Both the position numbers and the translations under genes were made by a program. The notes under the pieces are model-generated. The model worked only from the letters and a program-made list of their open reading frames with translations. It had not been told where the DNA came from and did no database searches. Positions 1-64,000 of a DNA stretch of 64,000 nucleotides are shown here, piece by piece; the first letter of the stretch is position 1, and each line of letters begins with the position of its first letter. This stretch comes from Rhodospirillales bacterium (lineage in GTDB: Bacteria > Pseudomonadota > Alphaproteobacteria > Rhodospirillales > Defluviicoccaceae): positions 1 to 64,000 of the forward strand of contig JAEULH010000010.1 of the NCBI GenBank assembly GCA_016793925.1. Direction: 5' to 3'.

Positions 1-1
1 C

Positions 2-2425
2 GTCGACAGCCTGATCAACAGCTTTCACTTTCACCTGAACTGCACGCTCGCCAAGGACCAGTACGTCGCGACGAACCAGGACCGCTATCATGCGCTTGCA
101 CTGGCGGTGCGTGATCGCCTGGTCGGGCGCTGGATCCACACGCAGCAGCAGTACCACCATCAGAACGTCAAGCGGATCTGCTACCTTTCGCTCGAGTTCC
201 TCGTGGGCCGGCTGATGGGCAACAACGTGATCTGCCTCGGTCTCGAGGAGACCTGCCGCGAGGCAATGCGGCGTCTCGGCCTCGACTGGGACGTCCTGCG
301 CGACGTTGAGGTCGACGCCGCTCTCGGCAACGGCGGCCTCGGGCGCCTCGCCGCCTGCTTTCTCGACTCCATGGCGACTTTGAAGCTGCCGGCGATCGGC
401 TACGGCATCCGCTACGACTACGGCGTCTTCAAGCAGTACATCGACAACGGCTATCAGGTCGAGGAGCCGGACAACTGGCTGCGCTTCGGCAACCCCTGGG
501 AGGTTGCCCATCCGGAACTGTCCTTCGCGGTGAACTTCGAAGGCCGCTCGGAGCCGCGTCGCGTCAACGGGGTCACCCACTGGGAGTGGGTCAACACCCG
601 GCCCACCATCGGCATGGCCTACGACACGCCGATCGTCGGCTACGGCGCCTACAACGTCAACAATCTCCGCTTGTGGGCGGCGAAGGCGACCGACGACTTC
701 CACTTCGAGGATTTCAGCCGCGGCTCGTACGTCGAGGCGGTTGAAGACAAGGTCATGGCGGAGAACCTGACGAAGGTTCTTTATCCCAACGACAGCGTCT
801 ACGCCGGGCGGGAACTCCGCCTGCGCCAGCAGTACTTCTTCGTCTCCTGCTCGGTGCAGGACATCGTCCGCCGGTTCAAGGTCGACGCGAACGACTGGCT
901 GTCGTTCCCCGACAAGGTCTTCATCCAGATGAATGACACCCATCCGGCGCTGGTCGTGGCCGAGTTGATGCGAATCTTCCTCGACAAGGAGGATGTCGAC
1001 TGGGACAAGGCCTGGGAGTTGACCGTCAACGCCACCGGCTACACCAATCATACGCTGCTGCCGGAGGCCCTCGAACGCTGGCCGGTCAGCATGTTCGAAC
1101 GGTTGCTGCCCCGCCACCTGCAGATCATCTACGAGATCAACAGCCGCTTCCTGCGCAAGGTCGCGACCCGGTTCCCGGGGGACATCGACCGTCTGGAGCG
1201 GATGAGCATCATCCAGGAGCAGCCGGAGAAGGCCGTGCGCATGGCCAACCTCGCGGTCGTCGGCAGCTCGTCGACCAATGGCGTTGCCGCGCTCCACACC
1301 CAGTTGCTGCGCGACGGCATCATGAACGACTTCGCGACGTTCTATCCGGAGAAGTTCAACAACAAGACCAACGGCGTTACCCCCCGGCGCTGGCTTCTCA
1401 AGGCGAACCCGCGCCTTTCAGCGGTCATTTGCGAAAAGATCGGCGAGGACTGGATCACCGACCTCGACAAGCTCCGCGGCATCGAGCGCTTCATCGATGA
1501 CAAAGACTTCCGCGACAAGGTCTTCGAGGTCAAGCAGCAGAACAAGGCTGCGTTTGCACAGTACATCAAGCGCGAAGTGGGCGTCGAGATCAACAAGAAC
1601 TCTATGGTCCAGTCGCTGGTTAAGCGCATTCACGAATACAAGCGCCAGCTTCTGCTTTGCCTCTACATCATCGTTCTTTACGACAGACTGAAAGCCAACC
1701 CGGAGGCGGACGTCGTGCCCCAGACTTTCGTCTTCGGTGGCAAGGCGGCGCCCGGCTATTACATGGCCAAACTGATCATCAAGCTGATCAATCAGGTCGC
1801 CGGCGTCATCAACAACGACCCGCAGATCGGCGACAAGCTGAAGGTGGTGTTCCTGCCGGACTACCGGGTTTCCCTCGCCGAGCGGATCATCCCGTCGTCG
1901 GACGTCAGCGTCCAGATTTCCACCGCCGGGAAGGAAGCGTCGGGCACCGGCAACATGAAGTTCGCAATGAACGGGGCGCTGACCATCGGCACGCTCGACG
2001 GCGCGAACATCGAAATCAAGGAAGAGGTCGGCTCCGACAACATCTTCATCTTCGGCCTGACCGCGGAAGAGGTCGCGGACACGCTCCCCACCTACAACCC
2101 GCGTGAGCATTACGAGCGCAACCCGGAGATCCGCAAGGCTGTCGATCTGATCCGCAACGACTTCTTCAGCCTGACCGAACCGGGAATCTTCCGCCCGATC
2201 GTCGATTATCTGCTCGACAGGGGCGACTATTACATGAACCTCGCCGACCTTCCGGCCTTCGTCGAAGCGCAGGAGCAGGTCCAGGCGCTGTACCGCGATC
2301 GGGATGCGTGGACCCGCAAGTCGATTCTGAATATCGCCAGAACCGGCAAGTTCAGCTCGGACCGGACGATCAGCGAGTACGCCAGCGAGATCTGGAAGGT
2401 GAAGCCGGTCGACGTGGCGCCCTGA
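2..2425 (+). CDS. glgP: Glycogen phosphorylase (5' end outside the window)
   Basis: Releases glucose-1-phosphate from glycogen using inorganic phosphate and pyridoxal phosphate, in the cytoplasm. The frame is open from base 2, and the residues before the first in-window GTG (107) match the family N-terminus (a KDQYVAT stretch leading to RDRLVGRWI), so the start codon lies upstream of the window; about 807 residues are seen. The PLP-lysine motif GTGNMKFAMNGALTIGTLDG lies near the C-terminus (bases about 1938-1998), and the NGGLGRLAACFLDSMA signature is at about 331-378. glgA follows on the same strand after 298 bp, so the two form a glycogen locus and could be co-transcribed. The product name is secure; only the missing N-terminus is unknown. 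Confidence 0.97.
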   Translation, partial: VDSLINSFHFHLNCTLAKDQYVATNQDRYHALALAVRDRLVGRWIHTQQQYHHQNVKRICYLSLEFLVGRLMGNNVICLGLEETCREAMRRLGLDWDVLRDVEVDAALGNGGLGRLAACFLDSMATLKLPAIGYGIRYDYGVFKQYIDNGYQVEEPDNWLRFGNPWEVAHPELSFAVNFEGRSEPRRVNGVTHWEWVNTRPTIGMAYDTPIVGYGAYNVNNLRLWAAKATDDFHFEDFSRGSYVEAVEDKVMAENLTKVLYPNDSVYAGRELRLRQQYFFVSCSVQDIVRRFKVDANDWLSFPDKVFIQMNDTHPALVVAELMRIFLDKEDVDWDKAWELTVNATGYTNHTLLPEALERWPVSMFERLLPRHLQIIYEINSRFLRKVATRFPGDIDRLERMSIIQEQPEKAVRMANLAVVGSSSTNGVAALHTQLLRDGIMNDFATFYPEKFNNKTNGVTPRRWLLKANPRLSAVICEKIGEDWITDLDKLRGIERFIDDKDFRDKVFEVKQQNKAAFAQYIKREVGVEINKNSMVQSLVKRIHEYKRQLLLCLYIIVLYDRLKANPEADVVPQTFVFGGKAAPGYYMAKLIIKLINQVAGVINNDPQIGDKLKVVFLPDYRVSLAERIIPSSDVSVQISTAGKEASGTGNMKFAMNGALTIGTLDGANIEIKEEVGSDNIFIFGLTAEEVADTLPTYNPREHYERNPEIRKAVDLIRNDFFSLTEPGIFRPIVDYLLDRGDYYMNLADLPAFVEAQEQVQALYRDRDAWTRKSILNIARTGKFSSDRTISEYASEIWKVKPVDVAP

Positions 2426-2723
2426 CGAAGCATGCGCGTGATCCCTGGGCCGGGGCGGCCCGGGGGTCAGCCGCGGATCGCGTCCGAAACGGCAAAATCC
2501 CGGCCCTGCCGCCGTGATGCTTCCGTTGTTTCGCGGAACCCTGTAAACCAAGCGGCGGCTCCGGCGCTGCAGGTGCGAGCACGAGGACTGGCGCGCCGGG
2601 TAATTGCGTTCCGCAACAGGGGCACCGCTGGCGGCGGCCGGCCTGTTGCGGGCTCGATCGGATTGTCGCGGAGCTTCGCCAGAACGGCGCGCGTCTGGCG
2701 CCGGTGGTACACGACGGATTAGC

Positions 2724-4196
2724 ATGCACATCATTCACGTCTCAGCAGAACTGGCACCTGTAGCCAAGGTCGGCGGCCTCGCCGACGTCGTCTATGGCCT
2801 CAGCCGCGAGATCGAGATCAGGGGCAATACCGTCGAGGTCATTCTCCCCAAATACGACTGCATGTGGTACGACGAGATCTGGGGCCTCCACAAGATCTAC
2901 GATGATTTGTGGGTGCCGTGGTACAGCGCGTCGGTGCAGTGCTCCGTCTGGTTCGGCTTCGTGCACGGCCGCAAGTGCTATTTCATTGAGCCCCACTCCC
3001 AGGAAAACTTTTTCAACCGGGGCTCCTTCTACGGGTTCAACGACGACCCGATGCGCTTCGCCTTCTTCTGCCGGGCGGTGATGGAGTACCTGTTCAAGTC
3101 CGGCAAGCGGCCGGACATCATTCACTGCCACGACTGGCAGACGGGTTTGCTGCCCGTCCTGCTCTACGAGGTCTACGCAGGGATGGGGATGGAGCGGCAG
3201 CGCGTCTGCTACACCATCCACAATTTCAAGCACCAGGGCATCACCGGCGAATCGATCCTGTGGGCGACCGGGCTGGGCCGACCGGAGTACTACTTTCACT
3301 ACGACCGGCTGCTGGACAACTTCAACAACACCGCCATCAACCTGATGAAGGGCGGCATCGTCTATTCCAACTACGTGACGACCGTCTCGCCGCATCATTC
3401 CTGGGAGGCCCGCTACACCGATCAGGGCTATGGCCTCGGCCAGACCCTGGCGATCCATCACTACAAGTTCTCGGGCGTCCTCAACGGGGTCGACTACGAC
3501 ATCTGGAACCCGGAAATCGACCGGTTCATTCCGTCGCACTACACGGTCTGGAACGTCGACGGCAAGTATCCCAACAAGGACGCCCTGCGCGAGCGGCTGT
3601 GGTTACGCAAGGAGTTCAAGCCGCTCATCGCCTACGTCGGCCGGCTGGACGCGCAGAAGGGCGTCCACCTGATCCAGCACGCGATGTTCTACGCGCTCGA
3701 GCACGGCGCCCAGTTCATCCTGCTCGGCGCCGGCGGCGACAGCGGGATCAACAACCATTTTTGGCATCTGAAGCACTACCTCAACGACAACGCCAACTGT
3801 CACCTCGAGATCGGCTTCAACGAGCAGCTCGCCCACCAGATCTACGCCGGCGCCGATATCATCGTCGTCCCCAGCCTCTTCGAGCCATGCGGACTGGCCC
3901 AGATGATCGCCATGCGCTACGGCGCGATACCGGTCGTGCGCGCCGTCGGTGGGCTCGTCGACACCGTTTTCGACCGCGACAACTCGGACAAGCTGCCGGA
4001 AGAGCGCAACGGCTATGTCTTCCGGGACGCCGATTTCGCCGGGATCGAATCCGCACTCAGCCGGGCAATCGGATTGTGGTACGACCACCCGAAGGAGTTC
4101 CGCCGGTTGATCACCAACAGCATGGCCGCGGATTGCTCGTGGGCGCGCTCGGGCGAGCACTATCTCGGCATCTACGACTACGTCCGCGTCAAATAG
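2724..4196 (+). CDS. glgA: Glycogen synthase (ADP-glucose type, GT5)
   Basis: Adds glucosyl units from a nucleotide sugar, normally ADP-glucose, to the non-reducing end of glycogen. The ATG at 2724 gives the classic N-terminus MHIIHVSAELAPVAKVGGLA, including the KxGGL nucleotide-sugar motif with Lys15; the open frame further upstream (from 2604) is not conserved-looking and is rejected. The C-terminal GT-B half holds SLFEPCGLAQMIAMRYG and GGLVDTVFD, which match the family acceptor/donor loop. The length of 490 aa is normal. It lies downstream of glgP on the same strand and is convergent with glpD. No glgB or glgC is in the window. Confidence 0.96.
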   Translation: MHIIHVSAELAPVAKVGGLADVVYGLSREIEIRGNTVEVILPKYDCMWYDEIWGLHKIYDDLWVPWYSASVQCSVWFGFVHGRKCYFIEPHSQENFFNRGSFYGFNDDPMRFAFFCRAVMEYLFKSGKRPDIIHCHDWQTGLLPVLLYEVYAGMGMERQRVCYTIHNFKHQGITGESILWATGLGRPEYYFHYDRLLDNFNNTAINLMKGGIVYSNYVTTVSPHHSWEARYTDQGYGLGQTLAIHHYKFSGVLNGVDYDIWNPEIDRFIPSHYTVWNVDGKYPNKDALRERLWLRKEFKPLIAYVGRLDAQKGVHLIQHAMFYALEHGAQFILLGAGGDSGINNHFWHLKHYLNDNANCHLEIGFNEQLAHQIYAGADIIVVPSLFEPCGLAQMIAMRYGAIPVVRAVGGLVDTVFDRDNSDKLPEERNGYVFRDADFAGIESALSRAIGLWYDHPKEFRRLITNSMAADCSWARSGEHYLGIYDYVRVK

Positions 4197-4296
4197 GGCG
4201 GCGCCCGCCCGCGATCGGCCCCGTCGATCAGCGTAAGTCGAACCGCGTCGACACGGCCACCGACAAGGGTCGCGACGGAGCCTCGTCGGCGGCCGC

Positions 4297-5934
4297 TCAG
4301 GCGCTGCCAACCGTGGGCGGCTCGATGTCGGCGACGGGGGCGAAATATTCGTCGAGTTTTTCCTGCGCCCGGTCGCCGAACAGAATCGTGCAGGCCTCCA
4401 GCAGCCCGGGCGAAACGCGGATGTCCTCCTGCCGGACCACCAGCGCGATCTTCGAGCGGCGGCGAAGGAAATCCTCGAGCTTCACCACCATCTCCCGGCG
4501 CGCCGTCTCCTGAAGCTCGCAGCGGATGTATTCGGTCGCCTTGATCAGCACCTCGGCCTGGCGCGGATCGCGGCGGATGTCTTCGAGCAGGCCGAAGGCG
4601 CCGGCCCCGTAGCGCCGCCACAGCCGCTGGGTCAGCCTTTCCGAAGACTCCGCCGCGGTGTAGGCGTCCAGATCCATCAGCGCCGCCTGATGCTCGAACT
4701 CCTTGCGCGATTCCTCCGGCGGCTCGCCGTACCAGCGGTGGTCGGGGTAGCGGAGGTTGACCCCCATCTCGGCCACGTGTGCGCTGACTTCGTCGCCGAC
4801 GTTGATGCAGTCGGTCAGCTTGCCGCCGAAGATGCTGATGTGCGCGTCGGCGCCGTTGACCTCGATGACATGCTTGCGCGAAAGCTGAAGGAAATCGCGC
4901 TCTCCGCCCGCCGCGCCGCGCACGACCAGCGGTCGCACGCCGCAGCGCTCGGCGATGATGTCGCGTCGGGTCAGCGGCGTGCTCAGGCTCAGTTTGTCAT
5001 TGACGTTGGCGAGGATGAAGTCGCGATCCGCATCGGTGACCTCGGTGCAGGGACTGTCCACACGTGTATCGGTGGTGCCGATACAGGTCCGTGCTCCCAT
5101 GGGAATGACAAAGAACAGCCTGCCGTCGGAAGCGAACAGCGTCAGCACCCGCTTGTGCGCCGTGAGCTTGTCGACGATCAGGTGTACGCCCTTGGAGAAG
5201 ACGTGATGATGGTCCGTCTTCTGCCCGGTCAGGGCGTTGTGGTCGTCGACGAACGGCCCGGCGGCGTTGACGAGGGCGCGCGAGCGGATCTCGAACACGC
5301 GCCCGTTCGTGACATCGCAAGCCCGCGTCACCCACATCCCGTGCTCACGGCGCGCGCCCTGCGATGCGACGTAGTTGGCGGCGATGCAGCCATTGTTCAG
5401 CGCCGAGCGGATGAACTTGAAGACGAAACGCGAGTCGTTATCGTGCAGGTAGGCATCGGAGTATTCGAAGCCGCCGACGGTCCGTTCGACGTCGAGGACG
5501 CCCTCCTCCCTGCGCATCGTCTCGCGCGAGAGCAGCCGCGGCGGCCTGGTGAAGCCGGTGCCCATGATCCAATAGAGCCAGGCGCCGGCCCACAGCTTGA
5601 GCCGGCTGTGGCGGAAACCCTTCGGCACCCCGGTGTAGAAGCGGATCTCCTGAACGATCGACGGAAAGCTGCGGATTAGGTGATTGCGGCTCAGGCAGAG
5701 TTTGCGCACCAGCAGGAAGTCATGGGTCTCCATGTACTTGATCCCGCCCCAGGCGAGATTGGAAGACTGCTGGCTGGTGAACCCGGCCCAGTCGCCGCGG
5801 TCGATCAGCGCAACCTTCGCGCCCTTGCCCGACAGCGCCGCCGCCGAAACCGCGCCGTTGATGCCGCCGCCGATGACGAGCACGTCGAACCGGGCCTGAT
5901 CGAGCCTCTCGATGTTGCTTTGCCTCAGCGTCAT
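4297..5934 (-). CDS. glpD: Aerobic glycerol-3-phosphate dehydrogenase (FAD)
   Basis: Oxidises sn-glycerol-3-phosphate to dihydroxyacetone phosphate and passes electrons to the quinone pool at the inner membrane. The 545-aa product has an N-terminal FAD-binding loop (VLVIGGGINGAVSAAAL, from about residue 17) and the GlpD C-terminal domain. The ATG at 5934 (MTLRQSNIERL) was chosen because it puts the dinucleotide fold at the usual distance from the start; the open frame continues upstream into non-conserved arginine-rich sequence. It follows glpK by 53 bp on the same strand, so a glpK-glpD operon is likely. No glpF or glpR is seen nearby. Confidence 0.96.
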   Translation of the reverse strand: MTLRQSNIERLDQARFDVLVIGGGINGAVSAAALSGKGAKVALIDRGDWAGFTSQQSSNLAWGGIKYMETHDFLLVRKLCLSRNHLIRSFPSIVQEIRFYTGVPKGFRHSRLKLWAGAWLYWIMGTGFTRPPRLLSRETMRREEGVLDVERTVGGFEYSDAYLHDNDSRFVFKFIRSALNNGCIAANYVASQGARREHGMWVTRACDVTNGRVFEIRSRALVNAAGPFVDDHNALTGQKTDHHHVFSKGVHLIVDKLTAHKRVLTLFASDGRLFFVIPMGARTCIGTTDTRVDSPCTEVTDADRDFILANVNDKLSLSTPLTRRDIIAERCGVRPLVVRGAAGGERDFLQLSRKHVIEVNGADAHISIFGGKLTDCINVGDEVSAHVAEMGVNLRYPDHRWYGEPPEESRKEFEHQAALMDLDAYTAAESSERLTQRLWRRYGAGAFGLLEDIRRDPRQAEVLIKATEYIRCELQETARREMVVKLEDFLRRRSKIALVVRQEDIRVSPGLLEACTILFGDRAQEKLDEYFAPVADIEPPTVGSA

Positions 5935-5987
5935 GGGATCTCCCGCCCGTCCCGCCTCCGCCTGGCACCCGGGCCTCAGTCGCGTCC

Positions 5988-7493
5988 TCAGTCGCGCGCC
6001 CAGCCGCGGGCGCGGTCCACAGCCGTGCGCCACCTGTCGTGCAGGCGCGTGCGCTCGTCCTCATCCATCTCGGGATCGTAGTGGCGGGCGAGCTTCCACT
6101 TCCGGTCGATCTCGGCGCGGCTCGACCAGAACCCGGTGGCCAGTCCGGCGAGGAACGCCGCGCCCAGGGCTGTCGTCTCGGCGACCTCTGGAACGTCGAT
6201 CGGGACGCCGAGGATGTCCGCCTGAAACTGCATCAGGAAAGCGTTCACGGACGCACCGCCGTCGCAGCGCAACTCCTTCAGCCTGATGCCGGAGTCGCGC
6301 TCCATCGCCTCGACGACATCGCGGGTCTGGTAGCACATGCTCTCCAGCGCCGCGCGAGCGAGATGGGCCCGCGTGGTTCCCCGGGTCAGCCCCAGGATGG
6401 TGCCGCGAGCGTAGGGATCCCAGTGCGGCGCGCCGAGACCGACCAGCGCCGGAACGAAGTAGACGTCGTCGTTGCCCGCAAGCGCGCGAGCGAGCGGCTC
6501 CGTTTCGGCGGCGCTCTCGATGATGCCGAGGCCGTCACGGAGCCACTGGACGCCGGCGCCGGTGATGAAGATCGCGCCCTCGAGCGCGTACTCGACCTTC
6601 TCGTCCCTGATCCCCCAGGCGATCGTCGTCAGCAGATTCTCCCTGCTGAGCACCGGCTTCGTTCCCGTATTCATCAGCACGAACGAGCCGGTTCCGTAGG
6701 TGTTCTTGGCCAGGCCAGCGCCATAGCAGGCCTGCCCGAAGAGCGCCGCCTGCTGATCGCCGGCGATGCCGCTGACGGGAATGTTCGAGGTCTCGAAAAA
6801 GCGGCCGGGGTCGGTGGTGCCGTAGATCGCCGACGACGGTCGCACCTCTGGAAGGATGGCGGCCGGGATGTCCATGAGCTTCAAAAGCTCGTCGTCCCAG
6901 CGGAGGTCGTGAATGTTGTAGAGGAGCGTTCGCGAGGCGTTCGAATAATCGGTTGCGTGCGTCCTGCCGCCGGTGAGCTGCCAGACCAGCCAACTGTCGA
7001 TCGTCCCGAAGGCGATCTCGCCGCGCATCGCGCGCGCGCGCAGGCCGTCGATGTTTTCGAGCATCCAGCGAACCTTGGTGCCGGAAAAGTAGGGGTCGAT
7101 CACCAGTCCCGTCTTGGCGCGTACCGCTTCCTCGAGACCCTGCGCCTTCAGCTCGTCGCAGTATTTGGCGGTCCGCCGGTCCTGCCAGACGATGGCGTGC
7201 GACACCGGCTCGCCGCTGTGACGGTCCCAAAGGACTGCCGTCTCGCGCTGGTTGGTGATGCCAATGGCGTTCAAGTCGCGCGCATCGATCTTCGCGTTCG
7301 ACAGGGCCCGTCCGATGACACCGAGGCTGACCGACCAGATTTCGTTGGCGTCATGCTCGACCCATCCCGGCCTTGGATAATACTGGCGAAATTCCGAATA
7401 GTCGCGACCGCGGATATTGCCGTCGTGGTCGAAGACAAGAACGGTCGTCCCGGTTGTTCCCTGGTCGATCGCCAGCACGAATTGTCCCGCCAA
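5988..7493 (-). CDS. glpK: Glycerol kinase
   Basis: Phosphorylates glycerol with ATP to glycerol-3-phosphate, the substrate of the adjacent glpD product. The 501-aa FGGY-family protein starts [17 protein letters not shown], carries [11 protein letters not shown], and ends in the usual FGGY C-terminal domain. The start codon is TTG at 7493: an in-frame TGA lies two codons upstream, and a strong GGGGAGG ribosome binding site sits 7 nt before the TTG. The overlapping ATG at 7500 is in another frame. First gene of the probable glpK-glpD operon, divergent from the DJ-1/PfpI gene. Confidence 0.97.
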
Positions 7494-7646
7494 ATCTCAT
7501 CCTCCCCGGTTTTGCGGCATTGCAGAGCGCGCGTGTATTGCGATCTACGCCCCTGGCGTATGCGATGGCGCGGCCTGCCGGCGTGGCGACGGCGATGCGG
7601 CGCAACGCGAGGCGGTGGGTGATACGGGCGGTCGCGGCCATTATTA

Positions 7647-7676
7647 TATTGAAGGGCTCGATTGTATTGAAGGGCT
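7647..7676. repeat. Two direct copies of a 12-bp repeat (18-bp period)
   Basis: TATTGAAGGGCT occurs at 7647-7658 and again at 7665-7676 in the 269-bp spacer between the divergent glpK and DJ-1/PfpI genes. The region is AT-richer than its surroundings. Two copies in a divergent promoter region could be a regulator site, but this is only suggestive. Confidence 0.5.
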
Positions 7677-7762
7677 GGGCGGTCGCGAAGCGGCACGCCC
7701 GCGTTGGGCGTACGGTTCCGGTTCGCTGGACAGAAACGGCATCGTTGGGAGGAGAGCATCTC

Positions 7763-8350
7763 ATGAGCGCGAAGAAGATTCTCATGCTCGTCGGCGACTA
7801 CGCCGAAGACTACGAGACCATGGTGCCGTTCCAGGCGCTGCAGATGGTCGGCCATCGGGTCGACGCCGTCTGTCCGGGCAAGTCCGCCGGAGACATCTGC
7901 CGCACCGCGATCCACGACTTCGAGGGCGACCAGACCTACTCCGAAAAGCCGGGGCACAACTTCGTTCTGAACGCCACGTTCGCCGAAATCGACGCGGCCG
8001 ATTACGATGCGCTGGTCATTCCGGGCGGTCGGGCGCCTGAATACCTGCGCCTGAACGAGCAGGTTCTCGACGTCGCCCGCCATTTTGCCGAGGCCGGCAA
8101 GCCGATCGCCGCCGTCTGCCACGGCGCCCAGATCCTCGCCGCAGCCGGTGTGATTCGCGACCGGAACGTGTCCGCCTACCCCGCCTGCGGGCCGGAGGTA
8201 AAGGTCGCGGGCGGTCGCTTTGCCGACATCGCGGTCGACGAGGCGGTCACCGACGGCAATCTGGTAACGGCTCCCGCCTGGCCCGCGCATCCGAAGTGGC
8301 TGGCCCAGTTCCTGGCCCTGCTCGAAGGCAGGGTCGCAGCGGCGGCGTAG
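7763..8350 (+). CDS. DJ-1/PfpI family protein (class I amidotransferase-like)
   Basis: A 195-aa single-domain DJ-1/PfpI protein. The nucleophile elbow [14 protein letters not shown] puts the reactive cysteine at residue 119, followed by His120, and the family acid lies in the early GDYAEDYE loop (about residues 11-18). Members include proteases, chaperones and glyoxalase-like enzymes; which activity applies cannot be read from sequence. The ATG at 7763 has a GGAGGAG ribosome binding site at 7749-7755, which rules out the longer open frame from 7373. It stands alone, divergent from glpK. A role in detoxifying methylglyoxal from glycerol metabolism would fit the neighbourhood, but that is inference. 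Confidence 0.9.
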
Positions 8351-8407
8351 GCTCGGCGTCGCCGCGCGCCGTCTGGCAGCAGCAAAGCAGGCGAAGCCGA
8401 CGATCGA

Positions 8408-8869
8408 TCAGGCGGCGGGCGCCGCTCCGCCGGTCGGAACCGGCAGACGCGCGAACAGGGCATCGTCCCAGCGGCTGTGGTGCGAGCAGATCCAGTGGCG
8501 GAAAAAGGCGGCCACCGCCGTCCAGTCCGCCGGGGTGAACGCCGCGTCGAAGTTCTTCAGCATATCGCCGGCGTCACGAAGCAGACGCACATGCTCGGCC
8601 TTGTGGGTCAGGTATTCGGGTGCCGCAAGCGTCCGCATCGCCCACTCTTCGTTGACGAAATGGTCGCGAGCGCAGCTGATCAGGCTGACGATGCAGTCTC
8701 GGACGATGGCCGCGTCATCCTCGACCTCGATGGCCATGATCAGAGCCTCCCAGCGCACGGCGAGACGGCGATGATCCTGCGCCACCAGCGCCAGCGCCGC
8801 CGCCCGCCGCTCGACGTCCGCCGGATCGGACTCGGGCGAGACTGCGGCAGCGGGCACGGGCGTGAGCAT
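8408..8869 (-). CDS. Bacteriohemerythrin-like protein
   Basis: A hemerythrin-fold protein that would bind a di-iron centre for O2 or NO. All ligand positions are visible: His in DHRRL, HxxxE in HFVNE, HxxxH in HKAEH, and the final His and Asp in HWICSHHSRWDD. The ATG at 8869 gives a 153-aa protein starting MLTPVPAAAV with a weak GGGG site; in-frame alternatives are an ATG at 8950 and a GTG at 8980, only 3 nt after the sensor-kinase stop. It is the last gene of the response regulator, kinase, hemerythrin unit, so it may supply a redox or gas-related function to that pathway. The start is uncertain; the family is not. Confidence 0.85.
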   Translation of the reverse strand: MLTPVPAAAVSPESDPADVERRAAALALVAQDHRRLAVRWEALIMAIEVEDDAAIVRDCIVSLISCARDHFVNEEWAMRTLAAPEYLTHKAEHVRLLRDAGDMLKNFDAAFTPADWTAVAAFFRHWICSHHSRWDDALFARLPVPTGGAAPAA

Positions 8870-8983
8870 CGACAACCCCAATGAAGAACAGTGCAGCCGA
8901 TCGGAACGTCTGCCTGCATCGGCAGCAACGGCCCCGCCTAGCCTCCCCATGACTATACCGGATTTCGAGCCGGGGCGCACATC

Positions 8984-10396
8984 TCACGCTTCGGTGACTG
9001 CACGCCATTCGGCGCTGTCGTGCGCACTCGCCGCGATGGGGAAGATCAGAGTGATGACCAGGCCCGGACCGGCGTCGCCCAGATGAAGTTGCGCGCCGTG
9101 CATTTTCGCCACGGCGGCGACCAGGCTCAGACCCAGACCGGCGCCGGGCGTGCTGCGGCTTTCCTCCAGCCGAACGAAGCGATCGAGCACGCGTTGGCGA
9201 TCGACCGCCGGTATTCCCGGCCCGGTGTCGCCGATGCGGAGGGTGACGCTCGAGCGCGAAAGCCCGACCGCCACCGTGATTTCGCCGCCTGACGGCGTAT
9301 TCTTGACGGCGTTGTCAATGAGGTTGGTGATCGACTGGGCGAGCAGCTCCGGTTGCGCACGCACCATCGCGCCGCCTTGCGTTTCGATGCGCAGACGGAT
9401 GCCGGCCTCCTCGGCGACCGGTTCGTACAGTTCGGCCGCATCGCGCGCAACCGCCGCCAGGTCGATGACCCGCAGGTCCGCGGCGCCGACCCCGGCCTCG
9501 GCCATGGCGATCTTCAGCAGACTGTCGAACGTCGACAGCGCCAATTCCGCCTGGCGCAGAACGTCGGCCAAGGCCTCGCGATCGCGCGCGGCCTGCGGCG
9601 GCTGGCGCAAAGCCAGCTCGATGCGACCGCGCAGGCGGGTGAGCGGACTGCGCAGGTCGTGGGCAAGGCTGTCGGTCGCGAGGCGCATGCCCGTCATCAG
9701 TCGCTCAATCTGATCGAGCATGGCGTTCAGGCTCGTCGCCAGACGGTCGAACTCGTCACCGCTGCCGGTGACCGCCATGCGCCGGCTGAGGTCGCCGGCC
9801 ATGATCCCCTGCGATGTGCGCGCCACATGTTCCACTCGGCGAAGCATCCGCCGGCTGATGACAATCCCGCCGACGAGCCCGAGGCCGACCGCCGCCGCCA
9901 CCGACCAGCCGAGGGCTTTGACGACGATGCTGCGGATGTTGGTTCGCTCGTGGGTATCGCGGCCGACGAGCAGACGGTAGCCGCCGCTCAGCGTGAACAA
10001 TTGCGCGCGCACGTCATGGGAAACCTCCTGCCCCTTGCTGTTGCGCGTCACGGTCAGGTCGACCCAGTCTTTGGCGCCTTCGGCCTCCTTCGGCCACGCA
10101 CTCAGGTTGCCCGCCAGCGGCCGCAGGTTCGGATCGGTCAGCAGGTAGTAGTCCTGGCCCTCGATGCTGCTGCGCAGGCGGATGACTTCGATGAGGCGCG
10201 CCAACCCCTGCTCGCGATACTGTTCGGCGAGACCCCGCACCTCGGCGTCGATGGTATCCTCGGTCTGCCGGTCGATGACCGCGATCGTCGAGAGGTAGAT
10301 GAACGCGAGCAGGCCCAGCACCGAGGTGCCGAACAAAATCATGTAGAGCAGCGTCAGCCGGAAGGCGGACGACTTGATCAGGTTAGCTCGGCGCAC
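8984..10396 (-). CDS. Two-component sensor histidine kinase
   Basis: An inner-membrane kinase of 470 aa. The domain order is TM1 (about 15-38), a periplasmic sensor of about 120 residues, TM2 (about 160-180), a HAMP segment (about 181-235), HisKA with phospho-acceptor His246 in SLAHDLRSPLTRLRGR, and a C-terminal HATPase with the G1 box GDTGPGIP and GAGLGLSL. The start is GTG at 10396, which overlaps the end of the response-regulator gene by 14 nt and implies translational coupling. The signal it senses is not evident; degP upstream and hemerythrin downstream suggest envelope, redox or gas stress. Confidence 0.94.
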   Translation of the reverse strand: MRRANLIKSSAFRLTLLYMILFGTSVLGLLAFIYLSTIAVIDRQTEDTIDAEVRGLAEQYREQGLARLIEVIRLRSSIEGQDYYLLTDPNLRPLAGNLSAWPKEAEGAKDWVDLTVTRNSKGQEVSHDVRAQLFTLSGGYRLLVGRDTHERTNIRSIVVKALGWSVAAAVGLGLVGGIVISRRMLRRVEHVARTSQGIMAGDLSRRMAVTGSGDEFDRLATSLNAMLDQIERLMTGMRLATDSLAHDLRSPLTRLRGRIELALRQPPQAARDREALADVLRQAELALSTFDSLLKIAMAEAGVGAADLRVIDLAAVARDAAELYEPVAEEAGIRLRIETQGGAMVRAQPELLAQSITNLIDNAVKNTPSGGEITVAVGLSRSSVTLRIGDTGPGIPAVDRQRVLDRFVRLEESRSTPGAGLGLSLVAAVAKMHGAQLHLGDAGPGLVITLIFPIAASAHDSAEWRAVTEA

Positions 10397-11063
10397 GCAG
10401 GGAGTATCCGGCGCCGCGCACGGTGTGCAGCAGGGGCGCGGCGTGGCCCTTGTCGATCTTGCCGCGCAGGCGGCTGATATGGACGTCGATGACGTTGGTC
10501 TGCGGGTCGAAGTGGTAGTCCCAAACCCCTTCGAGGAGCATGGTCCGGGTCACCACGTGGCCGGCGTGGCGCATCAGGTATTCGAGCAGGCGGAACTCGC
10601 GCGGCTGCAGGTCGATCTTCCGCCCACCGCGCCGGACCGTGCGGGCGAGGAGGTCCATCTCCAGGTCCGCGATCATGAGCCGGGTGGCGACGGCGTCCTC
10701 GGCGCCCCCGCGCCGCGCCAGCGCCTCGAGGCGGGCAAGCAGTTCCGAAAAGGCGAACGGCTTGATCAGGTAATCGTCGCCGCCCGCCTTCAGTCCGCGC
10801 ACGCGGTCGTTGACCTGGCCGAGGGCGCTGAGAATGAGGACGGGGGTCGGGACCTTCTGCTCGCGCAGGCTCTTGATCAGCGTCAAGCCGTCGAGCCCCG
10901 GCAGCATGCGGTCGACGATCAGGGCATCGTAAGTTCCGGCGAGAGCCATGCTCAGGCCATCCGGACCGGTCGCCGCGTGATCGGCGACATGGCCGCTTTC
11001 GCCAAGGCCTTTCCGGAGATAATCCGCTGTCTCGGCGTCGTCTTCGATCATTAGAATGCGCAT
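10383..11063 (-). CDS. OmpR/PhoB-family response regulator
   Basis: A 226-aa DNA-binding response regulator. The receiver domain has the acidic pair ED at residues 7-8, phospho-acceptor Asp51 (VDRMLPGLDG) and the conserved Lys in DDYLIKPF. The C-terminal winged helix (about 130-222) ends in the typical VRGAGYSLR. It is cognate to the kinase whose gene overlaps its 3' end. degP lies upstream on the same strand but is separated by a strong intrinsic terminator, so the regulator probably has its own promoter in 11064-11211. GTAA direct repeats upstream of degP are candidate target sites. Confidence 0.95.
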   Translation of the reverse strand: MRILMIEDDAETADYLRKGLGESGHVADHAATGPDGLSMALAGTYDALIVDRMLPGLDGLTLIKSLREQKVPTPVLILSALGQVNDRVRGLKAGGDDYLIKPFAFSELLARLEALARRGGAEDAVATRLMIADLEMDLLARTVRRGGRKIDLQPREFRLLEYLMRHAGHVVTRTMLLEGVWDYHFDPQTNVIDVHISRLRGKIDKGHAAPLLHTVRGAGYSLRAPS

Positions 11064-11211
11064 CTCGCTACCTTAGATCAACCGGTGCTAGAATTGAAGA
11101 ATGTGAGAGCGTGTAATCGGCGCCCCGTCGCCACCAGGCTCGATCCGCGCGGGCCTGCGAGGTTGCATGAGGTTGCTCGGGCACGGCAGGGAGCGAGCCG
11201 GGGGCCCGCAC

Positions 11212-11250
11212 AAAAAAAGGCCTCGTTCCCGGGGGCGTGGGAACGAGGCC
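11212..11250 (-). terminator. Rho-independent terminator of degP
   Basis: A perfect 12-bp stem (GGCCTCGTTCCC at 11219-11230 pairing with GGGAACGAGGCC at 11239-11250), an 8-nt loop, and then seven T residues on the minus strand (seen as A7 at 11212-11218). It lies about 80 bp downstream of the degP stop and before the response-regulator gene, so it separates the two transcripts. Confidence 0.92.
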
Positions 11251-11330
11251 GGCTGGCGCAGTGTGTGGGTGCGGGAGTGAGCGCCAGCCTGCGTCACCGC
11301 GGAAGCGGAGGTCAGGCGGGGGGGAGGTAC

Positions 11331-12836
11331 TTAGGCATCCGCCAACTCCACGGCGACAAAGCGCTGCTGTCCGTCACGTTCAACCAGCAGAAGCACGGCC
11401 TTGCGCTTGGCCTTGGCCGCTTCTTCGACGGCGGCGGCGACGTCGCTAGGCGAGTTCACCGCCTTCTGGTTGACGCTGGTAATGATATCTCCGGGCCGAA
11501 GTCCCTTCTCGGCGGCATTCTTGTCGTCGGCGACCTCGGCAATGACGACGCCCTTCGTGGCGCTGTTGACGCCGAGACGCGAGCGCGTTTCCGCGTCGAG
11601 AGGCGCGACCGTCAAGCCGAGGCGCGACAGCGACGTGCCGCCGGCGCCGTCCTGACCGGACTTCTCGGCTTTCGTTGCGACCACCGTCTTGTTTTCCTGC
11701 GCGCCGATCTTGGCGGTGACCGTCTTTTCCTTGCGATCACGAACGATCTGGATCGACGCCTTCGAGCCGACGGGTGTGTCCGCCACCGCCCGGCTGAGGT
11801 CGCGGAGGGTGTTGATCTCCTTGCCCTCGTAGCTGAGCACGACGTCGCCCTGGTGCAGCCCAGCCTTCGCCGCCGGGCTGTCCGCCGTCACTTCGGTCAC
11901 CAGCGCGCCGGCGGCCTTGTCGAGCCCGAGGCTCTCGGCGATCTCCGGCGTGACCGGCTGGATCATGACGCCGAGCCAACCGCGCTCGACCGACCCCGAC
12001 TGGCGAAGTTGCGCGACAACCTTGGCCGCCATGTCCGAAGGAATGGCGAAGCCGATCCCGATGCTGCCGCCGTTCGGGCTGTAGATCGCGGTGTTGACGC
12101 CGACAACGGCGCCGTCGACGTTGAACAGGGGTCCGCCGGAATTGCCGGTGTTGATCGGCGCGTCGATCTGGATGAAGTCGTCGTACGGACCGGCGCCGAT
12201 TTCGCGCCCGCGGGCGGAGACGATGCCGGCGGTGACCGTGCCGCCGAGGCCGAACGGGTTGCCGACCGCGACGACCCAGTCGCCGACGCGAATCTTGTCA
12301 GAATCACCCCAATTCACGGCCGGAAGCGGCTTCTTGGCGTCGACCCGCAGGACCGCAAGATCCGTCTTGTCGTCGGCGCCGACCAGTTCAGCCGCATACT
12401 CGTCGCCGTCCTTGGTCCGCACGCTGATTTCGCGGGCGTCGCTGATCACGTGGTTGTTGGTCACGACAATGCCGGACGGGTCGATGACGAACCCGGAGCC
12501 AAGGGCTCCGACCTCGCCCCGCGGCGGGGTCGGCCCCGGTGTCTGATCTCTGAAGAAGCGCTCGAAAAAGTCGCGGAACTGCCCCTCGGGGAACCCTTCC
12601 GGCAAACCCGGGGCGGAGCCCTCGTTGGCGGCCGTCATCTCCTTCTTGACGACGATCTGGACGACCGCCGGGTTCACCTGCTCGACCAGCTCGGCGAAGC
12701 TTTCCGGCGTCGACCGGGCCCAGGCCGGCAGCGGCGCCAACGCCGGTGCGAACGCGAGCGAACCGGCCACCATGATGGCGGCGGCGCTCAGCGCGCGGCG
12801 GGGGCTGGCGGGCCTGGGTGAAGCGATAGGCGACAT
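11331..12836 (-). CDS. degP: Periplasmic serine protease of the DegP/HtrA (Do) family
   Basis: An envelope protease/chaperone that removes misfolded periplasmic and outer-membrane proteins. The 501-aa protein has an N-terminal signal sequence ending near PAWA-RS (residue 40), the trypsin-like catalytic triad His129 (VVTNNHV), Asp159 (DKTDLAV) and Ser233 (NTGNSGGPLF), and two PDZ domains (about 285-370 and 410-495). The first PDZ carries the GWLGVMIQ start typical of Do proteases. The ATG at 12836 has a GAGGGAAC site somewhat far upstream. A triple GTAA repeat 62-88 bp upstream may bind the OmpR-type regulator encoded just downstream. DegP versus DegQ/MucD naming is not decided by sequence. 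Confidence 0.93.
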   Translation of the reverse strand: MSPIASPRPASPRRALSAAAIMVAGSLAFAPALAPLPAWARSTPESFAELVEQVNPAVVQIVVKKEMTAANEGSAPGLPEGFPEGQFRDFFERFFRDQTPGPTPPRGEVGALGSGFVIDPSGIVVTNNHVISDAREISVRTKDGDEYAAELVGADDKTDLAVLRVDAKKPLPAVNWGDSDKIRVGDWVVAVGNPFGLGGTVTAGIVSARGREIGAGPYDDFIQIDAPINTGNSGGPLFNVDGAVVGVNTAIYSPNGGSIGIGFAIPSDMAAKVVAQLRQSGSVERGWLGVMIQPVTPEIAESLGLDKAAGALVTEVTADSPAAKAGLHQGDVVLSYEGKEINTLRDLSRAVADTPVGSKASIQIVRDRKEKTVTAKIGAQENKTVVATKAEKSGQDGAGGTSLSRLGLTVAPLDAETRSRLGVNSATKGVVIAEVADDKNAAEKGLRPGDIITSVNQKAVNSPSDVAAAVEEAAKAKRKAVLLLVERDGQQRFVAVELADA

Positions 12837-12897
12837 GGACTGTGTGTTCCCTCTCGATGCGTATGATCAAGTACCGGCGCATACTTGCGTCCCGGGC

Positions 12898-12924
12898 CTT
12901 ACTTCCGCCTTACGGGAAGGTTAC
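12898..12924 (-). promoter_or_regulatory. Triple GTAA direct repeat upstream of degP
   Basis: On the minus strand GTAAC, GTAAG and GTAAG occur with an exact 11-bp period (plus-strand positions 12920-12924, 12909-12913, 12898-12902), 62-88 bp upstream of the degP start. Tandem half-sites one helical turn apart are typical of OmpR-family regulators; the CpxR box, for example, is a GTAAA direct repeat. An OmpR-family regulator gene lies just downstream of degP. The binding role is inference. Confidence 0.6.
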
Positions 12925-12955
12925 GGATCGTCCATGTTCCGGCGCCGCCCGAAGT

Positions 12956-12993
12956 CTTCAGGCTGGGCGTATCACTTCAGGCTGGGCGCATCA
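12956..12993. repeat. 19-bp tandem duplication
   Basis: CTTCAGGCTGGGCGYATCA occurs at 12956-12974 and directly again at 12975-12993, differing at one base. The second copy contains the stop codon of the SMP-30 gene (12991-12993), so the duplication adds a second copy of the gene's last bases just after its stop. Confidence 0.85.
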
Positions 12994-13947
12994 TTTATCG
13001 CGTGGCCGTTCGGAGGGCCTGACGCCCGAGCCTGCGCCATCCATGCTGGTGGCGATGCGATAAAGGCTCGACGGCGTGGTGATGTAGAGCACGTTGAGAC
13101 CCTCGCCGCCCCAGGCGACGTTCGTCGCCCTCTCCGGCGTCTCGATCGTCCCCAACGGCGCGCCATCCGCGTCGAGCACGCACACGCCTCCGGGACAGAC
13201 GGCGTAGACATGACCGGCCGCATCCACCTTCATGCCGTCGACCCCGCCCTTTGCATCCACGCCCGCGAAATCGGCGAAGACGCGGGATCCGCTGATGGAG
13301 CCGTCGGAAGCCACGTCGAACGCCAGGATCCTTTTCGTTGCCGAATCGGTAACGTAGAGCCGGCGCTCGTCCGGCGAGAGGGCAAGCCCGTTGGGCGCGG
13401 CCAGGACGCGCGTCAGCAGGCGGAGGTCCCGCGTTTCGGGATCGACGCTGTAGACGCCGGCGAAATCGAGCTCCGCCGGGCGCGTGACCGGGCCCGAGGG
13501 CGGCTGGAGGCCGAAGGTCGGGTCGGTGAAGAAGATCGTCCCGTCGGAGCGCACGATGACGTCGTTGGGACTGTTCAGCCGCTTTCCCTCGAACCGGTCG
13601 ACGATCGTTTCGGCGGGACCGTCGCCGACCTGGCGCGTGAGCGCGCCGCTCGCATGCTCGGCAGCCAGCAGGGCGCCGCTCCGGTCCCAGGTATGGCCAT
13701 TGGCCCAATGCGACGGGGACTTGAAGGTTCGCTTGTCGCCGGTCTCATCGACGATATAGACGGTATCGCCCCGGACGTCGCTGACCAGCAGTTCCTCGCC
13801 ATTCCACACCGGGCCCTCGGCGAACTGAAACCCGCTTGCGACGCGTTCCAATTTCGCGTCCTCCGGCAGAACGACGGAGAGATCCTGGGCTCCTGCAGGC
13901 AGCGCAAAGACCGCTGACAGCAGGGCGAAAAAAGGAATCTGGCGCAT
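12991..13947 (-). CDS. SMP-30/gluconolactonase family protein, exported
   Basis: A six-bladed beta-propeller of the SMP-30/gluconolactonase/LRE family, 318 aa, with a cleavable signal peptide (MRQIPFFALLSAVFALPAGA-Q), so periplasmic. Family metal-binding elements are visible: Glu in FAEGPVW, Asn in NSPNDVIV, Asn in APNGLALSPD, and the Asp of GGVDGMKVD. It likely hydrolyses a sugar lactone or related ester; the substrate is unknown. The ATG at 13947 has a GAGG site; the frame-extending codon at 13956 is TTG and less likely. The gene lies upstream of degP on the same strand and divergent from the encapsulated-ferritin gene. Confidence 0.88.
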   Translation of the reverse strand: MRQIPFFALLSAVFALPAGAQDLSVVLPEDAKLERVASGFQFAEGPVWNGEELLVSDVRGDTVYIVDETGDKRTFKSPSHWANGHTWDRSGALLAAEHASGALTRQVGDGPAETIVDRFEGKRLNSPNDVIVRSDGTIFFTDPTFGLQPPSGPVTRPAELDFAGVYSVDPETRDLRLLTRVLAAPNGLALSPDERRLYVTDSATKRILAFDVASDGSISGSRVFADFAGVDAKGGVDGMKVDAAGHVYAVCPGGVCVLDADGAPLGTIETPERATNVAWGGEGLNVLYITTPSSLYRIATSMDGAGSGVRPSERPRDK

Positions 13948-14205
13948 TTTCCTCAATCCTCGGCCGATTTGATCGCCATCTAAGGTAGATGCGACAGCGA
14001 TCGCGCGGCGACAAGAACCGGTGAGCGTGGCCGGCGCCGGGGGCCTTGCTCGGCTTGCGACCGTGCTGCTGTACGCCGGCGGCAGAGGCGGCTAAGAGGC
14101 GGCTCCCGCGGCTTGCCGCATTGACGCCGCGCCGCTATGGTGCCGCGCGGATCGCCGGCCGGAAGCGGCGGTGGCGGAAGGGCAAAAGGGACAGGAACCG
14201 CGGGA
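13948..14205. promoter_or_regulatory. Divergent promoter region (SMP-30 / encapsulated ferritin)
   Basis: 258 bp without a gene. It holds one perfect palindrome, ATCTA-AGG-TAGAT at 13978-13990, close to the SMP-30 start, and a direct repeat AGAGGCGGCT near 14087-14106. I see no clear Fur or Irr box, although an iron-responsive control of the ferritin would be expected. Confidence 0.35.
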
Positions 14206-14622
14206 ATGTCGAGCGAAAGCCTCCATGCGCCGAGACAGCGGCTGACCATTCACACGTTGACGCACCATCAGGCGATCGCCTCGCTGATGGAGGAACTGGA
14301 GGCGGTCGACTGGTACAAGCAGCGGGCCGACGATTGTGAGGATGCGGCGCTGAAGGACATCCTTCTGCACAACATGCGCGAGGAAATGGAGCACGCCTGC
14401 ATGGTCATGGAGTGGCTGCGCCGCAGCGATTCGGACTGGGCCGAGCAGATGTCGACCTACCTGTTCACCGAGGCGCCGATCACCGAAGTCGAAGAGGCCG
14501 AAACCGGCGGCAACGGCCCCGTCGGTGGCGGCGACGCACAGGACGAGGCGGCGCCCGAGAAAGGCCGCGCTTCGCCGCCGGCAGGTTTTACCATCGGCAC
14601 GCTGAAAGATAACGGAGAGTAG
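14206..14622 (+). CDS. Encapsulated ferritin-like protein (EncFtn), encapsulin cargo
   Basis: A 138-aa ferroxidase that oxidises Fe(II) inside an encapsulin shell. The helical segment ASLMEELEAVDWY and the EEMEHACMVMEWLRR segment match the EncFtn family of Rhodospirillum rubrum; by alignment with that protein the metal ligands are Glu30, Glu60 and His63, with Trp36 also conserved. After an acidic Gly/Ala-rich linker the C-terminus ends in GFTIGTLKDNGE, which resembles the short encapsulin-targeting peptides (xTVGSLR type). The ATG at 14206 follows a GGAACCGCGGGA purine stretch; the open frame from 14137 is not conserved-looking. The stop is 4 nt before the encapsulin start, so the two form one operon. 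Confidence 0.95.
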   Translation: MSSESLHAPRQRLTIHTLTHHQAIASLMEELEAVDWYKQRADDCEDAALKDILLHNMREEMEHACMVMEWLRRSDSDWAEQMSTYLFTEAPITEVEEAETGGNGPVGGGDAQDEAAPEKGRASPPAGFTIGTLKDNGE

Positions 14623-14626
14623 CGTC

Positions 14627-15442
14627 ATGGACCACTTGTGCCGCGAGAAGGCGCCCTTCGGCGACGGCATCTGGGATCGGATCGACGCCGCGGCCGTGGC
14701 CGCCGCCCGCGACCGGCTGACGGCGCGCCGGTATCTCGACGTCGAGGGGCCTTACGGTCCCGGGCTGACCTCGATCGAGGTCGGCAATGACGACTACTGC
14801 CGCCAGCCCGCCGACGACGAGGCGGGCGCGGTCATCGGCCACGCCATCTCGGTGCCGATGATCCGCCGACGGTTTCGGCTCAGCGTGCGCCGTATCGCCG
14901 CCTATCTCGACAACGGCATGCCACTCAATCTCGCGCCCGTCGAAGAGGCGGCGGAAGCCGTTGCCGCTCGCGAAGAGGAAATCGTCTATCGCGGGCAGAG
15001 CGACTTCGGGCTTTCCGGCCTCCTCAACGCGAACGGCCGCCAGAACGTCGATGCCGGCGACTGGTCCGACGTCGATCAGGTGCTGAACGATGTTCTGCTG
15101 GGCGTGACGCGTCTCGATGACGCCGGCTTCCGCGGCCCCTACGCTCTCGCGCTCGCTCCGGCGCTGTACAATGGCCTGTTCCGCCGCTATCCCGGCAGCG
15201 ATCTGCTCCAGCTTGAGCACCTGCGCCGGCTCTGCACCAAGGGTATCTTCAAGGCCTCGATCGAAGGCGGGGTCATCGTCGACCCGCGGGTCGGAAGCCT
15301 TGTCGTCGGCCAGGATCTGCGCGCCGGCTACGGCGGCCAGGACGGGATCCACTACGAGCTCTTCGTGAACGAAAGCATCGTCCTGCGGCTGGACGATGCC
15401 GCCGCCGTCTGCACCATTACGCCGGCGAAGTCGCTCGTCTGA
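14627..15442 (+). CDS. Encapsulin shell protein (family 1, linocin M18-like)
   Basis: Forms an icosahedral protein nanocompartment of HK97-fold subunits in the cytoplasm, which stores iron oxidised by the co-encoded EncFtn. The 271-aa length is the usual family size. Recognisable family stretches are WDRIDAAAVAAARDRLTARR and the YLDVEGPYGPGLTS segment near the N-terminus, RGPYALALAPALYNGLF in the middle, and HYELFVNESIVLRL near the C-terminus. The ATG at 14627 has GGAGAG 10 nt upstream. No other cargo gene is adjacent. Together with the cargo gene this is a complete family 1 ferritin-encapsulin system. Confidence 0.95.
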   Translation: MDHLCREKAPFGDGIWDRIDAAAVAAARDRLTARRYLDVEGPYGPGLTSIEVGNDDYCRQPADDEAGAVIGHAISVPMIRRRFRLSVRRIAAYLDNGMPLNLAPVEEAAEAVAAREEEIVYRGQSDFGLSGLLNANGRQNVDAGDWSDVDQVLNDVLLGVTRLDDAGFRGPYALALAPALYNGLFRRYPGSDLLQLEHLRRLCTKGIFKASIEGGVIVDPRVGSLVVGQDLRAGYGGQDGIHYELFVNESIVLRLDDAAAVCTITPAKSLV

Positions 15443-15466
15443 AATCGGCGGAAAGGGCGGCGTTCC

Positions 15467-16282
15467 TCACTCGTCGGGAAGATCGGGGATGTCCGGGAAC
15501 GGCTCGTAGTCGCCGCCGCCGGGCTCGGGCGCCCCTCCTCCGGGCCGGGCATCGCTGGAAATCTGCGCCGCGCGCATCTGCCGGTAGAGGCTGCGCAGGG
15601 TGGCGTAGAAGTCGAGGGAGTTCTTCTTCAAATCCTCCAGCTCGGCGTCGACCCGGGAGCGCGCATTGGCGGCGCTGACGCCAAGACGCGACCAAGAAAG
15701 ATCCGCAAGATTCGAGTTGAAGTTGCCGAGCACGCCGAGCGGATCGAGGACCGCGCTGTCGACGGCGAGGCCTGCCGCGTCGCGCGGACTGGAGGGACCG
15801 AAGCCGGGCAAGACCAGATACGGCCCCGGCGGCACGCCCCAGACCGCCAAGGTCTGGCCGAAATCGTTCTCGCGACGTGCGTAGCCGAAATCGCTGGCGC
15901 GGTCGTCAAGGCCGGCGACGCCGAGCGTGCTGTTGATGATAAAGCGCATCAACGTGTTGCCGGCGGCGCTAAAGTTCAACTGCAGGAGGTCATTGAACAG
16001 GATCACTGGCGACTGCAGGTTGGCGAGGAAGTTGTTGGCGCCGCGCTGGAACGGCGGCGGGATGATATCCCTGTAGAAGATCGCAGCCGGTCGCAACGCC
16101 ATGGCGTCGAAGGCCTGGTTGAAACCGAAGATCTGGCGGTTCAGGGGCTCGAACGGGTCGTTGATCGCGCGGAATTCGGCGTAGGCCGCAGCGTCGCTCC
16201 GATCGGGCGGGGTAGCACATCCCGAGGCGCCCGCGAGGAGCAAAAGCGCGCCGACAATCGTCGCGAGACGGCGCTTCGCCAT
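15467..16282 (-). CDS. mlaA: MlaA/VacJ family lipoprotein (copy 1)
   Basis: An outer-membrane lipoprotein that removes mislocalised phospholipids from the outer leaflet and hands them to the Mla pathway. The 271-aa protein has a lipobox (LAGASGC, Cys22) and the family stretches DPFEPLNRQIFGFNQAFD, ENDFGQTLAVWGVPPGPYLV and LPGFGPSSPRDAAG. The C-terminal tail is Pro/Gly/Asp-rich and lacks known structure. It is convergent with encapsulin (24 bp apart). No mlaBCDEF is nearby; a second, divergent copy is at 57728-58486. Confidence 0.95.
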   Translation of the reverse strand: MAKRRLATIVGALLLLAGASGCATPPDRSDAAAYAEFRAINDPFEPLNRQIFGFNQAFDAMALRPAAIFYRDIIPPPFQRGANNFLANLQSPVILFNDLLQLNFSAAGNTLMRFIINSTLGVAGLDDRASDFGYARRENDFGQTLAVWGVPPGPYLVLPGFGPSSPRDAAGLAVDSAVLDPLGVLGNFNSNLADLSWSRLGVSAANARSRVDAELEDLKKNSLDFYATLRSLYRQMRAAQISSDARPGGGAPEPGGGDYEPFPDIPDLPDE

Positions 16283-16623
16283 GCTAGACGCCCAGCCTTG
16301 CGGCCGGATGAGCGGACCTGTCGCCGCGGCGACGGTTGCAACTGGACTTTGCGAATGGCCAACGCATACGGATGCGGCCCGACAAGGCTGGTGATGATTG
16401 GCGACGCCACTAGCATAAGTGGCGCGGCGGCGCGAGTCCCGGATCCCCCCCAGCGGCAGGAGATGGAGGGGAGCCGCTTTCGGTTAAGCGACCGCGCACG
16501 CGCCGAGCGACGCCCGACCGGCGCAGCACCGCACGGCGAGAAACCGATCCGCGGGCTTGACATTTCGGTGAAGAGGAGGGCAAACCTCCTCGGCAAGCAA
16601 TCCCCTCTCTGGTTTATTTTTGA
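16283..16623. promoter_or_regulatory. 341-bp divergent spacer upstream of metF and mlaA
   Basis: No gene is seen. Near metF there is a consensus-like -35 hexamer TTGACA at 16557-16562 without a good -10 partner, a perfect 7-bp hairpin (GAGGAGG 16573-16579 with CCTCCTC 16585-16591, 5-nt loop), and a T-rich stretch (16612-16621) just before the metF ATG. The hairpin hides a ribosome-binding-like GAGGAGG. No SAM-II or SAH riboswitch consensus could be matched by eye. Confidence 0.4.
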
Positions 16624-21349
<4,726 letters not shown>

Positions 21350-21490
21350 ATCCATCCGGCGCGAGGGCCATCGCATGAACCGGGCCGATCGCCGCGCCGA
21401 GAAGGTCGATCGGTTCGGAGCGCCGATCGCTGCGAACGGTGACTGCGGACGACGCCGCAGCCACCGGCGCGAGAGTAGACTTAAGCTAAA

Positions 21491-22471
21491 TCAGAAGCGG
21501 TAGCCGAAGCCGATACCGGCGTTCGGGATACCCTCGTCCCAACTGTTCCGGAACAGATAGTCGTAGCCAATCTTGGTGTAGATGTAAGCCTGATCGCCCA
21601 TGCCGACCTTGAAGCCGAGCTCGGGACCGACCAGCGGGCCGTCCTGCGCACCCTTGCCGGTGATGTAGCCGCCGTAGATACCGAAGTACGGCCTGAACAC
21701 ACCGAGCGCGTTCATCTCAAACGTCGGGCCCAACGTGCCGCGATAGCCCCAGCCGTCGTCCCCGCTGGTGCCGACCGTGTTGTAGGCGACGAGGTTGAGG
21801 GTCAGCGGCAGGTTCTTAGTCGCAAAGAAGTCGAAGATCAGGTTGCCGCCGACCAGACTTGCCGACGTCTTGCCGCTGTCTCCGCTCGGGTCGGACTCCT
21901 TGATGCTGAAGCCGTACCACGGGCCGAAGGCGACCGCGCCGCGCGGCACGAACGGCACGGGCGATGCGACGACCGGCTCGGGTTCCACGGGCGCGGGCTC
22001 GGCAGCGACCGGAACCGGACGCTCGATCACGATCTCGGCGCGACGGTTCTGCGGCTCGTTGACGCCGTCGCCCGTCGGGACAAGCAGGTTGGTCTGACCT
22101 TCGCCGACGGTCGTGATGTTCGTCGCCGGCACGCCCTGGCGGACCAGTTCGTCGGCAACGGCCGCGGCCCGCCTTTCGGAAAGCCGCTGGTTGTAGGCTT
22201 TGGTACCCGTCGTATCGGTGTGGCCGGTGACGTTAATGCTGACGGCGCCCGTCGCTTTGTACTGCTCGGCCGCTTTGGCCACGACCTCTTGCGCTTCCGG
22301 CGTCAACTTCGACTGGTTCAGGCCGAAGAACACCAGATACTTGTCGCTCATCATCTCCATATCGCCCGAACTTGCACCGTCGTGCATGCCGGGCATGGTC
22401 CCGCCCTGCTGTGCCTGCGCGGCCGGCGCAGCCATAGCCAGGAGCGAGACCGCAATCAGTAAGCGTTTCAT
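21491..22471 (-). CDS. OmpA-domain protein with C-terminal outer-membrane barrel
   Basis: A 326-aa exported protein with a signal peptide (MKRLLIAVSLLAMAAPAAQA). An OmpA-like peptidoglycan-binding domain lies at the N-terminal side (about 45-155: NVTGHTDTTGTKAYNQRLSE and NRRAEIVIERP), a Pro/Glu/Val linker follows, and the C-terminal half (about 175-326) is rich in alternating aromatic strands and ends in GFGYRF, with the terminal Phe of a BAM substrate. This order is the reverse of classic OmpA. The ATG at 22471 has an AGAGG site at good spacing; a GTG at 22477 is possible. Likely links outer membrane and cell wall; the barrel is probably eight-stranded, by size. Confidence 0.85.
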   Translation of the reverse strand: MKRLLIAVSLLAMAAPAAQAQQGGTMPGMHDGASSGDMEMMSDKYLVFFGLNQSKLTPEAQEVVAKAAEQYKATGAVSINVTGHTDTTGTKAYNQRLSERRAAAVADELVRQGVPATNITTVGEGQTNLLVPTGDGVNEPQNRRAEIVIERPVPVAAEPAPVEPEPVVASPVPFVPRGAVAFGPWYGFSIKESDPSGDSGKTSASLVGGNLIFDFFATKNLPLTLNLVAYNTVGTSGDDGWGYRGTLGPTFEMNALGVFRPYFGIYGGYITGKGAQDGPLVGPELGFKVGMGDQAYIYTKIGYDYLFRNSWDEGIPNAGIGFGYRF

Positions 22472-22703
22472 GTTCACCTCTTCCGCTTCGGTCTGTTCAT
22501 TGTCACCCGTCCGGACTCACGTCAGTATGGGGTCTTATATCTTGTAGCGTGTAACGATAATTTTCGCCTTTTAACGCAAACGGTTGCATCAAGTTCCCAA
22601 GAAAAGTTGCAGAAAAAGCACACTCGTGTGGCGTGGATGCCGAACGCGGTTACACGTCACCGCCATAATTCGTTGTTTTGCTTGCTCGTATCCTCTCCGG
22701 CGG

Positions 22704-23222
22704 TCAACTGTCGCGCTTGGCTTGGGAATTCTTGACAAACTGAGAGACACGACCGACCTCCCGCGGATCGGTTTCCACCGTCCGCCGGTCGCTGGGTTGC
22801 GGCGTCATCCCCTCGTGCGCGGTGCGACCGCTTGCGGGGTGGTGGACGACCCTGTTGGCCCGTTTCAATTCCAGCGCCCGGCGCGCAATCTCGGCCTGGC
22901 TGGGTTTACGCTCGGCGGCCGCAAATCGCGCCAGTTCCCTGTTCACGCGCTTGAGCGCATTGCCGAAGATCCGCCGCTTCATCTCCGTGCCGCTGTTGTC
23001 GCGTGCGGGCCTGGCACCGCGCGCGTCGGCTTTGCCCCGGATCTCGCGCCGCTGGCGGTGCGCCACATCCCGCGCCTTGTCGCGCGAGGTTCGCAGTCTT
23101 CGCCGCGCTTCGGTCAACGCATCGCGATCGAGCGCGCTCACGTGCGGGTAGTGGGTTCGCACGACGAGTTCGTGCTCATCCTCCGTCAGAAGTCGCTTCT
23201 CCGTCGCCGCGCTGATGCTCAT
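22704..23222 (-). CDS. Hypothetical protein, basic and helical
   Basis: 172 aa, not assigned to a family with certainty. It starts MSISAATEKRLLTEDEHELV and is very rich in Arg, Lys, Ala and Glu, with long predicted helices and few hydrophobic residues; it has no signal peptide or membrane segment. Codon usage shows strong third-position GC like its neighbours, and the start is preceded by GGTGAAGG, so I take it as a real gene. The charge pattern suggests nucleic-acid or protein binding, but no motif proves it. It lies between the OmpA-like gene and a divergent exported protein. Confidence 0.6.
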   Translation of the reverse strand: MSISAATEKRLLTEDEHELVVRTHYPHVSALDRDALTEARRRLRTSRDKARDVAHRQRREIRGKADARGARPARDNSGTEMKRRIFGNALKRVNRELARFAAAERKPSQAEIARRALELKRANRVVHHPASGRTAHEGMTPQPSDRRTVETDPREVGRVSQFVKNSQAKRDS

Positions 23223-23395
23223 CGGTCTTTCGCCTTCACCAAGGTCCAGGTAGCGTAGCCCTCGAGGCCGCCGCGGCACGACAGATGGAAGTCGCGCCTC
23301 CAGCGCCGGCGCCTGTTATCGGCAATTGCCGCGGCTGAATCCAGCCGACACTTTGCACCACGGCACACTAAAGAGGGCTCAGGAACGGGCGATCG

Positions 23396-23788
23396 ATGAG
23401 CGAAAGCAATCCCGACCTCAGGCGCGGGGCGACCCTTGTCCGCCGCCGCGATTTCGCATCGGCGCTCGCAGCCGTGCTCGCGGCTTTGCCTGTCGCCGTC
23501 GCCGCCGGACGCGCCGCGGCCCAGATCGTCGACTGGTCGGCGGACGATGCGGCCCGCTATGCCGCGTTTCGCAAGGCCTTCGGCGAGTACAGCGACCTGA
23601 ACGACCGCGAGTTCGCCGCCCGGATGGAGACGCTGTTTCGCACCCTCGACAAGAACCCCGACGCCGACGTGGTCGCCGCCGAAGTCTCGCGCCGCCTGCC
23701 GGAATATCGTGATGCCCCGCGCGCTCGCCTCCAGCGCGAATTGACCTCGCTGTTCCGCAAGGCGCGCCAGCACTTCGAGAGCCCTTGA
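23396..23788 (+). CDS. Hypothetical exported protein with Tat-like signal
   Basis: 130 aa. The N-terminus has a twin-arginine-like signal (LVRRRDFASALAAVLAALP, cleavage around AGRAAAQ at residue 43), so the mature part of about 87 residues would be periplasmic. The mature part is helical and charged (DDAARYAAFRKAFGEYSDLN). No family is recognised. The ATG at 23396 follows AGGAACGGG. An antisense open frame covers 23219-23809, but the signal peptide on this strand favours this reading. Confidence 0.6.
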   Translation: MSESNPDLRRGATLVRRRDFASALAAVLAALPVAVAAGRAAAQIVDWSADDAARYAAFRKAFGEYSDLNDREFAARMETLFRTLDKNPDADVVAAEVSRRLPEYRDAPRARLQRELTSLFRKARQHFESP

Positions 23789-23876
23789 CGGCCGGTCCGC
23801 CGCGGACACCGGCGAAGCCGAAGAGGAGCGGAAGAGCCGGCATCCTGACCGCGCGTGCGGGTACGGCGCCGCGGCC

Positions 23877-24647
23877 TCAGGAGGCGAAGCTGCGCACCAG
23901 GCTGCCGACGACCAGCGACCAGCCGTCGACCAAAACGAAGAAAATGATCTTGAACGGGAGAGCGATGATGATCGGCGGCAGCATCATCATGCCCATCGAC
24001 ATCAGGATCGAGGCGACGACCATGTCGATGATCAGGAACGGGATGAAAACGAGAAAGCCGATTTCGAAGGCGCGACGCAACTCGCTGATCATGAACGCCG
24101 GCACAAGCACGCGCACGGGCGTTTCGGCCTGCGCATTGCCGGCGCCTTTCGCCTCCTCCAGCCGCACTTCGGCGAGATCGGCAAACAACGCCAAGTCTTC
24201 CGGGCGCACGTGGCGGGACATGAAGGCGTGGACCGGCCGCACGGCACGGCTGAACGCGTCCGCCTCGTCGATCTCCCCGGCGACCAGGGGCGCGATTCCG
24301 CTGTGATAGGCCTCCTCCAGGGTCGGGGCCATCACGAACAGCGTCAGGAACAAAGCGAGGCTGATCAGCACCTGGTTCGGCGGCGTCTGCTGGGTGCCGA
24401 GCGCCATGCGAACGAAAGACAGGACCACCACGATGCGGGTGAACGACGTCACCATCACCAGGATCGACGGCGCCAGACTGAGAACCGTAAGCAGGGCGAT
24501 GAGCTGAACGATCCGCCCGGTGGCGGCGCCGTCGGCGTCGGCGAAGTCGAGCGACATCGACTGCGCCGCGGCCGGTTCAGCCAGGGCAAACACAAATAAG
24601 GCGGACAGGCCGGCGAGCAGACCGACGAACGCGTCTTGGCGTCTCAT
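23877..24647 (-). CDS. fliP: Flagellar type III export membrane protein FliP
   Basis: A core subunit of the flagellar export gate (FliPQR) in the inner membrane, 256 aa. It has a signal-like N-terminus (LSALFVFALAEPAAA) and the diagnostic FliP sequence FTRIVVVLSFVRMALGTQQ, PPNQVLISLALFLTLFVM, then FLVFIPFLIIDMVVASILMS and the C-terminal PFKIIFFVLVDGW. The ATG at 24647 overlaps the fliO stop (ATGA); an ATG two codons upstream (24653) is also possible. It ends the small fli cluster. No fliQ, fliR or flhB follows, which is unusual. Confidence 0.96.
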   Translation of the reverse strand: MRRQDAFVGLLAGLSALFVFALAEPAAAQSMSLDFADADGAATGRIVQLIALLTVLSLAPSILVMVTSFTRIVVVLSFVRMALGTQQTPPNQVLISLALFLTLFVMAPTLEEAYHSGIAPLVAGEIDEADAFSRAVRPVHAFMSRHVRPEDLALFADLAEVRLEEAKGAGNAQAETPVRVLVPAFMISELRRAFEIGFLVFIPFLIIDMVVASILMSMGMMMLPPIIIALPFKIIFFVLVDGWSLVVGSLVRSFAS

Positions 24648-24991
24648 CGCCATGACTCGGCCAGGGCCGTGGCGAAGGTGGGCGCCGGCTCCTTTGCCGG
24701 CTGCTCCGGCGCCGGCCCTGCGACCGTCCCGCCGATCCGGATGCCCGCTTCGACCAGCGTCGCCCCATTCGGACCGAGCACCACCAAATGCTCGACGCTG
24801 TCGCGACTGACCAGGACCAGCTTGTGGCGGGCGTCGAGCAGCGCCGTCTCGCTCACCGTCAGCCGCCGCTCGCCCCCGCGCCGAGGGGCGTGGCCGAGGC
24901 CGAAGCGCCGCGCCGCCAATGCCGCCAGGGCGATCAGCGCGAGGACGAAGCTGAAGGCGAGCGCGAGCTGCAGGCAGGTCCCCCAGGTCAT
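24644..24991 (-). CDS. fliO: FliO-like flagellar assembly protein
   Basis: A 115-aa membrane protein with one N-terminal TM (LQLALAFSFVLALIALAALA) followed by a basic stretch and a small cytoplasmic domain with LLDARHKLVLVSRDSVEHLVV, the typical FliO pattern. FliO helps FliP complex assembly. The gene overlaps fliP (ATGA) and its own start overlaps the preceding gene's stop (ATGA at 24988-24991), so the three are coupled. FliO is weakly conserved in general; position next to fliP supports the call. Confidence 0.85.
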   Translation of the reverse strand: MTWGTCLQLALAFSFVLALIALAALAARRFGLGHAPRRGGERRLTVSETALLDARHKLVLVSRDSVEHLVVLGPNGATLVEAGIRIGGTVAGPAPEQPAKEPAPTFATALAESWR

Positions 24992-25413
24992 GCCGACCCT
25001 CCCGCCGGGCCCGGACGGGGATCCCGGTCGCGTTCCGAAGCAGGCGTTCGCCGATCCGGGCGCTTGCCGTCGCCCTTGCCGTCATAGGCGCGGAAAGCTG
25101 AGCGGCGCGCCGCGGCAGCGATTTCGCGAACGACGGGACCGGAGGCGGCCGCGAGATCCTCGCCCAGCGCGTCCATCGCCGCCTGAAGGGCGATCACCCG
25201 CGGCGCCAGACCAAGCGTGGCCTCGGCGGACGCGCGCAGAACGGCGTCGCGCAAATCGACGGTGGCAAATCCGAGCACCGTGAGGTCGACGGCCTGACCC
25301 TCCTCGATGAGGCGCCGCGCGCCGGCAATGAGGACGGCGATGCGCTCAATCCGCACTTCGAGATCGCGCAGCGAGGGTGCGGCGGACGACTGGCTGGGCA
25401 CGGGCTGATCCAT
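24988..25413 (-). CDS. Hypothetical protein at the head of the fliO-fliP operon
   Basis: 141 aa, soluble and mostly helical, starting MDQPVPSQSSAAPSLRDLEV and ending in a charged, disordered Asp/Arg/Pro-rich tail (after about residue 110). No known family is recognised. Its stop overlaps the fliO start by ATGA, so a flagellar role, for instance in assembly or regulation, is inferred from context. It could be a divergent form of a protein usually found in alphaproteobacterial fli clusters. Confidence 0.7.
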   Translation of the reverse strand: MDQPVPSQSSAAPSLRDLEVRIERIAVLIAGARRLIEEGQAVDLTVLGFATVDLRDAVLRASAEATLGLAPRVIALQAAMDALGEDLAAASGPVVREIAAAARRSAFRAYDGKGDGKRPDRRTPASERDRDPRPGPAGGSA

Positions 25414-25495
25414 CGGTCATTGCAGCGATTTTGTCCGGGTCTTGACCGGAGTTTGGGCCGATGGTCTTAACAAGCCCTTAGCGCGAGCCTCGGCC

Positions 25496-26215
25496 TCACG
25501 CCGGCGGCGGCGGCGTTGAGCTCAGGCGCGGGTGCGGACGATAGCCTCTTGCGACGACGTAGAGTTCGGCCGATTCCGCACGGGACGCGGGCGGCTTGGC
25601 GTGGCGCACGGAGGCGAACGCGCGCTTGAGCTTCGCGAGAAGGTCGGGCGCGGCGCCGCCCTGCCAGACCTTGGCGATGAAGCTGCCGCCAGGCGCAAGG
25701 ATCTCCAGCGCCAAATCCAGCGCCGCCTCCGCGAGCGCAATGATGCGCAGGTGATCCGCCCCGGCATGACCGCTGGCCGCCGGGGCCATGTCGCTGAGTA
25801 CGACGTCGGCCACCCCGTCGAGAGCGGCTCGAACCAGATCCGGAACCTCCGCATCGCGAATGTCGGCTGCGAGCGTCACCGCGCCGCCGAGCGGCTCGAT
25901 CGGGGTGAGGTCGAGGGCGACGACGGCGCCGCGCCCTCCCTGCCCGGAGCGCACCCTTTCGATCGCGACCTGCGCCCAGCCGCCGGGCGCCGCGCCAAGA
26001 TCCACGACCCGGGCGCCGGGTCTGAGCAGATGGAAGCGGTCGTCGAGCTCCATCAGTTTGAAGGCGGCGCGGGAGCGGTAGCCGAGGCGATGCGCCTTGG
26101 CGACATAGGGATCCGCGTGCTGGCGGCGAAGCCAGCGCGCCGACGAGGCTGATCGCTTCTTTGCCGGCTGCGGCCGCGCCTTTTCGCCGCGACCGGGCCC
26201 CGAGCCCCGCTTCAA
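25496..26215 (-). CDS. rlmE: 23S rRNA 2'-O-ribose uridine methyltransferase RlmE
   Basis: A SAM-dependent methyltransferase (FtsJ/RrmJ) that methylates U2552 in the A-loop of 23S rRNA. The SAM-binding motif VVDLGAAPGGWAQVA, the catalytic Asp in VVLSDMAPAASGH and the Lys in GGSFIAKVWQGG are visible, as is the entry GYRSRAAFKLMELD. The 239-aa form has a basic, Lys/Arg-rich N-terminal extension of about 35 residues. The first in-frame start is TTG at 26215 with no clear ribosome binding site; an upstream ATG is in another frame. Upstream of the flagellar trio on the same strand, after an 82-bp gap. Confidence 0.95.
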   Translation of the reverse strand: MKRGSGPGRGEKARPQPAKKRSASSARWLRRQHADPYVAKAHRLGYRSRAAFKLMELDDRFHLLRPGARVVDLGAAPGGWAQVAIERVRSGQGGRGAVVALDLTPIEPLGGAVTLAADIRDAEVPDLVRAALDGVADVVLSDMAPAASGHAGADHLRIIALAEAALDLALEILAPGGSFIAKVWQGGAAPDLLAKLKRAFASVRHAKPPASRAESAELYVVARGYRPHPRLSSTPPPPA

Positions 26216-26345
26216 GGAAGGTCGTCCGGGTTGCGCTTCGTCATCGTGGTTGACACATTGTCGGCCTGGACAGGCTGGCGCAAGCGCCTCTACAAAATGG
26301 GCCGACGCTGTGCTAGAAGCCTCGGCGTGGCCACCGCCGTTCTGG

Positions 26346-26419
26346 TGGGGGATAGTTTAGCGGTAGAACTCTCGGCTCTGGACCGAGCGACCCTGGTTCG
26401 AATCCAGGTCCCCCAGCCA
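26346..26419 (+). tRNA. tRNA-Gln (anticodon CUG)
   Basis: 74 nt with an encoded CCA end. The acceptor stem is TGGGGGA (26346-26352) with TCCCCCA (26409-26415), the anticodon arm is CTCGG-CTCTGGA-CCGAG giving anticodon CTG, and the T arm is CCTGG-TTCGAAT-CCAGG. The first pair is U1-A72 and the discriminator base is G, both typical of glutamine tRNAs. The D arm GTTTAGCGGTAGAAC is normal. Confidence 0.97.
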
Positions 26420-26537
26420 TTGCGCTCGCATCCACGCACCGCCGCTCGCGACGCCGCCGGTGACGCTGTTCGCGGCGGCGGATCTGTGAGACGATCGGAA
26501 ATGGTGTAAGCCCTTCCCATCGAGGGATATCGCGGTC

Positions 26538-27899
26538 GTGGCCTGGGAACACCCGCACGGCAACGGCGCCAACAACAGCTTCGCCGACGTCAACACGGCT
26601 CCTGCAGGCGCCGGATTGCTCAGCGTGCCCGGCCTCGGCTCGTTCGCTCCAGGTGCCGGACCGGTCATCGCGCCCGACGGCACCGTCTATCTCGGCACCA
26701 CCGAAGGCAGGCTCATTGCGCTGCGCGCCGACGGCGGTGAGCTATGGGCCGCCCAACTCCCGTCGCTGCAGGGCATTGTCTCCTCGCCGGTCATCGGCAC
26801 GGACGGTTCGATCTACGTCGTCGGCCTGTCCCTGCCGGTTCGCGATCATCGCGAGGGCAGCGTCGTCACGGTCTACCAGGCATGGCTGCACAAGTTCGCG
26901 CAGACGGGCGAACGGCTCTGGGACGCCCCTTTCCCGGCGCAACGCAATCGGGCGTTGCCCTACTACGGTCCGCGGCTGACGGGTGCGCCGAACATCTGGA
27001 GATTGGGCGCCGAAGAGTATGCGATCGTTCCAGTCGTCTATCGCAGCTTCGGAAGAGAATACCATGTCGTCGCGTTTCCGGCACGTGGCGGCACCCCTGT
27101 TAGCAGACGAGTTTCCTACATCCCCGACTCGGTTACAGGCGGCAGCGACTGGAATTGGTGGAATTGGTGGGAGGTACCGTTCGATCACGGCGTGGAAGTG
27201 GATCCGATCGCTCTGCCCGGCTTGCCGCCCGTGGCTGTTTATACGCTTCCGGGTGGGGGAACGCCCTGGATCATGGCGTCCGATCGCGTGCACGACACGG
27301 TCGGGATGACATTCGATCCGGCGCAAGGGTTCTACGAGCACGTCCGCGTGCGGGATGCGAATCGCGCGATGCTGTCTGCGCCGAGCGCGCTTCCCGACTC
27401 TCATACAACGGTCGGGACGAACTCGGGCGAGGTTGTCTTCGTCGGGCCGAGCCAGATCGTGATCCCGCCGGTAAACGCCTTTGGCGGAACGACCGACCCG
27501 GAGTACGCGCCCCGGATCTTCGCTTCGCTCACTTTGACCGCTGATCCCAGCCTTGCCGTGGTGGTGGGCCTCGACGGACAGTACGCGCTCTTGCGCCGCA
27601 ACACGGTCGAGTACCGAACTCGTCTCGGGGGACCCTCAGTCGTGCCGGCCGCGGCCTCGCGCACGAACGTTTTCGTTTCGACCGACAACGCGCTCGTTAC
27701 GTTCAATTCCGATGTCACAAGCGAGCTCAGGCGCTTTCCCTGGCTCGGCGGCGGGACATCGCCGCCCGCGATCGGGCCGAGCGGCCGGGTCTACGCGATC
27801 GCATCCAACATTCTCTTCATCTTTCCGCCGCCGCGCCAGAGACCGCGGCCGGAGGGGCCGGTCGGCGGCGACCGGCCGCCGCCGATCAACCCGGGCTGA
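26538..27899 (+). CDS. PQQ-like beta-propeller repeat protein
   Basis: 453 aa with WD/PQQ-like propeller repeats: VIAPDGTVYLGTTEGRLIAL with GELWAAQL, then VIGTDGSIYVVGLS, a central insertion, and AIGPSGRVYAIASNILFIFP. Such folds serve as binding platforms (for example BamB-like); enzyme residues are not recognisable. No signal peptide is visible, so it looks cytoplasmic unless the start is wrong. A tryptophan-rich stretch (DWNWWNWWEV, residues about 204-213) comes from a small tandem repeat. The C-terminus is Pro/Arg-rich. The start is GTG at 26538 with a GAGGGAT site. It stands alone, downstream of tRNA-Gln. GC content is slightly lower than in the neighbours. Confidence 0.75.
   Translation: MAWEHPHGNGANNSFADVNTAPAGAGLLSVPGLGSFAPGAGPVIAPDGTVYLGTTEGRLIALRADGGELWAAQLPSLQGIVSSPVIGTDGSIYVVGLSLPVRDHREGSVVTVYQAWLHKFAQTGERLWDAPFPAQRNRALPYYGPRLTGAPNIWRLGAEEYAIVPVVYRSFGREYHVVAFPARGGTPVSRRVSYIPDSVTGGSDWNWWNWWEVPFDHGVEVDPIALPGLPPVAVYTLPGGGTPWIMASDRVHDTVGMTFDPAQGFYEHVRVRDANRAMLSAPSALPDSHTTVGTNSGEVVFVGPSQIVIPPVNAFGGTTDPEYAPRIFASLTLTADPSLAVVVGLDGQYALLRRNTVEYRTRLGGPSVVPAAASRTNVFVSTDNALVTFNSDVTSELRRFPWLGGGTSPPAIGPSGRVYAIASNILFIFPPPRQRPRPEGPVGGDRPPPINPG
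27151..27168 (+). repeat. 9-bp tandem repeat encoding Trp-Asn-Trp
   Basis: GGAATTGGT is present twice in a row inside the propeller gene and encodes WNW-WNW. It creates an unusually Trp-dense segment. Confidence 0.7.
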
Positions 27900-28048
27900 C
27901 GGAAGGGGCGGTTTCCGGGCCGAGCCTGCCTGGAGGTCGCCGCCGGGCGGACGATGTTCGACCACGGCCAAGGCGTCGGTCGCTGCTGTCGCGAGAGGCT
28001 CGCGATAATCATTAAAATTTACCCAAATAGGGTCTATAGTCGCTCGTC

Positions 28049-28612
28049 ATGAGCACCATGGGGGATGCCGGTCGGCTCCGCGCCGCCGGAAGATTTGACC
28101 GTACCGTGCGCGGAAGCGCCCGCGCCTTCGCTCTCGCCGCCTGCGCCTGGATTGCCCTGCTCTGCGCCACGGCCACCGCCGATGTCAGCGGGACGGCCGT
28201 CATCATCGACGGCGACACCATTGACGTCGGCGGCGAACGGATCCGCCTGCAGGGCATCGATGCGCCGGAAAGCCGCCAGCACTGTTCGGTGGGCGGCAGC
28301 GACTGGTCCTGCGGCGAAAGCGCAACCCTGGCACTGGAGCATGAAGCCCGCGGCCGAACGGTGAATTGCAAAGGATCGGAGAGAGACCGCTACGGGCGCG
28401 TCCTCGCGGTGTGCTTCGCAGGCGACACCGACCTGAACGCGATGATGGTCCGCGAAGGTTTTGCGCTCGCCTACCGGCGGTACTCCAGGGAATACGTCGC
28501 CGAAGAGGAGGCGGCTCGGGTCGCGCGCAAGGGCCTTTGGCGCAGCTCGTCCGTCGAACCGTGGAAATGGCGCCGTTCGGGCGCACAGAGGGCGCGGAAC
28601 GACCGTCAATGA
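28049..28612 (+). CDS. Thermonuclease-like (SNase) secreted nuclease
   Basis: A 187-aa staphylococcal-nuclease-fold protein. After an N-terminal membrane/signal segment (FALAACAWIALLCATATA, about residues 27-44) comes the OB-fold with VIIDGDTIDVGGERIRLQGI, the DAPE motif carrying the first catalytic Asp/Arg neighbourhood, ERDRYGRVLAVCF with the later Arg, and FALAYRRYSREY near the end. Probably exported or membrane-anchored and calcium-dependent. It overlaps radC by 4 nt (ATGA), an odd partner for an exported enzyme. The 149-bp region upstream is AT-rich near 28010-28030 and may hold the promoter. Confidence 0.88.
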   Translation: MSTMGDAGRLRAAGRFDRTVRGSARAFALAACAWIALLCATATADVSGTAVIIDGDTIDVGGERIRLQGIDAPESRQHCSVGGSDWSCGESATLALEHEARGRTVNCKGSERDRYGRVLAVCFAGDTDLNAMMVREGFALAYRRYSREYVAEEEAARVARKGLWRSSSVEPWKWRRSGAQRARNDRQ

Positions 28613-29571
28613 CGGCGCTGCATCCGCGGCCGCTGGAGCCCTTCGGCCTCAGCGTCACCCGTCACGCCCCCGGCGAGGGTCCCCTCGTCTACACCGTCAA
28701 AGGCCAGACCCACCGCTACCGGCACGTGCTGCGCAGCCTGGGCGGGCGCTGGGACGCGCTGAAGCGCGTCTGGCTCTTCGAGGGCGACGACCCGACGCCG
28801 GTGATCGCGGAAAGTCTTTGCCCGGCGACCGCGCCGGGGCTGGCCGACAGCGCCGGGACGATCGACCTCGTGGCGGCCAACCCGCCGCACTTCTGGGGTC
28901 ACCGGCAGCGCCTACGCGACCGCTTTCTTTCAGGCCCCGACGACGGCGTTCCGGATTACGAGTTGCTCGAACTGCTGTTGTTTTTCGCCATCGAGCGGGT
29001 CGACACCAAGCCTTTGGCCAAGGCGCTCCTGCAGCGGTTCGGCAGCCTCGCCGGCGTCCTTCATGCCCGCCCCGATCAACTCGCCGAAGTCGAAGGCGTC
29101 AACCATTTCGCGGTAACGCTGTTCAAGGCCCTGCGCACGCTGTCCGCGCGGGCGGTTCGCGAGGAGATTTGCGAACGGCCCGTCTTCGACAACTGGGACA
29201 AACTGGTGACGTATCTGCGTGCGACCATGGCGCACGCAATGGTCGAGCAGTTCCGGCTGCTCTTTCTCGATCGCATGAACGTGCTCATCGCCGACGAGAT
29301 GCAGCATCAGGGAACGATCGACCACACGCCGGTGTACCCGCGCGAGGTGGTCAAGCGCGCCTTGGCGCTTGATGCCTCGGCGCTGATCATGGTCCACAAC
29401 CACCCAAGCAACCACCCCGCCCCCTCCAAGCCCGACATTGCGATGACCCGCGAGGTTCGCGAGGCGCTGGCGAAGGTCGGCATCATCCTCCACGACCATC
29501 TGATCGTTTCGAAAAGCGGACACACCAGCTTTCGCCAGCTCGGACTGCTGGATGAGAAACGCGGTCGATAA
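28609..29571 (+). CDS. radC: RadC-family JAMM protein with N-terminal extension
   Basis: 320 aa. The C-terminal RadC/MPN+ domain has the JAMM zinc motif HNHPSNHPAPSKPD and the preceding family stretch LIADEMQHQGTIDHTPVYPR; a helix-hairpin-helix-like region (LLQRFGSLAGVLHARPDQL) precedes it. Unlike usual RadC of about 220-230 aa, there are about 90 extra N-terminal residues with a short motif LRSLGGRWDALKRVWLFEG. That motif resembles the Gly-x-x-Trp-Asp...Trp pattern of small HARP/DUF5710-like modules. RadC biochemical function is unresolved. Starts with ATGA inside the nuclease stop. Confidence 0.9.
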   Translation: MTALHPRPLEPFGLSVTRHAPGEGPLVYTVKGQTHRYRHVLRSLGGRWDALKRVWLFEGDDPTPVIAESLCPATAPGLADSAGTIDLVAANPPHFWGHRQRLRDRFLSGPDDGVPDYELLELLLFFAIERVDTKPLAKALLQRFGSLAGVLHARPDQLAEVEGVNHFAVTLFKALRTLSARAVREEICERPVFDNWDKLVTYLRATMAHAMVEQFRLLFLDRMNVLIADEMQHQGTIDHTPVYPREVVKRALALDASALIMVHNHPSNHPAPSKPDIAMTREVREALAKVGIILHDHLIVSKSGHTSFRQLGLLDEKRGR

Positions 29572-29862
29572 GGCAGGCGCCCTTCTCGCCTGTCATGTGA
29601 TCCCGGGCGAGGTCATGGAAGCCGACCTCAAGGGCAGGTCGACGGAGCCCCGAGCGGCCGGACGGCGAAAGATGCGCGAAGCGCTCTGCCAAGCGGGTGG
29701 TGATCTCACTTTGAAAACATCGCTCTGAGACACTACCGCCAAGCGCGCATTCTTTGCGTCGCGCCGAAACCTGCGCCATTATGGCTGGAACGAAAGCGCG
29801 CGAAGCGGATCGGGAAGCGTGCCGCGCAAGCCGGGTTTTGTGTGGACCAGAGGAGAGCATCG

Positions 29863-30405
29863 ATGAAAGCATTGGCGTGGGCCGCCGTTCTTGCCGTCGC
29901 GGCGCCGATCGCGCTTGCCGCCCCGGCCACGCGCGCCGCCGACCTCGTTGAGACGGCAGCCTCGACTGATCGCTTCGACCGCCTCCTTGCCGCGGCCAAC
30001 GCCGCCGGCCTGACCGGGACACTGCGCGGCGATGGTTCCTACACGGTCTTCGCGCCGACCGACGAGGCTTTCAACACCCTGCCCTACGAAGTCTACCGGT
30101 CGCTTCTTCAGCCCCAGAACAAGGCCAAGCTGGCGCAGGTGGTCCGCTACCACGTCGTCCCCGGCAAGTACACGGTCAACGATCTCTCGGGTAAGCAGAC
30201 CTTCCTGACAACCGCCCAGGGGCAGACGATATTCGTCGACGGCGTCTCCAGCGGCAGCCTTACGATCAATGAAATCGACACCACGACCTACAACGCCAGG
30301 GAGATGGCGAACGCACTTCCCGGCGTCGGCGGCAGCAAGGGGATGGACATCCCCGCCACGAACGGCGTGATCATTCCGATCGACCGCGTCTTGCTGCCGC
30401 AGTAG
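29863..30405 (+). CDS. Exported fasciclin (FAS1) domain protein
   Basis: 180 aa, with a signal peptide (MKALAWAAVLAVAAPIALAA) and one FAS1 domain: DLVETAASTDRFDRLLAAAN, YTVFAPTDEAFNTLP (H1 box), YHVVPGKYT (H2 box) and NGVIIPIDRVLLP. Such proteins act in adhesion or at the cell surface. The ATG at 29863 has a strong AGGAG site 10 nt upstream. It stands just before the RpfC-like kinase (175-bp spacer) on the same strand; adhesion is a plausible output of that quorum-sensing block, but a regulatory link is not shown. Confidence 0.92.
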   Translation: MKALAWAAVLAVAAPIALAAPATRAADLVETAASTDRFDRLLAAANAAGLTGTLRGDGSYTVFAPTDEAFNTLPYEVYRSLLQPQNKAKLAQVVRYHVVPGKYTVNDLSGKQTFLTTAQGQTIFVDGVSSGSLTINEIDTTTYNAREMANALPGVGGSKGMDIPATNGVIIPIDRVLLPQ

Positions 30406-30579
30406 AGCGCCCGTCGCCACGGTCCACGTCGACCGGCAAGCAGGCAAGCCGGAGGCTCGGCGTCGGGCGACAGTCGTTCGACGGTCCGCCGCCGGAAGGC
30501 CGGCGTCCGTACACGATGACGGGCGCTTCGGCGCTTCGCGGCGAACGCGCCGTTCCACCTTCGCCATGGGCCGAACGGG

Positions 30580-33216
30580 ATGATCCTCCGCGAGAAGCTT
30601 GGCCGGCTCCGGCGACGTAAGGACAGCGAGCACGAGCAGGCCCTCGTCCGCATCGTCATCGTCGCCATTCTGTTCGCCTATGTCGACGCCCCGACGATCC
30701 TGCATATTGGCGCTCGCCCCTCATCGCCGGTCCTGGTCTGGCTTGGCGGCGCCTATCCGGTTCTGTCCCTGCTCATCTTCGCGCTGATTCTGCTGCATCC
30801 GGCGCCGTCGCGCGCGCGCCGTGCCACGGCGATGGTGACGGACTTCGCAGTGCTCTCCGGCTTCATGCACCTCGGCGATGCGGGCGCGGCGCCCTTCTAC
30901 CCGGTCTACCTGTGGATTGCCTTCGGCAACGGCTTCCGCTTTGGCCTGCGCTACCTTGCGGCGTCCGTCGGATTGGCGGCGGCGGGCTTTCTCGCGGTCG
31001 CCCTGACGACGGAGTTCTGGCTGCGCGAATGGCCGCTGGCGCTCGGACTGTTCGCCGCCCTTATCGTCTTGCCCGGCTACGCCGCCACGCTCATCCGCCG
31101 GCTCACGGAAGCCAAGGCGCAGGCCGAAGCGGCCAGCCAGGCAAAGACGCGCTTCCTCGCCGGCGTCAGCCACGAGCTGCGAACGCCGCTCAACGCGATC
31201 ATCGGCACCAGCACGCTGATGGGCGACACCCGTCTCGATCCCGAGCAGCGCGAAATGGTGCACACGGTCAAGACGGCCGGGACCACCCTGCTTGCGCTGA
31301 TCGACGACATCCTCGACGTCTCGCGGATCGAGGCGAACCGGGCAACCCTCAACACCACCGACTTCGACCTGCACGCGGCCCTCGCCGACGTCCTTTCCAT
31401 ATTCCGTCCCGTTGCCGCGACGAAGGGGCTGCGGCTTGTGGCGTCGGTCGATCCAACGATTCCATGGCGGCTGCACGGGGACGTCAAGCAGCTCCGCCAG
31501 ATCCTGACAAACCTCGTCGGCAACGCGATCAAGTTCACCGAGGCGGGTTATGTCGTCGTCGCCGCGGACCCGGGCGACGAGGACCCGGGAGGCAGCAGCG
31601 ACGGTCGCGGCGGCGACGAAACGGGTCAAGGCCCCACCCGGCGCATCCGGATTGCCGTTCGCGACAGTGGCATCGGCATTCCGCCACACCAGCAGGCCCG
31701 GATTTTCGAGCAGTTCGCGCGCGGCGACGACGCCGTCAACCGCCGCTTCGGGGGTACCGGTCTGGGTCTGTCCATCTCGCGCGGCCTGGCCGAACTGGCC
31801 GGGGGCACGCTGAAGGTCGAAAGCGCGCCCGACGAAGGGAGCACGTTCACCCTCGAGATCCCGTTCGAGACCGCGCGCACGCCTGAATCGCTTCCCGACG
31901 CCGCGCCCCAGCAGGTCACGGTCATAGGCGAGGACGGAGCCTTCAACGACCGACTGCGCCATCTGCTTGCGAACGAAGACGTGCACGTTCTCGCCGGACG
32001 CGATCCGGACGCGGCGCTGGACGGCGGCGCGCCGGCCGCTTTCGCTTCCGACATCCCGCCCGTACTCATCATCGATAGCCGCGAGCGTCGCGACGACAGC
32101 GTCGTCGCGACGCTCGCGCGGAGCCGCCGTGGCGACGTCTGCGTCATGGTCCGCAGACCCGACGGCGAGAGCGCGCGGGCGACGCTTGCCTACAAGTGGG
32201 TCAGAGGGACGGGCGCCGGCCCCGCCTGCGTGGCGGTTTTGCCCTGGCCGCCATCCGACCCGGCGCTGCGCGGCGCCCTCCACGCAGCCGCCAAATTTAC
32301 GCAGGCCGCGGAACGGGCGGAAGCGCCGCGGTTGAAGGACGACGAGCCTCAGCCACGGCGCGGCGACGGCCTGCGGGTCCTGGTCGCCGAGGACAACCCG
32401 GTCAACCGCAAGGTTCTGGCCCGTATCCTCGACCGCGCCGGCTTCGATTCGGAGCTAGTCGAAAGCGGCGAAGACGCTTTGGAGGCTCTGGCCGAAACGA
32501 GCTTCGACGCTGTTCTGCTCGACATCAACATGCCCGGCCTGAGCGGGCTCGACGTGGTCAAACTGTACCGGATGGGCGCGCTCGGCCAGCCGCACATCCC
32601 GATCATCGCGCTGAGCGCCGATGCGACCGTCGAGATGCGGGACGCGGCCTTGGCCGCCGGCATCGATGTCTACCTGACAAAACCGGTCGAGCCGGACCGT
32701 CTGGTTGGCGAGATCCTGGCCCTGGTCGGTCCGGATCATGCGCGCGTCGTCGACCCGCGACGCGGCGATCTGACGACAGAGCCGCCGACCGAACCGACCA
32801 CGGAGGATCATGCGGAGCCCGTCGGGAGCCAGCCGCCCGGCGACGACGAGATTGTCCTCAACCGCGCGGCTCTGGCCGCTCTCAACGCCTACAGCGGGCC
32901 GGACGAGGACTTCGCCCTGGCCGTACTGCGCGATTTCCTCTCCAACACCGAACAACTCATGACGCAGGTCGCCGATGCGGCGCGTGTCGGCGACGCGGCC
33001 GCCTTTCGCGCCGCCGTCCACGCACTGCGCGGAACGGCTGGCAACGTCGGCGCCGACGCCATGCGCCAGTTCTGCCAGGAGCTTCAGGGAATGACGGTCG
33101 AACGCCTGAAGGCCCACGGCGACGCGTACGTCGATCGGCTGGGGCACGAGTTTGCCCGCCTGCGCCGCGACATCGGCCGATATCAAGTGGAGCGGCAACG
33201 CGCAGCGCCGGTCTGA
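30580..33216 (+). CDS. rpfC: RpfC-like hybrid sensor kinase with Hpt (DSF receptor candidate)
   Basis: 878 aa. There are five predicted TM helices (about 21-40, 51-72, 82-118, 126-146, 151-172), HisKA with His198 in [18 protein letters not shown], HATPase (N box [14 protein letters not shown] boxes RDSGIGIP and GGTGLGLSI), a degenerate receiver-like segment (about 445-570), a true receiver (about 595-715, [11 protein letters not shown]) and a C-terminal Hpt domain with HALRGT. This order and the [17 protein letters not shown] segment match RpfC, the DSF sensor. It is convergent with the rpfF-like gene, as in Xanthomonas. It should phosphorelay to a separate receiver, and the REC-GGDEF-EAL protein at 34694 is the nearest candidate. 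Ligand identity is inferred from context. Confidence 0.85.
32080..32118. repeat. Perfect 18-bp inverted repeat inside the rpfC-like gene
   Basis: The arm 32080-32097 pairs with 32101-32118 without mismatch around a 3-nt loop (AGC). It lies in the region coding for the degenerate receiver-like segment and encodes an Arg/Asp/Ser-rich surface stretch. Strongest hairpin noticed in any coding region of the window. Confidence 0.9.
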
Positions 33217-33324
33217 CCGGGACTGCGGCCAGCCGGCGCCACGCGCGGAGCCCTCTCGGGGCGCCTGGGCGCAGGGTCGACACACTTCGCTGCCGGACAG
33301 GACGGTGCCCGGCGGTTGCGCCTG

Positions 33325-34362
33325 TCAGGCGTTCGCCGCGACCGACCCGGCGGCCAAGGTCGACCAGCGCCGGTCCTGGGCCAGGGCAAGGTGTCGCATG
33401 CGGCGAAGGTCCCGCGACGACAGCATCAGGGCCGTATCGACCCAGACATCGACGACCTGCATCAGTTCCTCGCGGCTGACGGGATTGACGATCCGGCGGG
33501 TTTGCAGCATCGCCTGCCGGGCCAACCCCTTCCGCTCGAATGCGGCAACGTGCTCGTAGATCGCCGCGGGGCCGCGGGCGTCGTCGACGACAAGGTCGAC
33601 AACGCCCATCTCGCAGAGTTCGTCGGCCGAATAGACGCGGCCGCTCAGGATCATCCGTTCCGCCTGCGCAGCGCCGAGCCGCCGCGACAGGAAGCTGTAG
33701 GCGCCCATGCCAGGAAACAGGTTGAACAGCACCTCGGGCAGGCCGAACTTCGCCGAGCGCTCCGCGATGATGACGTCGTTGGCAAGCGCGGCCTCGAACC
33801 CGCCGCCCAGCGCGTCGCCTTGGACAAGGGCGATCGTCGAGATCGGCAAGCCGAAGTTCGTCGCGATGCGATACTGACCCTCGGTGCACGCATGGGCGTA
33901 ACGAACCAGAGCATCGCGATCGCGCCGTTCGATCCGGTCGAGGAACAGGGAGAGGTCGCCGCCCAGGTTGAAGATGCCGGTGAGCTGCGACGAAAGCACG
34001 AGATGATTGACCGGCGGCCGGCCCTGCCTGCTGCTTGCGAACACGCACTCGAGCGCATCGGCGAGCGTCTTCATGTCGGCGAGCAGCCCCGGGGTGAAGC
34101 TCGGCCGCTTCCTCGGGGTCATCGACCACCACAGGATCCGCTGGTTGCGGTCGAAGGTGACCCGCAGGTTATTAAGCGTGAAGACGTCGGCGGTCGATGC
34201 CGGAAAGTCGAGGCCGGCGCCGGCTTCGGAACCGGCCGGGCGCCCGCTCAGGAAGGCAAGCAGGTCGCTGCCTGGGATGTCGCTGCTCTCGCCGTTCATA
34301 GGCGCAACGACAGTGTCGGCGGAAGCGGTGCGGCTTGCGGGTGTCATGGCAACGTACGACAT
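33325..34362 (-). CDS. rpfF: RpfF-like DSF synthase (crotonase fold)
   Basis: 345 aa, enoyl-CoA hydratase superfamily. The stretch GDALGGGFEAAL followed by ERSAKFGLPEVLFNLFPGMG is the RpfF signature; Glu190 and Glu210 are 20 residues apart, as are the catalytic pair Glu141/Glu161 of Xanthomonas RpfF. RpfF makes cis-2-unsaturated fatty acid signals from acyl-ACP by combined dehydratase and thioesterase activity. The N-terminus is about 50 residues longer than in Xanthomonas and looks disordered. The ATG at 34362 has a GAGAG site. It is convergent with the RpfC-like kinase and divergent from the GGDEF-EAL regulator. Confidence 0.88.
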   Translation of the reverse strand: MSYVAMTPASRTASADTVVAPMNGESSDIPGSDLLAFLSGRPAGSEAGAGLDFPASTADVFTLNNLRVTFDRNQRILWWSMTPRKRPSFTPGLLADMKTLADALECVFASSRQGRPPVNHLVLSSQLTGIFNLGGDLSLFLDRIERRDRDALVRYAHACTEGQYRIATNFGLPISTIALVQGDALGGGFEAALANDVIIAERSAKFGLPEVLFNLFPGMGAYSFLSRRLGAAQAERMILSGRVYSADELCEMGVVDLVVDDARGPAAIYEHVAAFERKGLARQAMLQTRRIVNPVSREELMQVVDVWVDTALMLSSRDLRRMRHLALAQDRRWSTLAAGSVAANA

Positions 34363-34693
34363 GTTCTCTCCTAGACGTTTTTGGTGAAATTCCCAGCTTG
34401 TTTTTCTTACCCCATATGCAGTAAATTATATCTGAAATGGATTGATTTTGCTGTGACAAGCAGCACACTGTGCATGCAAAATCGCGAGCGGTGATTGGAC
34501 CGCCAAAATGATTATAAACGGTGCGCGCGGGGCGTTTTCCACGGCACGCGGATGGGGTATTTTGTCGATGAGACTCGGAGTCAAGCCGAAATCCGGCCAT
34601 GCTTCGCAGTGATCGGCAGGAGATGATCGCTGCTCGCACGCAGGGGCCGGACCCCTTACACTGGAACAGGGCGGGCTGGGAGACGATGCGGAA
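34363..34693. promoter_or_regulatory. 331-bp AT-rich divergent promoter region (rpfF / GGDEF-EAL gene)
   Basis: The most AT-rich spacer of the window, with no gene. It holds TGTGA-N6-GCACA at 34452-34467, one base from the CRP/Clp consensus TGTGA-N6-TCACA, and just after it GCAC-ACT-GTGC (34463-34473) and the palindrome TGCATGCA (34471-34478). Clp, a CRP-family regulator responsive to cyclic di-GMP, controls DSF outputs in Xanthomonas; the link here is inference. Confidence 0.5.
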
Positions 34694-37288
34694 ATGACCG
34701 TCGTTTACATCGTCGACGACCAGTCCATCAATTTGCGCATCCTCGCCCGCTTTGCGCAGTCGCTCGGCGATGACGTTCGTGTCCTGACATTCGACGACCC
34801 CGTCCGCGCTCTCGCAGCGTTCGCCGCCGACCCGCCCGACCTGATCGTGACCGACTATGTCATGCCGGGCATGGACGGTGAGGCCTTTATCAGCCACTGC
34901 CGACAACATCCGGTGGCCGACGATGCGCCGATCATCGTCGTGACTGCCTACGAGGATCGCGAATTCCGCTACCGCGCCCTGGACACCGGCGCCACCGACT
35001 ACCTCCTGAGCCCCGTTGACGGCCGCGAATTCTGCATTCGCGCGCGCAATCTCCTCAGCCTGCGACGCCATCAGTTGGCCGAACGCGAGCGCGCCACAGC
35101 GCTGGAAGGCGAGCTTGAAAGCACGCTGCGTCGTCACGCCGAGGCAATCCGGCGCAAGGAGGAGCAGCTCCGCCGGGTCGTGAATACGGTTCCGGCGCTG
35201 ATTTCGGCGACGGATCGCGACGGCGTCGTCTGCCTGCTGAACTCCGGGTACCAGCAGTACGGGATTTCTCTGGCGCCGACAGCGACCCGTCTGACGATGG
35301 GCGACCTGTTCGGCGAAACCTACGGCGCTCGTCATCGCGCCTTCGATGCGCAGATCCTGGCCGGCGGCGAGGCGCCGGGCGCTTTCGAGGAATATGTAAC
35401 GGATGCCGCCGGCGAACCGCGGGTGCTGCTGACGACCAAGGCCCCGCTCACCGCAGGGGACGCGACAGCGGACGGCGTGGTGACCGTTTCCCTCGACATC
35501 ACCGAGCGCAAGCAGCACGAACAGGCCGTTGTCGAAAGCGAGCAGCGCTTTCGCGCGCTCGTCGAAGGCTCCGTACTCGGCATCCTGATCGAGCGCGACC
35601 GTCGACCTCTGTTTGTCAATCCCATGCTGGCGCGCTTGTTCGGCTACACGGACGAGTCGGAGATCCTCGCCATGGATAGCGTCGACACGCTGTTCCCCGA
35701 GGACGAGCGCGAGCGCATCGGCCAGATCCGGCGAACCACCCTCGCCGGCGACACGCATGGCGAACTGACGGAGTTCGGCGGCCTGAGAAGAGACGGCACC
35801 ACCATCTGGCTTCAGGCGCAGGCGCAGCGCGTGAGCTGGAAGGGCAAGAGCGCGGTGCAAATGACGATGGCCGACGTCAGTCTCCGCAAGGCCTACGAAC
35901 TGCAACTGCAACAGCAGGCCAACTTCGACTCCCTGACCGGGCTGCCGAATAGGCTGTTGATGATGGACCGCCTGCGCGGCGCGATCCTCAGCGCGGGACG
36001 ACACGGCCACAGAGGGGCCGTCCTCTTCATCGATCTCGATTATTTCAAGAAGATCAACGACACTCTCGGCCACGCCGCCGGCGACGAGGTGCTCCAGCAG
36101 GCAGCGGAGCGGCTGACGAGCTGCGTCCGGGGCGAAGACACGGTCTCGCGGATCGGCGGCGACGAGTTCACCATCATCCTCCCCAACATCGAGACGGCTG
36201 CCAACGCCGAGCCCGTCGTGCAGAAGATTCTGCAGGCCTTCGCACACCCGTTCCTTCTGTCCGACCTTGAAGCGGTGGTTTCGGCGAGCATCGGCATCAC
36301 CGTCTTTCCCGACGACGGCAACGATCCCGAGACACTGATGAAGAACGCCGACGTGGCGATGTATCGATCGAAAGAGCGCGGTCGTAACACGTTCGAATTC
36401 TTCAGCGAGTCCCTGAGCGAGCATGCCAGCGAACAGATCAGGATCGAGACCTCGCTCCGCCACGCGCTTGAGCGCAATGAAATCAGCCTTTGCTTTCAGC
36501 CGATCTTCGACGTTCGCTCGACCGAATTGGTCGGGGCGGAAGCGCAAGTGTGCTGGGACAATCCGGACCTCGGACACGTCGTCCCCGAGCGGTACCTGAC
36601 ACACGCCGAGGAAACCGGGTTGATCGTGCCGATCCGGGCCTGGGCCCTGGATGAGGCCTGCCGACAATGGCGCTACTGGCACGCTGCCGGCTTGTCGCTG
36701 GGCCGCCTCGTCGTCGACATGTCCCCCGGCCGCAAGAACGATGCGAACCTGCCCGAAGTCGTCGAGGCGGCCCTCGGCCGCCACGCCATCCCGCCAGAGT
36801 GTCTTGAACTCGGCATCGGCGAGCGGAGCCTGCTCCATCGCGGCGACGAGCTGGCAAACGGCCTCCGGGGGCTGGCCTCGCTCGGCGTCCAGATCGCAAT
36901 CGACGAGTTCGGCGCCGAAGACGGCCCGCTCACGCAGATCCGCGACATCCCGGTCGCCGCGATCCGGATCGCCGCCGTGTTTTTATCGGCAGCGCTCGGT
37001 GACAGAAGACAGGCACGGATCATGGAGGCGATCGTTGCGATGGCCCACCGCCTCAGCATTCGTGTGGCCGCGGTCGGCGTCAACAGCGAGGACCATTTCC
37101 AGTTCGCGCTGTCCTGCGGCTGCGACCTCGCCCAGGGGCTGTACTTCGGCCAGCCCCTGGCGGCGGCCTCCTTCGAAAGCTGGGCCTGGGAGCAGATGGC
37201 GTCGGGCCGGACGACGGCGGCGGCGGTAGCCGGCGCCGACGGATCGCGGCTGCTAACGCGGCGAGCCTGGCCGAATGCTTCCCGTTAA
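34694..37288 (+). CDS. Response regulator with PAS-PAS-GGDEF-EAL (DSF circuit output)
   Basis: 864 aa. An N-terminal receiver (VYIVDDQSINLRILARF, phospho-acceptor Asp54 in VTDYVMPGMDG) is followed by a coiled segment, two PAS domains (about 155-280 and 285-400), GGDEF (about 410-575) and EAL (about 595-840). The GGDEF motif itself is intact at residues 488-492 with an RxxD inhibition site (RGED) five residues before it, so diguanylate cyclase activity is likely. The EAL domain reads GAEAQVCW instead of the EAL signature (Glu616), and the DDFGTGYSS loop is replaced by DEFGAEDGP, so phosphodiesterase activity is probably lost. The receiver resembles that of RpfG. Confidence 0.88.
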   Translation: MTVVYIVDDQSINLRILARFAQSLGDDVRVLTFDDPVRALAAFAADPPDLIVTDYVMPGMDGEAFISHCRQHPVADDAPIIVVTAYEDREFRYRALDTGATDYLLSPVDGREFCIRARNLLSLRRHQLAERERATALEGELESTLRRHAEAIRRKEEQLRRVVNTVPALISATDRDGVVCLLNSGYQQYGISLAPTATRLTMGDLFGETYGARHRAFDAQILAGGEAPGAFEEYVTDAAGEPRVLLTTKAPLTAGDATADGVVTVSLDITERKQHEQAVVESEQRFRALVEGSVLGILIERDRRPLFVNPMLARLFGYTDESEILAMDSVDTLFPEDERERIGQIRRTTLAGDTHGELTEFGGLRRDGTTIWLQAQAQRVSWKGKSAVQMTMADVSLRKAYELQLQQQANFDSLTGLPNRLLMMDRLRGAILSAGRHGHRGAVLFIDLDYFKKINDTLGHAAGDEVLQQAAERLTSCVRGEDTVSRIGGDEFTIILPNIETAANAEPVVQKILQAFAHPFLLSDLEAVVSASIGITVFPDDGNDPETLMKNADVAMYRSKERGRNTFEFFSESLSEHASEQIRIETSLRHALERNEISLCFQPIFDVRSTELVGAEAQVCWDNPDLGHVVPERYLTHAEETGLIVPIRAWALDEACRQWRYWHAAGLSLGRLVVDMSPGRKNDANLPEVVEAALGRHAIPPECLELGIGERSLLHRGDELANGLRGLASLGVQIAIDEFGAEDGPLTQIRDIPVAAIRIAAVFLSAALGDRRQARIMEAIVAMAHRLSIRVAAVGVNSEDHFQFALSCGCDLAQGLYFGQPLAAASFESWAWEQMASGRTTAAAVAGADGSRLLTRRAWPNASR

Positions 37289-37472
37289 CGCATCGCGGCG
37301 GGTATTCGCGCATCGATGACGTTTCACAACCGGGGAGGGGGAACGAAGCGCCGTCGCCGCGGCGTTTCGCGGACGGCGTCGAAGTGGCTGCCGGCTCTGC
37401 TGCGGCGAGGCGCACGAGCAGACGGGCGTGCTGCCGCTCCATCCGCTATCCGTAGGCGCGCGCGTGTTAGCG

Positions 37473-37676
37473 CTAAGACTTGGCGTAAGGGTTGCGCAGC
37501 GTCTCGACGACGGTCGCGAAGACCTTGCGGATCTGGTCCTCGTCGCAGCCCATGAGCAGGGCGTCCTCGAAGGCGTCCTGGCAGGCCTGGCGTATCTCAT
37601 CGAGGTTCTGGTTGAGAACCTTGATCTTCTCTTCACAGGAGACGGCTCGGCCGTCGGGCTGTTTCCAGATGGTCAC
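37473..37676 (-). CDS. Small conserved hypothetical protein (67 aa)
   Basis: Starts MTIWKQPDGRAVSCEEKIKV and continues with a helical, acidic segment (LDEIRQACQDAFEDALLMGC) and a C-terminal VETLRNPYAKS. It looks like a short alphaproteobacterial protein of unknown function that I have seen in similar contexts, but I cannot give it a family name. Two cysteines (Cys14 and Cys32 regions) are present. It lies 63 bp downstream of the Nudix gene on the same strand and is probably co-transcribed with it. Confidence 0.75.
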   Translation of the reverse strand: MTIWKQPDGRAVSCEEKIKVLNQNLDEIRQACQDAFEDALLMGCDEDQIRKVFATVVETLRNPYAKS

Positions 37677-37739
37677 GGGCGCGCAATCAATACCGATTGA
37701 GGATGCTTGCCTACGATATGGGAACCGGCCGACGCAGCG

Positions 37740-38267
37740 CTACCGCAGTCCGCCGCAGAGCGGGACTTGCCTCATCACCTGCGGCTTCCTCCCCTCGCCG
37801 TCCGCGCAGAGCAAAAGCCGTGCCTCGAAGCGGAGCAGGATCCGTTTCAGCGCCGCCTCGTGCACCCGCTCGCGGGCGATCGCGAACGTCGACCATTCTC
37901 GCCGACGCTGGCGACGTTCCGGCCAGTCGCGGAGGATACGCTGGACCCGCAGCGGGAAAACCTGAACCAGGCACAACTGTCCTCTTCTCCCGTTCTTCTT
38001 CGAGTAGGCGTACATCCCGACCGGCGTTCGCATGATCCGGCCGTGGACCCCTGCCTCCTCGTAGGCTTCCAGGGCCGCCGAAGCGCTGGAACTCATCCCG
38101 CTCTTGACGCTGCCTTTGGGCACCACCCAGCGACGGGTCGAGCGCGAGGTGACGAGCAGAATTTGCGGGCCGCCCGGCGACCAGCGGTACGGCAGCGCCG
38201 CCGACTGCGCCGTATGCCAGGGTTCGCGAGCTCTGGGTGTCTTTGGAACTTGTCCGTCTCCCGTCAC
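37740..38267 (-). CDS. Nudix-family protein with a modified Nudix box
   Basis: 175 aa, similar in layout to the diphosphoinositol-polyphosphate-type Nudix proteins common in alphaproteobacteria: LLVTSRSTRRWVVPKGSVKS, then ALEAYEEAGVHG, then VGMYAYSKKNGRRGQLCLVQVFPL. In the Nudix box GX5EX7REUXEEXGU the first Glu is replaced by Ala and the Arg of REU by Leu; the EExGV end is intact. Metal binding and hydrolysis may therefore be weakened or the substrate changed. The start is GTG at 38267. The C-terminal 40 residues are basic. Followed by the 67-aa gene. Confidence 0.8.
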   Translation of the reverse strand: MTGDGQVPKTPRAREPWHTAQSAALPYRWSPGGPQILLVTSRSTRRWVVPKGSVKSGMSSSASAALEAYEEAGVHGRIMRTPVGMYAYSKKNGRRGQLCLVQVFPLRVQRILRDWPERRQRRREWSTFAIARERVHEAALKRILLRFEARLLLCADGEGRKPQVMRQVPLCGGLR

Positions 38268-38469
38268 TTGCGGCCGCGCCCTTCGCGGGACATCGCACTG
38301 GCTGGCGCTCAGGCATGCCGCCTACTGCCGGACAGTACCCCGCGATACACTGCGCAGCTCATTCTCATAAGTCATACACGCCTGCGCCGTCGCCTTTTTT
38401 TTCGATGCGGTCAAGTCACGGTCTCGCTAAATTGTTGACGAGTTGGTAGCATGCGCGGGGTTTGAACTG

Positions 38470-38952
38470 ATGAATACGGATATTATGGCTCTGGTAAAAG
38501 ACATTCAGGATCGCATCCGCGAAGTTGCTTACATGATGTGGGACTCGGCCGGGCGACAGCACGGGATGGCCATGGACTACTGGCTTCGGGCGGAGCGCGA
38601 GGTTATCACGACGATGCAGTCGGCGGCCGAGCGCATGATGCCCGAACCCCCGCGCGGCGAAAACGATGGTTCGACGCAGTCGGACATGCCCGCACCGACC
38701 GCCGAGGCCCCTGCCAAGGCCGAGGCCCCTGCCAAGGTCAAGGCCGAAACCGAGGCTGCGCCGGCGGTGGCGCCGGCCGCTCCGGCGGCGCCTCAGGCGG
38801 ACAAGCCGGCCAGCAAGCCCAGGCCCGCTGCAGCGAAGAAAACGCCCGCTGCGAAACCGGTTGCGACCGCCAAGGACAAGGACAAGGAGCCGGCGAAAAA
38901 GCCAGCCACACGCAGGAGCGGGACGCGCGCCTCCGGCAAGACGTCCCCATAG
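38470..38952 (+). CDS. DUF2934 protein with Ala/Pro/Lys-rich tail
   Basis: 160 aa. The N-terminal 45 residues match the DUF2934 pattern (IREVAYMMWDSAGRQHGMAMDYWLRAE, read in two parts: AYxxWxxxGRxxG and YWLRAE). The remaining two thirds are low-complexity Ala, Pro and Lys (KPASKPRPAAAKKTPAAKP), like the basic tails of histone-H1-like bacterial proteins, and end in RSGTRASGK. It may bind nucleic acid through this tail; DUF2934 itself has no known role. An 18-bp tandem repeat lies in the tail. The ATG at 38470 has no strong ribosome binding site; 38485 is an alternative. Confidence 0.75.
   Translation: MNTDIMALVKDIQDRIREVAYMMWDSAGRQHGMAMDYWLRAEREVITTMQSAAERMMPEPPRGENDGSTQSDMPAPTAEAPAKAEAPAKVKAETEAAPAVAPAAPAAPQADKPASKPRPAAAKKTPAAKPVATAKDKDKEPAKKPATRRSGTRASGKTSP
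38701..38736 (+). repeat. 18-bp perfect tandem repeat in the DUF2934 gene
   Basis: GCCGAGGCCCCTGCCAAG occurs at 38701-38718 and 38719-38736 and encodes two AEAPAK units in the low-complexity tail, probably from slippage or unequal crossover. Confidence 0.9.
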
Positions 38953-39010
38953 ATCGCTTAGCGGGTTGCGGCGGACGCCCCGGCGTCGCCGCGCCGTTAG
39001 CGCCGGAACG

Positions 39011-39235
39011 TCACCGGGCTGACGTGGGAAGCGCGGCGTCGGCCTGCATGGCGTCTCGCCGCGCATCGATGCGTTCGAGGATCTGGCGGCGAAGATCGCG
39101 CGACGCGGCGGGCCAGACGGCGATCTCGTCGCCGCTGCGCAGGCAGCCGCGGCACAGGCCGGTGGCGGTATCCAGTTCGCAGATCCCGATGCAGGGCGAG
39201 CGTTCGGGATCGCGGAGCATCTTTTCGCACCTCAT
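39011..39235 (-). CDS. DUF1289 family protein
   Basis: 74 aa with the DUF1289 signature SPCIGICELDTATGLCRGCL: four cysteines in a C-x3-C-x8-C-x2-C pattern that probably bind one zinc or an iron-sulfur cluster, followed by DEIAVW. The function is unknown, although the family is widespread in Proteobacteria. The full length of the domain is present. Convergent with the DUF2934 gene and divergent from the adenylate cyclase gene, with 295 bp between them in which I see no further gene. Confidence 0.9.
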   Translation of the reverse strand: MRCEKMLRDPERSPCIGICELDTATGLCRGCLRSGDEIAVWPAASRDLRRQILERIDARRDAMQADAALPTSAR

Positions 39236-39530
39236 CTTCTGCCGTTGAAGCGACGCGGGATCCCCTCGCCGCTGTCACGACCGAGGCTTAGAGCAAGGAC
39301 GATCCCGGCGCAAGCCACGCGGGCCGGACGATCTGGGCGGATCCGGCCGACGCGGCGCATGGGGCGGGCATAAGCCGCCGGCAACCACCGCGTAACCATT
39401 CCGTCCTACATTCGGGCGATGCATGCCGCGCCCGAGGGCACCGACGCCCAGATCCCGACACCCCCCGCGACGACCGCGGCGTCGCAAGGCCTCTGCCTGC
39501 ATCGCCGGACCGGCCGCTACGGAACCACGC

Positions 39531-40973
39531 ATGCGCCCGGGCGCTGAGGGCGCGATTTTCCTCCTGCCGAAGACGGACGGCGGCGGGGAAGGCGCAGAAG
39601 CCGGCCGCACAACAGGCGACGACCGTGCGGCGGAGGCGGTCGCGGCCGTGGCCGCAGCCGTTGCCGCTATCGTGGTTCAGGACGAACCAGCGGCCCTGTC
39701 GCGGACGGTCGCCAGGGAAGCGGCGCGGCTGCTCGACGCCGAGCGGGCGACGCTCTTTTTCCTCGACGACGCAGGTTCAACCCTGACCGCAATCCCGGAA
39801 GGCAACGGGGGCGAGGCGTCGATGCTGCGCCTGCCGCGGGGTCGCGGCCTGCCGTGGGCCGCGCTCGCCGCCGGGCGCGTCGTCAACACCCCGCAGGCCT
39901 GCGCGCATCGACACCTGGAAGGCGGAGGCGATGAGCACGTCGGAGGCCTCTTCCGATCCGCTCTGGCCGCGCCGATCGTGTCCGGGGCTGGTCCCCTCGG
40001 CGTCCTCGAAGTGGCCGACAAGGCGCACGGGTCTTTCGGCCGGACCGATCAGCACCGCCTCGCCGCCCTTTGCGCGGCGATCGCCGCGGCGGTGGAAAAT
40101 GCGAAGCTTCTCGCACACCTGACGGCCGAAAAGTGCGTCAACGCGATGATGTCGCGCTACATGGATCCGCGCCTCGCCACGCTCCTCCTTGAAGGCGACG
40201 GCGACGCGCTCTGCGGCCGCCCCGTCCGGGCGACGATGCTGTTCTGCGATCTGCGCAATTCGACGGCGCTCGCCGAGGACCTTGGGCCCGAGGGCATGGT
40301 TTCGCTGCTGAACGAGTTTTTCACCCGTGTCGCCTCCTGCCTGCGCAGCGAGGGCGGCATGCTCGACAAGTTCATCGGCGATGCGGTGCTGGGCGCCTTC
40401 GGCGTCCCCTTCTCCGGCGAGGACGACGAGGATCGCGCTGTGCGCGCCGCGCTCGCCCTGACCGCGGCCCTTCGCCAGTGGAACGAAACGCGCCGGGCCA
40501 AGGACCTGGCGGCCCTCCGGATCGGCGTCGGGATCAACACGGACATCGTCGTCGCCGGCAACGTCGGCTCGCCCGAACGGATGGACTACACGGTCACCGG
40601 CGCCGGGGTAAATCTGGCGGCCAGGCTGGAAAAGGCCTGCAAACGGTACGGCGCCGAGATCCTTGTCAGCGGCCACACCGTCCGGCGGCTGAGGGGCCGC
40701 TACGCAATCCGCCCGGTGGACGACATCTGCATCCCCGGCAAGGTCGACCCGGTCCGAATCTACGAAGTCGTCTCCGATCATGCCGCGCAGGCCGGAGCCA
40801 ATCTGCATGATGCGCTCAGCGCATTCTCGCGCGGCGTGGCGCTCCGCCGTCAGGGCCGGCACGGCGCCGCCGAAGCCTGCTTTCGTACCTGCCTGTCGCT
40901 CGACCCGGGCGACCGGGGCGCGGCGATACAGCTCCAGGCCTGCCGCCGATCCCTCGGCGCCGCCGGATCGTGA
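39531..40973 (+). CDS. GAF-domain class III adenylate/guanylate cyclase
   Basis: 480 aa. A GAF domain (about 40-190, with LLDAERATLFFLDDAG) is followed by a class III cyclase domain (about 215-410). The two metal Asp residues are in TMLFCDLRNST and KFIGDAVLGAFG, the substrate-specifying Lys is in MLDKFIGD, and the late Asn/Arg pair in GAGVNLAARLEKA. The C-terminal 60 residues resemble a TPR hairpin (FSRGVALRRQGRHGAAEACF). It makes cAMP (or cGMP) under control of a small ligand or redox bound by GAF. The ATG at 39531 is chosen; the frame is open further upstream but arginine-rich. This could feed the CRP-like site near rpfF. Confidence 0.9.
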   Translation: MRPGAEGAIFLLPKTDGGGEGAEAGRTTGDDRAAEAVAAVAAAVAAIVVQDEPAALSRTVAREAARLLDAERATLFFLDDAGSTLTAIPEGNGGEASMLRLPRGRGLPWAALAAGRVVNTPQACAHRHLEGGGDEHVGGLFRSALAAPIVSGAGPLGVLEVADKAHGSFGRTDQHRLAALCAAIAAAVENAKLLAHLTAEKCVNAMMSRYMDPRLATLLLEGDGDALCGRPVRATMLFCDLRNSTALAEDLGPEGMVSLLNEFFTRVASCLRSEGGMLDKFIGDAVLGAFGVPFSGEDDEDRAVRAALALTAALRQWNETRRAKDLAALRIGVGINTDIVVAGNVGSPERMDYTVTGAGVNLAARLEKACKRYGAEILVSGHTVRRLRGRYAIRPVDDICIPGKVDPVRIYEVVSDHAAQAGANLHDALSAFSRGVALRRQGRHGAAEACFRTCLSLDPGDRGAAIQLQACRRSLGAAGS

Positions 40974-41163
40974 GCCCCGCCGATCCGTTAATGCTGCGCT
41001 GCACAAAACATTGTTGCGCGGCACGGTTCGGCCGATATGATTGACGCCGGAGTGCGCTTCGGTCCTTCATGGACGGCGAGCCAAGGAAAGGCGCAGAGCG
41101 AACTGACGCCGGTCGCCGGACGCGGGAGAGCGGGCGCTTGAACGATCAGCAGCGACGTCGACG

Positions 41164-43848
41164 ATGACGATCCGCAACCTTGACAGAATGTTCTACCCGC
41201 GCTCGGTCGCGGTGATCGGGGCCAGCAACCAGGAGGGCGTGCCCGGCCATCTGGTCATGCACAATCTGCTGCAGGGCGGCTTCGAGGGGCCGATCATGCC
41301 GGTGGCGACGCGCGAACAGGCCATCGCCGGCGTTCTCGCCTACGCCGACGTCGGCGCCCTGCCCGTCGTCCCCGACCTGGCCGTCATCTGCACGTCGCCG
41401 GCGAGTGTTCCCGGCATTATCCGCGGGCTCGGTGAACGCGGAACCCGCGCGGCGGTCGTCGTCAGCGATGGCCTCGCGCCGGACACCAAGATCCGCGAAG
41501 GCGGCCTCCATGCCGCGATACGCGCCGAGGCCGAGCCTTTCGGGCTGCGCCTCCTCGGGCCGAACTGCCTTGGGCTGATGGTCCCGGGCATCGGCCTGAA
41601 CGCCAGTTGCGCGCACATCTCGGCGGAGCCCGGAGGCGTCGCCTTCGTCTCCCAGTCTTCAACGATCAGCACCGCCGTTCTCGACTGGGCGCAGAACCGC
41701 AACATCGGCTTTTCCCACTTCGTCTCACTGGGCGACACCGCCGATATCGATTTCGGCGACATTATCGACTACCTCGGCAACGACCCGATGACGCGCGCCA
41801 TCCTGCTCTATGTCGAGTCCGTCAGGAACGGCCGCGCCTTCCTCTCCGCCGGCCGCGGCGCCAGCCGCAACAAGCCGGTGCTGGTCATCAAGTCCGGCCG
41901 GGCGCCCGAAGGCCAGCGACTGGCCGCCATCCGCAGCGGCGCCGCGATCGGCTCGGACGCCGTTTACGACGCCGCCATCCGCCGTGCCGGCATGCTCCGG
42001 GTGTTCAGCTTCGGCGAGTTGTTCGCCGCGGTCGAAACGCTGGCCCGGGCCCGCGGGATGCGGGGCGAGCGGGTCGCGATCCTGACCAATGGCTGCGGCG
42101 TCGCGGTCATGGCGATCGACGCCCTGCTGCTGAACGGCGGTCGCCTTGCCGAACTCGACGAGGCTGCCGCAACCGCCCTGGCCGGCGTCGTTCCCGATGG
42201 CTGGCCGCACGCCAATCCGGTCACGATCGCCGACAATGCGCCGCCCGAGCATTACGCCACGGCGGCGCGCGCGCTGCTCGCAGCCCAGGGCGTCGACGCG
42301 CTGATGGTCCTGCACGCGCCCACGGCGATGGCGTCGAGCACGGAGGCGGCGCGCGAAATCATCAAGGTCGCCAAGGAAGTGCGCGGCAACGTGCTGACGA
42401 GCTGGATGGGCGGCGAGCGCATGGGCCAGGCGCGCCGGCAATTCGCCGCCGCCGGCATCGCCACCTACGACACGCCGACCCAGGCGGTCGATGCGTTCAT
42501 GCACCTGGTCCGCTACCGCCGCAACCAGGACATGCTGATGCAGGCACCGCCGTCGAAGCCGGCCGAGTTTTCGCCGGCTGTCGACGTTGCCGAACGCATC
42601 GTTCAGGACGCACTTGCCACCGGCCAGACGCGTCTGAACGGGCGCCAGGCGATGGGGGTGCTGTCCGCCTACGGCATTCCGACCACCCAGCGCCGCTATG
42701 CGGCGACGCCGGAGGAGGCCGCGGCCGCGGCCGCGGCGCTTGGCTACCCGGTCGTGGTCAAGATCCTTTCGCCCGACATCCACCACAGAGCCGAAGTCGG
42801 CGGCGTCGAACTCTACGTCGACAGCCCGGAAGCGGCGACGCAAGCCGCCGAAACGATGCTGCGCAACGTCTCGCGAAAGAAACCGACCGCGCAGGTGGAC
42901 GGCTTCGTGGTCGAGCGCATGGTCCTCGAGCCCGACGCCCAGGAGATCCTGATCGGCATTACCGACGATCCGATCTTCGGTCCGGTCATCACGTTCGGCC
43001 AGGGCGGCACCCTCTCGGAAGTCATCGCCGACCGCGCCGTGGCCCTGCCACCCCTCAACCTCAGCCTTGCACGCGAGCTGGTTTCACGAACCCGCATCTG
43101 GCGGATGCTGCGCGGCAGCGGCGATCTGCCGGCGGCGAACATCAACGCGCTGTGCCTGACCCTGGTGCAGGTCTCGCAGATGGTGATCGACCTGCCCGAG
43201 CTCGTCGCCCTGGAGATAAACCCGCTGTTCGTCGACGCCGACGGCGTGCTCGCGGTGGATGCCTGGATGCGCGTGGCGCCGGCCGTGCGGGACATCCCGC
43301 GCCAGCGCGAACTGGCGATTCGCCCGTACCCCAAGCAGCTCGAAGAGGAGTTCGTGCTGGAATCGGGGCGACACGTCCTCCTTCGTCCGATCCGACCCGA
43401 AGACGAACCGGCGCACTACGAGTTCCTGTCGAAGGTCACGCCCGAGGATATCCGCCTGCGCTTCTTCGGCACCGTGCGGACACTCCCCCATTCTGAAATG
43501 GCCCGGCTCACCCAGATCGACTACGACCGCGAAATGGCTTTCGTCGCCACCGCGCCACGCCCTGACGGCAAGGGGACGGAGACGCTCGGCGTCGTCCGCA
43601 CGGTCGCAGACCTGAACAACGACCAGGCGGAATATGCCGTGCTCGTCCGCTCGGACCTGAAGGGCCAACGCCTTGGGCGCAAGCTCATGGACAAGATGGT
43701 CGACTACTGCCGATCGCGGGGGACCAAGCGGATGACCGGCCTGGTCATGCGCGACAACAGGCGGATGCTCGACATGGTTCACGACATCGGCTTCACCAGC
43801 CACCGGGTCCCCGACGACGACGTCATGGAGGTCATGCTCGAGCTCTGA
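41164..43848 (+). CDS. Pat-type protein: ADP-forming acyl-CoA-synthetase-like plus GNAT (copy 1)
   Basis: 894 aa: CoA-binding Rossmann domain (about 5-130, RSVAVIGASNQEG), CoA-ligase-like domain (about 145-460), ATP-grasp domain (about 490-715, GYPVVVKILSPDIHHRAEVG) and a C-terminal GNAT acetyltransferase (about 730-894, acetyl-CoA loop SDLKGQRLGRKLMDK). In ADP-forming acetyl-CoA synthetases a phosphorylatable His sits in SHTGALAGSD; here the aligned segment is IRSGAAIGSD with Arg257, so ligase activity is likely lost. This is typical of Pat/PatZ lysine acetyltransferases, which acetylate enzymes such as acetyl-CoA synthetase. Shares domain order with the 49284-52040 gene. Confidence 0.9.
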   Translation: MTIRNLDRMFYPRSVAVIGASNQEGVPGHLVMHNLLQGGFEGPIMPVATREQAIAGVLAYADVGALPVVPDLAVICTSPASVPGIIRGLGERGTRAAVVVSDGLAPDTKIREGGLHAAIRAEAEPFGLRLLGPNCLGLMVPGIGLNASCAHISAEPGGVAFVSQSSTISTAVLDWAQNRNIGFSHFVSLGDTADIDFGDIIDYLGNDPMTRAILLYVESVRNGRAFLSAGRGASRNKPVLVIKSGRAPEGQRLAAIRSGAAIGSDAVYDAAIRRAGMLRVFSFGELFAAVETLARARGMRGERVAILTNGCGVAVMAIDALLLNGGRLAELDEAAATALAGVVPDGWPHANPVTIADNAPPEHYATAARALLAAQGVDALMVLHAPTAMASSTEAAREIIKVAKEVRGNVLTSWMGGERMGQARRQFAAAGIATYDTPTQAVDAFMHLVRYRRNQDMLMQAPPSKPAEFSPAVDVAERIVQDALATGQTRLNGRQAMGVLSAYGIPTTQRRYAATPEEAAAAAAALGYPVVVKILSPDIHHRAEVGGVELYVDSPEAATQAAETMLRNVSRKKPTAQVDGFVVERMVLEPDAQEILIGITDDPIFGPVITFGQGGTLSEVIADRAVALPPLNLSLARELVSRTRIWRMLRGSGDLPAANINALCLTLVQVSQMVIDLPELVALEINPLFVDADGVLAVDAWMRVAPAVRDIPRQRELAIRPYPKQLEEEFVLESGRHVLLRPIRPEDEPAHYEFLSKVTPEDIRLRFFGTVRTLPHSEMARLTQIDYDREMAFVATAPRPDGKGTETLGVVRTVADLNNDQAEYAVLVRSDLKGQRLGRKLMDKMVDYCRSRGTKRMTGLVMRDNRRMLDMVHDIGFTSHRVPDDDVMEVMLEL

Positions 43849-43965
43849 GCACGGCCCGGCCCCGCCGGCACCTGAAGGACAGCCGTCCGCCGGGTCATGA
43901 TCCGATCCGGCCCCGCATTACCCCAAACGTGCTAATTTCACCCGGCTGCGCTATACTCCACGGCC

Positions 43966-45711
43966 ATGGCCGAGGCCGCTTCCCGCACCTGGCGTCACGA
44001 TCTTGTCGCACCGCTGATCGGGGCGTTCCGCGATGTCGCCGCCTTTTCCCTGGGCATCAATGTCCTTGCCCTGGCCGTGCCCGTGTTCATCCTGCAGGTC
44101 TACGATCGCGTCGTTTTCCACGCCGGGATGAGCACGCTGCAGGGACTGGTCGCCGGGATGACGCTGGCGCTGGTCTTCGACTTCATCCTCCGCCAGGCGC
44201 GCGCGCGGATCCTTCAGACGCTCGCTGTGCGGGTCGACGTGGCCCTCGGCCGACACCTCTTCGCCGCCCTGACCGAACTGCCGCTGCGGACCCTCGAACG
44301 CACCGGCACGGCGGAATGGAGCACCTGTTTTCGCGATATCGACACCGTCCGGGCGGCGGTATCGGGCAGTGCCGGGCTGCTCGTCTGCGAATTCCCGTTC
44401 ATGGTCCTGGCGGCGATCCTCATCTTCGTCATCGCCGCGCCGATCGCCTGGATCCTGCTGCTTGTCGTCCCGCTGATGGCCCTGCTCGCCTGGGGCGCGG
44501 GCGCCGCCATGGTCAGCGCCGGACGGCGCGAGCGGGCGAGCATCCGCGGCCGCGACGCGCTGCTGGCCGAACTCATCGCAGAGCGGACCACAATCAAACA
44601 GCTCGCCTGCGCGCCCGGCGTCGGCGAGCGCTGGCAAGCCGCGCATGCCGACGCCATCGTCGACGCGACGTTGCGGGGCGGGCGCAGCGACACGTTCTCC
44701 AACCTCAGCACGACGGTGACCCTGTCGACGACGGTGCTGCTGACCACGGCCGGGGCCCTCGCCATTCTCGATCAGAGTCTGTCCATCGGCGCGCTGGTCG
44801 CGGTCAACATGCTGAGCGGCCGCCTGCTCGGCCCGCTCAGCCAACTCATCGGCGGCTGGCGCAGCCTCATTGCCGTGCGCCTCTCGCTGCAGCGGTTGGG
44901 TGCGATCCTCGACCGGGTCGACCGGGCGCCGCCGCGCGGGCGCGTCGCAATGACCCGACCCGGCGGCGCGATCGCGCTCGAGGACGTCGCGTTCGCGTTC
45001 AACGAGGGCGAACCTGCGGCCGTCGCCGGCATCAGCCTGCGCTTCCCGGCATTGGGCGTGCACGCGATCACGGGCGCCAACGGTAGCGGCAAGAGCACCC
45101 TGCTGCGGCTGATTCGCGGCCTCTACCGCCCGATCGGAGGACGGGTGACGATCGACGGCGCCGACATTTCCCAGTTCGCCGACGCCGAGCTGGCCCAGTG
45201 GATCGCCTACCTGCCCCAGGGCGACGGGCTGCTGGCCGGCAGCATTCGCGATAACATCGCCCTGCGCGCGCCGGAAGCGGACGACGAGGCGATCGTCTCC
45301 GCCGCCGCGCGAGCCGGCCTCGACCGGATCGTCGCCGCCATGCCGGGCGGCTACGCGACCGAGGTCGGCGAGGCCGGACGCCGCCTCTCCGCCGGGCAAC
45401 GCCAGCGGATCGTGCTTGCGCGCGCCCTTCTCGGCGATCCGGCAATCGTTCTGCTTGACGAGCCCTCGGCCCATCTCGACGGCAGAGCCAGCGAGCAACT
45501 GGGCGCCAGCCTCCAGTCGCTGGCGAAGAGCCGTCCGGTCCTGGTCGTCACCCACAACCCGCTGCTGCTGGCCGCAGCCGACACGATCACCCGGCTGGAC
45601 GCCGGTACGGTGGCCTTGGCCGGACCCAGCGCGGACATCCTGCCGATCCTGATGAGCGCACCCGACCGCGGTCCCCGCCCGACACGGCGCGCCGCCCGGA
45701 GCGGATCGTGA
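43966..45711 (+). CDS. Type I secretion ABC transporter (ATPase/permease)
   Basis: 581 aa: an N-terminal six-TM permease (about 25-310; FILQVYDRVVFHAGMSTLQG is typical of PrtD/HlyB-like exporters) fused to an ABC ATPase with Walker A GANGSGKST (about 369-377), signature LSAGQRQR (about 473, a variant of LSGGQ) and Walker B IVLLDEPSAHLD (about 497). No N-terminal C39 peptidase. It exports unfolded proteins across both membranes with the adaptor encoded next and an outer-membrane TolC not found here. The stop overlaps the adaptor's GTG start (GTGA). No RTX substrate is in the window. Confidence 0.92.
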   Translation: MAEAASRTWRHDLVAPLIGAFRDVAAFSLGINVLALAVPVFILQVYDRVVFHAGMSTLQGLVAGMTLALVFDFILRQARARILQTLAVRVDVALGRHLFAALTELPLRTLERTGTAEWSTCFRDIDTVRAAVSGSAGLLVCEFPFMVLAAILIFVIAAPIAWILLLVVPLMALLAWGAGAAMVSAGRRERASIRGRDALLAELIAERTTIKQLACAPGVGERWQAAHADAIVDATLRGGRSDTFSNLSTTVTLSTTVLLTTAGALAILDQSLSIGALVAVNMLSGRLLGPLSQLIGGWRSLIAVRLSLQRLGAILDRVDRAPPRGRVAMTRPGGAIALEDVAFAFNEGEPAAVAGISLRFPALGVHAITGANGSGKSTLLRLIRGLYRPIGGRVTIDGADISQFADAELAQWIAYLPQGDGLLAGSIRDNIALRAPEADDEAIVSAAARAGLDRIVAAMPGGYATEVGEAGRRLSAGQRQRIVLARALLGDPAIVLLDEPSAHLDGRASEQLGASLQSLAKSRPVLVVTHNPLLLAAADTITRLDAGTVALAGPSADILPILMSAPDRGPRPTRRAARSGS

Positions 45712-47009
45712 ACCGGCTCGATGCGCTCGTCGCGCACCATCCCTTGCCGACGTGGCGCATTGCGGCCTGGCCGGCGCTGCTGCTGCTGGCGTCCTTCGCC
45801 GGATGGAGCACCTTCGCCTGGCTCGACGAGGTCGCCGTTGCCCAGGGCGCGGTCGCGCCGCAGGGACGGGTGAAGACCGTGCAACACCTTGAAGGCGGGA
45901 TCATCGCCGAGATCTTCGTTGCCGAAGGCGACGCCGTCGCCGCGGGCGATCCCCTCGTTCGCCTCGATCTCGCGACCGGCGGCCTCAACCGGCGCGAACT
46001 CGAGGCGCAACTCGACGCCGAGCGGCTCCGCCGCCACCGGCTGAAGGCGGAAGCGGAAGGCCAGGCTCTGGCCTTGCCTGCGGAGGCGGCCGGCGAGGCG
46101 GCCGCCCGCCACCCCGAAATCGCCGATGCGGAACGGCGCACCTTCGCCGCGCGCCGGCGCGAACGCGACGCGGCGGAGGACGTCGTCCGCGCTCAGATCA
46201 GCCAGCGCCGCCTTGAGGTCGAAGAGTTGGACGCGCGCGATCGCGCCGCCCGCGGCAACCTCCGCCTGGCGCAGGAAAGGCTGCGCATCTCCGCATCGCT
46301 GCTTGCCGAGGGTCTGGCCGCGCGCGAGGAGCATCTGAAGCTCCGGGCCGAGGTCGAGGCGCTTGAGGGCGAGGTGCGACGGCTGGTGCCGGCGAAGCCG
46401 GCGGCGCAAGCCGCCGTGAGCGAAGCCGAGCGCCGCCTGGACGAGATCGACATCCGCTTTCGCCGGGAGGCGGAGCAGCAACTTGCAGCCGCGGAACAGG
46501 CCATCGCCCGCCTCCGCGAGCGTCTGGCCGAGGCGAACGACCAGGACCGCCGGGCCGACGTCCGCAGCCCGATCGACGGCATCGTCGCAAACATCCGCAC
46601 GACCACCATCGGCGGCGTCATCGCCCCGGGCCAGGCAATCGTCGATATCGTGCCGACGAGCGGCAGGCTCGTGATCGAAGCGAAACTGCGCGCGATCGAC
46701 CGCGGCTACGTTCACCCCGGACTGCCGGCGGTCGTCAAGATCAGCACCTACGATTTCGTCCGCTACGGCGCTTTGGACGGAACCGTGGTCCGCGTCGCCC
46801 CGGACGCGGTCACCGGCGACCGCGGCGTGCCGTACTTCCCGGTGACCGTCGAGACCCTCCGCTCATACCTCGGCCCCGCAAACAACCGCCTGCCGATCAC
46901 CGCCGGCATGCAGGCCACGGTCGACATCCGGACCGGGTCGCGGACCGTTCTCGACTACCTCGTCAAGCCGGTGCTCAAACTTCGCGACGAGGCCTTCCGC
47001 GAGCGATAG
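45708..47009 (+). CDS. Type I secretion membrane-fusion (HlyD family) adaptor
   Basis: 433 aa: one TM near the N-terminus (LPTWRIAAWPALLLLASFAG), a lipoyl half-motif (VKTVQHLEGGIIAEIFVAEG), a long Ala/Arg/Glu-rich coiled-coil hairpin (about 100-290), the second half-motif (RADVRSPIDGIVANIRTTTI), and the HlyD C-terminal barrel ending in TGSRTVLDYLVKPV. Bridges the ABC exporter to TolC in the periplasm. The start is GTG at 45708, overlapping the ABC gene's stop, which shows coupling. Confidence 0.93.
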   Translation: MNRLDALVAHHPLPTWRIAAWPALLLLASFAGWSTFAWLDEVAVAQGAVAPQGRVKTVQHLEGGIIAEIFVAEGDAVAAGDPLVRLDLATGGLNRRELEAQLDAERLRRHRLKAEAEGQALALPAEAAGEAAARHPEIADAERRTFAARRRERDAAEDVVRAQISQRRLEVEELDARDRAARGNLRLAQERLRISASLLAEGLAAREEHLKLRAEVEALEGEVRRLVPAKPAAQAAVSEAERRLDEIDIRFRREAEQQLAAAEQAIARLRERLAEANDQDRRADVRSPIDGIVANIRTTTIGGVIAPGQAIVDIVPTSGRLVIEAKLRAIDRGYVHPGLPAVVKISTYDFVRYGALDGTVVRVAPDAVTGDRGVPYFPVTVETLRSYLGPANNRLPITAGMQATVDIRTGSRTVLDYLVKPVLKLRDEAFRER

Positions 47010-47076
47010 ACGACAGGGCGTGCGCCGGACCGGCGGGCGGATGCGCGGATCGACGCCGTCGGCCGCGACGGTCGGA

Positions 47077-47898
47077 TCAGTCGAGGCTGAGCACCATCTG
47101 CTCGCGGGCGACGATGCTTCCCGCCCAGGCTGCGCGCGCCTCCTCCTCGATCCGGTCCATGAACGCATCGTCGTGTTCGGGATCGTGGTGGAAAATGACA
47201 AGCTGCTTGGCCCCCGCCATGCGGCACAAACGCATGCCCTCGTTCCAGGTCGAGTGGCCCCATCCCACTCGGCTCGGGAACTCCTCCTCGGTGTACGTGC
47301 TGTCGTAGATGACGAGATCGGCGCCCTCGATCAGGCCGAGGATGTTCTGGTTGGGCTGCCCCGGGACGTGCTCGGTGTCTGTGACATAGCAGGCCGCCTT
47401 GCCGGCGTGCTCGATGCGGTATCCGGTCGCGCCATTGGGGTGGTTCAGCGGGGCGGTCCGGATCGAGACGCCGGGGTAGAGCTGGAAACTGTCGCCGGCT
47501 TCGAAGTCTTCGAACTCGACGATCGCCTTCATCGCTTCGAGCGGCACGGGAAAGACCGGTTCGTGCATCTGCTGGGCGAGGATGTTGTGCACGCCGCCGT
47601 AGTTCTTGAGATGGCCGGCCTTGACGTGGACGCGCCGCTTCGGGTCGTAGGCGGGGCGGAAGAACGGAAAGCCGCTGATGTGGTCCCAGTGGGAATGACT
47701 GAGAAGGAGATGGATCTCGCGAACGTCGGCTTCGAGCAGCACCTTTCCCAGGCAGCGGATACCGGTGCCCGCGTCAAGCACGAAGCGTTGTCCGCCGACG
47801 GCGACCTCGATGCAGCTTGTATGGCCCCCGTAGCGAACATGCGTCGCCGAAGAGCATGCGATGCTGCCCCTCACGCCCCAGAACCTTAAGTTGAACAT
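47077..47898 (-). CDS. MBL-fold metallo-hydrolase
   Basis: 273 aa metallo-beta-lactamase-fold protein. The dinuclear metal motif SHSHWDHISG gives His68, His70, Asp72 and His73; further ligands are probably His in LNHPNGATGY, Asp in YVTDTEH and the late His in IFHHDPEHDD. The N-terminus LRFWGVRGSIACS marks the cyclic-phosphodiesterase/RNase Z-like subgroup; the substrate is unknown. It is convergent with the type I secretion adaptor, and the SAM hydrolase gene follows upstream on the same strand after 97 bp. Confidence 0.9.
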   Translation of the reverse strand: MFNLRFWGVRGSIACSSATHVRYGGHTSCIEVAVGGQRFVLDAGTGIRCLGKVLLEADVREIHLLLSHSHWDHISGFPFFRPAYDPKRRVHVKAGHLKNYGGVHNILAQQMHEPVFPVPLEAMKAIVEFEDFEAGDSFQLYPGVSIRTAPLNHPNGATGYRIEHAGKAACYVTDTEHVPGQPNQNILGLIEGADLVIYDSTYTEEEFPSRVGWGHSTWNEGMRLCRMAGAKQLVIFHHDPEHDDAFMDRIEEEARAAWAGSIVAREQMVLSLD

Positions 47899-47995
47899 CC
47901 GGCCGCTCGCCTTCCCTTATTCCGACGTGCGTCTTCGACCTGGTCGCAAACGTCCATCTCTAGCGCGGCCGACGCTGCGTTGTCTGTAATCCGTA

Positions 47996-48724
47996 TCACA
48001 GTCCGACAACAACGGGCGCGCCGACGGAAAGTTCGAGGCGATCGGCAGCGCGGCCCTGGTTCGCCGCAATCTCGAGCAGACCATTGGCGTTTTCGTAGCA
48101 GAGCAGCGAGCCGGCCGGGACATCCGAAAAGGTTCGTGCCCGGCCGATACGCATCCCGCCGGCAGACAGGCCCGCCTCGGGTGGCACGGCCGCCGCGCGA
48201 ATGCCCGTAATCGCGTTGCCGAAACCATCGATGTAGATAATCTCGGCAAGGTCGTCCGGCCAGTCCGGACATCCGCCGGCGGCGTCCTCGCGCTCCCGGC
48301 CGGGGACGCCGGCCCCGCGCGCCAGCGACGCCGCCACCGGAGCGAACAGGTCCCTGCCGTGGAAGGTCGCCGAGAGCCGCGGCGGCGACCAGGTGATCTC
48401 CCACCAACGCGGCGCGGCTGCCCGACGCGCGACCAGTTCGAACAGGCCGTTGTCGGGCCCGACGAACCACTGCCCGTTCGCGCGAAGGAGGACGGGACGG
48501 CGGGCGCTGCCGACGCCCGGATCGATCACCGCGAGGAAGACCGCGCCCGGCGGAAATGCCCCCGCCAGCGCCGCGAGCAGGTAGGCGGCCGCCTGGACAC
48601 GGCAGGCCGGCGCATCATCGATGAGATCGACGACCGGCACACCGGGCGCGTCGCGGTGAAGCGCGGCTTTGACCTGGCCCGTATACAAACCCGTCACACC
48701 GAAGTCGGTAAACATCACGATCAT
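47996..48724 (-). CDS. S-adenosylmethionine hydroxide adenosyltransferase (DUF62, SAM hydrolase)
   Basis: 242 aa of the SAM chlorinase/fluorinase/hydrolase superfamily. FTDFGVTGLYTGQVKAAL at the N-terminus, VIDPGVGSARRPVLL and GQWFVGPDNGLFE in the middle, and FHGRDLFAPVAASLARG give the Asp-Arg-His set of the hydroxide-adding members, which split SAM into adenosine and methionine. The halide-specific loop of the fluorinases is not apparent. The physiological role is unclear; it may link to the large demand for SAM-dependent turnover. The start is ATG at 48724. Confidence 0.9.
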   Translation of the reverse strand: MIVMFTDFGVTGLYTGQVKAALHRDAPGVPVVDLIDDAPACRVQAAAYLLAALAGAFPPGAVFLAVIDPGVGSARRPVLLRANGQWFVGPDNGLFELVARRAAAPRWWEITWSPPRLSATFHGRDLFAPVAASLARGAGVPGREREDAAGGCPDWPDDLAEIIYIDGFGNAITGIRAAAVPPEAGLSAGGMRIGRARTFSDVPAGSLLCYENANGLLEIAANQGRAADRLELSVGAPVVVGL

Positions 48725-48945
48725 GCAACAACCCCAGGGGCTGCCGATGGATCCGCCAGCTTCTGACGATTATCATCCGCAAGTGACGAGATGTCGGGTT
48801 CCCAACATCCTGAAGCATTCTGGCAGCGCCCGTGCTGGCGCAGGATGCCGGACGAGGACCCTGGCTCGGCGCTTGCATGGGATGCGAAGCCGTCAGGTGC
48901 GACGGAAAGCGCTAGGTGTCCAGGAGGTTCAGTTAGGAGCAGGCC

Positions 48946-49209
48946 ATGATCCACGGCGAAGGGCATATCATTCCGTACCGGCTCACCACCGCCGAGATTA
49001 TCTACCATATGCCAGACCACCCGCGCGTTTTGCAAAACTTCATCTGGCAGGATCTCGACCTCGATCCCGATTTTCCGGTTCTGCGCCGTTTCCTGATCTA
49101 CTGGCAAAAGAACATCGATGGGAAGCTGCACACGGTAAAGATCGCAGCCTCGGCGCTTGTGAAGCCGGCGGAGTTCCGCTTCGCCGACGGCCTGCTGCAG
49201 CTTCACTAG
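48946..49209 (+). CDS. usg: Usg family protein
   Basis: 87 aa matching the Usg family found in alphaproteobacterial trp regions: YRLTTAEIIYHMPDHPRVLQ, FIWQDLDLDPDFPVL, and KPAEFRFADGLLQLH at the end. The function is unknown. Here it is not with trp genes; it stands alone and converges with the second Pat-type gene. The ATG at 48946 has a strong TTAGGAGCAG ribosome binding site. The region 48725-48945 upstream holds no gene. Confidence 0.93.
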   Translation: MIHGEGHIIPYRLTTAEIIYHMPDHPRVLQNFIWQDLDLDPDFPVLRRFLIYWQKNIDGKLHTVKIAASALVKPAEFRFADGLLQLH

Positions 49210-49283
49210 GAGAGAATTAAGAGCCTCGACCATCCCCTCTCCCGCCGCGCCCAGCCGGCGGGAAAGCACGTCCTGGAGCCGGC

Positions 49284-52040
49284 TCAGGTCGCGATGGGCC
49301 GGGGAGCGGCGTCGGATGTCCGGCCGTCGGCCGGCGCTGCGTCCTCGGCCGACGCCTTCGGGGTCCTGTCGGACATGGTCAGTCGAACGCGCATGACCCC
49401 GGGCTCTTCGAAATCCGGGGCGACGCTGAAGCCGAGCTTGCGGACCAGCGTCAACATGGGCCGATTCTCGGCAAGAACCTCGCCCCAGATTTCGCCGATG
49501 CCACGGCGTTCGGCATAGGCCAGGATCTCTTCCATCAGCAGGCGGCCAAGGCCCTTGCCCTTGAGGTCGGAGCGCACCGCGATCGCGTACTCCGCGAGGG
49601 CGCCTTCGGAGTCGGCGTTGATCCGGACCACGCCCCAGATCTCTGGCTGCGGGCGGGCGTCGTGGACGAGGAGCAGCGCCATCTGCCGCTCGTAGTCGAT
49701 CTGGGTCAATCCCGCCGCCATCCTGTGATCGAGCTCGCGCAAATGGGAGAAGAAGCGCAGGCGGATGTCCTCCGGCGTCAGCCGGCTCACGAACGCCTGC
49801 AAGGCCGGCTCGTCTTCGGGACGAATGGGGCGCAGCAACAGAACATCGTCTTGGCGCGAACGGACCAGCTTCTCGAGTTCTTTGGGATACGGTCGGATGG
49901 CAAGACGGTGCTCCGCCTCGCCAGCGGCCGGTGCGACCCGAATGCGCGCGGCGAGCACGAGCACGCCCTCGTGATCGGCGAGCAGCGGATTGATGTTGAC
50001 CTCGGCGATTTCGCCGATATCGGTGGCGAGCTGCGCGATCTTGACCAGGGCGAGCGCGACCTCCTCCAAATTCGCCGCACGGTGACGACCGTAGCCCTGG
50101 AGCAGGTTGCCGACGGTGCTCTCGCCGATCAGTCGCAGCGCCAGGTTGATGTTCAGTGGCGGCAGCGTCACCACCTGCTCGCGCAGAACCTCGACGATCG
50201 CGCCGCCACGGCCGAAGGCGATGGCGGGACCGAAGTGCTCGTCGGTCACCATCCCGAGGCGCAGTTCGTGCGCATGACCGCGACGGACCATGGGTTCAAC
50301 GGTGAACCCGTCCAGTCGCGCCTCCGGCCGGTACTGGTGCAGGCGCCGGCGCATTCGCTCCGCCGCCGCGTGGACCGCCGCGTCCGTCTCGATGTCGAGG
50401 GCGACCCCGCCGACGTCGCCCTTGCGAATGACGTCCGGCGAGATGATTTTGACCGCAACCGGATAGCCGATCTCGTCGGCGACGCGGACCGCGTCTTCGG
50501 CGGTTGCGGCAACGCGGTTCGGCACGGAGGGCAGGCCGTAGGCTGCGAGCACGCGCTCCACCTCCGGCTCAACCAGCCAAGTGCGACCCTCGTCGAGTGC
50601 GCCCTGCACCACGGTTCTCGCTGCCTGCTCGTCGCGGTAGAACAGTTCGGGGACCGATGGCGGCGTCTCCATCAGCATTTCCTGGTTACGTCGATAGTTC
50701 ACCAGTTGCATGAATGACGCGACCGCTTGCCCCGACGAGTCGTAGTTGGCGACCTTCCTGGCGGCGAAGACGCGGCGAGCGGTCTGTCGCCCTTCCTCGT
50801 TCAGCCAGACGGTCAGCATCGGCTTGCGGCTGCTCCCGGCGAACTCCGCGGTGGCGAGCGCAACCTCCGCGGAGTCGCTGATCGCGGAGGGGCCGTGCAA
50901 GACGAGGACGCCGTCGGCTTCCGCCTCGGCCGCCAGCACATCGAGCACCGCCCGGTAGCGTTCGCCATCGGCGTCGGCGAAAACATTGACCGGATTGCGC
51001 CCCGCCCATGCCTTGGGCAAAACCGCGTCGAGCTTTGTCCGGCTCGCCTGCGAGAGCGACGACAGGCGGCCGCCGTACCGGCGGACGACGTCCGCGGCCA
51101 TGGTCCCGATGCCTCGGCCGTTGCAGACGATGGCGAGGCGGTCGCCGTTGGCCCGGGTTCCGCGCGACAAAGTGCGCGCGGCGGCGATGAGCTCGTTGAT
51201 CGTATCGACCGGCAGCATGCCGGCGCGGCGGAACGCGGCCTCGTAGACGGCGCCGGCGTCGATCGAGCCTCCGTCCTCCATCGCCATCGACCCGCGACTG
51301 CCGGCACCCGCTTTGAAGACGATCACCGGCTTGATCCGCGAAACCGTCCGCGCCGCCGACATGAACTTCCGCGCATCGTTGATGCTCTCGACGTAAAGGA
51401 GGACGGCGCGGGTCCGGTAGTCGAGAGCGAGGTAGTCGAGCATGTCGCCGAAGTCGACATCGGCCATGTCGCCGAGCGAGGCGACCAGCGAGAAGCCGAT
51501 CGCGCGCGGCGCCGCCCAGTCGAGGAGAAGGCCGGTGATGGACGCAGACTGGGCGACGAAAGCGAGATCTCCCGGCTCGGCGCCGACGTGGGCGTAGCTC
51601 GCGTTCAGTCCGTGCCGGGGCGCGAGCACGCCGAGGCAGGCCGGGCCCATGATCCGCATGCAGTGGGGCCTCGCGGCGTCGAGCATGGCCTGGCGCAGTC
51701 GGCGGCCGTCGCCTTCCCCGCCGCGGTCGAATTCCGGCGACAGCACGATTGCGGCGCGCGTGCCTTTTGCGCCCAGCCGATCGATCAGCCCCGGCACCGC
51801 GTCCGGCGCGGAGGCGATGACCGCCAGATCCGGCACCACCGGAAGTTCCTCCACCGAGCGACAGGCGAGCGCGCCGCGGATCGCCTGGAGACTCTCATGG
51901 ACGGGAATGATCGGCCCGTTGAAGCCGCCGTGAAAGAGGTTGCCGGCAAGCGAATAGGAGATCGAGCGCGGATCCCTGTCGGCTCCGAAGAACGCGATCG
52001 AGCGCGGCTCGAACAGGCGCTTGAGGTTGCGGGCGCTCAT
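49284..52040 (-). CDS. Pat-type protein: ADP-forming acyl-CoA-synthetase-like plus GNAT (copy 2)
   Basis: 918 aa with the same modules as the 41164 gene: CoA-binding (about 5-130, RSIAFFGADRDPRSISYS), ligase-like, ATP-grasp (GYPVAVKIISPDVIRKGDVG) and GNAT (SDLKGKGLGRLLMEEILAY). The catalytic-His segment SHTGALAGSD is replaced by MEDGGSIDAG, with Glu in the His position, so the ligase is again probably inactive. The C-terminus has a 30-residue low-complexity tail. The ATG at 52040 was chosen; the longer open frame overlaps the carbonic-anhydrase gene in another frame. It follows that gene by 47 bp, so the two are probably co-transcribed. Confidence 0.9.
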   Translation of the reverse strand: MSARNLKRLFEPRSIAFFGADRDPRSISYSLAGNLFHGGFNGPIIPVHESLQAIRGALACRSVEELPVVPDLAVIASAPDAVPGLIDRLGAKGTRAAIVLSPEFDRGGEGDGRRLRQAMLDAARPHCMRIMGPACLGVLAPRHGLNASYAHVGAEPGDLAFVAQSASITGLLLDWAAPRAIGFSLVASLGDMADVDFGDMLDYLALDYRTRAVLLYVESINDARKFMSAARTVSRIKPVIVFKAGAGSRGSMAMEDGGSIDAGAVYEAAFRRAGMLPVDTINELIAAARTLSRGTRANGDRLAIVCNGRGIGTMAADVVRRYGGRLSSLSQASRTKLDAVLPKAWAGRNPVNVFADADGERYRAVLDVLAAEAEADGVLVLHGPSAISDSAEVALATAEFAGSSRKPMLTVWLNEEGRQTARRVFAARKVANYDSSGQAVASFMQLVNYRRNQEMLMETPPSVPELFYRDEQAARTVVQGALDEGRTWLVEPEVERVLAAYGLPSVPNRVAATAEDAVRVADEIGYPVAVKIISPDVIRKGDVGGVALDIETDAAVHAAAERMRRRLHQYRPEARLDGFTVEPMVRRGHAHELRLGMVTDEHFGPAIAFGRGGAIVEVLREQVVTLPPLNINLALRLIGESTVGNLLQGYGRHRAANLEEVALALVKIAQLATDIGEIAEVNINPLLADHEGVLVLAARIRVAPAAGEAEHRLAIRPYPKELEKLVRSRQDDVLLLRPIRPEDEPALQAFVSRLTPEDIRLRFFSHLRELDHRMAAGLTQIDYERQMALLLVHDARPQPEIWGVVRINADSEGALAEYAIAVRSDLKGKGLGRLLMEEILAYAERRGIGEIWGEVLAENRPMLTLVRKLGFSVAPDFEEPGVMRVRLTMSDRTPKASAEDAAPADGRTSDAAPRPIAT

Positions 52041-52087
52041 CGCAGCCTCGCGAAAGCCGCGCCCGCCGGCATGAAACCGATCACCGC

Positions 52088-52612
52088 TTAACCGTCGACC
52101 GCAAGACCCGCGCGGTAACGTTGCCAGTTGGCGACGTATTTCGCCGCCCCGCTCTGCATCCGCTCGATCTGCTCTTCGCTCAGGGTCTTGACGACCTTCG
52201 CCGGGGCGCCGAGCACCATGGAACCGTCGGGAATCTCGCGACCTTCCGGGATCATCGCCTTGGCCCCGATCAGGCAATTCCGCCCGATCCTGACGCCATT
52301 GAGGATAACGCTGTTGATGCCGATGAGGCTGCCGTCGCCGATGGTGCAGCCGTGCATCATCACCAGGTGGCCGACCGTGACATTGCGCCCGACGGTCAGC
52401 GGATAGCCGGGGTCGGTATGCAGGACGCAGCCGTCCTGGATGTTCGAGTTTTCGCCGATGTCGATCAGCTCGTTGTCGCCGCGCAGCACCGCGTTCCACC
52501 AGACGCTCGCGTTGCGCCCGAGCCTGACCTTGCCGATGACGACTGCGCTGGGCGCGATCCAGTAGTCGTCGCCTTCGGTTTCGACCCGGATTCCATCGAG
52601 TGCGTATCTCAT
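52088..52612 (-). CDS. Gamma-carbonic-anhydrase-like hexapeptide protein
   Basis: 174 aa left-handed beta-helix of the gamma-carbonic anhydrase/YrdA/PaaY group. Hexapeptide repeats run from about 17 to 140 ([34 protein letters not shown]). The three zinc His candidates are His in GCVLHTDPG and the pair in [10 protein letters not shown]. It may be a carbonic anhydrase or a thioesterase-like relative; the catalytic Glu positions cannot be fixed by eye. First gene of the pair with the second Pat-type protein. Confidence 0.9.
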
Positions 52613-52919
52613 CGCCTCGCCTGCGCTCCCTGCTGATCTGATCTCCGCCCGCCGCGGCAGGCTCGACGCTAAAGCGATTGGCCGCTGCAGGCAACGACAA
52701 CGGCCGCTTCGATACGGATCGCCAGGCCCGACGCGGCAGCGATCGATGACAATTCCGTAACGCCAAGGACAACCCTTGCCGGTTCCGTCCGAGGAGGTTT
52801 AAGATCGCGACGATGCTGCACCGCAATACGAACCGGCGCGCCGTCAGGGACGCGTGGCCGGAGCGCGCACGGAGAGGCACTCGCCGGCGCGGCGGATGGT
52901 CGGGAAGGACCGATCAGCA
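52613..52919. other. 307-bp divergent spacer, nothing recognised
   Basis: Lies between the divergent carbonic-anhydrase and MaoC-Pta genes and must hold both promoters. I see no strong hairpin, repeat or regulator box. A GGAAGGA ribosome binding site for the MaoC-Pta gene lies at its end. Confidence 0.5.
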
Positions 52920-54335
52920 ATGACCAGAATGATCGAGAACAAGACGTTCGACGAGATCGCCGTCGGCGACAGCGCCAGCATGGTGCGGATGCTCCACGCC
53001 GGCGATGCCGAAACATGGGCCGCGGTGACCGGCAACATCAACCTCATCGACCTCGACCCCGGACCCGCGGATACTTCGATGTTCTCCCACGGCGGCGGCC
53101 AGGTCATGTGGGCGGCCACCCTTTTTTCGACATTGGCGGGCACGGAGCTGCCCGGGCTTGGCTCGGTGACGACCGGTGCCGACATTCGCTTCCACCGTCC
53201 CGTTACGATCGATGTGCCGATCAAGGTCAGCATCACCGTGACGGAAAAGAAGCCGGCGGAAAGCGCGGTCGTTCTGGACTGCGCCGCGGTCGATGCGGCC
53301 GGCCAGCTCTTCGTGAGCGGCTCGATCGAGGTGGTTGCCGCCAGGATGAAGCAGCGCTTCCCCCTGCGCGACCTGCCCAAGGTCCAGTTGCGCCGCGAGG
53401 AGCGTTACCTGCAACTCATTCAGTTGTGCGAGGGCCTGCCGTCGCTGCCGACGGCGGTGGTTCATCCTTGCAGCGACGATGCGCTGGTGGGCGCGATTGA
53501 AGCCGCGGAGCTCAACCTGATCGTGCCCGTCCTGGTTGGACCGGCGGCGAAAATCCGCGCGGTCGCCGAGAAAGCCGGTCTCGACATCTCGCCCTACCGC
53601 CTCATCGACTCGCAGCACAGCCACCATTCGGCCGAGCTGGCGGTCGCACTGGTCCGCGACGGCGAGGTTCAGGCGCTGATGAAGGGCAGCCTGCACACCG
53701 ACGAGCTGCTCGAGGCGGTGATGGTCCGGGACAGCGGGTTGCGCACCGAGCGACGGATCAGCCACTGCTTCCTCCTCAGCGTCCCGACCTATGCACGGCC
53801 GATCATCGTCAGCGACGCCGCGATCAACATCACGCCGACGCTCCAGGACAAGGCCCACATTTGCCAGAACGCCATCGACCTCGCCCGCGCGCTTGGGATC
53901 CGCGAGCCCAAGGTCGCGATCCTCTCGGCGGTGGAGACGGTGACCCCGAAGATCCCGTCGACGCTGGACGCGGCTGCGCTGTGCAAGATGGCCGACCGCG
54001 GTCAGATCACGGGCGGCCTGCTCGACGGCCCGCTCGCCTTCGACAACGCCGTCGACGTTGGGGCGGCCATGACCAAGGGCATCGTCTCGCCGGTCGCCGG
54101 GCTGGCCGACATCCTCATCGTCCCCAACCTCGAAGCCGGCAACATGCTGGCCAAGCAGCTCACCTTCATGGCCGAAGCCGAGGCCGCCGGCATCGTCGTC
54201 GGCGCGCGCGCGCCGATCATCCTCACCAGCCGCGCCGACAGCGCCCGCACGCGACTTGCTTCGTGCGCCGTCGCCGTGCTGATGGCCGAAGCGCAGCGCA
54301 AGGGCGAGGCGCTGCTCAAGGCCGCGGCGGAGTAG
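52920..54335 (+). CDS. Bifunctional MaoC-like enoyl-CoA hydratase / phosphate acyltransferase
   Basis: 471 aa fusion. The N-terminal part (about 1-150) is a MaoC/hot-dog domain (MVRMLHAGDAETWAAVTGN, then FSHGGGQVMWAATLFS and the hydratase His context). The C-terminal part (about 160-471) is a phosphate acetyl/butyryltransferase (VPVLVGPAAKIRAVAEKAGL, VQALMKGSLHTDELL, VSPVAGLADILIVPNLEAGN). It would convert acyl-CoA to acyl-phosphate, feeding the acetate kinase encoded 5 nt downstream. The ATG at 52920 has GGAAGGA. First gene of the operon with ackA and fabI. Confidence 0.94.
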   Translation: MTRMIENKTFDEIAVGDSASMVRMLHAGDAETWAAVTGNINLIDLDPGPADTSMFSHGGGQVMWAATLFSTLAGTELPGLGSVTTGADIRFHRPVTIDVPIKVSITVTEKKPAESAVVLDCAAVDAAGQLFVSGSIEVVAARMKQRFPLRDLPKVQLRREERYLQLIQLCEGLPSLPTAVVHPCSDDALVGAIEAAELNLIVPVLVGPAAKIRAVAEKAGLDISPYRLIDSQHSHHSAELAVALVRDGEVQALMKGSLHTDELLEAVMVRDSGLRTERRISHCFLLSVPTYARPIIVSDAAINITPTLQDKAHICQNAIDLARALGIREPKVAILSAVETVTPKIPSTLDAAALCKMADRGQITGGLLDGPLAFDNAVDVGAAMTKGIVSPVAGLADILIVPNLEAGNMLAKQLTFMAEAEAAGIVVGARAPIILTSRADSARTRLASCAVAVLMAEAQRKGEALLKAAAE

Positions 54336-54340
54336 CGCCG

Positions 54341-55543
54341 GTGCCGGCCGCCGTCCTCGTCATCAACGCCGGTTCGTCGAGCATCAAGTTCGCGGCCTAC
54401 GCGGATGCCGGCGACAACAAGGGCGACGGGCCGGACCTGGTCTGCAAGGGTCAGCTCGAGGGCATCGGCAGCGATCCCGGCTTCATCGTCAAGGACGCCG
54501 CCGGGGGGACGCTCTGCGCACATGACGAATGGCCGCGCGGCTCGCCCCTCGATCACGCCGGCGCCATGCGCTTCATCCTCGGCTGGCTCGACGAGAGCGG
54601 GCTCGACCTCGACATCGTCGCCGCCGGTCACCGGGTGGTTCACGGCGGCCTCGACTATGACCGGCCGATCCGGATCGACGAGGCGGTGCTGACTGCGCTG
54701 GCGGCTCTCATTCCGCTCGCGCCGCTGCACCAGCCGCACAACCTCGCGGGCATTCGCGCCATCGCCGAGGTCAACCCGAGCCTGCCGCAGGTCGCGTGTT
54801 TCGACACCGCATTCCACCGCAACAAGCCGCCGGCGGCCGAGATCTTCGCCCTGCCGCGGGCGCTGACCGACAGCGGCATCCACCGATACGGCTTCCACGG
54901 CCTGTCCTACGAGTACATCGCCCGAAGGCTGCCGCAGGTCGTGCCGCAGGCGCGCCGGGTCGTCGTCGCCCACCTCGGCAACGGCGCCAGCATGTGCGCG
55001 ATCCGCGACGGCCGCAGCGTCGATTCGACCATGGGCTTCACCGCCGTCGACGGCCTGCCGATGGGAACCCGTACCGGCGCCCTCGACCCCGGCGTCGTCC
55101 TGTACCTGTTGCAGGCGCGCGGCTACACCGCCGAAGCGATCGAGCGGCTGCTCTACAAGGAATCCGGCCTGCTTGGCGTCTCGGAAATCAGCAACGACAT
55201 GCGCGACCTGCTCGCCAGCGACGATCCGCGCGCCGGCGAGGCGATCGATCTGTTCTGCTACCAGATCGCGAAAAACCTGGGCGCGCTGGCCGCTGCAGCG
55301 GGAGGCCTCGACGCCTTCGTCTTCACCGCCGGCATCGGCGAACACGCGGCCGAGATCCGGGCCCGCGTCTGCGCGCAGGCCGCGTGGATGGGGATCAGGC
55401 TGGACCCGGCCGCCAACGAACGCGACGCCCAGCGGCTTTCGGCCGACGACAGCGCCGTGTCGGTCTGGGTGATCCCGACGGACGAAGAGCGGATGATCGC
55501 GATCCATACCCGCAGCGTCCTCACGCACGTCGCTGCCCCGTGA
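54341..55543 (+). CDS. ackA: Acetate kinase
   Basis: Transfers phosphate between acyl-phosphate and ADP, making ATP and acetate (or propionate/butyrate). The 400-aa protein starts VLVINAGSSSIKFAAY, has GHRVVHGGLDYDRP, HRYGFHGLSYEYIA, HLGNGASMCAIRDGRS, TRTGALDPGV and FTAGIGEHAAEIR, all AckA signatures. The start is GTG at 54341, 5 nt after the MaoC-Pta stop with a GGCGGAG site. With the Pta domain upstream it forms the classical phosphotransacetylase-acetate kinase route. Confidence 0.97.
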   Translation: MPAAVLVINAGSSSIKFAAYADAGDNKGDGPDLVCKGQLEGIGSDPGFIVKDAAGGTLCAHDEWPRGSPLDHAGAMRFILGWLDESGLDLDIVAAGHRVVHGGLDYDRPIRIDEAVLTALAALIPLAPLHQPHNLAGIRAIAEVNPSLPQVACFDTAFHRNKPPAAEIFALPRALTDSGIHRYGFHGLSYEYIARRLPQVVPQARRVVVAHLGNGASMCAIRDGRSVDSTMGFTAVDGLPMGTRTGALDPGVVLYLLQARGYTAEAIERLLYKESGLLGVSEISNDMRDLLASDDPRAGEAIDLFCYQIAKNLGALAAAAGGLDAFVFTAGIGEHAAEIRARVCAQAAWMGIRLDPAANERDAQRLSADDSAVSVWVIPTDEERMIAIHTRSVLTHVAAP

Positions 55544-55572
55544 ACAGTCGGTGAGCAAAAGGAGCCTCGACA

Positions 55573-56406
55573 ATGTCAGATGCGCCAATCGATCCCGCCG
55601 ATCCGGCCCTGCAGCCGCTGGACTTTCCGACCTCGCCGCTGGCCGGACGCAAGGCGCTGGTGATCGGCATCGCCAACAAGGACTCGATCGCCTACGGCTG
55701 CGCTCGCGCCCTGCGCGCCTTCGGCGCCGACCTGTCGATCACCTACCTTAACGACAAGACCAAGCGCTACACCGGCCAGCTCGCCCAGGCGCTGGAGGTC
55801 GACGAAGCCCTGTATCTGCCCTGCGACGTGCGCGAACCGGGACAGATCGAAGCCGTGTTCGAGCAGGTCGAGCGGAGCTGGGGCAAGCTTCACGTGCTGC
55901 TGCATTCGATCGCGTACGCGCCGCGCGAGGATCTTCACGGCCGGGTGACCGATGTCTCCGGCGCGGGCTTCGCCGAGACCATGCAGATTTCGGTCTATTC
56001 ACTGATTCAGATGGCCAAGCTGGCCGAGCCGCTGATGGCCAAGGAAGGCGGCACGATCTTCACCATGAGCTACTTCGGCGGCGAAAAGGTCATCCCGCAC
56101 TACGGGATCATGGGTCCGGCGAAGGCGGCGCTGGAGACCGTCGCCAAGTACCTGGCCTGGGAGCTCGGCCCGAAGGGCATCCGCGTCAACATCATCTCGC
56201 CCGGTCCGGTGAAAACCCGCGCCGCGTCGGGCATCGATCGTTTCGACGAACTCCTCGACGAGACAAAAGGCCGCGCGCCGGCGCGGATGCTGGTCGAGCC
56301 GCAGCAGGTCGGCTACGCGACCGCCGCGCTCGCCTGCGACTTCGCCAATATCGTCACCGGCGAGGTCCTGTACATGGACGGCGGCTACAACATCATGGGC
56401 GGATGA
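55573..56406 (+). CDS. fabI: Enoyl-[acyl-carrier-protein] reductase (NADH)
   Basis: The last reduction step of fatty-acid elongation, an atypical short-chain dehydrogenase. The 277-aa protein shows the FabI cofactor start ALVIGIANKDSIAYGCARAL, HSIAYAPREDL, and the catalytic Tyr177 and Lys184 (HYGIMGPAKAAL, Y-x6-K); it ends GEVLYMDGGYNIMGG. The ATG at 55573 has a consensus AAGGAG site. It follows ackA by 29 bp. The pta-ackA-fabI arrangement recurs in rhizobia, where a second fabI copy is carried with it, so another essential copy may exist elsewhere. Confidence 0.96.
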   Translation: MSDAPIDPADPALQPLDFPTSPLAGRKALVIGIANKDSIAYGCARALRAFGADLSITYLNDKTKRYTGQLAQALEVDEALYLPCDVREPGQIEAVFEQVERSWGKLHVLLHSIAYAPREDLHGRVTDVSGAGFAETMQISVYSLIQMAKLAEPLMAKEGGTIFTMSYFGGEKVIPHYGIMGPAKAALETVAKYLAWELGPKGIRVNIISPGPVKTRAASGIDRFDELLDETKGRAPARMLVEPQQVGYATAALACDFANIVTGEVLYMDGGYNIMGG

Positions 56407-56467
56407 CGAGGGCGACGGTCCTCTCCGAGGCTCACCGAGCGCCCCGGCAAACGCCCATCGTGTGCCT

Positions 56468-57037
56468 TCAGATGAATTGATCGAACGGCGCAATCACGCC
56501 GACTGTGCCAAGCAGCCCGTGCAAGCGCAGGGTGTCAAGATACGCCTCCACGGACTTCGGTGGAGACTTCAGCCGCTGCCGCACAGTCCGTACCGCCTGA
56601 AGGAAAGTCGGCTGCGACAAATGAAACTGGTTCGTCAGAAACTCATCGGGATGCTGGGCCTCGATTTCCCAGCGACCGAGGCACTTCGCTGGGAAATCCC
56701 TGAGGTTGGTCGTGACGATGAGATCGGCACGCCCTTTAATGGCGGCAGCCAGCACGTGCCGGTCATTCGGATCCGGCAGTTCCAATATATCGATCAGGCC
56801 TTCGAAATCTGCAACCAGCGCGTCCCGCACGTGGGCGTTCATCAAATCGCGAGTACGCTCCAGTTGCTGCCGCGTAAGATCGGACCGCACGCGGAGCAGC
56901 GCGTTTATCCATTCTTCGTGGACGGCGTCCGACCACTTCGCCCGGTAGAGGTCGGAGACTGCAACCTCGAGAAGAAGATCGCGTAGCGGCGCCGGATAAA
57001 GCACCGATGCGTCAAGAAACGCTGTAAAACCCGCCAG
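56468..57037 (-). CDS. PIN-domain toxin of a VapBC-like module, non-standard start
   Basis: A PIN-fold RNase toxin. The first ordinary start in this frame is GTG at 57004 (178 aa), but the conserved FLDASVLYPAPLRDLLL, which carries the first catalytic Asp, begins upstream: the Asp codon is at 57011-57013. Between the antitoxin stop (57041-57043) and that point the only start-like codon in frame is CTG at 57035-57037, so I annotate from there (189 aa). Later acids are in WSDAVHEEW, PDPNDRHVLAAA and TTNLRDFP. Toxin and antitoxin are in the same frame, separated by one TGA. If CTG is not used, the gene may be damaged. Confidence 0.75.
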   Translation of the reverse strand: MAGFTAFLDASVLYPAPLRDLLLEVAVSDLYRAKWSDAVHEEWINALLRVRSDLTRQQLERTRDLMNAHVRDALVADFEGLIDILELPDPNDRHVLAAAIKGRADLIVTTNLRDFPAKCLGRWEIEAQHPDEFLTNQFHLSQPTFLQAVRTVRQRLKSPPKSVEAYLDTLRLHGLLGTVGVIAPFDQFI

Positions 57038-57040
57038 CGC

Positions 57041-57502
57041 TCAGTATCCCATGTCAAGATTCTGCGCATCTGCGGCAAGCTCAGCCAGGGCATCACGGCG
57101 GTCGGCGTCGATCTTTTCCTTGTATCCCATTACATCCTCAAAGCGGATACGCCGGTGCGTACCAACCATACGAAACGGGATCTTCTTTGCCTCAAGAAGT
57201 TGGATCAGGAAAGGCCTGGATACGTTCAGGACGTCGGCGGCCTGCTGAGTGGTGAGTTCCGCGTTCTGCGGCACGACCGTCACGGCCTGGCCCGACGCCA
57301 TACCCTCCAGGATCTGCAGGAGGAGCGTCAACGCTCCTGCCGGCAGTTGGATGATCTCCTCCTCACCTCCGGCCTCGCGAACACCCATGGTGACGGGTCT
57401 GCCGGACCGCGCCAGAGGCGCGAGACGCTGTCCGGAGGCGCGCGCAAGTTCCACCTCAGCTTTTGACGGCGAAGCCGACCGGCTCGCTACCGTCGCCATC
57501 AT
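57041..57502 (-). CDS. Excisionase-type (HTH_17) antitoxin
   Basis: 153 aa. A MerR/excisionase-like helix-turn-helix (about 85-140: LTTQQAADVLNVSRPFLIQL, PFRMVGTHRRIRFEDV) follows a disordered Ala/Ser-rich N-terminus and a helical segment (LPAGALTLLLQILEGMASGQ). It should bind its own promoter and neutralise the PIN toxin. Two adjacent ATGs (57502 and 57499) with a GGAGGG site upstream favour 57502; the longer frame from 57610 runs through the repeat-rich promoter. The stop lies 3 nt before the toxin's candidate CTG. Confidence 0.85.
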   Translation of the reverse strand: MMATVASRSASPSKAEVELARASGQRLAPLARSGRPVTMGVREAGGEEEIIQLPAGALTLLLQILEGMASGQAVTVVPQNAELTTQQAADVLNVSRPFLIQLLEAKKIPFRMVGTHRRIRFEDVMGYKEKIDADRRDALAELAADAQNLDMGY

Positions 57503-57560
57503 CTGATCCCTCCCCTTGTCGTCGGTGCCTCGAAGTCTATGGCGGATCATGACCTGTATC

Positions 57561-57623
57561 TTGCGCAAACGCAACATTCGAAACAAACGCACAAGACGCA
57601 TTATTCGCAATTATCGCACTGCG
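57561..57623 (-). promoter_or_regulatory. Repeat-rich AT island upstream of the toxin-antitoxin pair
   Basis: An AT-rich patch with recurrent CGCA/ACGC motifs. CGCATTATT, CGCAATTAT and CGCACTGCG follow each other at a 9-bp step (57597-57623), and ACGCAA and ACGCAC occur at 57569-57592. Its place 60-120 bp before the antitoxin start fits an operator for autoregulation. No binding evidence exists in sequence alone. Confidence 0.5.
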
Positions 57624-57727
57624 TGGCGCCAGCTCTGTCCTTGGCGCGGGTCAGCGCACGGGAGGCGCGATAAACGCGCGAAAGCGGATGAAGGTGGTGC
57701 GGCAGCCATGGCCGACACCGTTGCCGA

Positions 57728-58486
57728 TCAGCGGATGATGTCGAGCTCGCGCTTGCGGGTGTAGAGCAGGCGGACGTAATCGTACTCGAATGGCGAACCG
57801 GTGCCGTAGTAGCGGAACGGCGTGTTGGCGCGGGTGTCGACGGCGTTGACGCTGGTGCGCGCCCAGGCGTATGGCGCCAGGCCGGTGTGCAGATTGGCGA
57901 GAAGGCCGAGCGGGTCGAGGGCGAGGCTGTCGACGACGTAGCCAGTGGTGTCGCGCAGGTTGGCCGGGCCGAGGACGGGCAGGACCAGGTAGGGGCCGTC
58001 GGTCACGCCCCAGTAGCCGAGGGTCTGGCCGAAGTCCTCGCTCTCCCGGCGCATGCCGACCGCCGAGGCGATGTCGACGATACCGAAGAAGCCAAGCCCG
58101 GTGTTGACGCCGATGCGGAACGCCGTCTGCAGCGCGCGCACAGGCCGCGCCTGCAAGACGAGGTTGGCGAAGGTGACGATGTCCCGGAGGTTGCCGAGAA
58201 AATCGTGGATGCGATCGCGCAGCGGCTGCGCCAGAACGGTCTCGTAGACGCCAACCACGGGCAGGAAGACGAGACGGTCGAACTCGTAGTTGAAGGCGTA
58301 GATCTCGCGGTTGAGACCTTCGAGCGGGTCGTAGACCGTGACCAACTCCTCAACCGTCGTCGCCGGCTCCCGCTCCGGCAGCGGCGGATTGCCCTCTCGA
58401 AACGGCACCGGCGTGGCGCAGCCCGCCAGCAGGCTGACGATCATAACGGAGGCGATGAGCCGCTCCGCGTGACCTGCCCGCTTCAC
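57728..58486 (-). CDS. mlaA: MlaA/VacJ family lipoprotein (copy 2)
   Basis: 252 aa outer-membrane lipoprotein with a lipobox (SLLAGC) about 22 residues from the start, then DPLEGLNREIYAFNYEFDRL, SEDFGQTLGYWGVTDGPYLV and LPVLGPANLRDTTGYVVDSL. Its GTG start (58486) overlaps the stop of the alpha/beta-hydrolase gene (GTGA), so they are translated together. It differs from copy 1 (15467-16282) in its ending (FEYDYVRLLYTRKRELDIIR) and lacks that copy's acidic tail. The coupling with a hydrolase suggests a lipid-related task. Confidence 0.93.
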   Translation of the reverse strand: MKRAGHAERLIASVMIVSLLAGCATPVPFREGNPPLPEREPATTVEELVTVYDPLEGLNREIYAFNYEFDRLVFLPVVGVYETVLAQPLRDRIHDFLGNLRDIVTFANLVLQARPVRALQTAFRIGVNTGLGFFGIVDIASAVGMRRESEDFGQTLGYWGVTDGPYLVLPVLGPANLRDTTGYVVDSLALDPLGLLANLHTGLAPYAWARTSVNAVDTRANTPFRYYGTGSPFEYDYVRLLYTRKRELDIIR

Positions 58487-59859
58487 CGCCGCTCCTCGGC
58501 CAGGGCGTCGAGCATGGCGGCGACGACGTGGGTATGCTGGAAATTGCCGCAATGGCCGCCGCGCGGGAAGATCGTCTCGCGGCCGGCGAAAGTCTTCTCC
58601 AGAAACGCCAGCTCCGCCGGCGTGTTGATGATCTCGTCGGCGTTGGTGATCAGGCGGTACCGGGGGTTCGCCGCCAGGTAGTCGCCGATGCGCTTGAGAT
58701 CGGCCTCGGCGACCAGTTGCTCGACGGTCAAGCTCGGCTCGGCCCGCTTGTAGTAGGGGTAGAGCAGGTTGCGCAGGTAGTCGGTGAAGCCGTAGTACAG
58801 GCCGTGGGTCAGGTACGGCGTCAGCGACGTCGATATCCGCAACTGTTTTTCGGGCGGAACCAGGACGCCGATGTCGCCGATGACGTCCGCGGTGAATGTG
58901 AGGTCCGTGGACGACAGCCGGAAGACGAGGCCGATCAGCGCGGCCAGGACTTCGCGACTCGGCCGCAGCTTGAGATAGGCCTGATAAAGGGTGTCGCTGG
59001 TCAGATCCGACGGGCTCGTCGACGAGGTGTACAGGCTCGACAGTGTCTTGAAGACCTCTTCGAAAAACATCGGCAGCCCGGAGATGCCGCCCGGTATCTT
59101 GTCGATGAAACCGTCGAGGATCCTGGACGACGAATACAGGTTCACCGGCGGGTTAATGAGCAGAACCCGGCGAAAGCCGATCGGTTGAGCCGCTGCGGTC
59201 TCATCAAGCCAGCCGACGAAGGCCGCGTGCCAGCCGCCAAGGCTGTAGCCGACGAGCGAGATGTCGTTGTCCTTGATGTCGATTCGGGTGCGAACATCAT
59301 CGACCGCCTCGCGCAGGGAGCGCTGGAGGTCGCGCGCATCCTCCTCGACGCGGCCCGGCACGCCGGTGGTCGACGCCGTGACGGCGAAGTTGGGGAAGGT
59401 CGGCGACGGCACGGCGATGACGTGGTAGCCGCCGGCGTAGAAGATCCGGGTCAGGACATCGACGAGGCGCGACGTCGGCCCGGCCCCCGTGCCCGGAATG
59501 ATGAGCACGAGCGGCGCCGGGCCCGGCTGCGCGCTGAGGGTATAGATGAGACCGCGCTGGTAGAAGAATACCTCCGGCACATCACGGCCGGGCAGAAGCG
59601 GCAGCAGGCGGATGTCGACCGGAACGTTCTCCGGCAATGCGGCGCGCAAACCGGGCGGCGTCCCGACCACCGTGGCGACGATCGGATCCTCCCAGGGGTA
59701 CTCGAAGGGGCCTTCCGGCGGCTGCGCCAGGCTCGGATCCGGTGGTGGCGGCGGCGGGTGACAGGCGGCGACCAGCATCAGGGCAAGCAGCACAAGCGGC
59801 GCAAGCACCGCCCGCGCCGAGCGCCGCTCCGCTCCGGTTATGGCTGCGTCGGCCGCCAC
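58483..59859 (-). CDS. Lipoprotein alpha/beta hydrolase
   Basis: About 458 aa. A lipobox (LVAAC) follows a hydrophobic stretch (VLAPLVLLALMLVAAC), then a Pro-rich linker. The hydrolase domain has LVLIIPGTGAGPTSRLVDV, the nucleophile elbow LVGYSLGGWHAAF (Ser), and the catalytic His near the end in FPRGGHCGNFQHTHV. It is probably an envelope-anchored esterase or lipase. The start is uncertain: GTG 59859 gives a basic n-region (GAERRSARA) before the lipobox, GTG 59808 a shorter one; both overlap or abut the upstream gene. mlaA copy 2 follows with overlap. Longer frames upstream run in arginine-rich out-of-frame sequence of the preceding gene. Confidence 0.85.
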   Translation of the reverse strand: MAADAAITGAERRSARAVLAPLVLLALMLVAACHPPPPPPDPSLAQPPEGPFEYPWEDPIVATVVGTPPGLRAALPENVPVDIRLLPLLPGRDVPEVFFYQRGLIYTLSAQPGPAPLVLIIPGTGAGPTSRLVDVLTRIFYAGGYHVIAVPSPTFPNFAVTASTTGVPGRVEEDARDLQRSLREAVDDVRTRIDIKDNDISLVGYSLGGWHAAFVGWLDETAAAQPIGFRRVLLINPPVNLYSSSRILDGFIDKIPGGISGLPMFFEEVFKTLSSLYTSSTSPSDLTSDTLYQAYLKLRPSREVLAALIGLVFRLSSTDLTFTADVIGDIGVLVPPEKQLRISTSLTPYLTHGLYYGFTDYLRNLLYPYYKRAEPSLTVEQLVAEADLKRIGDYLAANPRYRLITNADEIINTPAELAFLEKTFAGRETIFPRGGHCGNFQHTHVVAAMLDALAEERR

Positions 59860-60407
59860 TGGCGTGCGGAAGCGGTTTCGGCCGAAGGCGAAACTTCGCC
59901 CGCCCGGTAGCCTTGCGTTCGCACGATCCGGCCGTTTCCTGCCGGCTCCGCCTCGCTTCGGGCGCCGGCGGGCGGCGGCGGCGATGTCGGACCCGTCTGC
60001 GTCGGCTGGCTCGATGCCGCCGTGGCCGACGCGTACGGGTTCCCGGCGAGGACCATGATGTACTGGTCGCGCAAGACGTCGCCGATGATGAGCCCCTGGC
60101 AGATCAGGCTGACGGTGTCGCACTGGCGGTAAGGCGCATCGGCCGCCGCCGCGACAACCCGGGAACGGTCCATGTCGGCGCGCGGCGGGTTGATTGCGCC
60201 GGCTTGCGCATAATCGAGAACGGCCGGGCACCCGGTCCGCCACGGCTGACACGTCTGCGTCGTCGCCTGCTGGTACGTGTGCAGGCCGAGTTCGCAGCCG
60301 CCGAGAACCGCGACGAGGGGCAACGCCAGCGCAATCGCAGCCGTCCTTGCGCGCGAGATCGCGACGGGCGGTGGACATCCAAACGTTGCGCTGGCCGAGT
60401 CACCCAT
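59838..60407 (-). CDS. Hypothetical lipoprotein
   Basis: 189 aa. A signal with lipobox (TAAIALALPLVAVLGGC) is followed by a Cys-containing stretch (TTQTCQPWRTGCPAVLDYAQ), then YRQCDTVSLICQGLIIGDVL and DQYIMVLAGNPYA, and a low-complexity Pro/Ser/Thr tail. Four mature cysteines could form disulfides in the periplasm. No family recognised. The ATG at 60407 has an AGGGAC site. Its 3' end overlaps the alpha/beta-hydrolase gene, so it heads the lipoprotein-hydrolase-MlaA operon. Confidence 0.75.
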   Translation of the reverse strand: MGDSASATFGCPPPVAISRARTAAIALALPLVAVLGGCELGLHTYQQATTQTCQPWRTGCPAVLDYAQAGAINPPRADMDRSRVVAAAADAPYRQCDTVSLICQGLIIGDVLRDQYIMVLAGNPYASATAASSQPTQTGPTSPPPPAGARSEAEPAGNGRIVRTQGYRAGEVSPSAETASARQWRPTQP

Positions 60408-60522
60408 TCGCCGTCCCTGGAACCGCTTCGCCGATCGGGAACCTGCGCCACTGTACCCGATCGCCGTGCGATCGCAACGGCGACGCCGTCGCGCCAAACC
60501 GCTGCGGAGTGGCGCGCCCACC

Positions 60523-61731
60523 CTAGTCCGCCGCGCTTTCGCCACGCGCCGCCATGAGCATCACCAGCGAGCCGACCGCCGCCGATAGCAGGGAGCCGGT
60601 GATGACGCCGAGGCGAACGGGCGCATCGAAATGCGCGTGCTCCCAGGCCAGCCCGCCGATGAACAGGCTCATCGTAAAGCCGATGCCGCAGAGCACGGAC
60701 ATGCCGTAAACCTGGGTCCAATTGGCGCGTTCCGGCATGCGGGCAAGGCCGGCGCGGACCGTCAGCCAGATCATGCCGAATATGCCGATCTGCTTGCCGA
60801 TGAACAGGCCCGCGGAGATCCCGAGCGTGACCGGCTCGACGAAGCTTCCCCAGCCGATGCCGGCGAAGGACACGCCAGCGTTGGCGAAGGCGAAGATCGG
60901 CAGCACCGCGTAGGCGACCCAGGGATGGATGCCGTGTTCCAGCGTCTTCAGCGGCGAGGCCTGTTCGGGATCGCCGCCGCGCATCGGGATCGCCATGGCC
61001 AGCGCCACCCCCGCCAGCGTCGCGTGCACGCCGGACTTGAGCACGCAAACCCAAAGAAGGATTCCGAGCAGGATGTAGGGCGCCGTCTTCTTAACGCCGG
61101 CGACGTTCAGCACAAACAGGGCAACAAGCGCGCCGCCGGCCCAGCCGAGCGCCGTCAACGACAACTGGTCGGTGTAGAAGAGGGCGATGACAATGATGGC
61201 GCCCAGGTCGTCGAAGACGGCGATGGCCGTCAACAGGATCTTCATCGAAGTCGGGACGCGCCTGCCGAGCAGGCCGAGCACCCCGAGCGCGAAGGCAATG
61301 TCGGTCGCGGCGGGGATTGCCCACCCCTTCAGCGACTCGGGATTGCCGATATTGATGCCGGCGTAGATCGCGGCCGGCACGATCATGCCGCCGACCGCGG
61401 CGATCGCCGGAAGCGCCGCCTGCGACAGCGACGAGAGCTCGCCCTCGAGCAGTTCGCGTTTGATCTCGAGGCCGACGAGAAAGAAGAAGATCGCCATCAG
61501 GCCGTCGTTGATCCAGAGGATCAGCGGCTTGTGGATGTCGAGATCGCCGATGCGGATCGTGGCGTAGGTCTTGAGCAACGCCTCGTAGTGCGCATTCCAC
61601 CCGGAATTGGCGACGATAAGGGCGATGGCGGAGGCGAGAACGAGAAGGATGCCGCCCGACGCTTCCATCTTGAAGAAATCGCGCAGAGCGGACAGCGGCA
61701 GAATGGCCATGGCCGCCTTAGCCGCTTTCAT
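60523..61731 (-). CDS. nhaA: Na+/H+ antiporter NhaA
   Basis: A 402-aa inner-membrane protein with about 12 TM segments that extrudes sodium in exchange for protons. The ion-binding pair Asp174/Asp175 (VFDDLGAIIVIALFY) and the Asp144 before it (AATDIAFALGVLG) are in place, as are LWINDGLMAIFFFLVGLEIK and the late GIGFTMSLFIGGLA. The ATG at 61731 has AAGGAGGCGAG directly upstream. Downstream of pfk on the same strand (107-bp gap). Confidence 0.97.
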   Translation of the reverse strand: MKAAKAAMAILPLSALRDFFKMEASGGILLVLASAIALIVANSGWNAHYEALLKTYATIRIGDLDIHKPLILWINDGLMAIFFFLVGLEIKRELLEGELSSLSQAALPAIAAVGGMIVPAAIYAGINIGNPESLKGWAIPAATDIAFALGVLGLLGRRVPTSMKILLTAIAVFDDLGAIIVIALFYTDQLSLTALGWAGGALVALFVLNVAGVKKTAPYILLGILLWVCVLKSGVHATLAGVALAMAIPMRGGDPEQASPLKTLEHGIHPWVAYAVLPIFAFANAGVSFAGIGWGSFVEPVTLGISAGLFIGKQIGIFGMIWLTVRAGLARMPERANWTQVYGMSVLCGIGFTMSLFIGGLAWEHAHFDAPVRLGVITGSLLSAAVGSLVMLMAARGESAAD

Positions 61732-61838
61732 CTCGCCTCCTTCCGGTCCCTGCATCCTGCCTCGGATGCGTTGTTCGCGGTCAGATCCTTGGGCGGATCA
61801 CGATGTAACAGCGCGCCGTGCGCCGGCGCGCGGGCCGA

Positions 61839-62936
61839 CTAGTCGCCGAGACAGATCCCCATCTGCCGCGCAGTCGTGATCAGGGTGCCGTCGACCTTGA
61901 GCGCACGGGTCTGCCCGGCAACGTCGTCCAGCGCGACATCGACGATCTTGCCGCGCTCGGAGACGACGACGCGATTGGTCTTGCCCTCGCACAGGATATC
62001 GACCGCATACGCACCCAGCGACGAGGCGAGGATGCGGTCGAAGGCATTGGGGCTGCCGCCGCGCTGGACGTGGCCGAGGACCGTCACTCGCGTCTCGGCG
62101 CCGGTCATCCTGGCGATGCTCTCGCCCACGGCGGCGCCGACGCCGCCATAGCGGACCTCGCCGTCGGCGAAGGCGTGGCTGACCGGCTCCCCCGAAGACA
62201 AGCGGATGCCCTCGGCGCACACGACCAGCGAGTGGTTGTGGCCGAGCGCGAACAGTCCGCGGAGCTTGTCGCCGACCTTCTCCATGTCGATTGGGATCTC
62301 GGGGATCAGCACGACGTCGGCGCCGCCGGCGATCGCCGCGGCGACCGCGATCCAGCCGACATCGCGGCCCATGACCTCGAGCAGCATCACCCGACGGTGG
62401 CTGGCGGCGGTCGGCTGCAGCCGGTCGAGGGCGTTGACGGCGGTATCCACGGCCGTGAGGTAGCCGATCGAGTAGTCGGAGTGGGCGACGTCGTTGTCGA
62501 TCGTCTTGGGAATGCCGATGAAAGGAATGCTGCCCTGCTCCGCCAGCCTGCTCAGGATCCGCATGCTGCCGTCGCCGCCGATCCCGATCAGCGCGTCGAG
62601 GTTCAAGGCGCGAAAGCCGGCAATGACTTCGGAGGAGCGGTCCTTCGTCGTGCCGTCGGGCATCGGGTACTCGTAAGGGTCGCCCTTGTTGACCGTGCCG
62701 AGGATCGTGCCGCCCAGGCGCAGGATGTTGCCGGTGAAAATCTTGAGCGTCAGTTCCTCGAACTTCATCGGCCGATCGAGCAGCCCTGCCGTGCCCTCGT
62801 AGATTCCGACGACCGTCAGCCCGTGCTCGTTGATCGCGCGGTAGGTCACGGCGCGGATGGCAGCGTTGAGGCCGGCGCAGTCGCCGCCGCTGGTCAGCAC
62901 GCCGATCCGATTGTGTTTCAACTTGGTATGGCTCAT
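61839..62936 (-). CDS. pfkA: 6-Phosphofructokinase (PFK-A superfamily, mixed ATP/PPi residues)
   Basis: 365 aa. GVLTSGGDCAGLNAAIRAV starts the phosphoryl-donor site; the catalytic motif is IPKTIDNDV with Asp147; EVMGRDVGWIAVAAAIAGGA is the fructose-6-phosphate segment. At the donor-selecting sites it has Gly123 in GGDGS (as in ATP enzymes; PPi enzymes have Asp) and Lys144 in PKTIDND (as in PPi enzymes; classical ATP enzymes have Gly). This Gly/Lys pair is known from clade III ATP enzymes such as Streptomyces PFK, so ATP use is more likely, but not certain. The ATG at 62936 has a GAGGAT site. Confidence 0.92.
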   Translation of the reverse strand: MSHTKLKHNRIGVLTSGGDCAGLNAAIRAVTYRAINEHGLTVVGIYEGTAGLLDRPMKFEELTLKIFTGNILRLGGTILGTVNKGDPYEYPMPDGTTKDRSSEVIAGFRALNLDALIGIGGDGSMRILSRLAEQGSIPFIGIPKTIDNDVAHSDYSIGYLTAVDTAVNALDRLQPTAASHRRVMLLEVMGRDVGWIAVAAAIAGGADVVLIPEIPIDMEKVGDKLRGLFALGHNHSLVVCAEGIRLSSGEPVSHAFADGEVRYGGVGAAVGESIARMTGAETRVTVLGHVQRGGSPNAFDRILASSLGAYAVDILCEGKTNRVVVSERGKIVDVALDDVAGQTRALKVDGTLITTARQMGICLGD

Positions 62937-63048
62937 GAACGACCATCCTCAACACTGGCGCCCCGTCGGCGCGCGCGTCCTGATAGCACGTCAGCCGCGT
63001 CGGCTGAAGCCCGTAAGTCTTCGTCCGCTTGGCTTCCGCCGTTGCCGG

Positions 63049-64000
63049 TCACTCGACCAGCACCGAAAGCAGAACGTCGGCAATCATGCTGCCTGCGTAT
63101 TCGCTGAAGGATCCGTGGCCGGCCTGCGCCACCGCGGCGAAGTAGGGCCGCGCGCGCAGGCTGTCGCGAATGGCCGATGGCGTCGACGTGAACAACGCTG
63201 AGACCGAGCGCCGGTCGTTGCCGGCGACGAAGGAGCGGACGCGGGCAAGGCTCTCTTCGACGTACTCCGGGTGGGCCTGGGCGTCGCCGATCAGCACGAT
63301 GCTCTGCACGGCGTCGCTGCGAAAGTTCATCGTCGTCGCCGCGCCGAGGCCCAGGTGGACATCCTCTTCCAGCGTGTCACTGCCGATCGGCGATTCATGC
63401 AGGGCGTCGACGAAAGCCATGATCCGCGGCAGGTTCCGGTCGGTTTCGGTCAGCGGCAGGACGTCGAGCGGAGGCAGGCCGGTATCGGCATCGGAGTAGG
63501 CGGCGACGCCGATGCGGACCGACGGGACCAACTGCTCGAGGATGCGGATGATGGCCTGCATGGACGAGGCCAGTTCGCGGATCACCGGCCCCATGCTTGC
63601 GGTCGTGTCGATCGCGAAGACCAGGTCGATGGCGTCGACGACCTGGCTGTTGCCGCCGGCGGCGGGCTCCGGCCGGGGCGTCGGCGGGTTGGCCGCCGCC
63701 GATTGTTGCGCCGATCGCTGCGCAACCTGTCGCTCCAGCGCCGCAGCGGCGGCGTTCAGGCGCGCCGCCTCGGCTTGTGCGGCCTCGGCTTCGCCGCGCA
63801 AGCGAACGGCGTCCGCGTCCAGGGCCGCGACCTTCGCCCTCGTCTCCGCCGACGCGACCCGCCGCGCCGCGATCTCGGCGTTCGCGTCGAAGGACTTGCG
63901 GTAGTACGGCATGACCAGCACGAGCAGCAGGACGAAGACGCCGGTCGCGGTCGCCAGCACGTCCAGCGCGGACATGGAAAAGATCGACAGTTCGCGTCGC
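63049..64000 (-). CDS. VWA-domain membrane protein (5' end outside the window)
   Basis: The frame stays open to the window end, and residues before the first ATG (63975) read RRELSIFS, which together with MSALDVLATATGVFVLLLVL matches a family that begins that way, so the true start lies beyond base 64000. Domains: one TM (about residues 8-25 from the internal ATG), a coiled coil (about 30-90), a Pro linker and a von Willebrand A domain (about 112-305) with a MIDAS motif DTTASM in place of DxSxS. Such proteins often sit with TolQ/MotA-like channel genes, which cannot be checked here. Function unknown. Confidence 0.85.
   Translation of the reverse strand, partial: RRELSIFSMSALDVLATATGVFVLLLVLVMPYYRKSFDANAEIAARRVASAETRAKVAALDADAVRLRGEAEAAQAEAARLNAAAAALERQVAQRSAQQSAAANPPTPRPEPAAGGNSQVVDAIDLVFAIDTTASMGPVIRELASSMQAIIRILEQLVPSVRIGVAAYSDADTGLPPLDVLPLTETDRNLPRIMAFVDALHESPIGSDTLEEDVHLGLGAATTMNFRSDAVQSIVLIGDAQAHPEYVEESLARVRSFVAGNDRRSVSALFTSTPSAIRDSLRARPYFAAVAQAGHGSFSEYAGSMIADVLLSVLVE

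Follow-up and report, generated by a model that had tools for sequence, protein, structure and literature searches.

A DSF-type quorum-sensing locus of an alphaproteobacterium with an RpfC-like sensor and a predicted cyclase-only output

Described DSF systems and the layout of the locus

In both of the DSF pathways that have been studied, the signal is reported to lower c-di-GMP (PMC4504480, PMC13220807). We analyzed a stretch of 64,000 nucleotides (hereafter the window) from a Rhodospirillales bacterium, in which homologues of RpfF, RpfC and an RpfG-type regulator adjoin one another. Our main reading, to which we assign a probability of roughly 0.7, is that this locus makes and senses a cis-2-unsaturated fatty acid; since the GGDEF site of its regulator is complete while 7 of 11 EAL catalytic-site residues are lost, high cell density would likely raise c-di-GMP.

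The locus resembles rpfF-rpfGHC of Xanthomonas in its homologous synthase, the domain order and DSF motif of its kinase, the convergence of rpfF and rpfC, and its RpfG-type receiver. It differs in having, where Xanthomonas has HD-GYP, a PAS-GGDEF-EAL output whose EAL site is damaged; in placing the regulator gene beyond rpfF as seen from the kinase gene; and in that no rpfG was seen in the genome. In the RpfF/RpfR (BDSF) systems of Burkholderia and Cronobacter, RpfF likewise adjoins a PAS-GGDEF-EAL protein; in contrast, the window regulator starts with a receiver, pairs with an RpfC kinase and has a damaged EAL site, whereas 7 RpfR-like proteins (L138-L140, L155, L157, L158 and L162) gave no receiver match and kept the EAL site in all 7 cases. 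The rpfFCG genes of Leptospirillum also form a DSF cluster outside Xanthomonadaceae, albeit one described as uni-directional, with an HD-GYP-bearing RpfG (PMC8357829). Xylella fastidiosa, which uses DSF, has a response regulator with degenerate GGDEF/EAL domains, PD1671; judging by the title of that report both domain types are degenerate there, whereas the window protein keeps its GGDEF (PMC4374697). Alphaproteobacteria are noted to contain RpfC-RpfG on the basis of KEGG (PMC8895600). Among the papers listed by our literature searches, none was found to describe an alphaproteobacterial rpfF-rpfC-GGDEF/EAL cluster, a DSF output that has lost EAL while retaining GGDEF, or a link between RpfC and the cyclase fold.

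All three genes are present with unbroken reading frames (Table 1). The kinase and crotonase genes are convergent, with 108 bp from stop to stop, while the crotonase and regulator genes are divergent, with 331 bp from start to start. A promoter and terminator scan returned one sigma-70-like match (34453-34482) in the divergent region, with no excess relative to shuffled sequences. An earlier note, made from the DNA sequence, had described a DSF-type sender-receiver-output set with convergent rpfF and rpfC as in Xanthomonas, a kinase bearing HisKA, receiver and Hpt domains, and an adjoining receiver protein as the output. Each of these points is borne out, and the set as a whole is strongly supported by the crotonase tree, the sensor alignment, the receiver clade and the pairing of synthase with kinase.

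Table 1. Positions of the genes, domains and motifs of the locus within the window
Feature	Position	Strand	Description	Basis
rpfC-like hybrid sensor kinase	30580-33216	+	878 aa; membrane sensor, HisKA (His198), HATPase, receiver (Asp648), Hpt (His814)	Pfam, phosphorelay residues
RpfC-type membrane sensor domain	30580..31143	+	aa 1-188; predicted six TM helices, N-terminus inside	
RKDSEHEQ, DSF-sensing motif of kinase	30616..30639	+	aa 13-20	sequence
rpfF-like crotonase, predicted DSF-type synthase	33325-34362	-	345 aa; ECH_1	Pfam
Catalytic glutamate pair of crotonase	33733..33795	-	Glu190 to Glu210	sequence
Divergent intergenic region, rpfF-like gene / regulator	34363..34693	.	331 bp	
Output regulator REC-PAS_4-PAS-GGDEF-EAL	34694-37288	+	864 aa; Response_reg, PAS_4, PAS, GGDEF, EAL	Pfam
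RpfG-type receiver domain of regulator	34694..35053	+	Asp54; usual REC lysine is Ser	REC tree
GGDEF domain of regulator	35906..36397	+	catalytic motif and RxxD inhibitory site intact (RGED...GGDEF)	
EAL domain of regulator	36452..37156	+	7/11 catalytic-site residues replaced	

The kinase and its membrane sensor

Pfam assigns HisKA, HATPase_c, Response_reg and Hpt domains to the kinase, and the residues of a His-Asp-His phosphorelay are present. Among the best 60 matches listed, the natural receiver-only chain closest to its REC domain was the RpfC REC 3m6m_D (2.7e-22). The membrane sensor matched no Pfam family and, by profile search, no PDB relative. It aligned end to end with Xanthomonas-type RpfC, as the earlier note had expected, matching six such proteins at 76-95 bits. 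An alignment of 34 sensor rows has 19 invariant columns, and in it the window sensor was 36% and 35% identical to the sensors of L133 and L134, respectively, both from rpfG(HD-GYP)-rpfC-rpfF genomes. The residues reported to sense DSF in Xanthomonas RpfC (R15, D17, S18, E19 and Q22; PMC5391125) are all kept, at the same spacing, in the window motif RKDSEHEQ (R13, D15, S16, E17 and Q20; RxDSExxQ). The strict motif occurred in 111 of the 120 nearest kinases among the matches listed (window included) and in 25 of the 91 kinases of the fetched loci, counts from which the duplicates L145 and L154 were removed and in which rows with miscalled or cut starts score as misses. In other kinases of the fetched loci the motif Gln is frequently Met, and the signal or its binding may therefore differ.

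Five TM segments had been claimed for this sensor. The number is probably six, based on averaged hydropathy, charge distribution and one of two structural models, although the single-sequence hydropathy plot gave just four to five. Mean Lys+Arg content was 6.85, 2.76, 1.44 and 2.88 for the putative inside segments and 0.47, 0.15 and 0.35 for the outside segments (34 rows), with segment limits set by hand and an N-terminus that also carries 5.03 acidic residues. The sum for the N-terminus and loop 2-3 exceeded that of loop 1-2 in every one of the 34 rows. Contrary to the published scheme, these charges favor a sensor of six TM helices, probably with the DSF motif inside.

Both the window sensor model (pLDDT 93.0) and the model of a Xanthomonas-type sensor matched cyclase membrane domains best (ImcA, AC9 or AC8), with sequence identities of 8-11% in the listed structural matches. 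Using Foldseek alone, neither model gave a significant E-value, so that the significance of the fold match is weak. When compared by profile (HH) with membrane domains of class III cyclases, the sensor scored 12.6 over 179 columns, with a probability of 1.3%, and exceeded all 96 of the single-sequence decoys that gave scores (maximum 8.3; 102 decoys in total). The cyclase profile held 6 sequences, as 30 fetched loci of the same bacterial class yielded 7 usable membrane domains, one of which (L216) was excluded; compared singly, 1 of the 7 cyclases scored above all decoys. Unlike the six-helix domains of ImcA (a DGC), Cya/Rv1625c, AC8 and AC9, the window sensor has a histidine kinase as its effector, and none of the genome's GGDEF proteins, checked for a six-TM member, had 4 or more segments. 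CqsS and LqsS are, similarly, six-TM histidine-kinase receptors for lipophilic signals that have been compared with cyclase anchors; neither RpfC nor DSF occurs in the main text of that report (PMC4821796).

It is quite possible that RpfC-type sensors are as published, with five TM segments and DSF caught by a periplasmic hook at the N-terminus, and that the cyclase match reflects a common helix arrangement only. The Lys+Arg distribution, which favors an inside N-terminus in 34 of 34 rows, and the six helices of the Xanthomonas-type model argue against the five-TM scheme, for which the published text searched holds no topology experiment ('PhoA', 0 occurrences). A merely common helix arrangement is also at odds with the finding that, for both models, cyclase membrane domains were the sole matches longer than 165 residues among those listed. 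We tentatively propose that RpfC might belong, together with the membrane domains of bacterial (ImcA, Cya) and mammalian (AC8/AC9) nucleotide cyclases, to one six-helix fatty-acid receptor superfamily. RpfC would be its quorum branch, its N-terminal DSF motif lying on the cytoplasmic side at the place of the Cy1/Cy2 pockets of Cya. In this alphaproteobacterial lineage, the DSF circuit would be reversed in sign, with crowding turning c-di-GMP synthesis on.

The synthase and its pairing with the kinase

In the crotonase tree, 49 RpfF-type rows were split from 6 ordinary crotonases of the same genome with a support of 100/100, and the window protein grouped with RpfF and not with the ordinary hydratases. 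Its best PDB chain was RpfF (3m6m_A, 192 bits); the four nearest chains, two named RpfF and two named crotonase/enoyl-CoA hydratase only, scored 192-175 bits, compared to 63.7 for the fifth. The crotonase profile NF006452 gave 347.6 bits relative to a cut-off of 177, while the RpfF equivalog NF053515 gave 222 bits relative to a cut-off of 550 that just 3 of 398 genomes of the phylum reach. Both catalytic glutamates noted earlier, Glu190 and Glu210, are present. One Glu was found in 131 of 131 locus homologues and the other in 124 (7 have Asp), after removal of identical synthase rows and of L145 and L154 (duplicates of L009 and L059), and both occur in all 120 of the nearest homologues among the matches listed, window included. 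Since one of the 6 ordinary hydratases of the same genome (L001) also has the pair, we rejected it as an identifier of RpfF and regard it as weak, nondiagnostic evidence. Taken together, the crotonase is a homologue of the DSF synthase RpfF, and its homology predicts that it makes a cis-2-unsaturated fatty acid.

This gene set is widespread in Alphaproteobacteria. An RpfC-type kinase was present in 68 of 80 named loci and convergent with rpfF in 63; in 50 of the 80, a REC-PAS-GGDEF-EAL partner accompanied the kinase. Across 386 other genomes of the same class, rpfF occurred together with an RpfC-type sensor in 23, rpfF alone in 3 and the sensor alone in 1 (Fisher p 1e-32). Based on this co-occurrence and on the 63 convergent pairs, the gene arrangement is far beyond chance. 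The earlier note had considered a compact alphaproteobacterial set with a cyclase in place of RpfG to be notable. With 50 of 80 named loci having such a partner, however, GGDEF-EAL in place of HD-GYP is the usual form in Alphaproteobacteria, and we rejected it as a rarity. What is unusual is instead the loss of EAL catalytic residues in this lineage and the resemblance of the sensor's predicted fold to nucleotide-cyclase membrane domains.

We also considered whether the fatty acids sensed come from the membrane or a host and are not a self-made quorum signal; in that case the kinase would be a fatty-acid stress sensor, and the crotonase would have a metabolic role, as an acyl-ACP thioesterase or hydratase. 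RpfF-type enzymes also release ordinary fatty acids, and 12 of the 80 named loci had no complete kinase, some of their contigs ending early. Moreover, the membrane domain of the adenylyl cyclase Rv1625c is reported to respond to common C18 acids (PMC12505454). The tight pairing of synthase and sensor described above and the retention of RpfC-type DSF residues in this lineage speak against this explanation, making it unlikely.

The regulator and the sign of the circuit

In a tree of 45 REC rows, with 13 RpfC receivers and 7 receivers labelled other as controls, the regulator receiver fell in a clade with RpfG receivers (99/93). Members of this RpfG-type clade carry HD-GYP, GGDEF-EAL, histidine kinase or bare REC-PAS_4 outputs. 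We did not file the regulator as RpfG because its output is PAS-GGDEF-EAL, with no HD-GYP domain. No REC-HD-GYP protein was seen elsewhere in the 96%-complete genome, whose sole HD-GYP match lies in a protein lacking any match to receiver queries, consistent with a GGDEF protein standing in place of RpfG. The usual REC lysine is Ser in the regulator, and phosphorylation may therefore act unusually. PAS_4 is described as the DSF-binding domain type of RpfS (PMC4504480, PMC5391125), and by analogy we considered the PAS_4 of the regulator as a candidate second DSF site.

The window GGDEF domain has its motif, RxxD, metal and base-binding segments, and the motif and RxxD were intact in all 14 proteins of the lineage. 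In contrast, the window EAL domain, albeit scoring 174.5 bits in Pfam and keeping the Glu and Gln of the EAL site, falls outside the conserved-residue pattern of active phosphodiesterases. Among the first 84 of the 120 regulators listed, EAL catalytic residues were lost in 13 of the 14 lineage proteins (window included), the remaining one being cut short, while 69 of the 70 homologues outside the lineage had an intact site. The site was also intact in 58 of 58 relatives from the fetched loci (duplicates L145 and L154 removed). All 13 lack the xRW Arg and the AEGVE Glu, and several have further lost Asn, Glu, Asp or Lys. On a tree built without EAL columns, the loss is a single change (SH-aLRT 100). 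The EAL:GGDEF divergence ratio was 2.30 within the lineage vs 1.50 outside and GGDEF:REC was also somewhat higher (1.08 vs 0.72), for groups that differ in depth and with P0126 and pairs of at least 97% GGDEF identity excluded. P0126 was the closest regulator among the matches listed (89% identity over 71%) and was dropped as evidence for EAL loss, as its tail looks frameshifted; the tail of the kinase P0242 likewise looks frameshifted. Elsewhere in the genome, two other EAL domains are altered (C94 and one on C54) and a third (C25) has one conservative change.

Like the EAL domains of LapD and FimX, the degenerate EAL may serve to bind c-di-GMP, making the regulator a receptor or a feedback-controlled cyclase. 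Consistent with this, the fold and the EAL Glu and Gln are kept in the window, and solved relatives include FimX (4j40) and a 'cyclic dimeric GMP binding protein' (3pjw). However, the xRW Arg, which in EAL domains contacts the c-di-GMP phosphate, is lost in all 13, and the GGDEF site and RxxD, not intact in LapD and FimX, are intact in this lineage; a binding role is thus improbable. Least likely of all is an EAL that remains an active phosphodiesterase, with DSF lowering c-di-GMP as in Xanthomonas and Burkholderia, because the full-length EAL frame kept in 13 of 14 lineage proteins, the Pfam score and the reported activation of the EAL side of RpfR by BDSF (PMC4504480) are countered by the loss of the xRW Arg and AEGVE Glu in 13 of 13, further losses in several, and the faster divergence of EAL than of GGDEF.

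We therefore return to the reading of a DSF circuit with a cyclase output. The crotonase would free the signal from acyl-ACP, as RpfF does, and the membrane sensor, a predicted six-helix cyclase-type bundle, would meet the fatty acid at the membrane near the N-terminal RxDSExxQ, predicted to lie on the cytoplasmic side. Phosphate would pass from His198 to Asp648, His814 and then Asp54 of the regulator, all of which are present, and the receiver and PAS_4 module would then control the GGDEF domain, turning it on or off. At low signal, judging only by the similarity of its REC domain to 3m6m_D, the kinase receiver may keep the synthase from acting, as it does in Xanthomonas. Relatives outside the lineage keep the EAL site and mostly the GGDEF motif, and could therefore go either way; this lineage, judged by its residues, looks committed to c-di-GMP synthesis, with a regulator output predicted to be cyclase only and opposite in sign to RpfG.

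If this reading is true, the lineage has coupled the receptor class of the studied DSF pathways to a cyclase whose phosphodiesterase domain is damaged, and evolution could change the sign of this quorum signal by exchanging or trimming a single output protein. A role of adenylyl cyclase membrane domains as receptors is described as a standing question (PMC12414865). If RpfC shares the cyclase fold, it would offer a model in which to address that question, as a receptor whose fatty-acid ligand is genetically encoded, whose sensing residues are mapped and whose synthase gene is adjacent; the topology published for RpfC would then need to be re-tested.

The synthase and its pairing with a sensor kinase

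The rpfC-like kinase (K), the rpfF-like crotonase (F) and the output regulator (R) lie where the earlier note placed them, and the domain scans match its reading of them. The stops of K and F are 108 bp apart and convergent, and the starts of F and R are 331 bp apart and divergent. The window genome is 95.8% complete and 3.3 Mb in size.

Genes of the locus and neighbouring features, in window coordinates
Feature	Coordinates	Strand	Remark
tRNA-Gln (CTG) gene	26346-26419		
Fasciclin-domain protein gene	29842-30405	+	same strand as K, 174 bp upstream of it
K, hybrid histidine kinase	30580-33216	+	uninterrupted gene
F, crotonase	33325-34362	-	uninterrupted gene
R, response regulator	34694-37288	+	uninterrupted gene
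GAF + class III nucleotide cyclase + TPR protein	39423-40973		2 kb downstream of R

F matched the NCBI model NF006452 at 347.6 bits (cut-off 177) and the RpfF equivalog NF053515 at 222 bits, under the cut-off of 550. The latter cut-off is narrow: across 398 genomes of the phylum it was passed by 3, against 61 that had matches at E 1e-50, the window genome included. The top solved sequence was RpfF (3m6m_A, 192 bits), followed by a crotonase family protein (186 bits), RpfF (175 bits) and a putative enoyl-CoA hydratase (175 bits), with a drop to 64 bits at the fifth. In a tree of 55 rows, the phylogeny that the earlier note had proposed, F fell among 49 RpfF-type rows that split from 6 ordinary crotonases of its own genome with support of 100/100. 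These 49 include four synthases adjoining rpfC and an HD-GYP rpfG in genomes of the same phylum, which we term Xanthomonas-type because one passes the NCBI RpfF cut-off and 3 of the 4 share its family code. The two glutamates 20 residues apart are kept in F, as that note described, but they are not diagnostic: one hydratase of the same genome carries the pair too, and we therefore dropped it as a mark of RpfF. Among locus homologues of F the first glutamate was present in 131/131 and the second in 124/131 (Asp in the other 7), while all 120 nearest proteins listed had both. Two relatives, at L141 (genome G006) and L143 (G001), hold a second rpfF-like gene adjoining a different kinase-receiver protein of about 600 aa; in the tree these second copies group together as a separate clade. 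Close rpfF relatives at L033, L072, L049, L066 and L088 are labelled Terriglobia, Deltaproteobacteria, Zetaproteobacteria and Thioalkalivibrio, and may be bin errors.

We surveyed 80 named loci, found via F. A complete K was present in 68 and convergent with F in 63, within about 200 bp in 58 of these; some contigs of the other 12 end early. The regulator partners in the 68 were REC-GGDEF-EAL (50), REC-HisKA (7), short or other REC (8), REC-HD-GYP (2) and none (1). The gene order is thus shared with relatives, and a cyclase in place of the HD-GYP protein, which had been thought notable in an alphaproteobacterium, is the usual arrangement in K-bearing loci. In one draw of 386 other genomes of the window's class, F (E 1e-40) occurred in 26 and the sensor (E 1e-5) in 24, with both in 23, F only in 3 and the sensor only in 1 (Fisher p 1e-32); the genes were convergent neighbours in 17 of the 23, on different contigs in 5 and far apart in 1. 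F was found in 7 of 59 other genomes among the nearest relatives and is therefore patchy. In one small-genome family (code f66, 1.2-3 Mb) rpfF occurs in many members; at two of its loci (L137, L160) rpfC adjoins rpfF, with no RpfG-type receiver in the two 13-kb stretches examined. At L155 and L157, of the window's class, rpfF adjoins a GGDEF-EAL protein without an RpfG-type receiver, an arrangement like that of the RpfR system. The window locus is RpfF/RpfC DSF signalling of a known kind; its homology claims are firm, and we infer what its enzymes do, which ligand it senses and in which direction it regulates.

Sequence and topology of the predicted DSF sensor

Residues 1-175 of K matched the RpfC membrane region of six Xanthomonas-type loci (L129-L134) at 76-95 bits, and 19 invariant columns were common to 34 aligned sensors, two of these loci among them; the earlier note had made its kinase assignment depend on this alignment. 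R15, D17, S18, E19 and Q22 of Xanthomonas campestris RpfC are reported as required for DSF sensing (PMC5391125), and the K motif RKDSEHEQ has their spacing. The strict motif was present in 111/120 nearest kinases listed, window included, but in only 25/91 kinases from fetched loci, where Met often replaces Gln. The phosphorelay residues His198, Asp648 and His814 are all present. Among the matches listed, the closest natural receiver-only chain to the K receiver was the RpfC receiver of 3m6m (2.7e-22), a structure entry that contains RpfF as well. The sensor has no Pfam family, gave no PDB relative by profile search and is the sole match of its kind in the window genome. One or two extra short proteins, each an RpfC-type sensor plus the start of HisKA and recalling rpfH, lie between kinase and regulator at L011 (4145-5068), L012 (13734-15481) and L021 (13683-15792); they come from Inquilinus and from a single record whose title reads Mycobacterium sp. 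KBS0706.

In the published scheme RpfC crosses the membrane with five TM helices and its N-terminus forms a putative periplasmic sensor (PMC5391125); five TM were likewise counted in K by the earlier note. Across the 34 sensors, with segment limits set by the analyst, mean Lys+Arg was 6.85 at the N-terminus (long, and with 5.03 acidic residues too). Loops 2-3 and 4-5 averaged 2.76 and 1.44, and the stretch beyond the last helix 2.88; in contrast, the means for loops 1-2, 3-4 and 5-6 were 0.47, 0.15 and 0.35. The sum for the N-terminus and loop 2-3 exceeded the count for loop 1-2 in 34/34 sensors; loop 2-3 gave the cleaner sign (2.76 basic vs 0.29 acidic), and a second alignment had the same pattern. 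Averaged hydropathy had six maxima and the single K sequence four to five; six helices were resolved in the Xanthomonas-type model, and helices 3 and 4 of the window model were assigned as a single run (78-121). The number is thus probably six; with both termini then inside, the DSF motif would face the cytoplasm. In the six-helix membrane domain of the cyclase Cya, N-terminal R43, R44 and R46 are described at the entrances of cytosolic pockets, which the authors cautiously regard as putative ligand sites (PMC9433096). Reported responses of adenylyl cyclase membrane domains to unsaturated fatty acids are those of AC2, 3, 7 and 9 to oleic acid (PMC11606603) and that of Rv1625c to C18 monounsaturated acids (PMC12505454). 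The six-TM quorum receptors CqsS/LqsS were earlier compared with cyclases, in an article whose main text has no occurrence of RpfC or DSF (PMC4821796). A possible fold link between the RpfC sensor and cyclase membrane domains is a structural lead reaching beyond this locus.

Receiver and output domains of the regulator

The R receiver grouped in one clade (99/93, 45 rows) with those of RpfG (REC-HD-GYP), REC-GGDEF-EAL, REC-HisKA and REC-PAS_4 proteins, and 13/13 RpfC receivers formed a separate clade (100/98); only seven receivers labelled other were further controls, and the 130 columns resolve little within the R/RpfG clade. Judged by sequence, R is the RpfG counterpart with a swapped output, GGDEF-EAL instead of HD-GYP. 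Odd partners by Pfam were REC-PAS_4 alone (Roseomonas and kin), REC-PAS-HisKA_2 (Skermanella) and REC-PAS_4-HisKA. The bare REC-PAS_4 outputs of Roseomonas-type loci (L032, L034, L042, L045, L047) have no catalytic domain by Pfam. The window genome has a single HD-GYP hit, a protein in which receiver queries gave no match. Among the alphaproteobacterial output receivers examined, that of R (34694-35053) and those of its relatives, Ser takes the place of the usual lysine in 23/23 GGDEF-EAL, 7/7 HisKA and 7/8 short or other proteins; RpfG has Lys or Arg in 8/8.

We aligned 59 REC-GGDEF-EAL proteins and followed 11 EAL-site residues set by an RpfR-type reference (L138). All 11 were kept in 58/58 other proteins, while R had 7 replaced: Arg to Cys, Asn to Asp, Glu to Gly, the second Asp of DD to Glu, Lys to Arg, the Asp two past that Lys to Ala, and the Glu of AEGVE to Val. 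The exact GGDEF motif was present in 51 of the 58. Since the other 7 (L017, with SGAAF, L031, L036, L050, L056, L060 and L074) have an altered motif and an intact EAL site, it may be the GGDEF half that some few relatives have pruned, the opposite of R's lineage. Among the best 84 of 120 listed homologues of R, the site was intact in 0/14 that were 61-100% identical to it (window included) and in 69 of the next 70, the remaining one being a fragment without the EAL region. In 13 of the 14 the losses included the xRW Arg and the AEGVE Glu; the other, P0126, is cut short and was discounted as evidence, its tail and that of a kinase, P0242, whose listed longest contig has an identical length, looking frameshifted. 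A quick tree of 46 regulators, EAL columns omitted, united the 14 in a single branch (SH-aLRT 100), consistent with one change. GGDEF and RxxD were intact in 14/14, and EAL/GGDEF divergence was 2.30 in the lineage vs 1.50 outside. Two findings run counter to a simple story: GGDEF/REC divergence was also higher (1.08 in the lineage vs 0.72 outside), and two other EAL domains of the window genome are altered too. Read plainly, R retains a cyclase site and no longer has that of a phosphodiesterase.

Predicted sign of the output

DSF is reported to lower c-di-GMP via RpfG in Xanthomonas and via RpfR in Burkholderia (PMC4504480, PMC13220807). Because R kept the cyclase site only, we predict that the sign of DSF output on c-di-GMP is reversed in its lineage; phosphorylation of R could either activate or restrain the cyclase. 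Taken together, these findings describe an alphaproteobacterial form of DSF signalling that is widespread and little described in the literature examined, in which one lineage-specific change, loss of the EAL site, predicts a reversed output.
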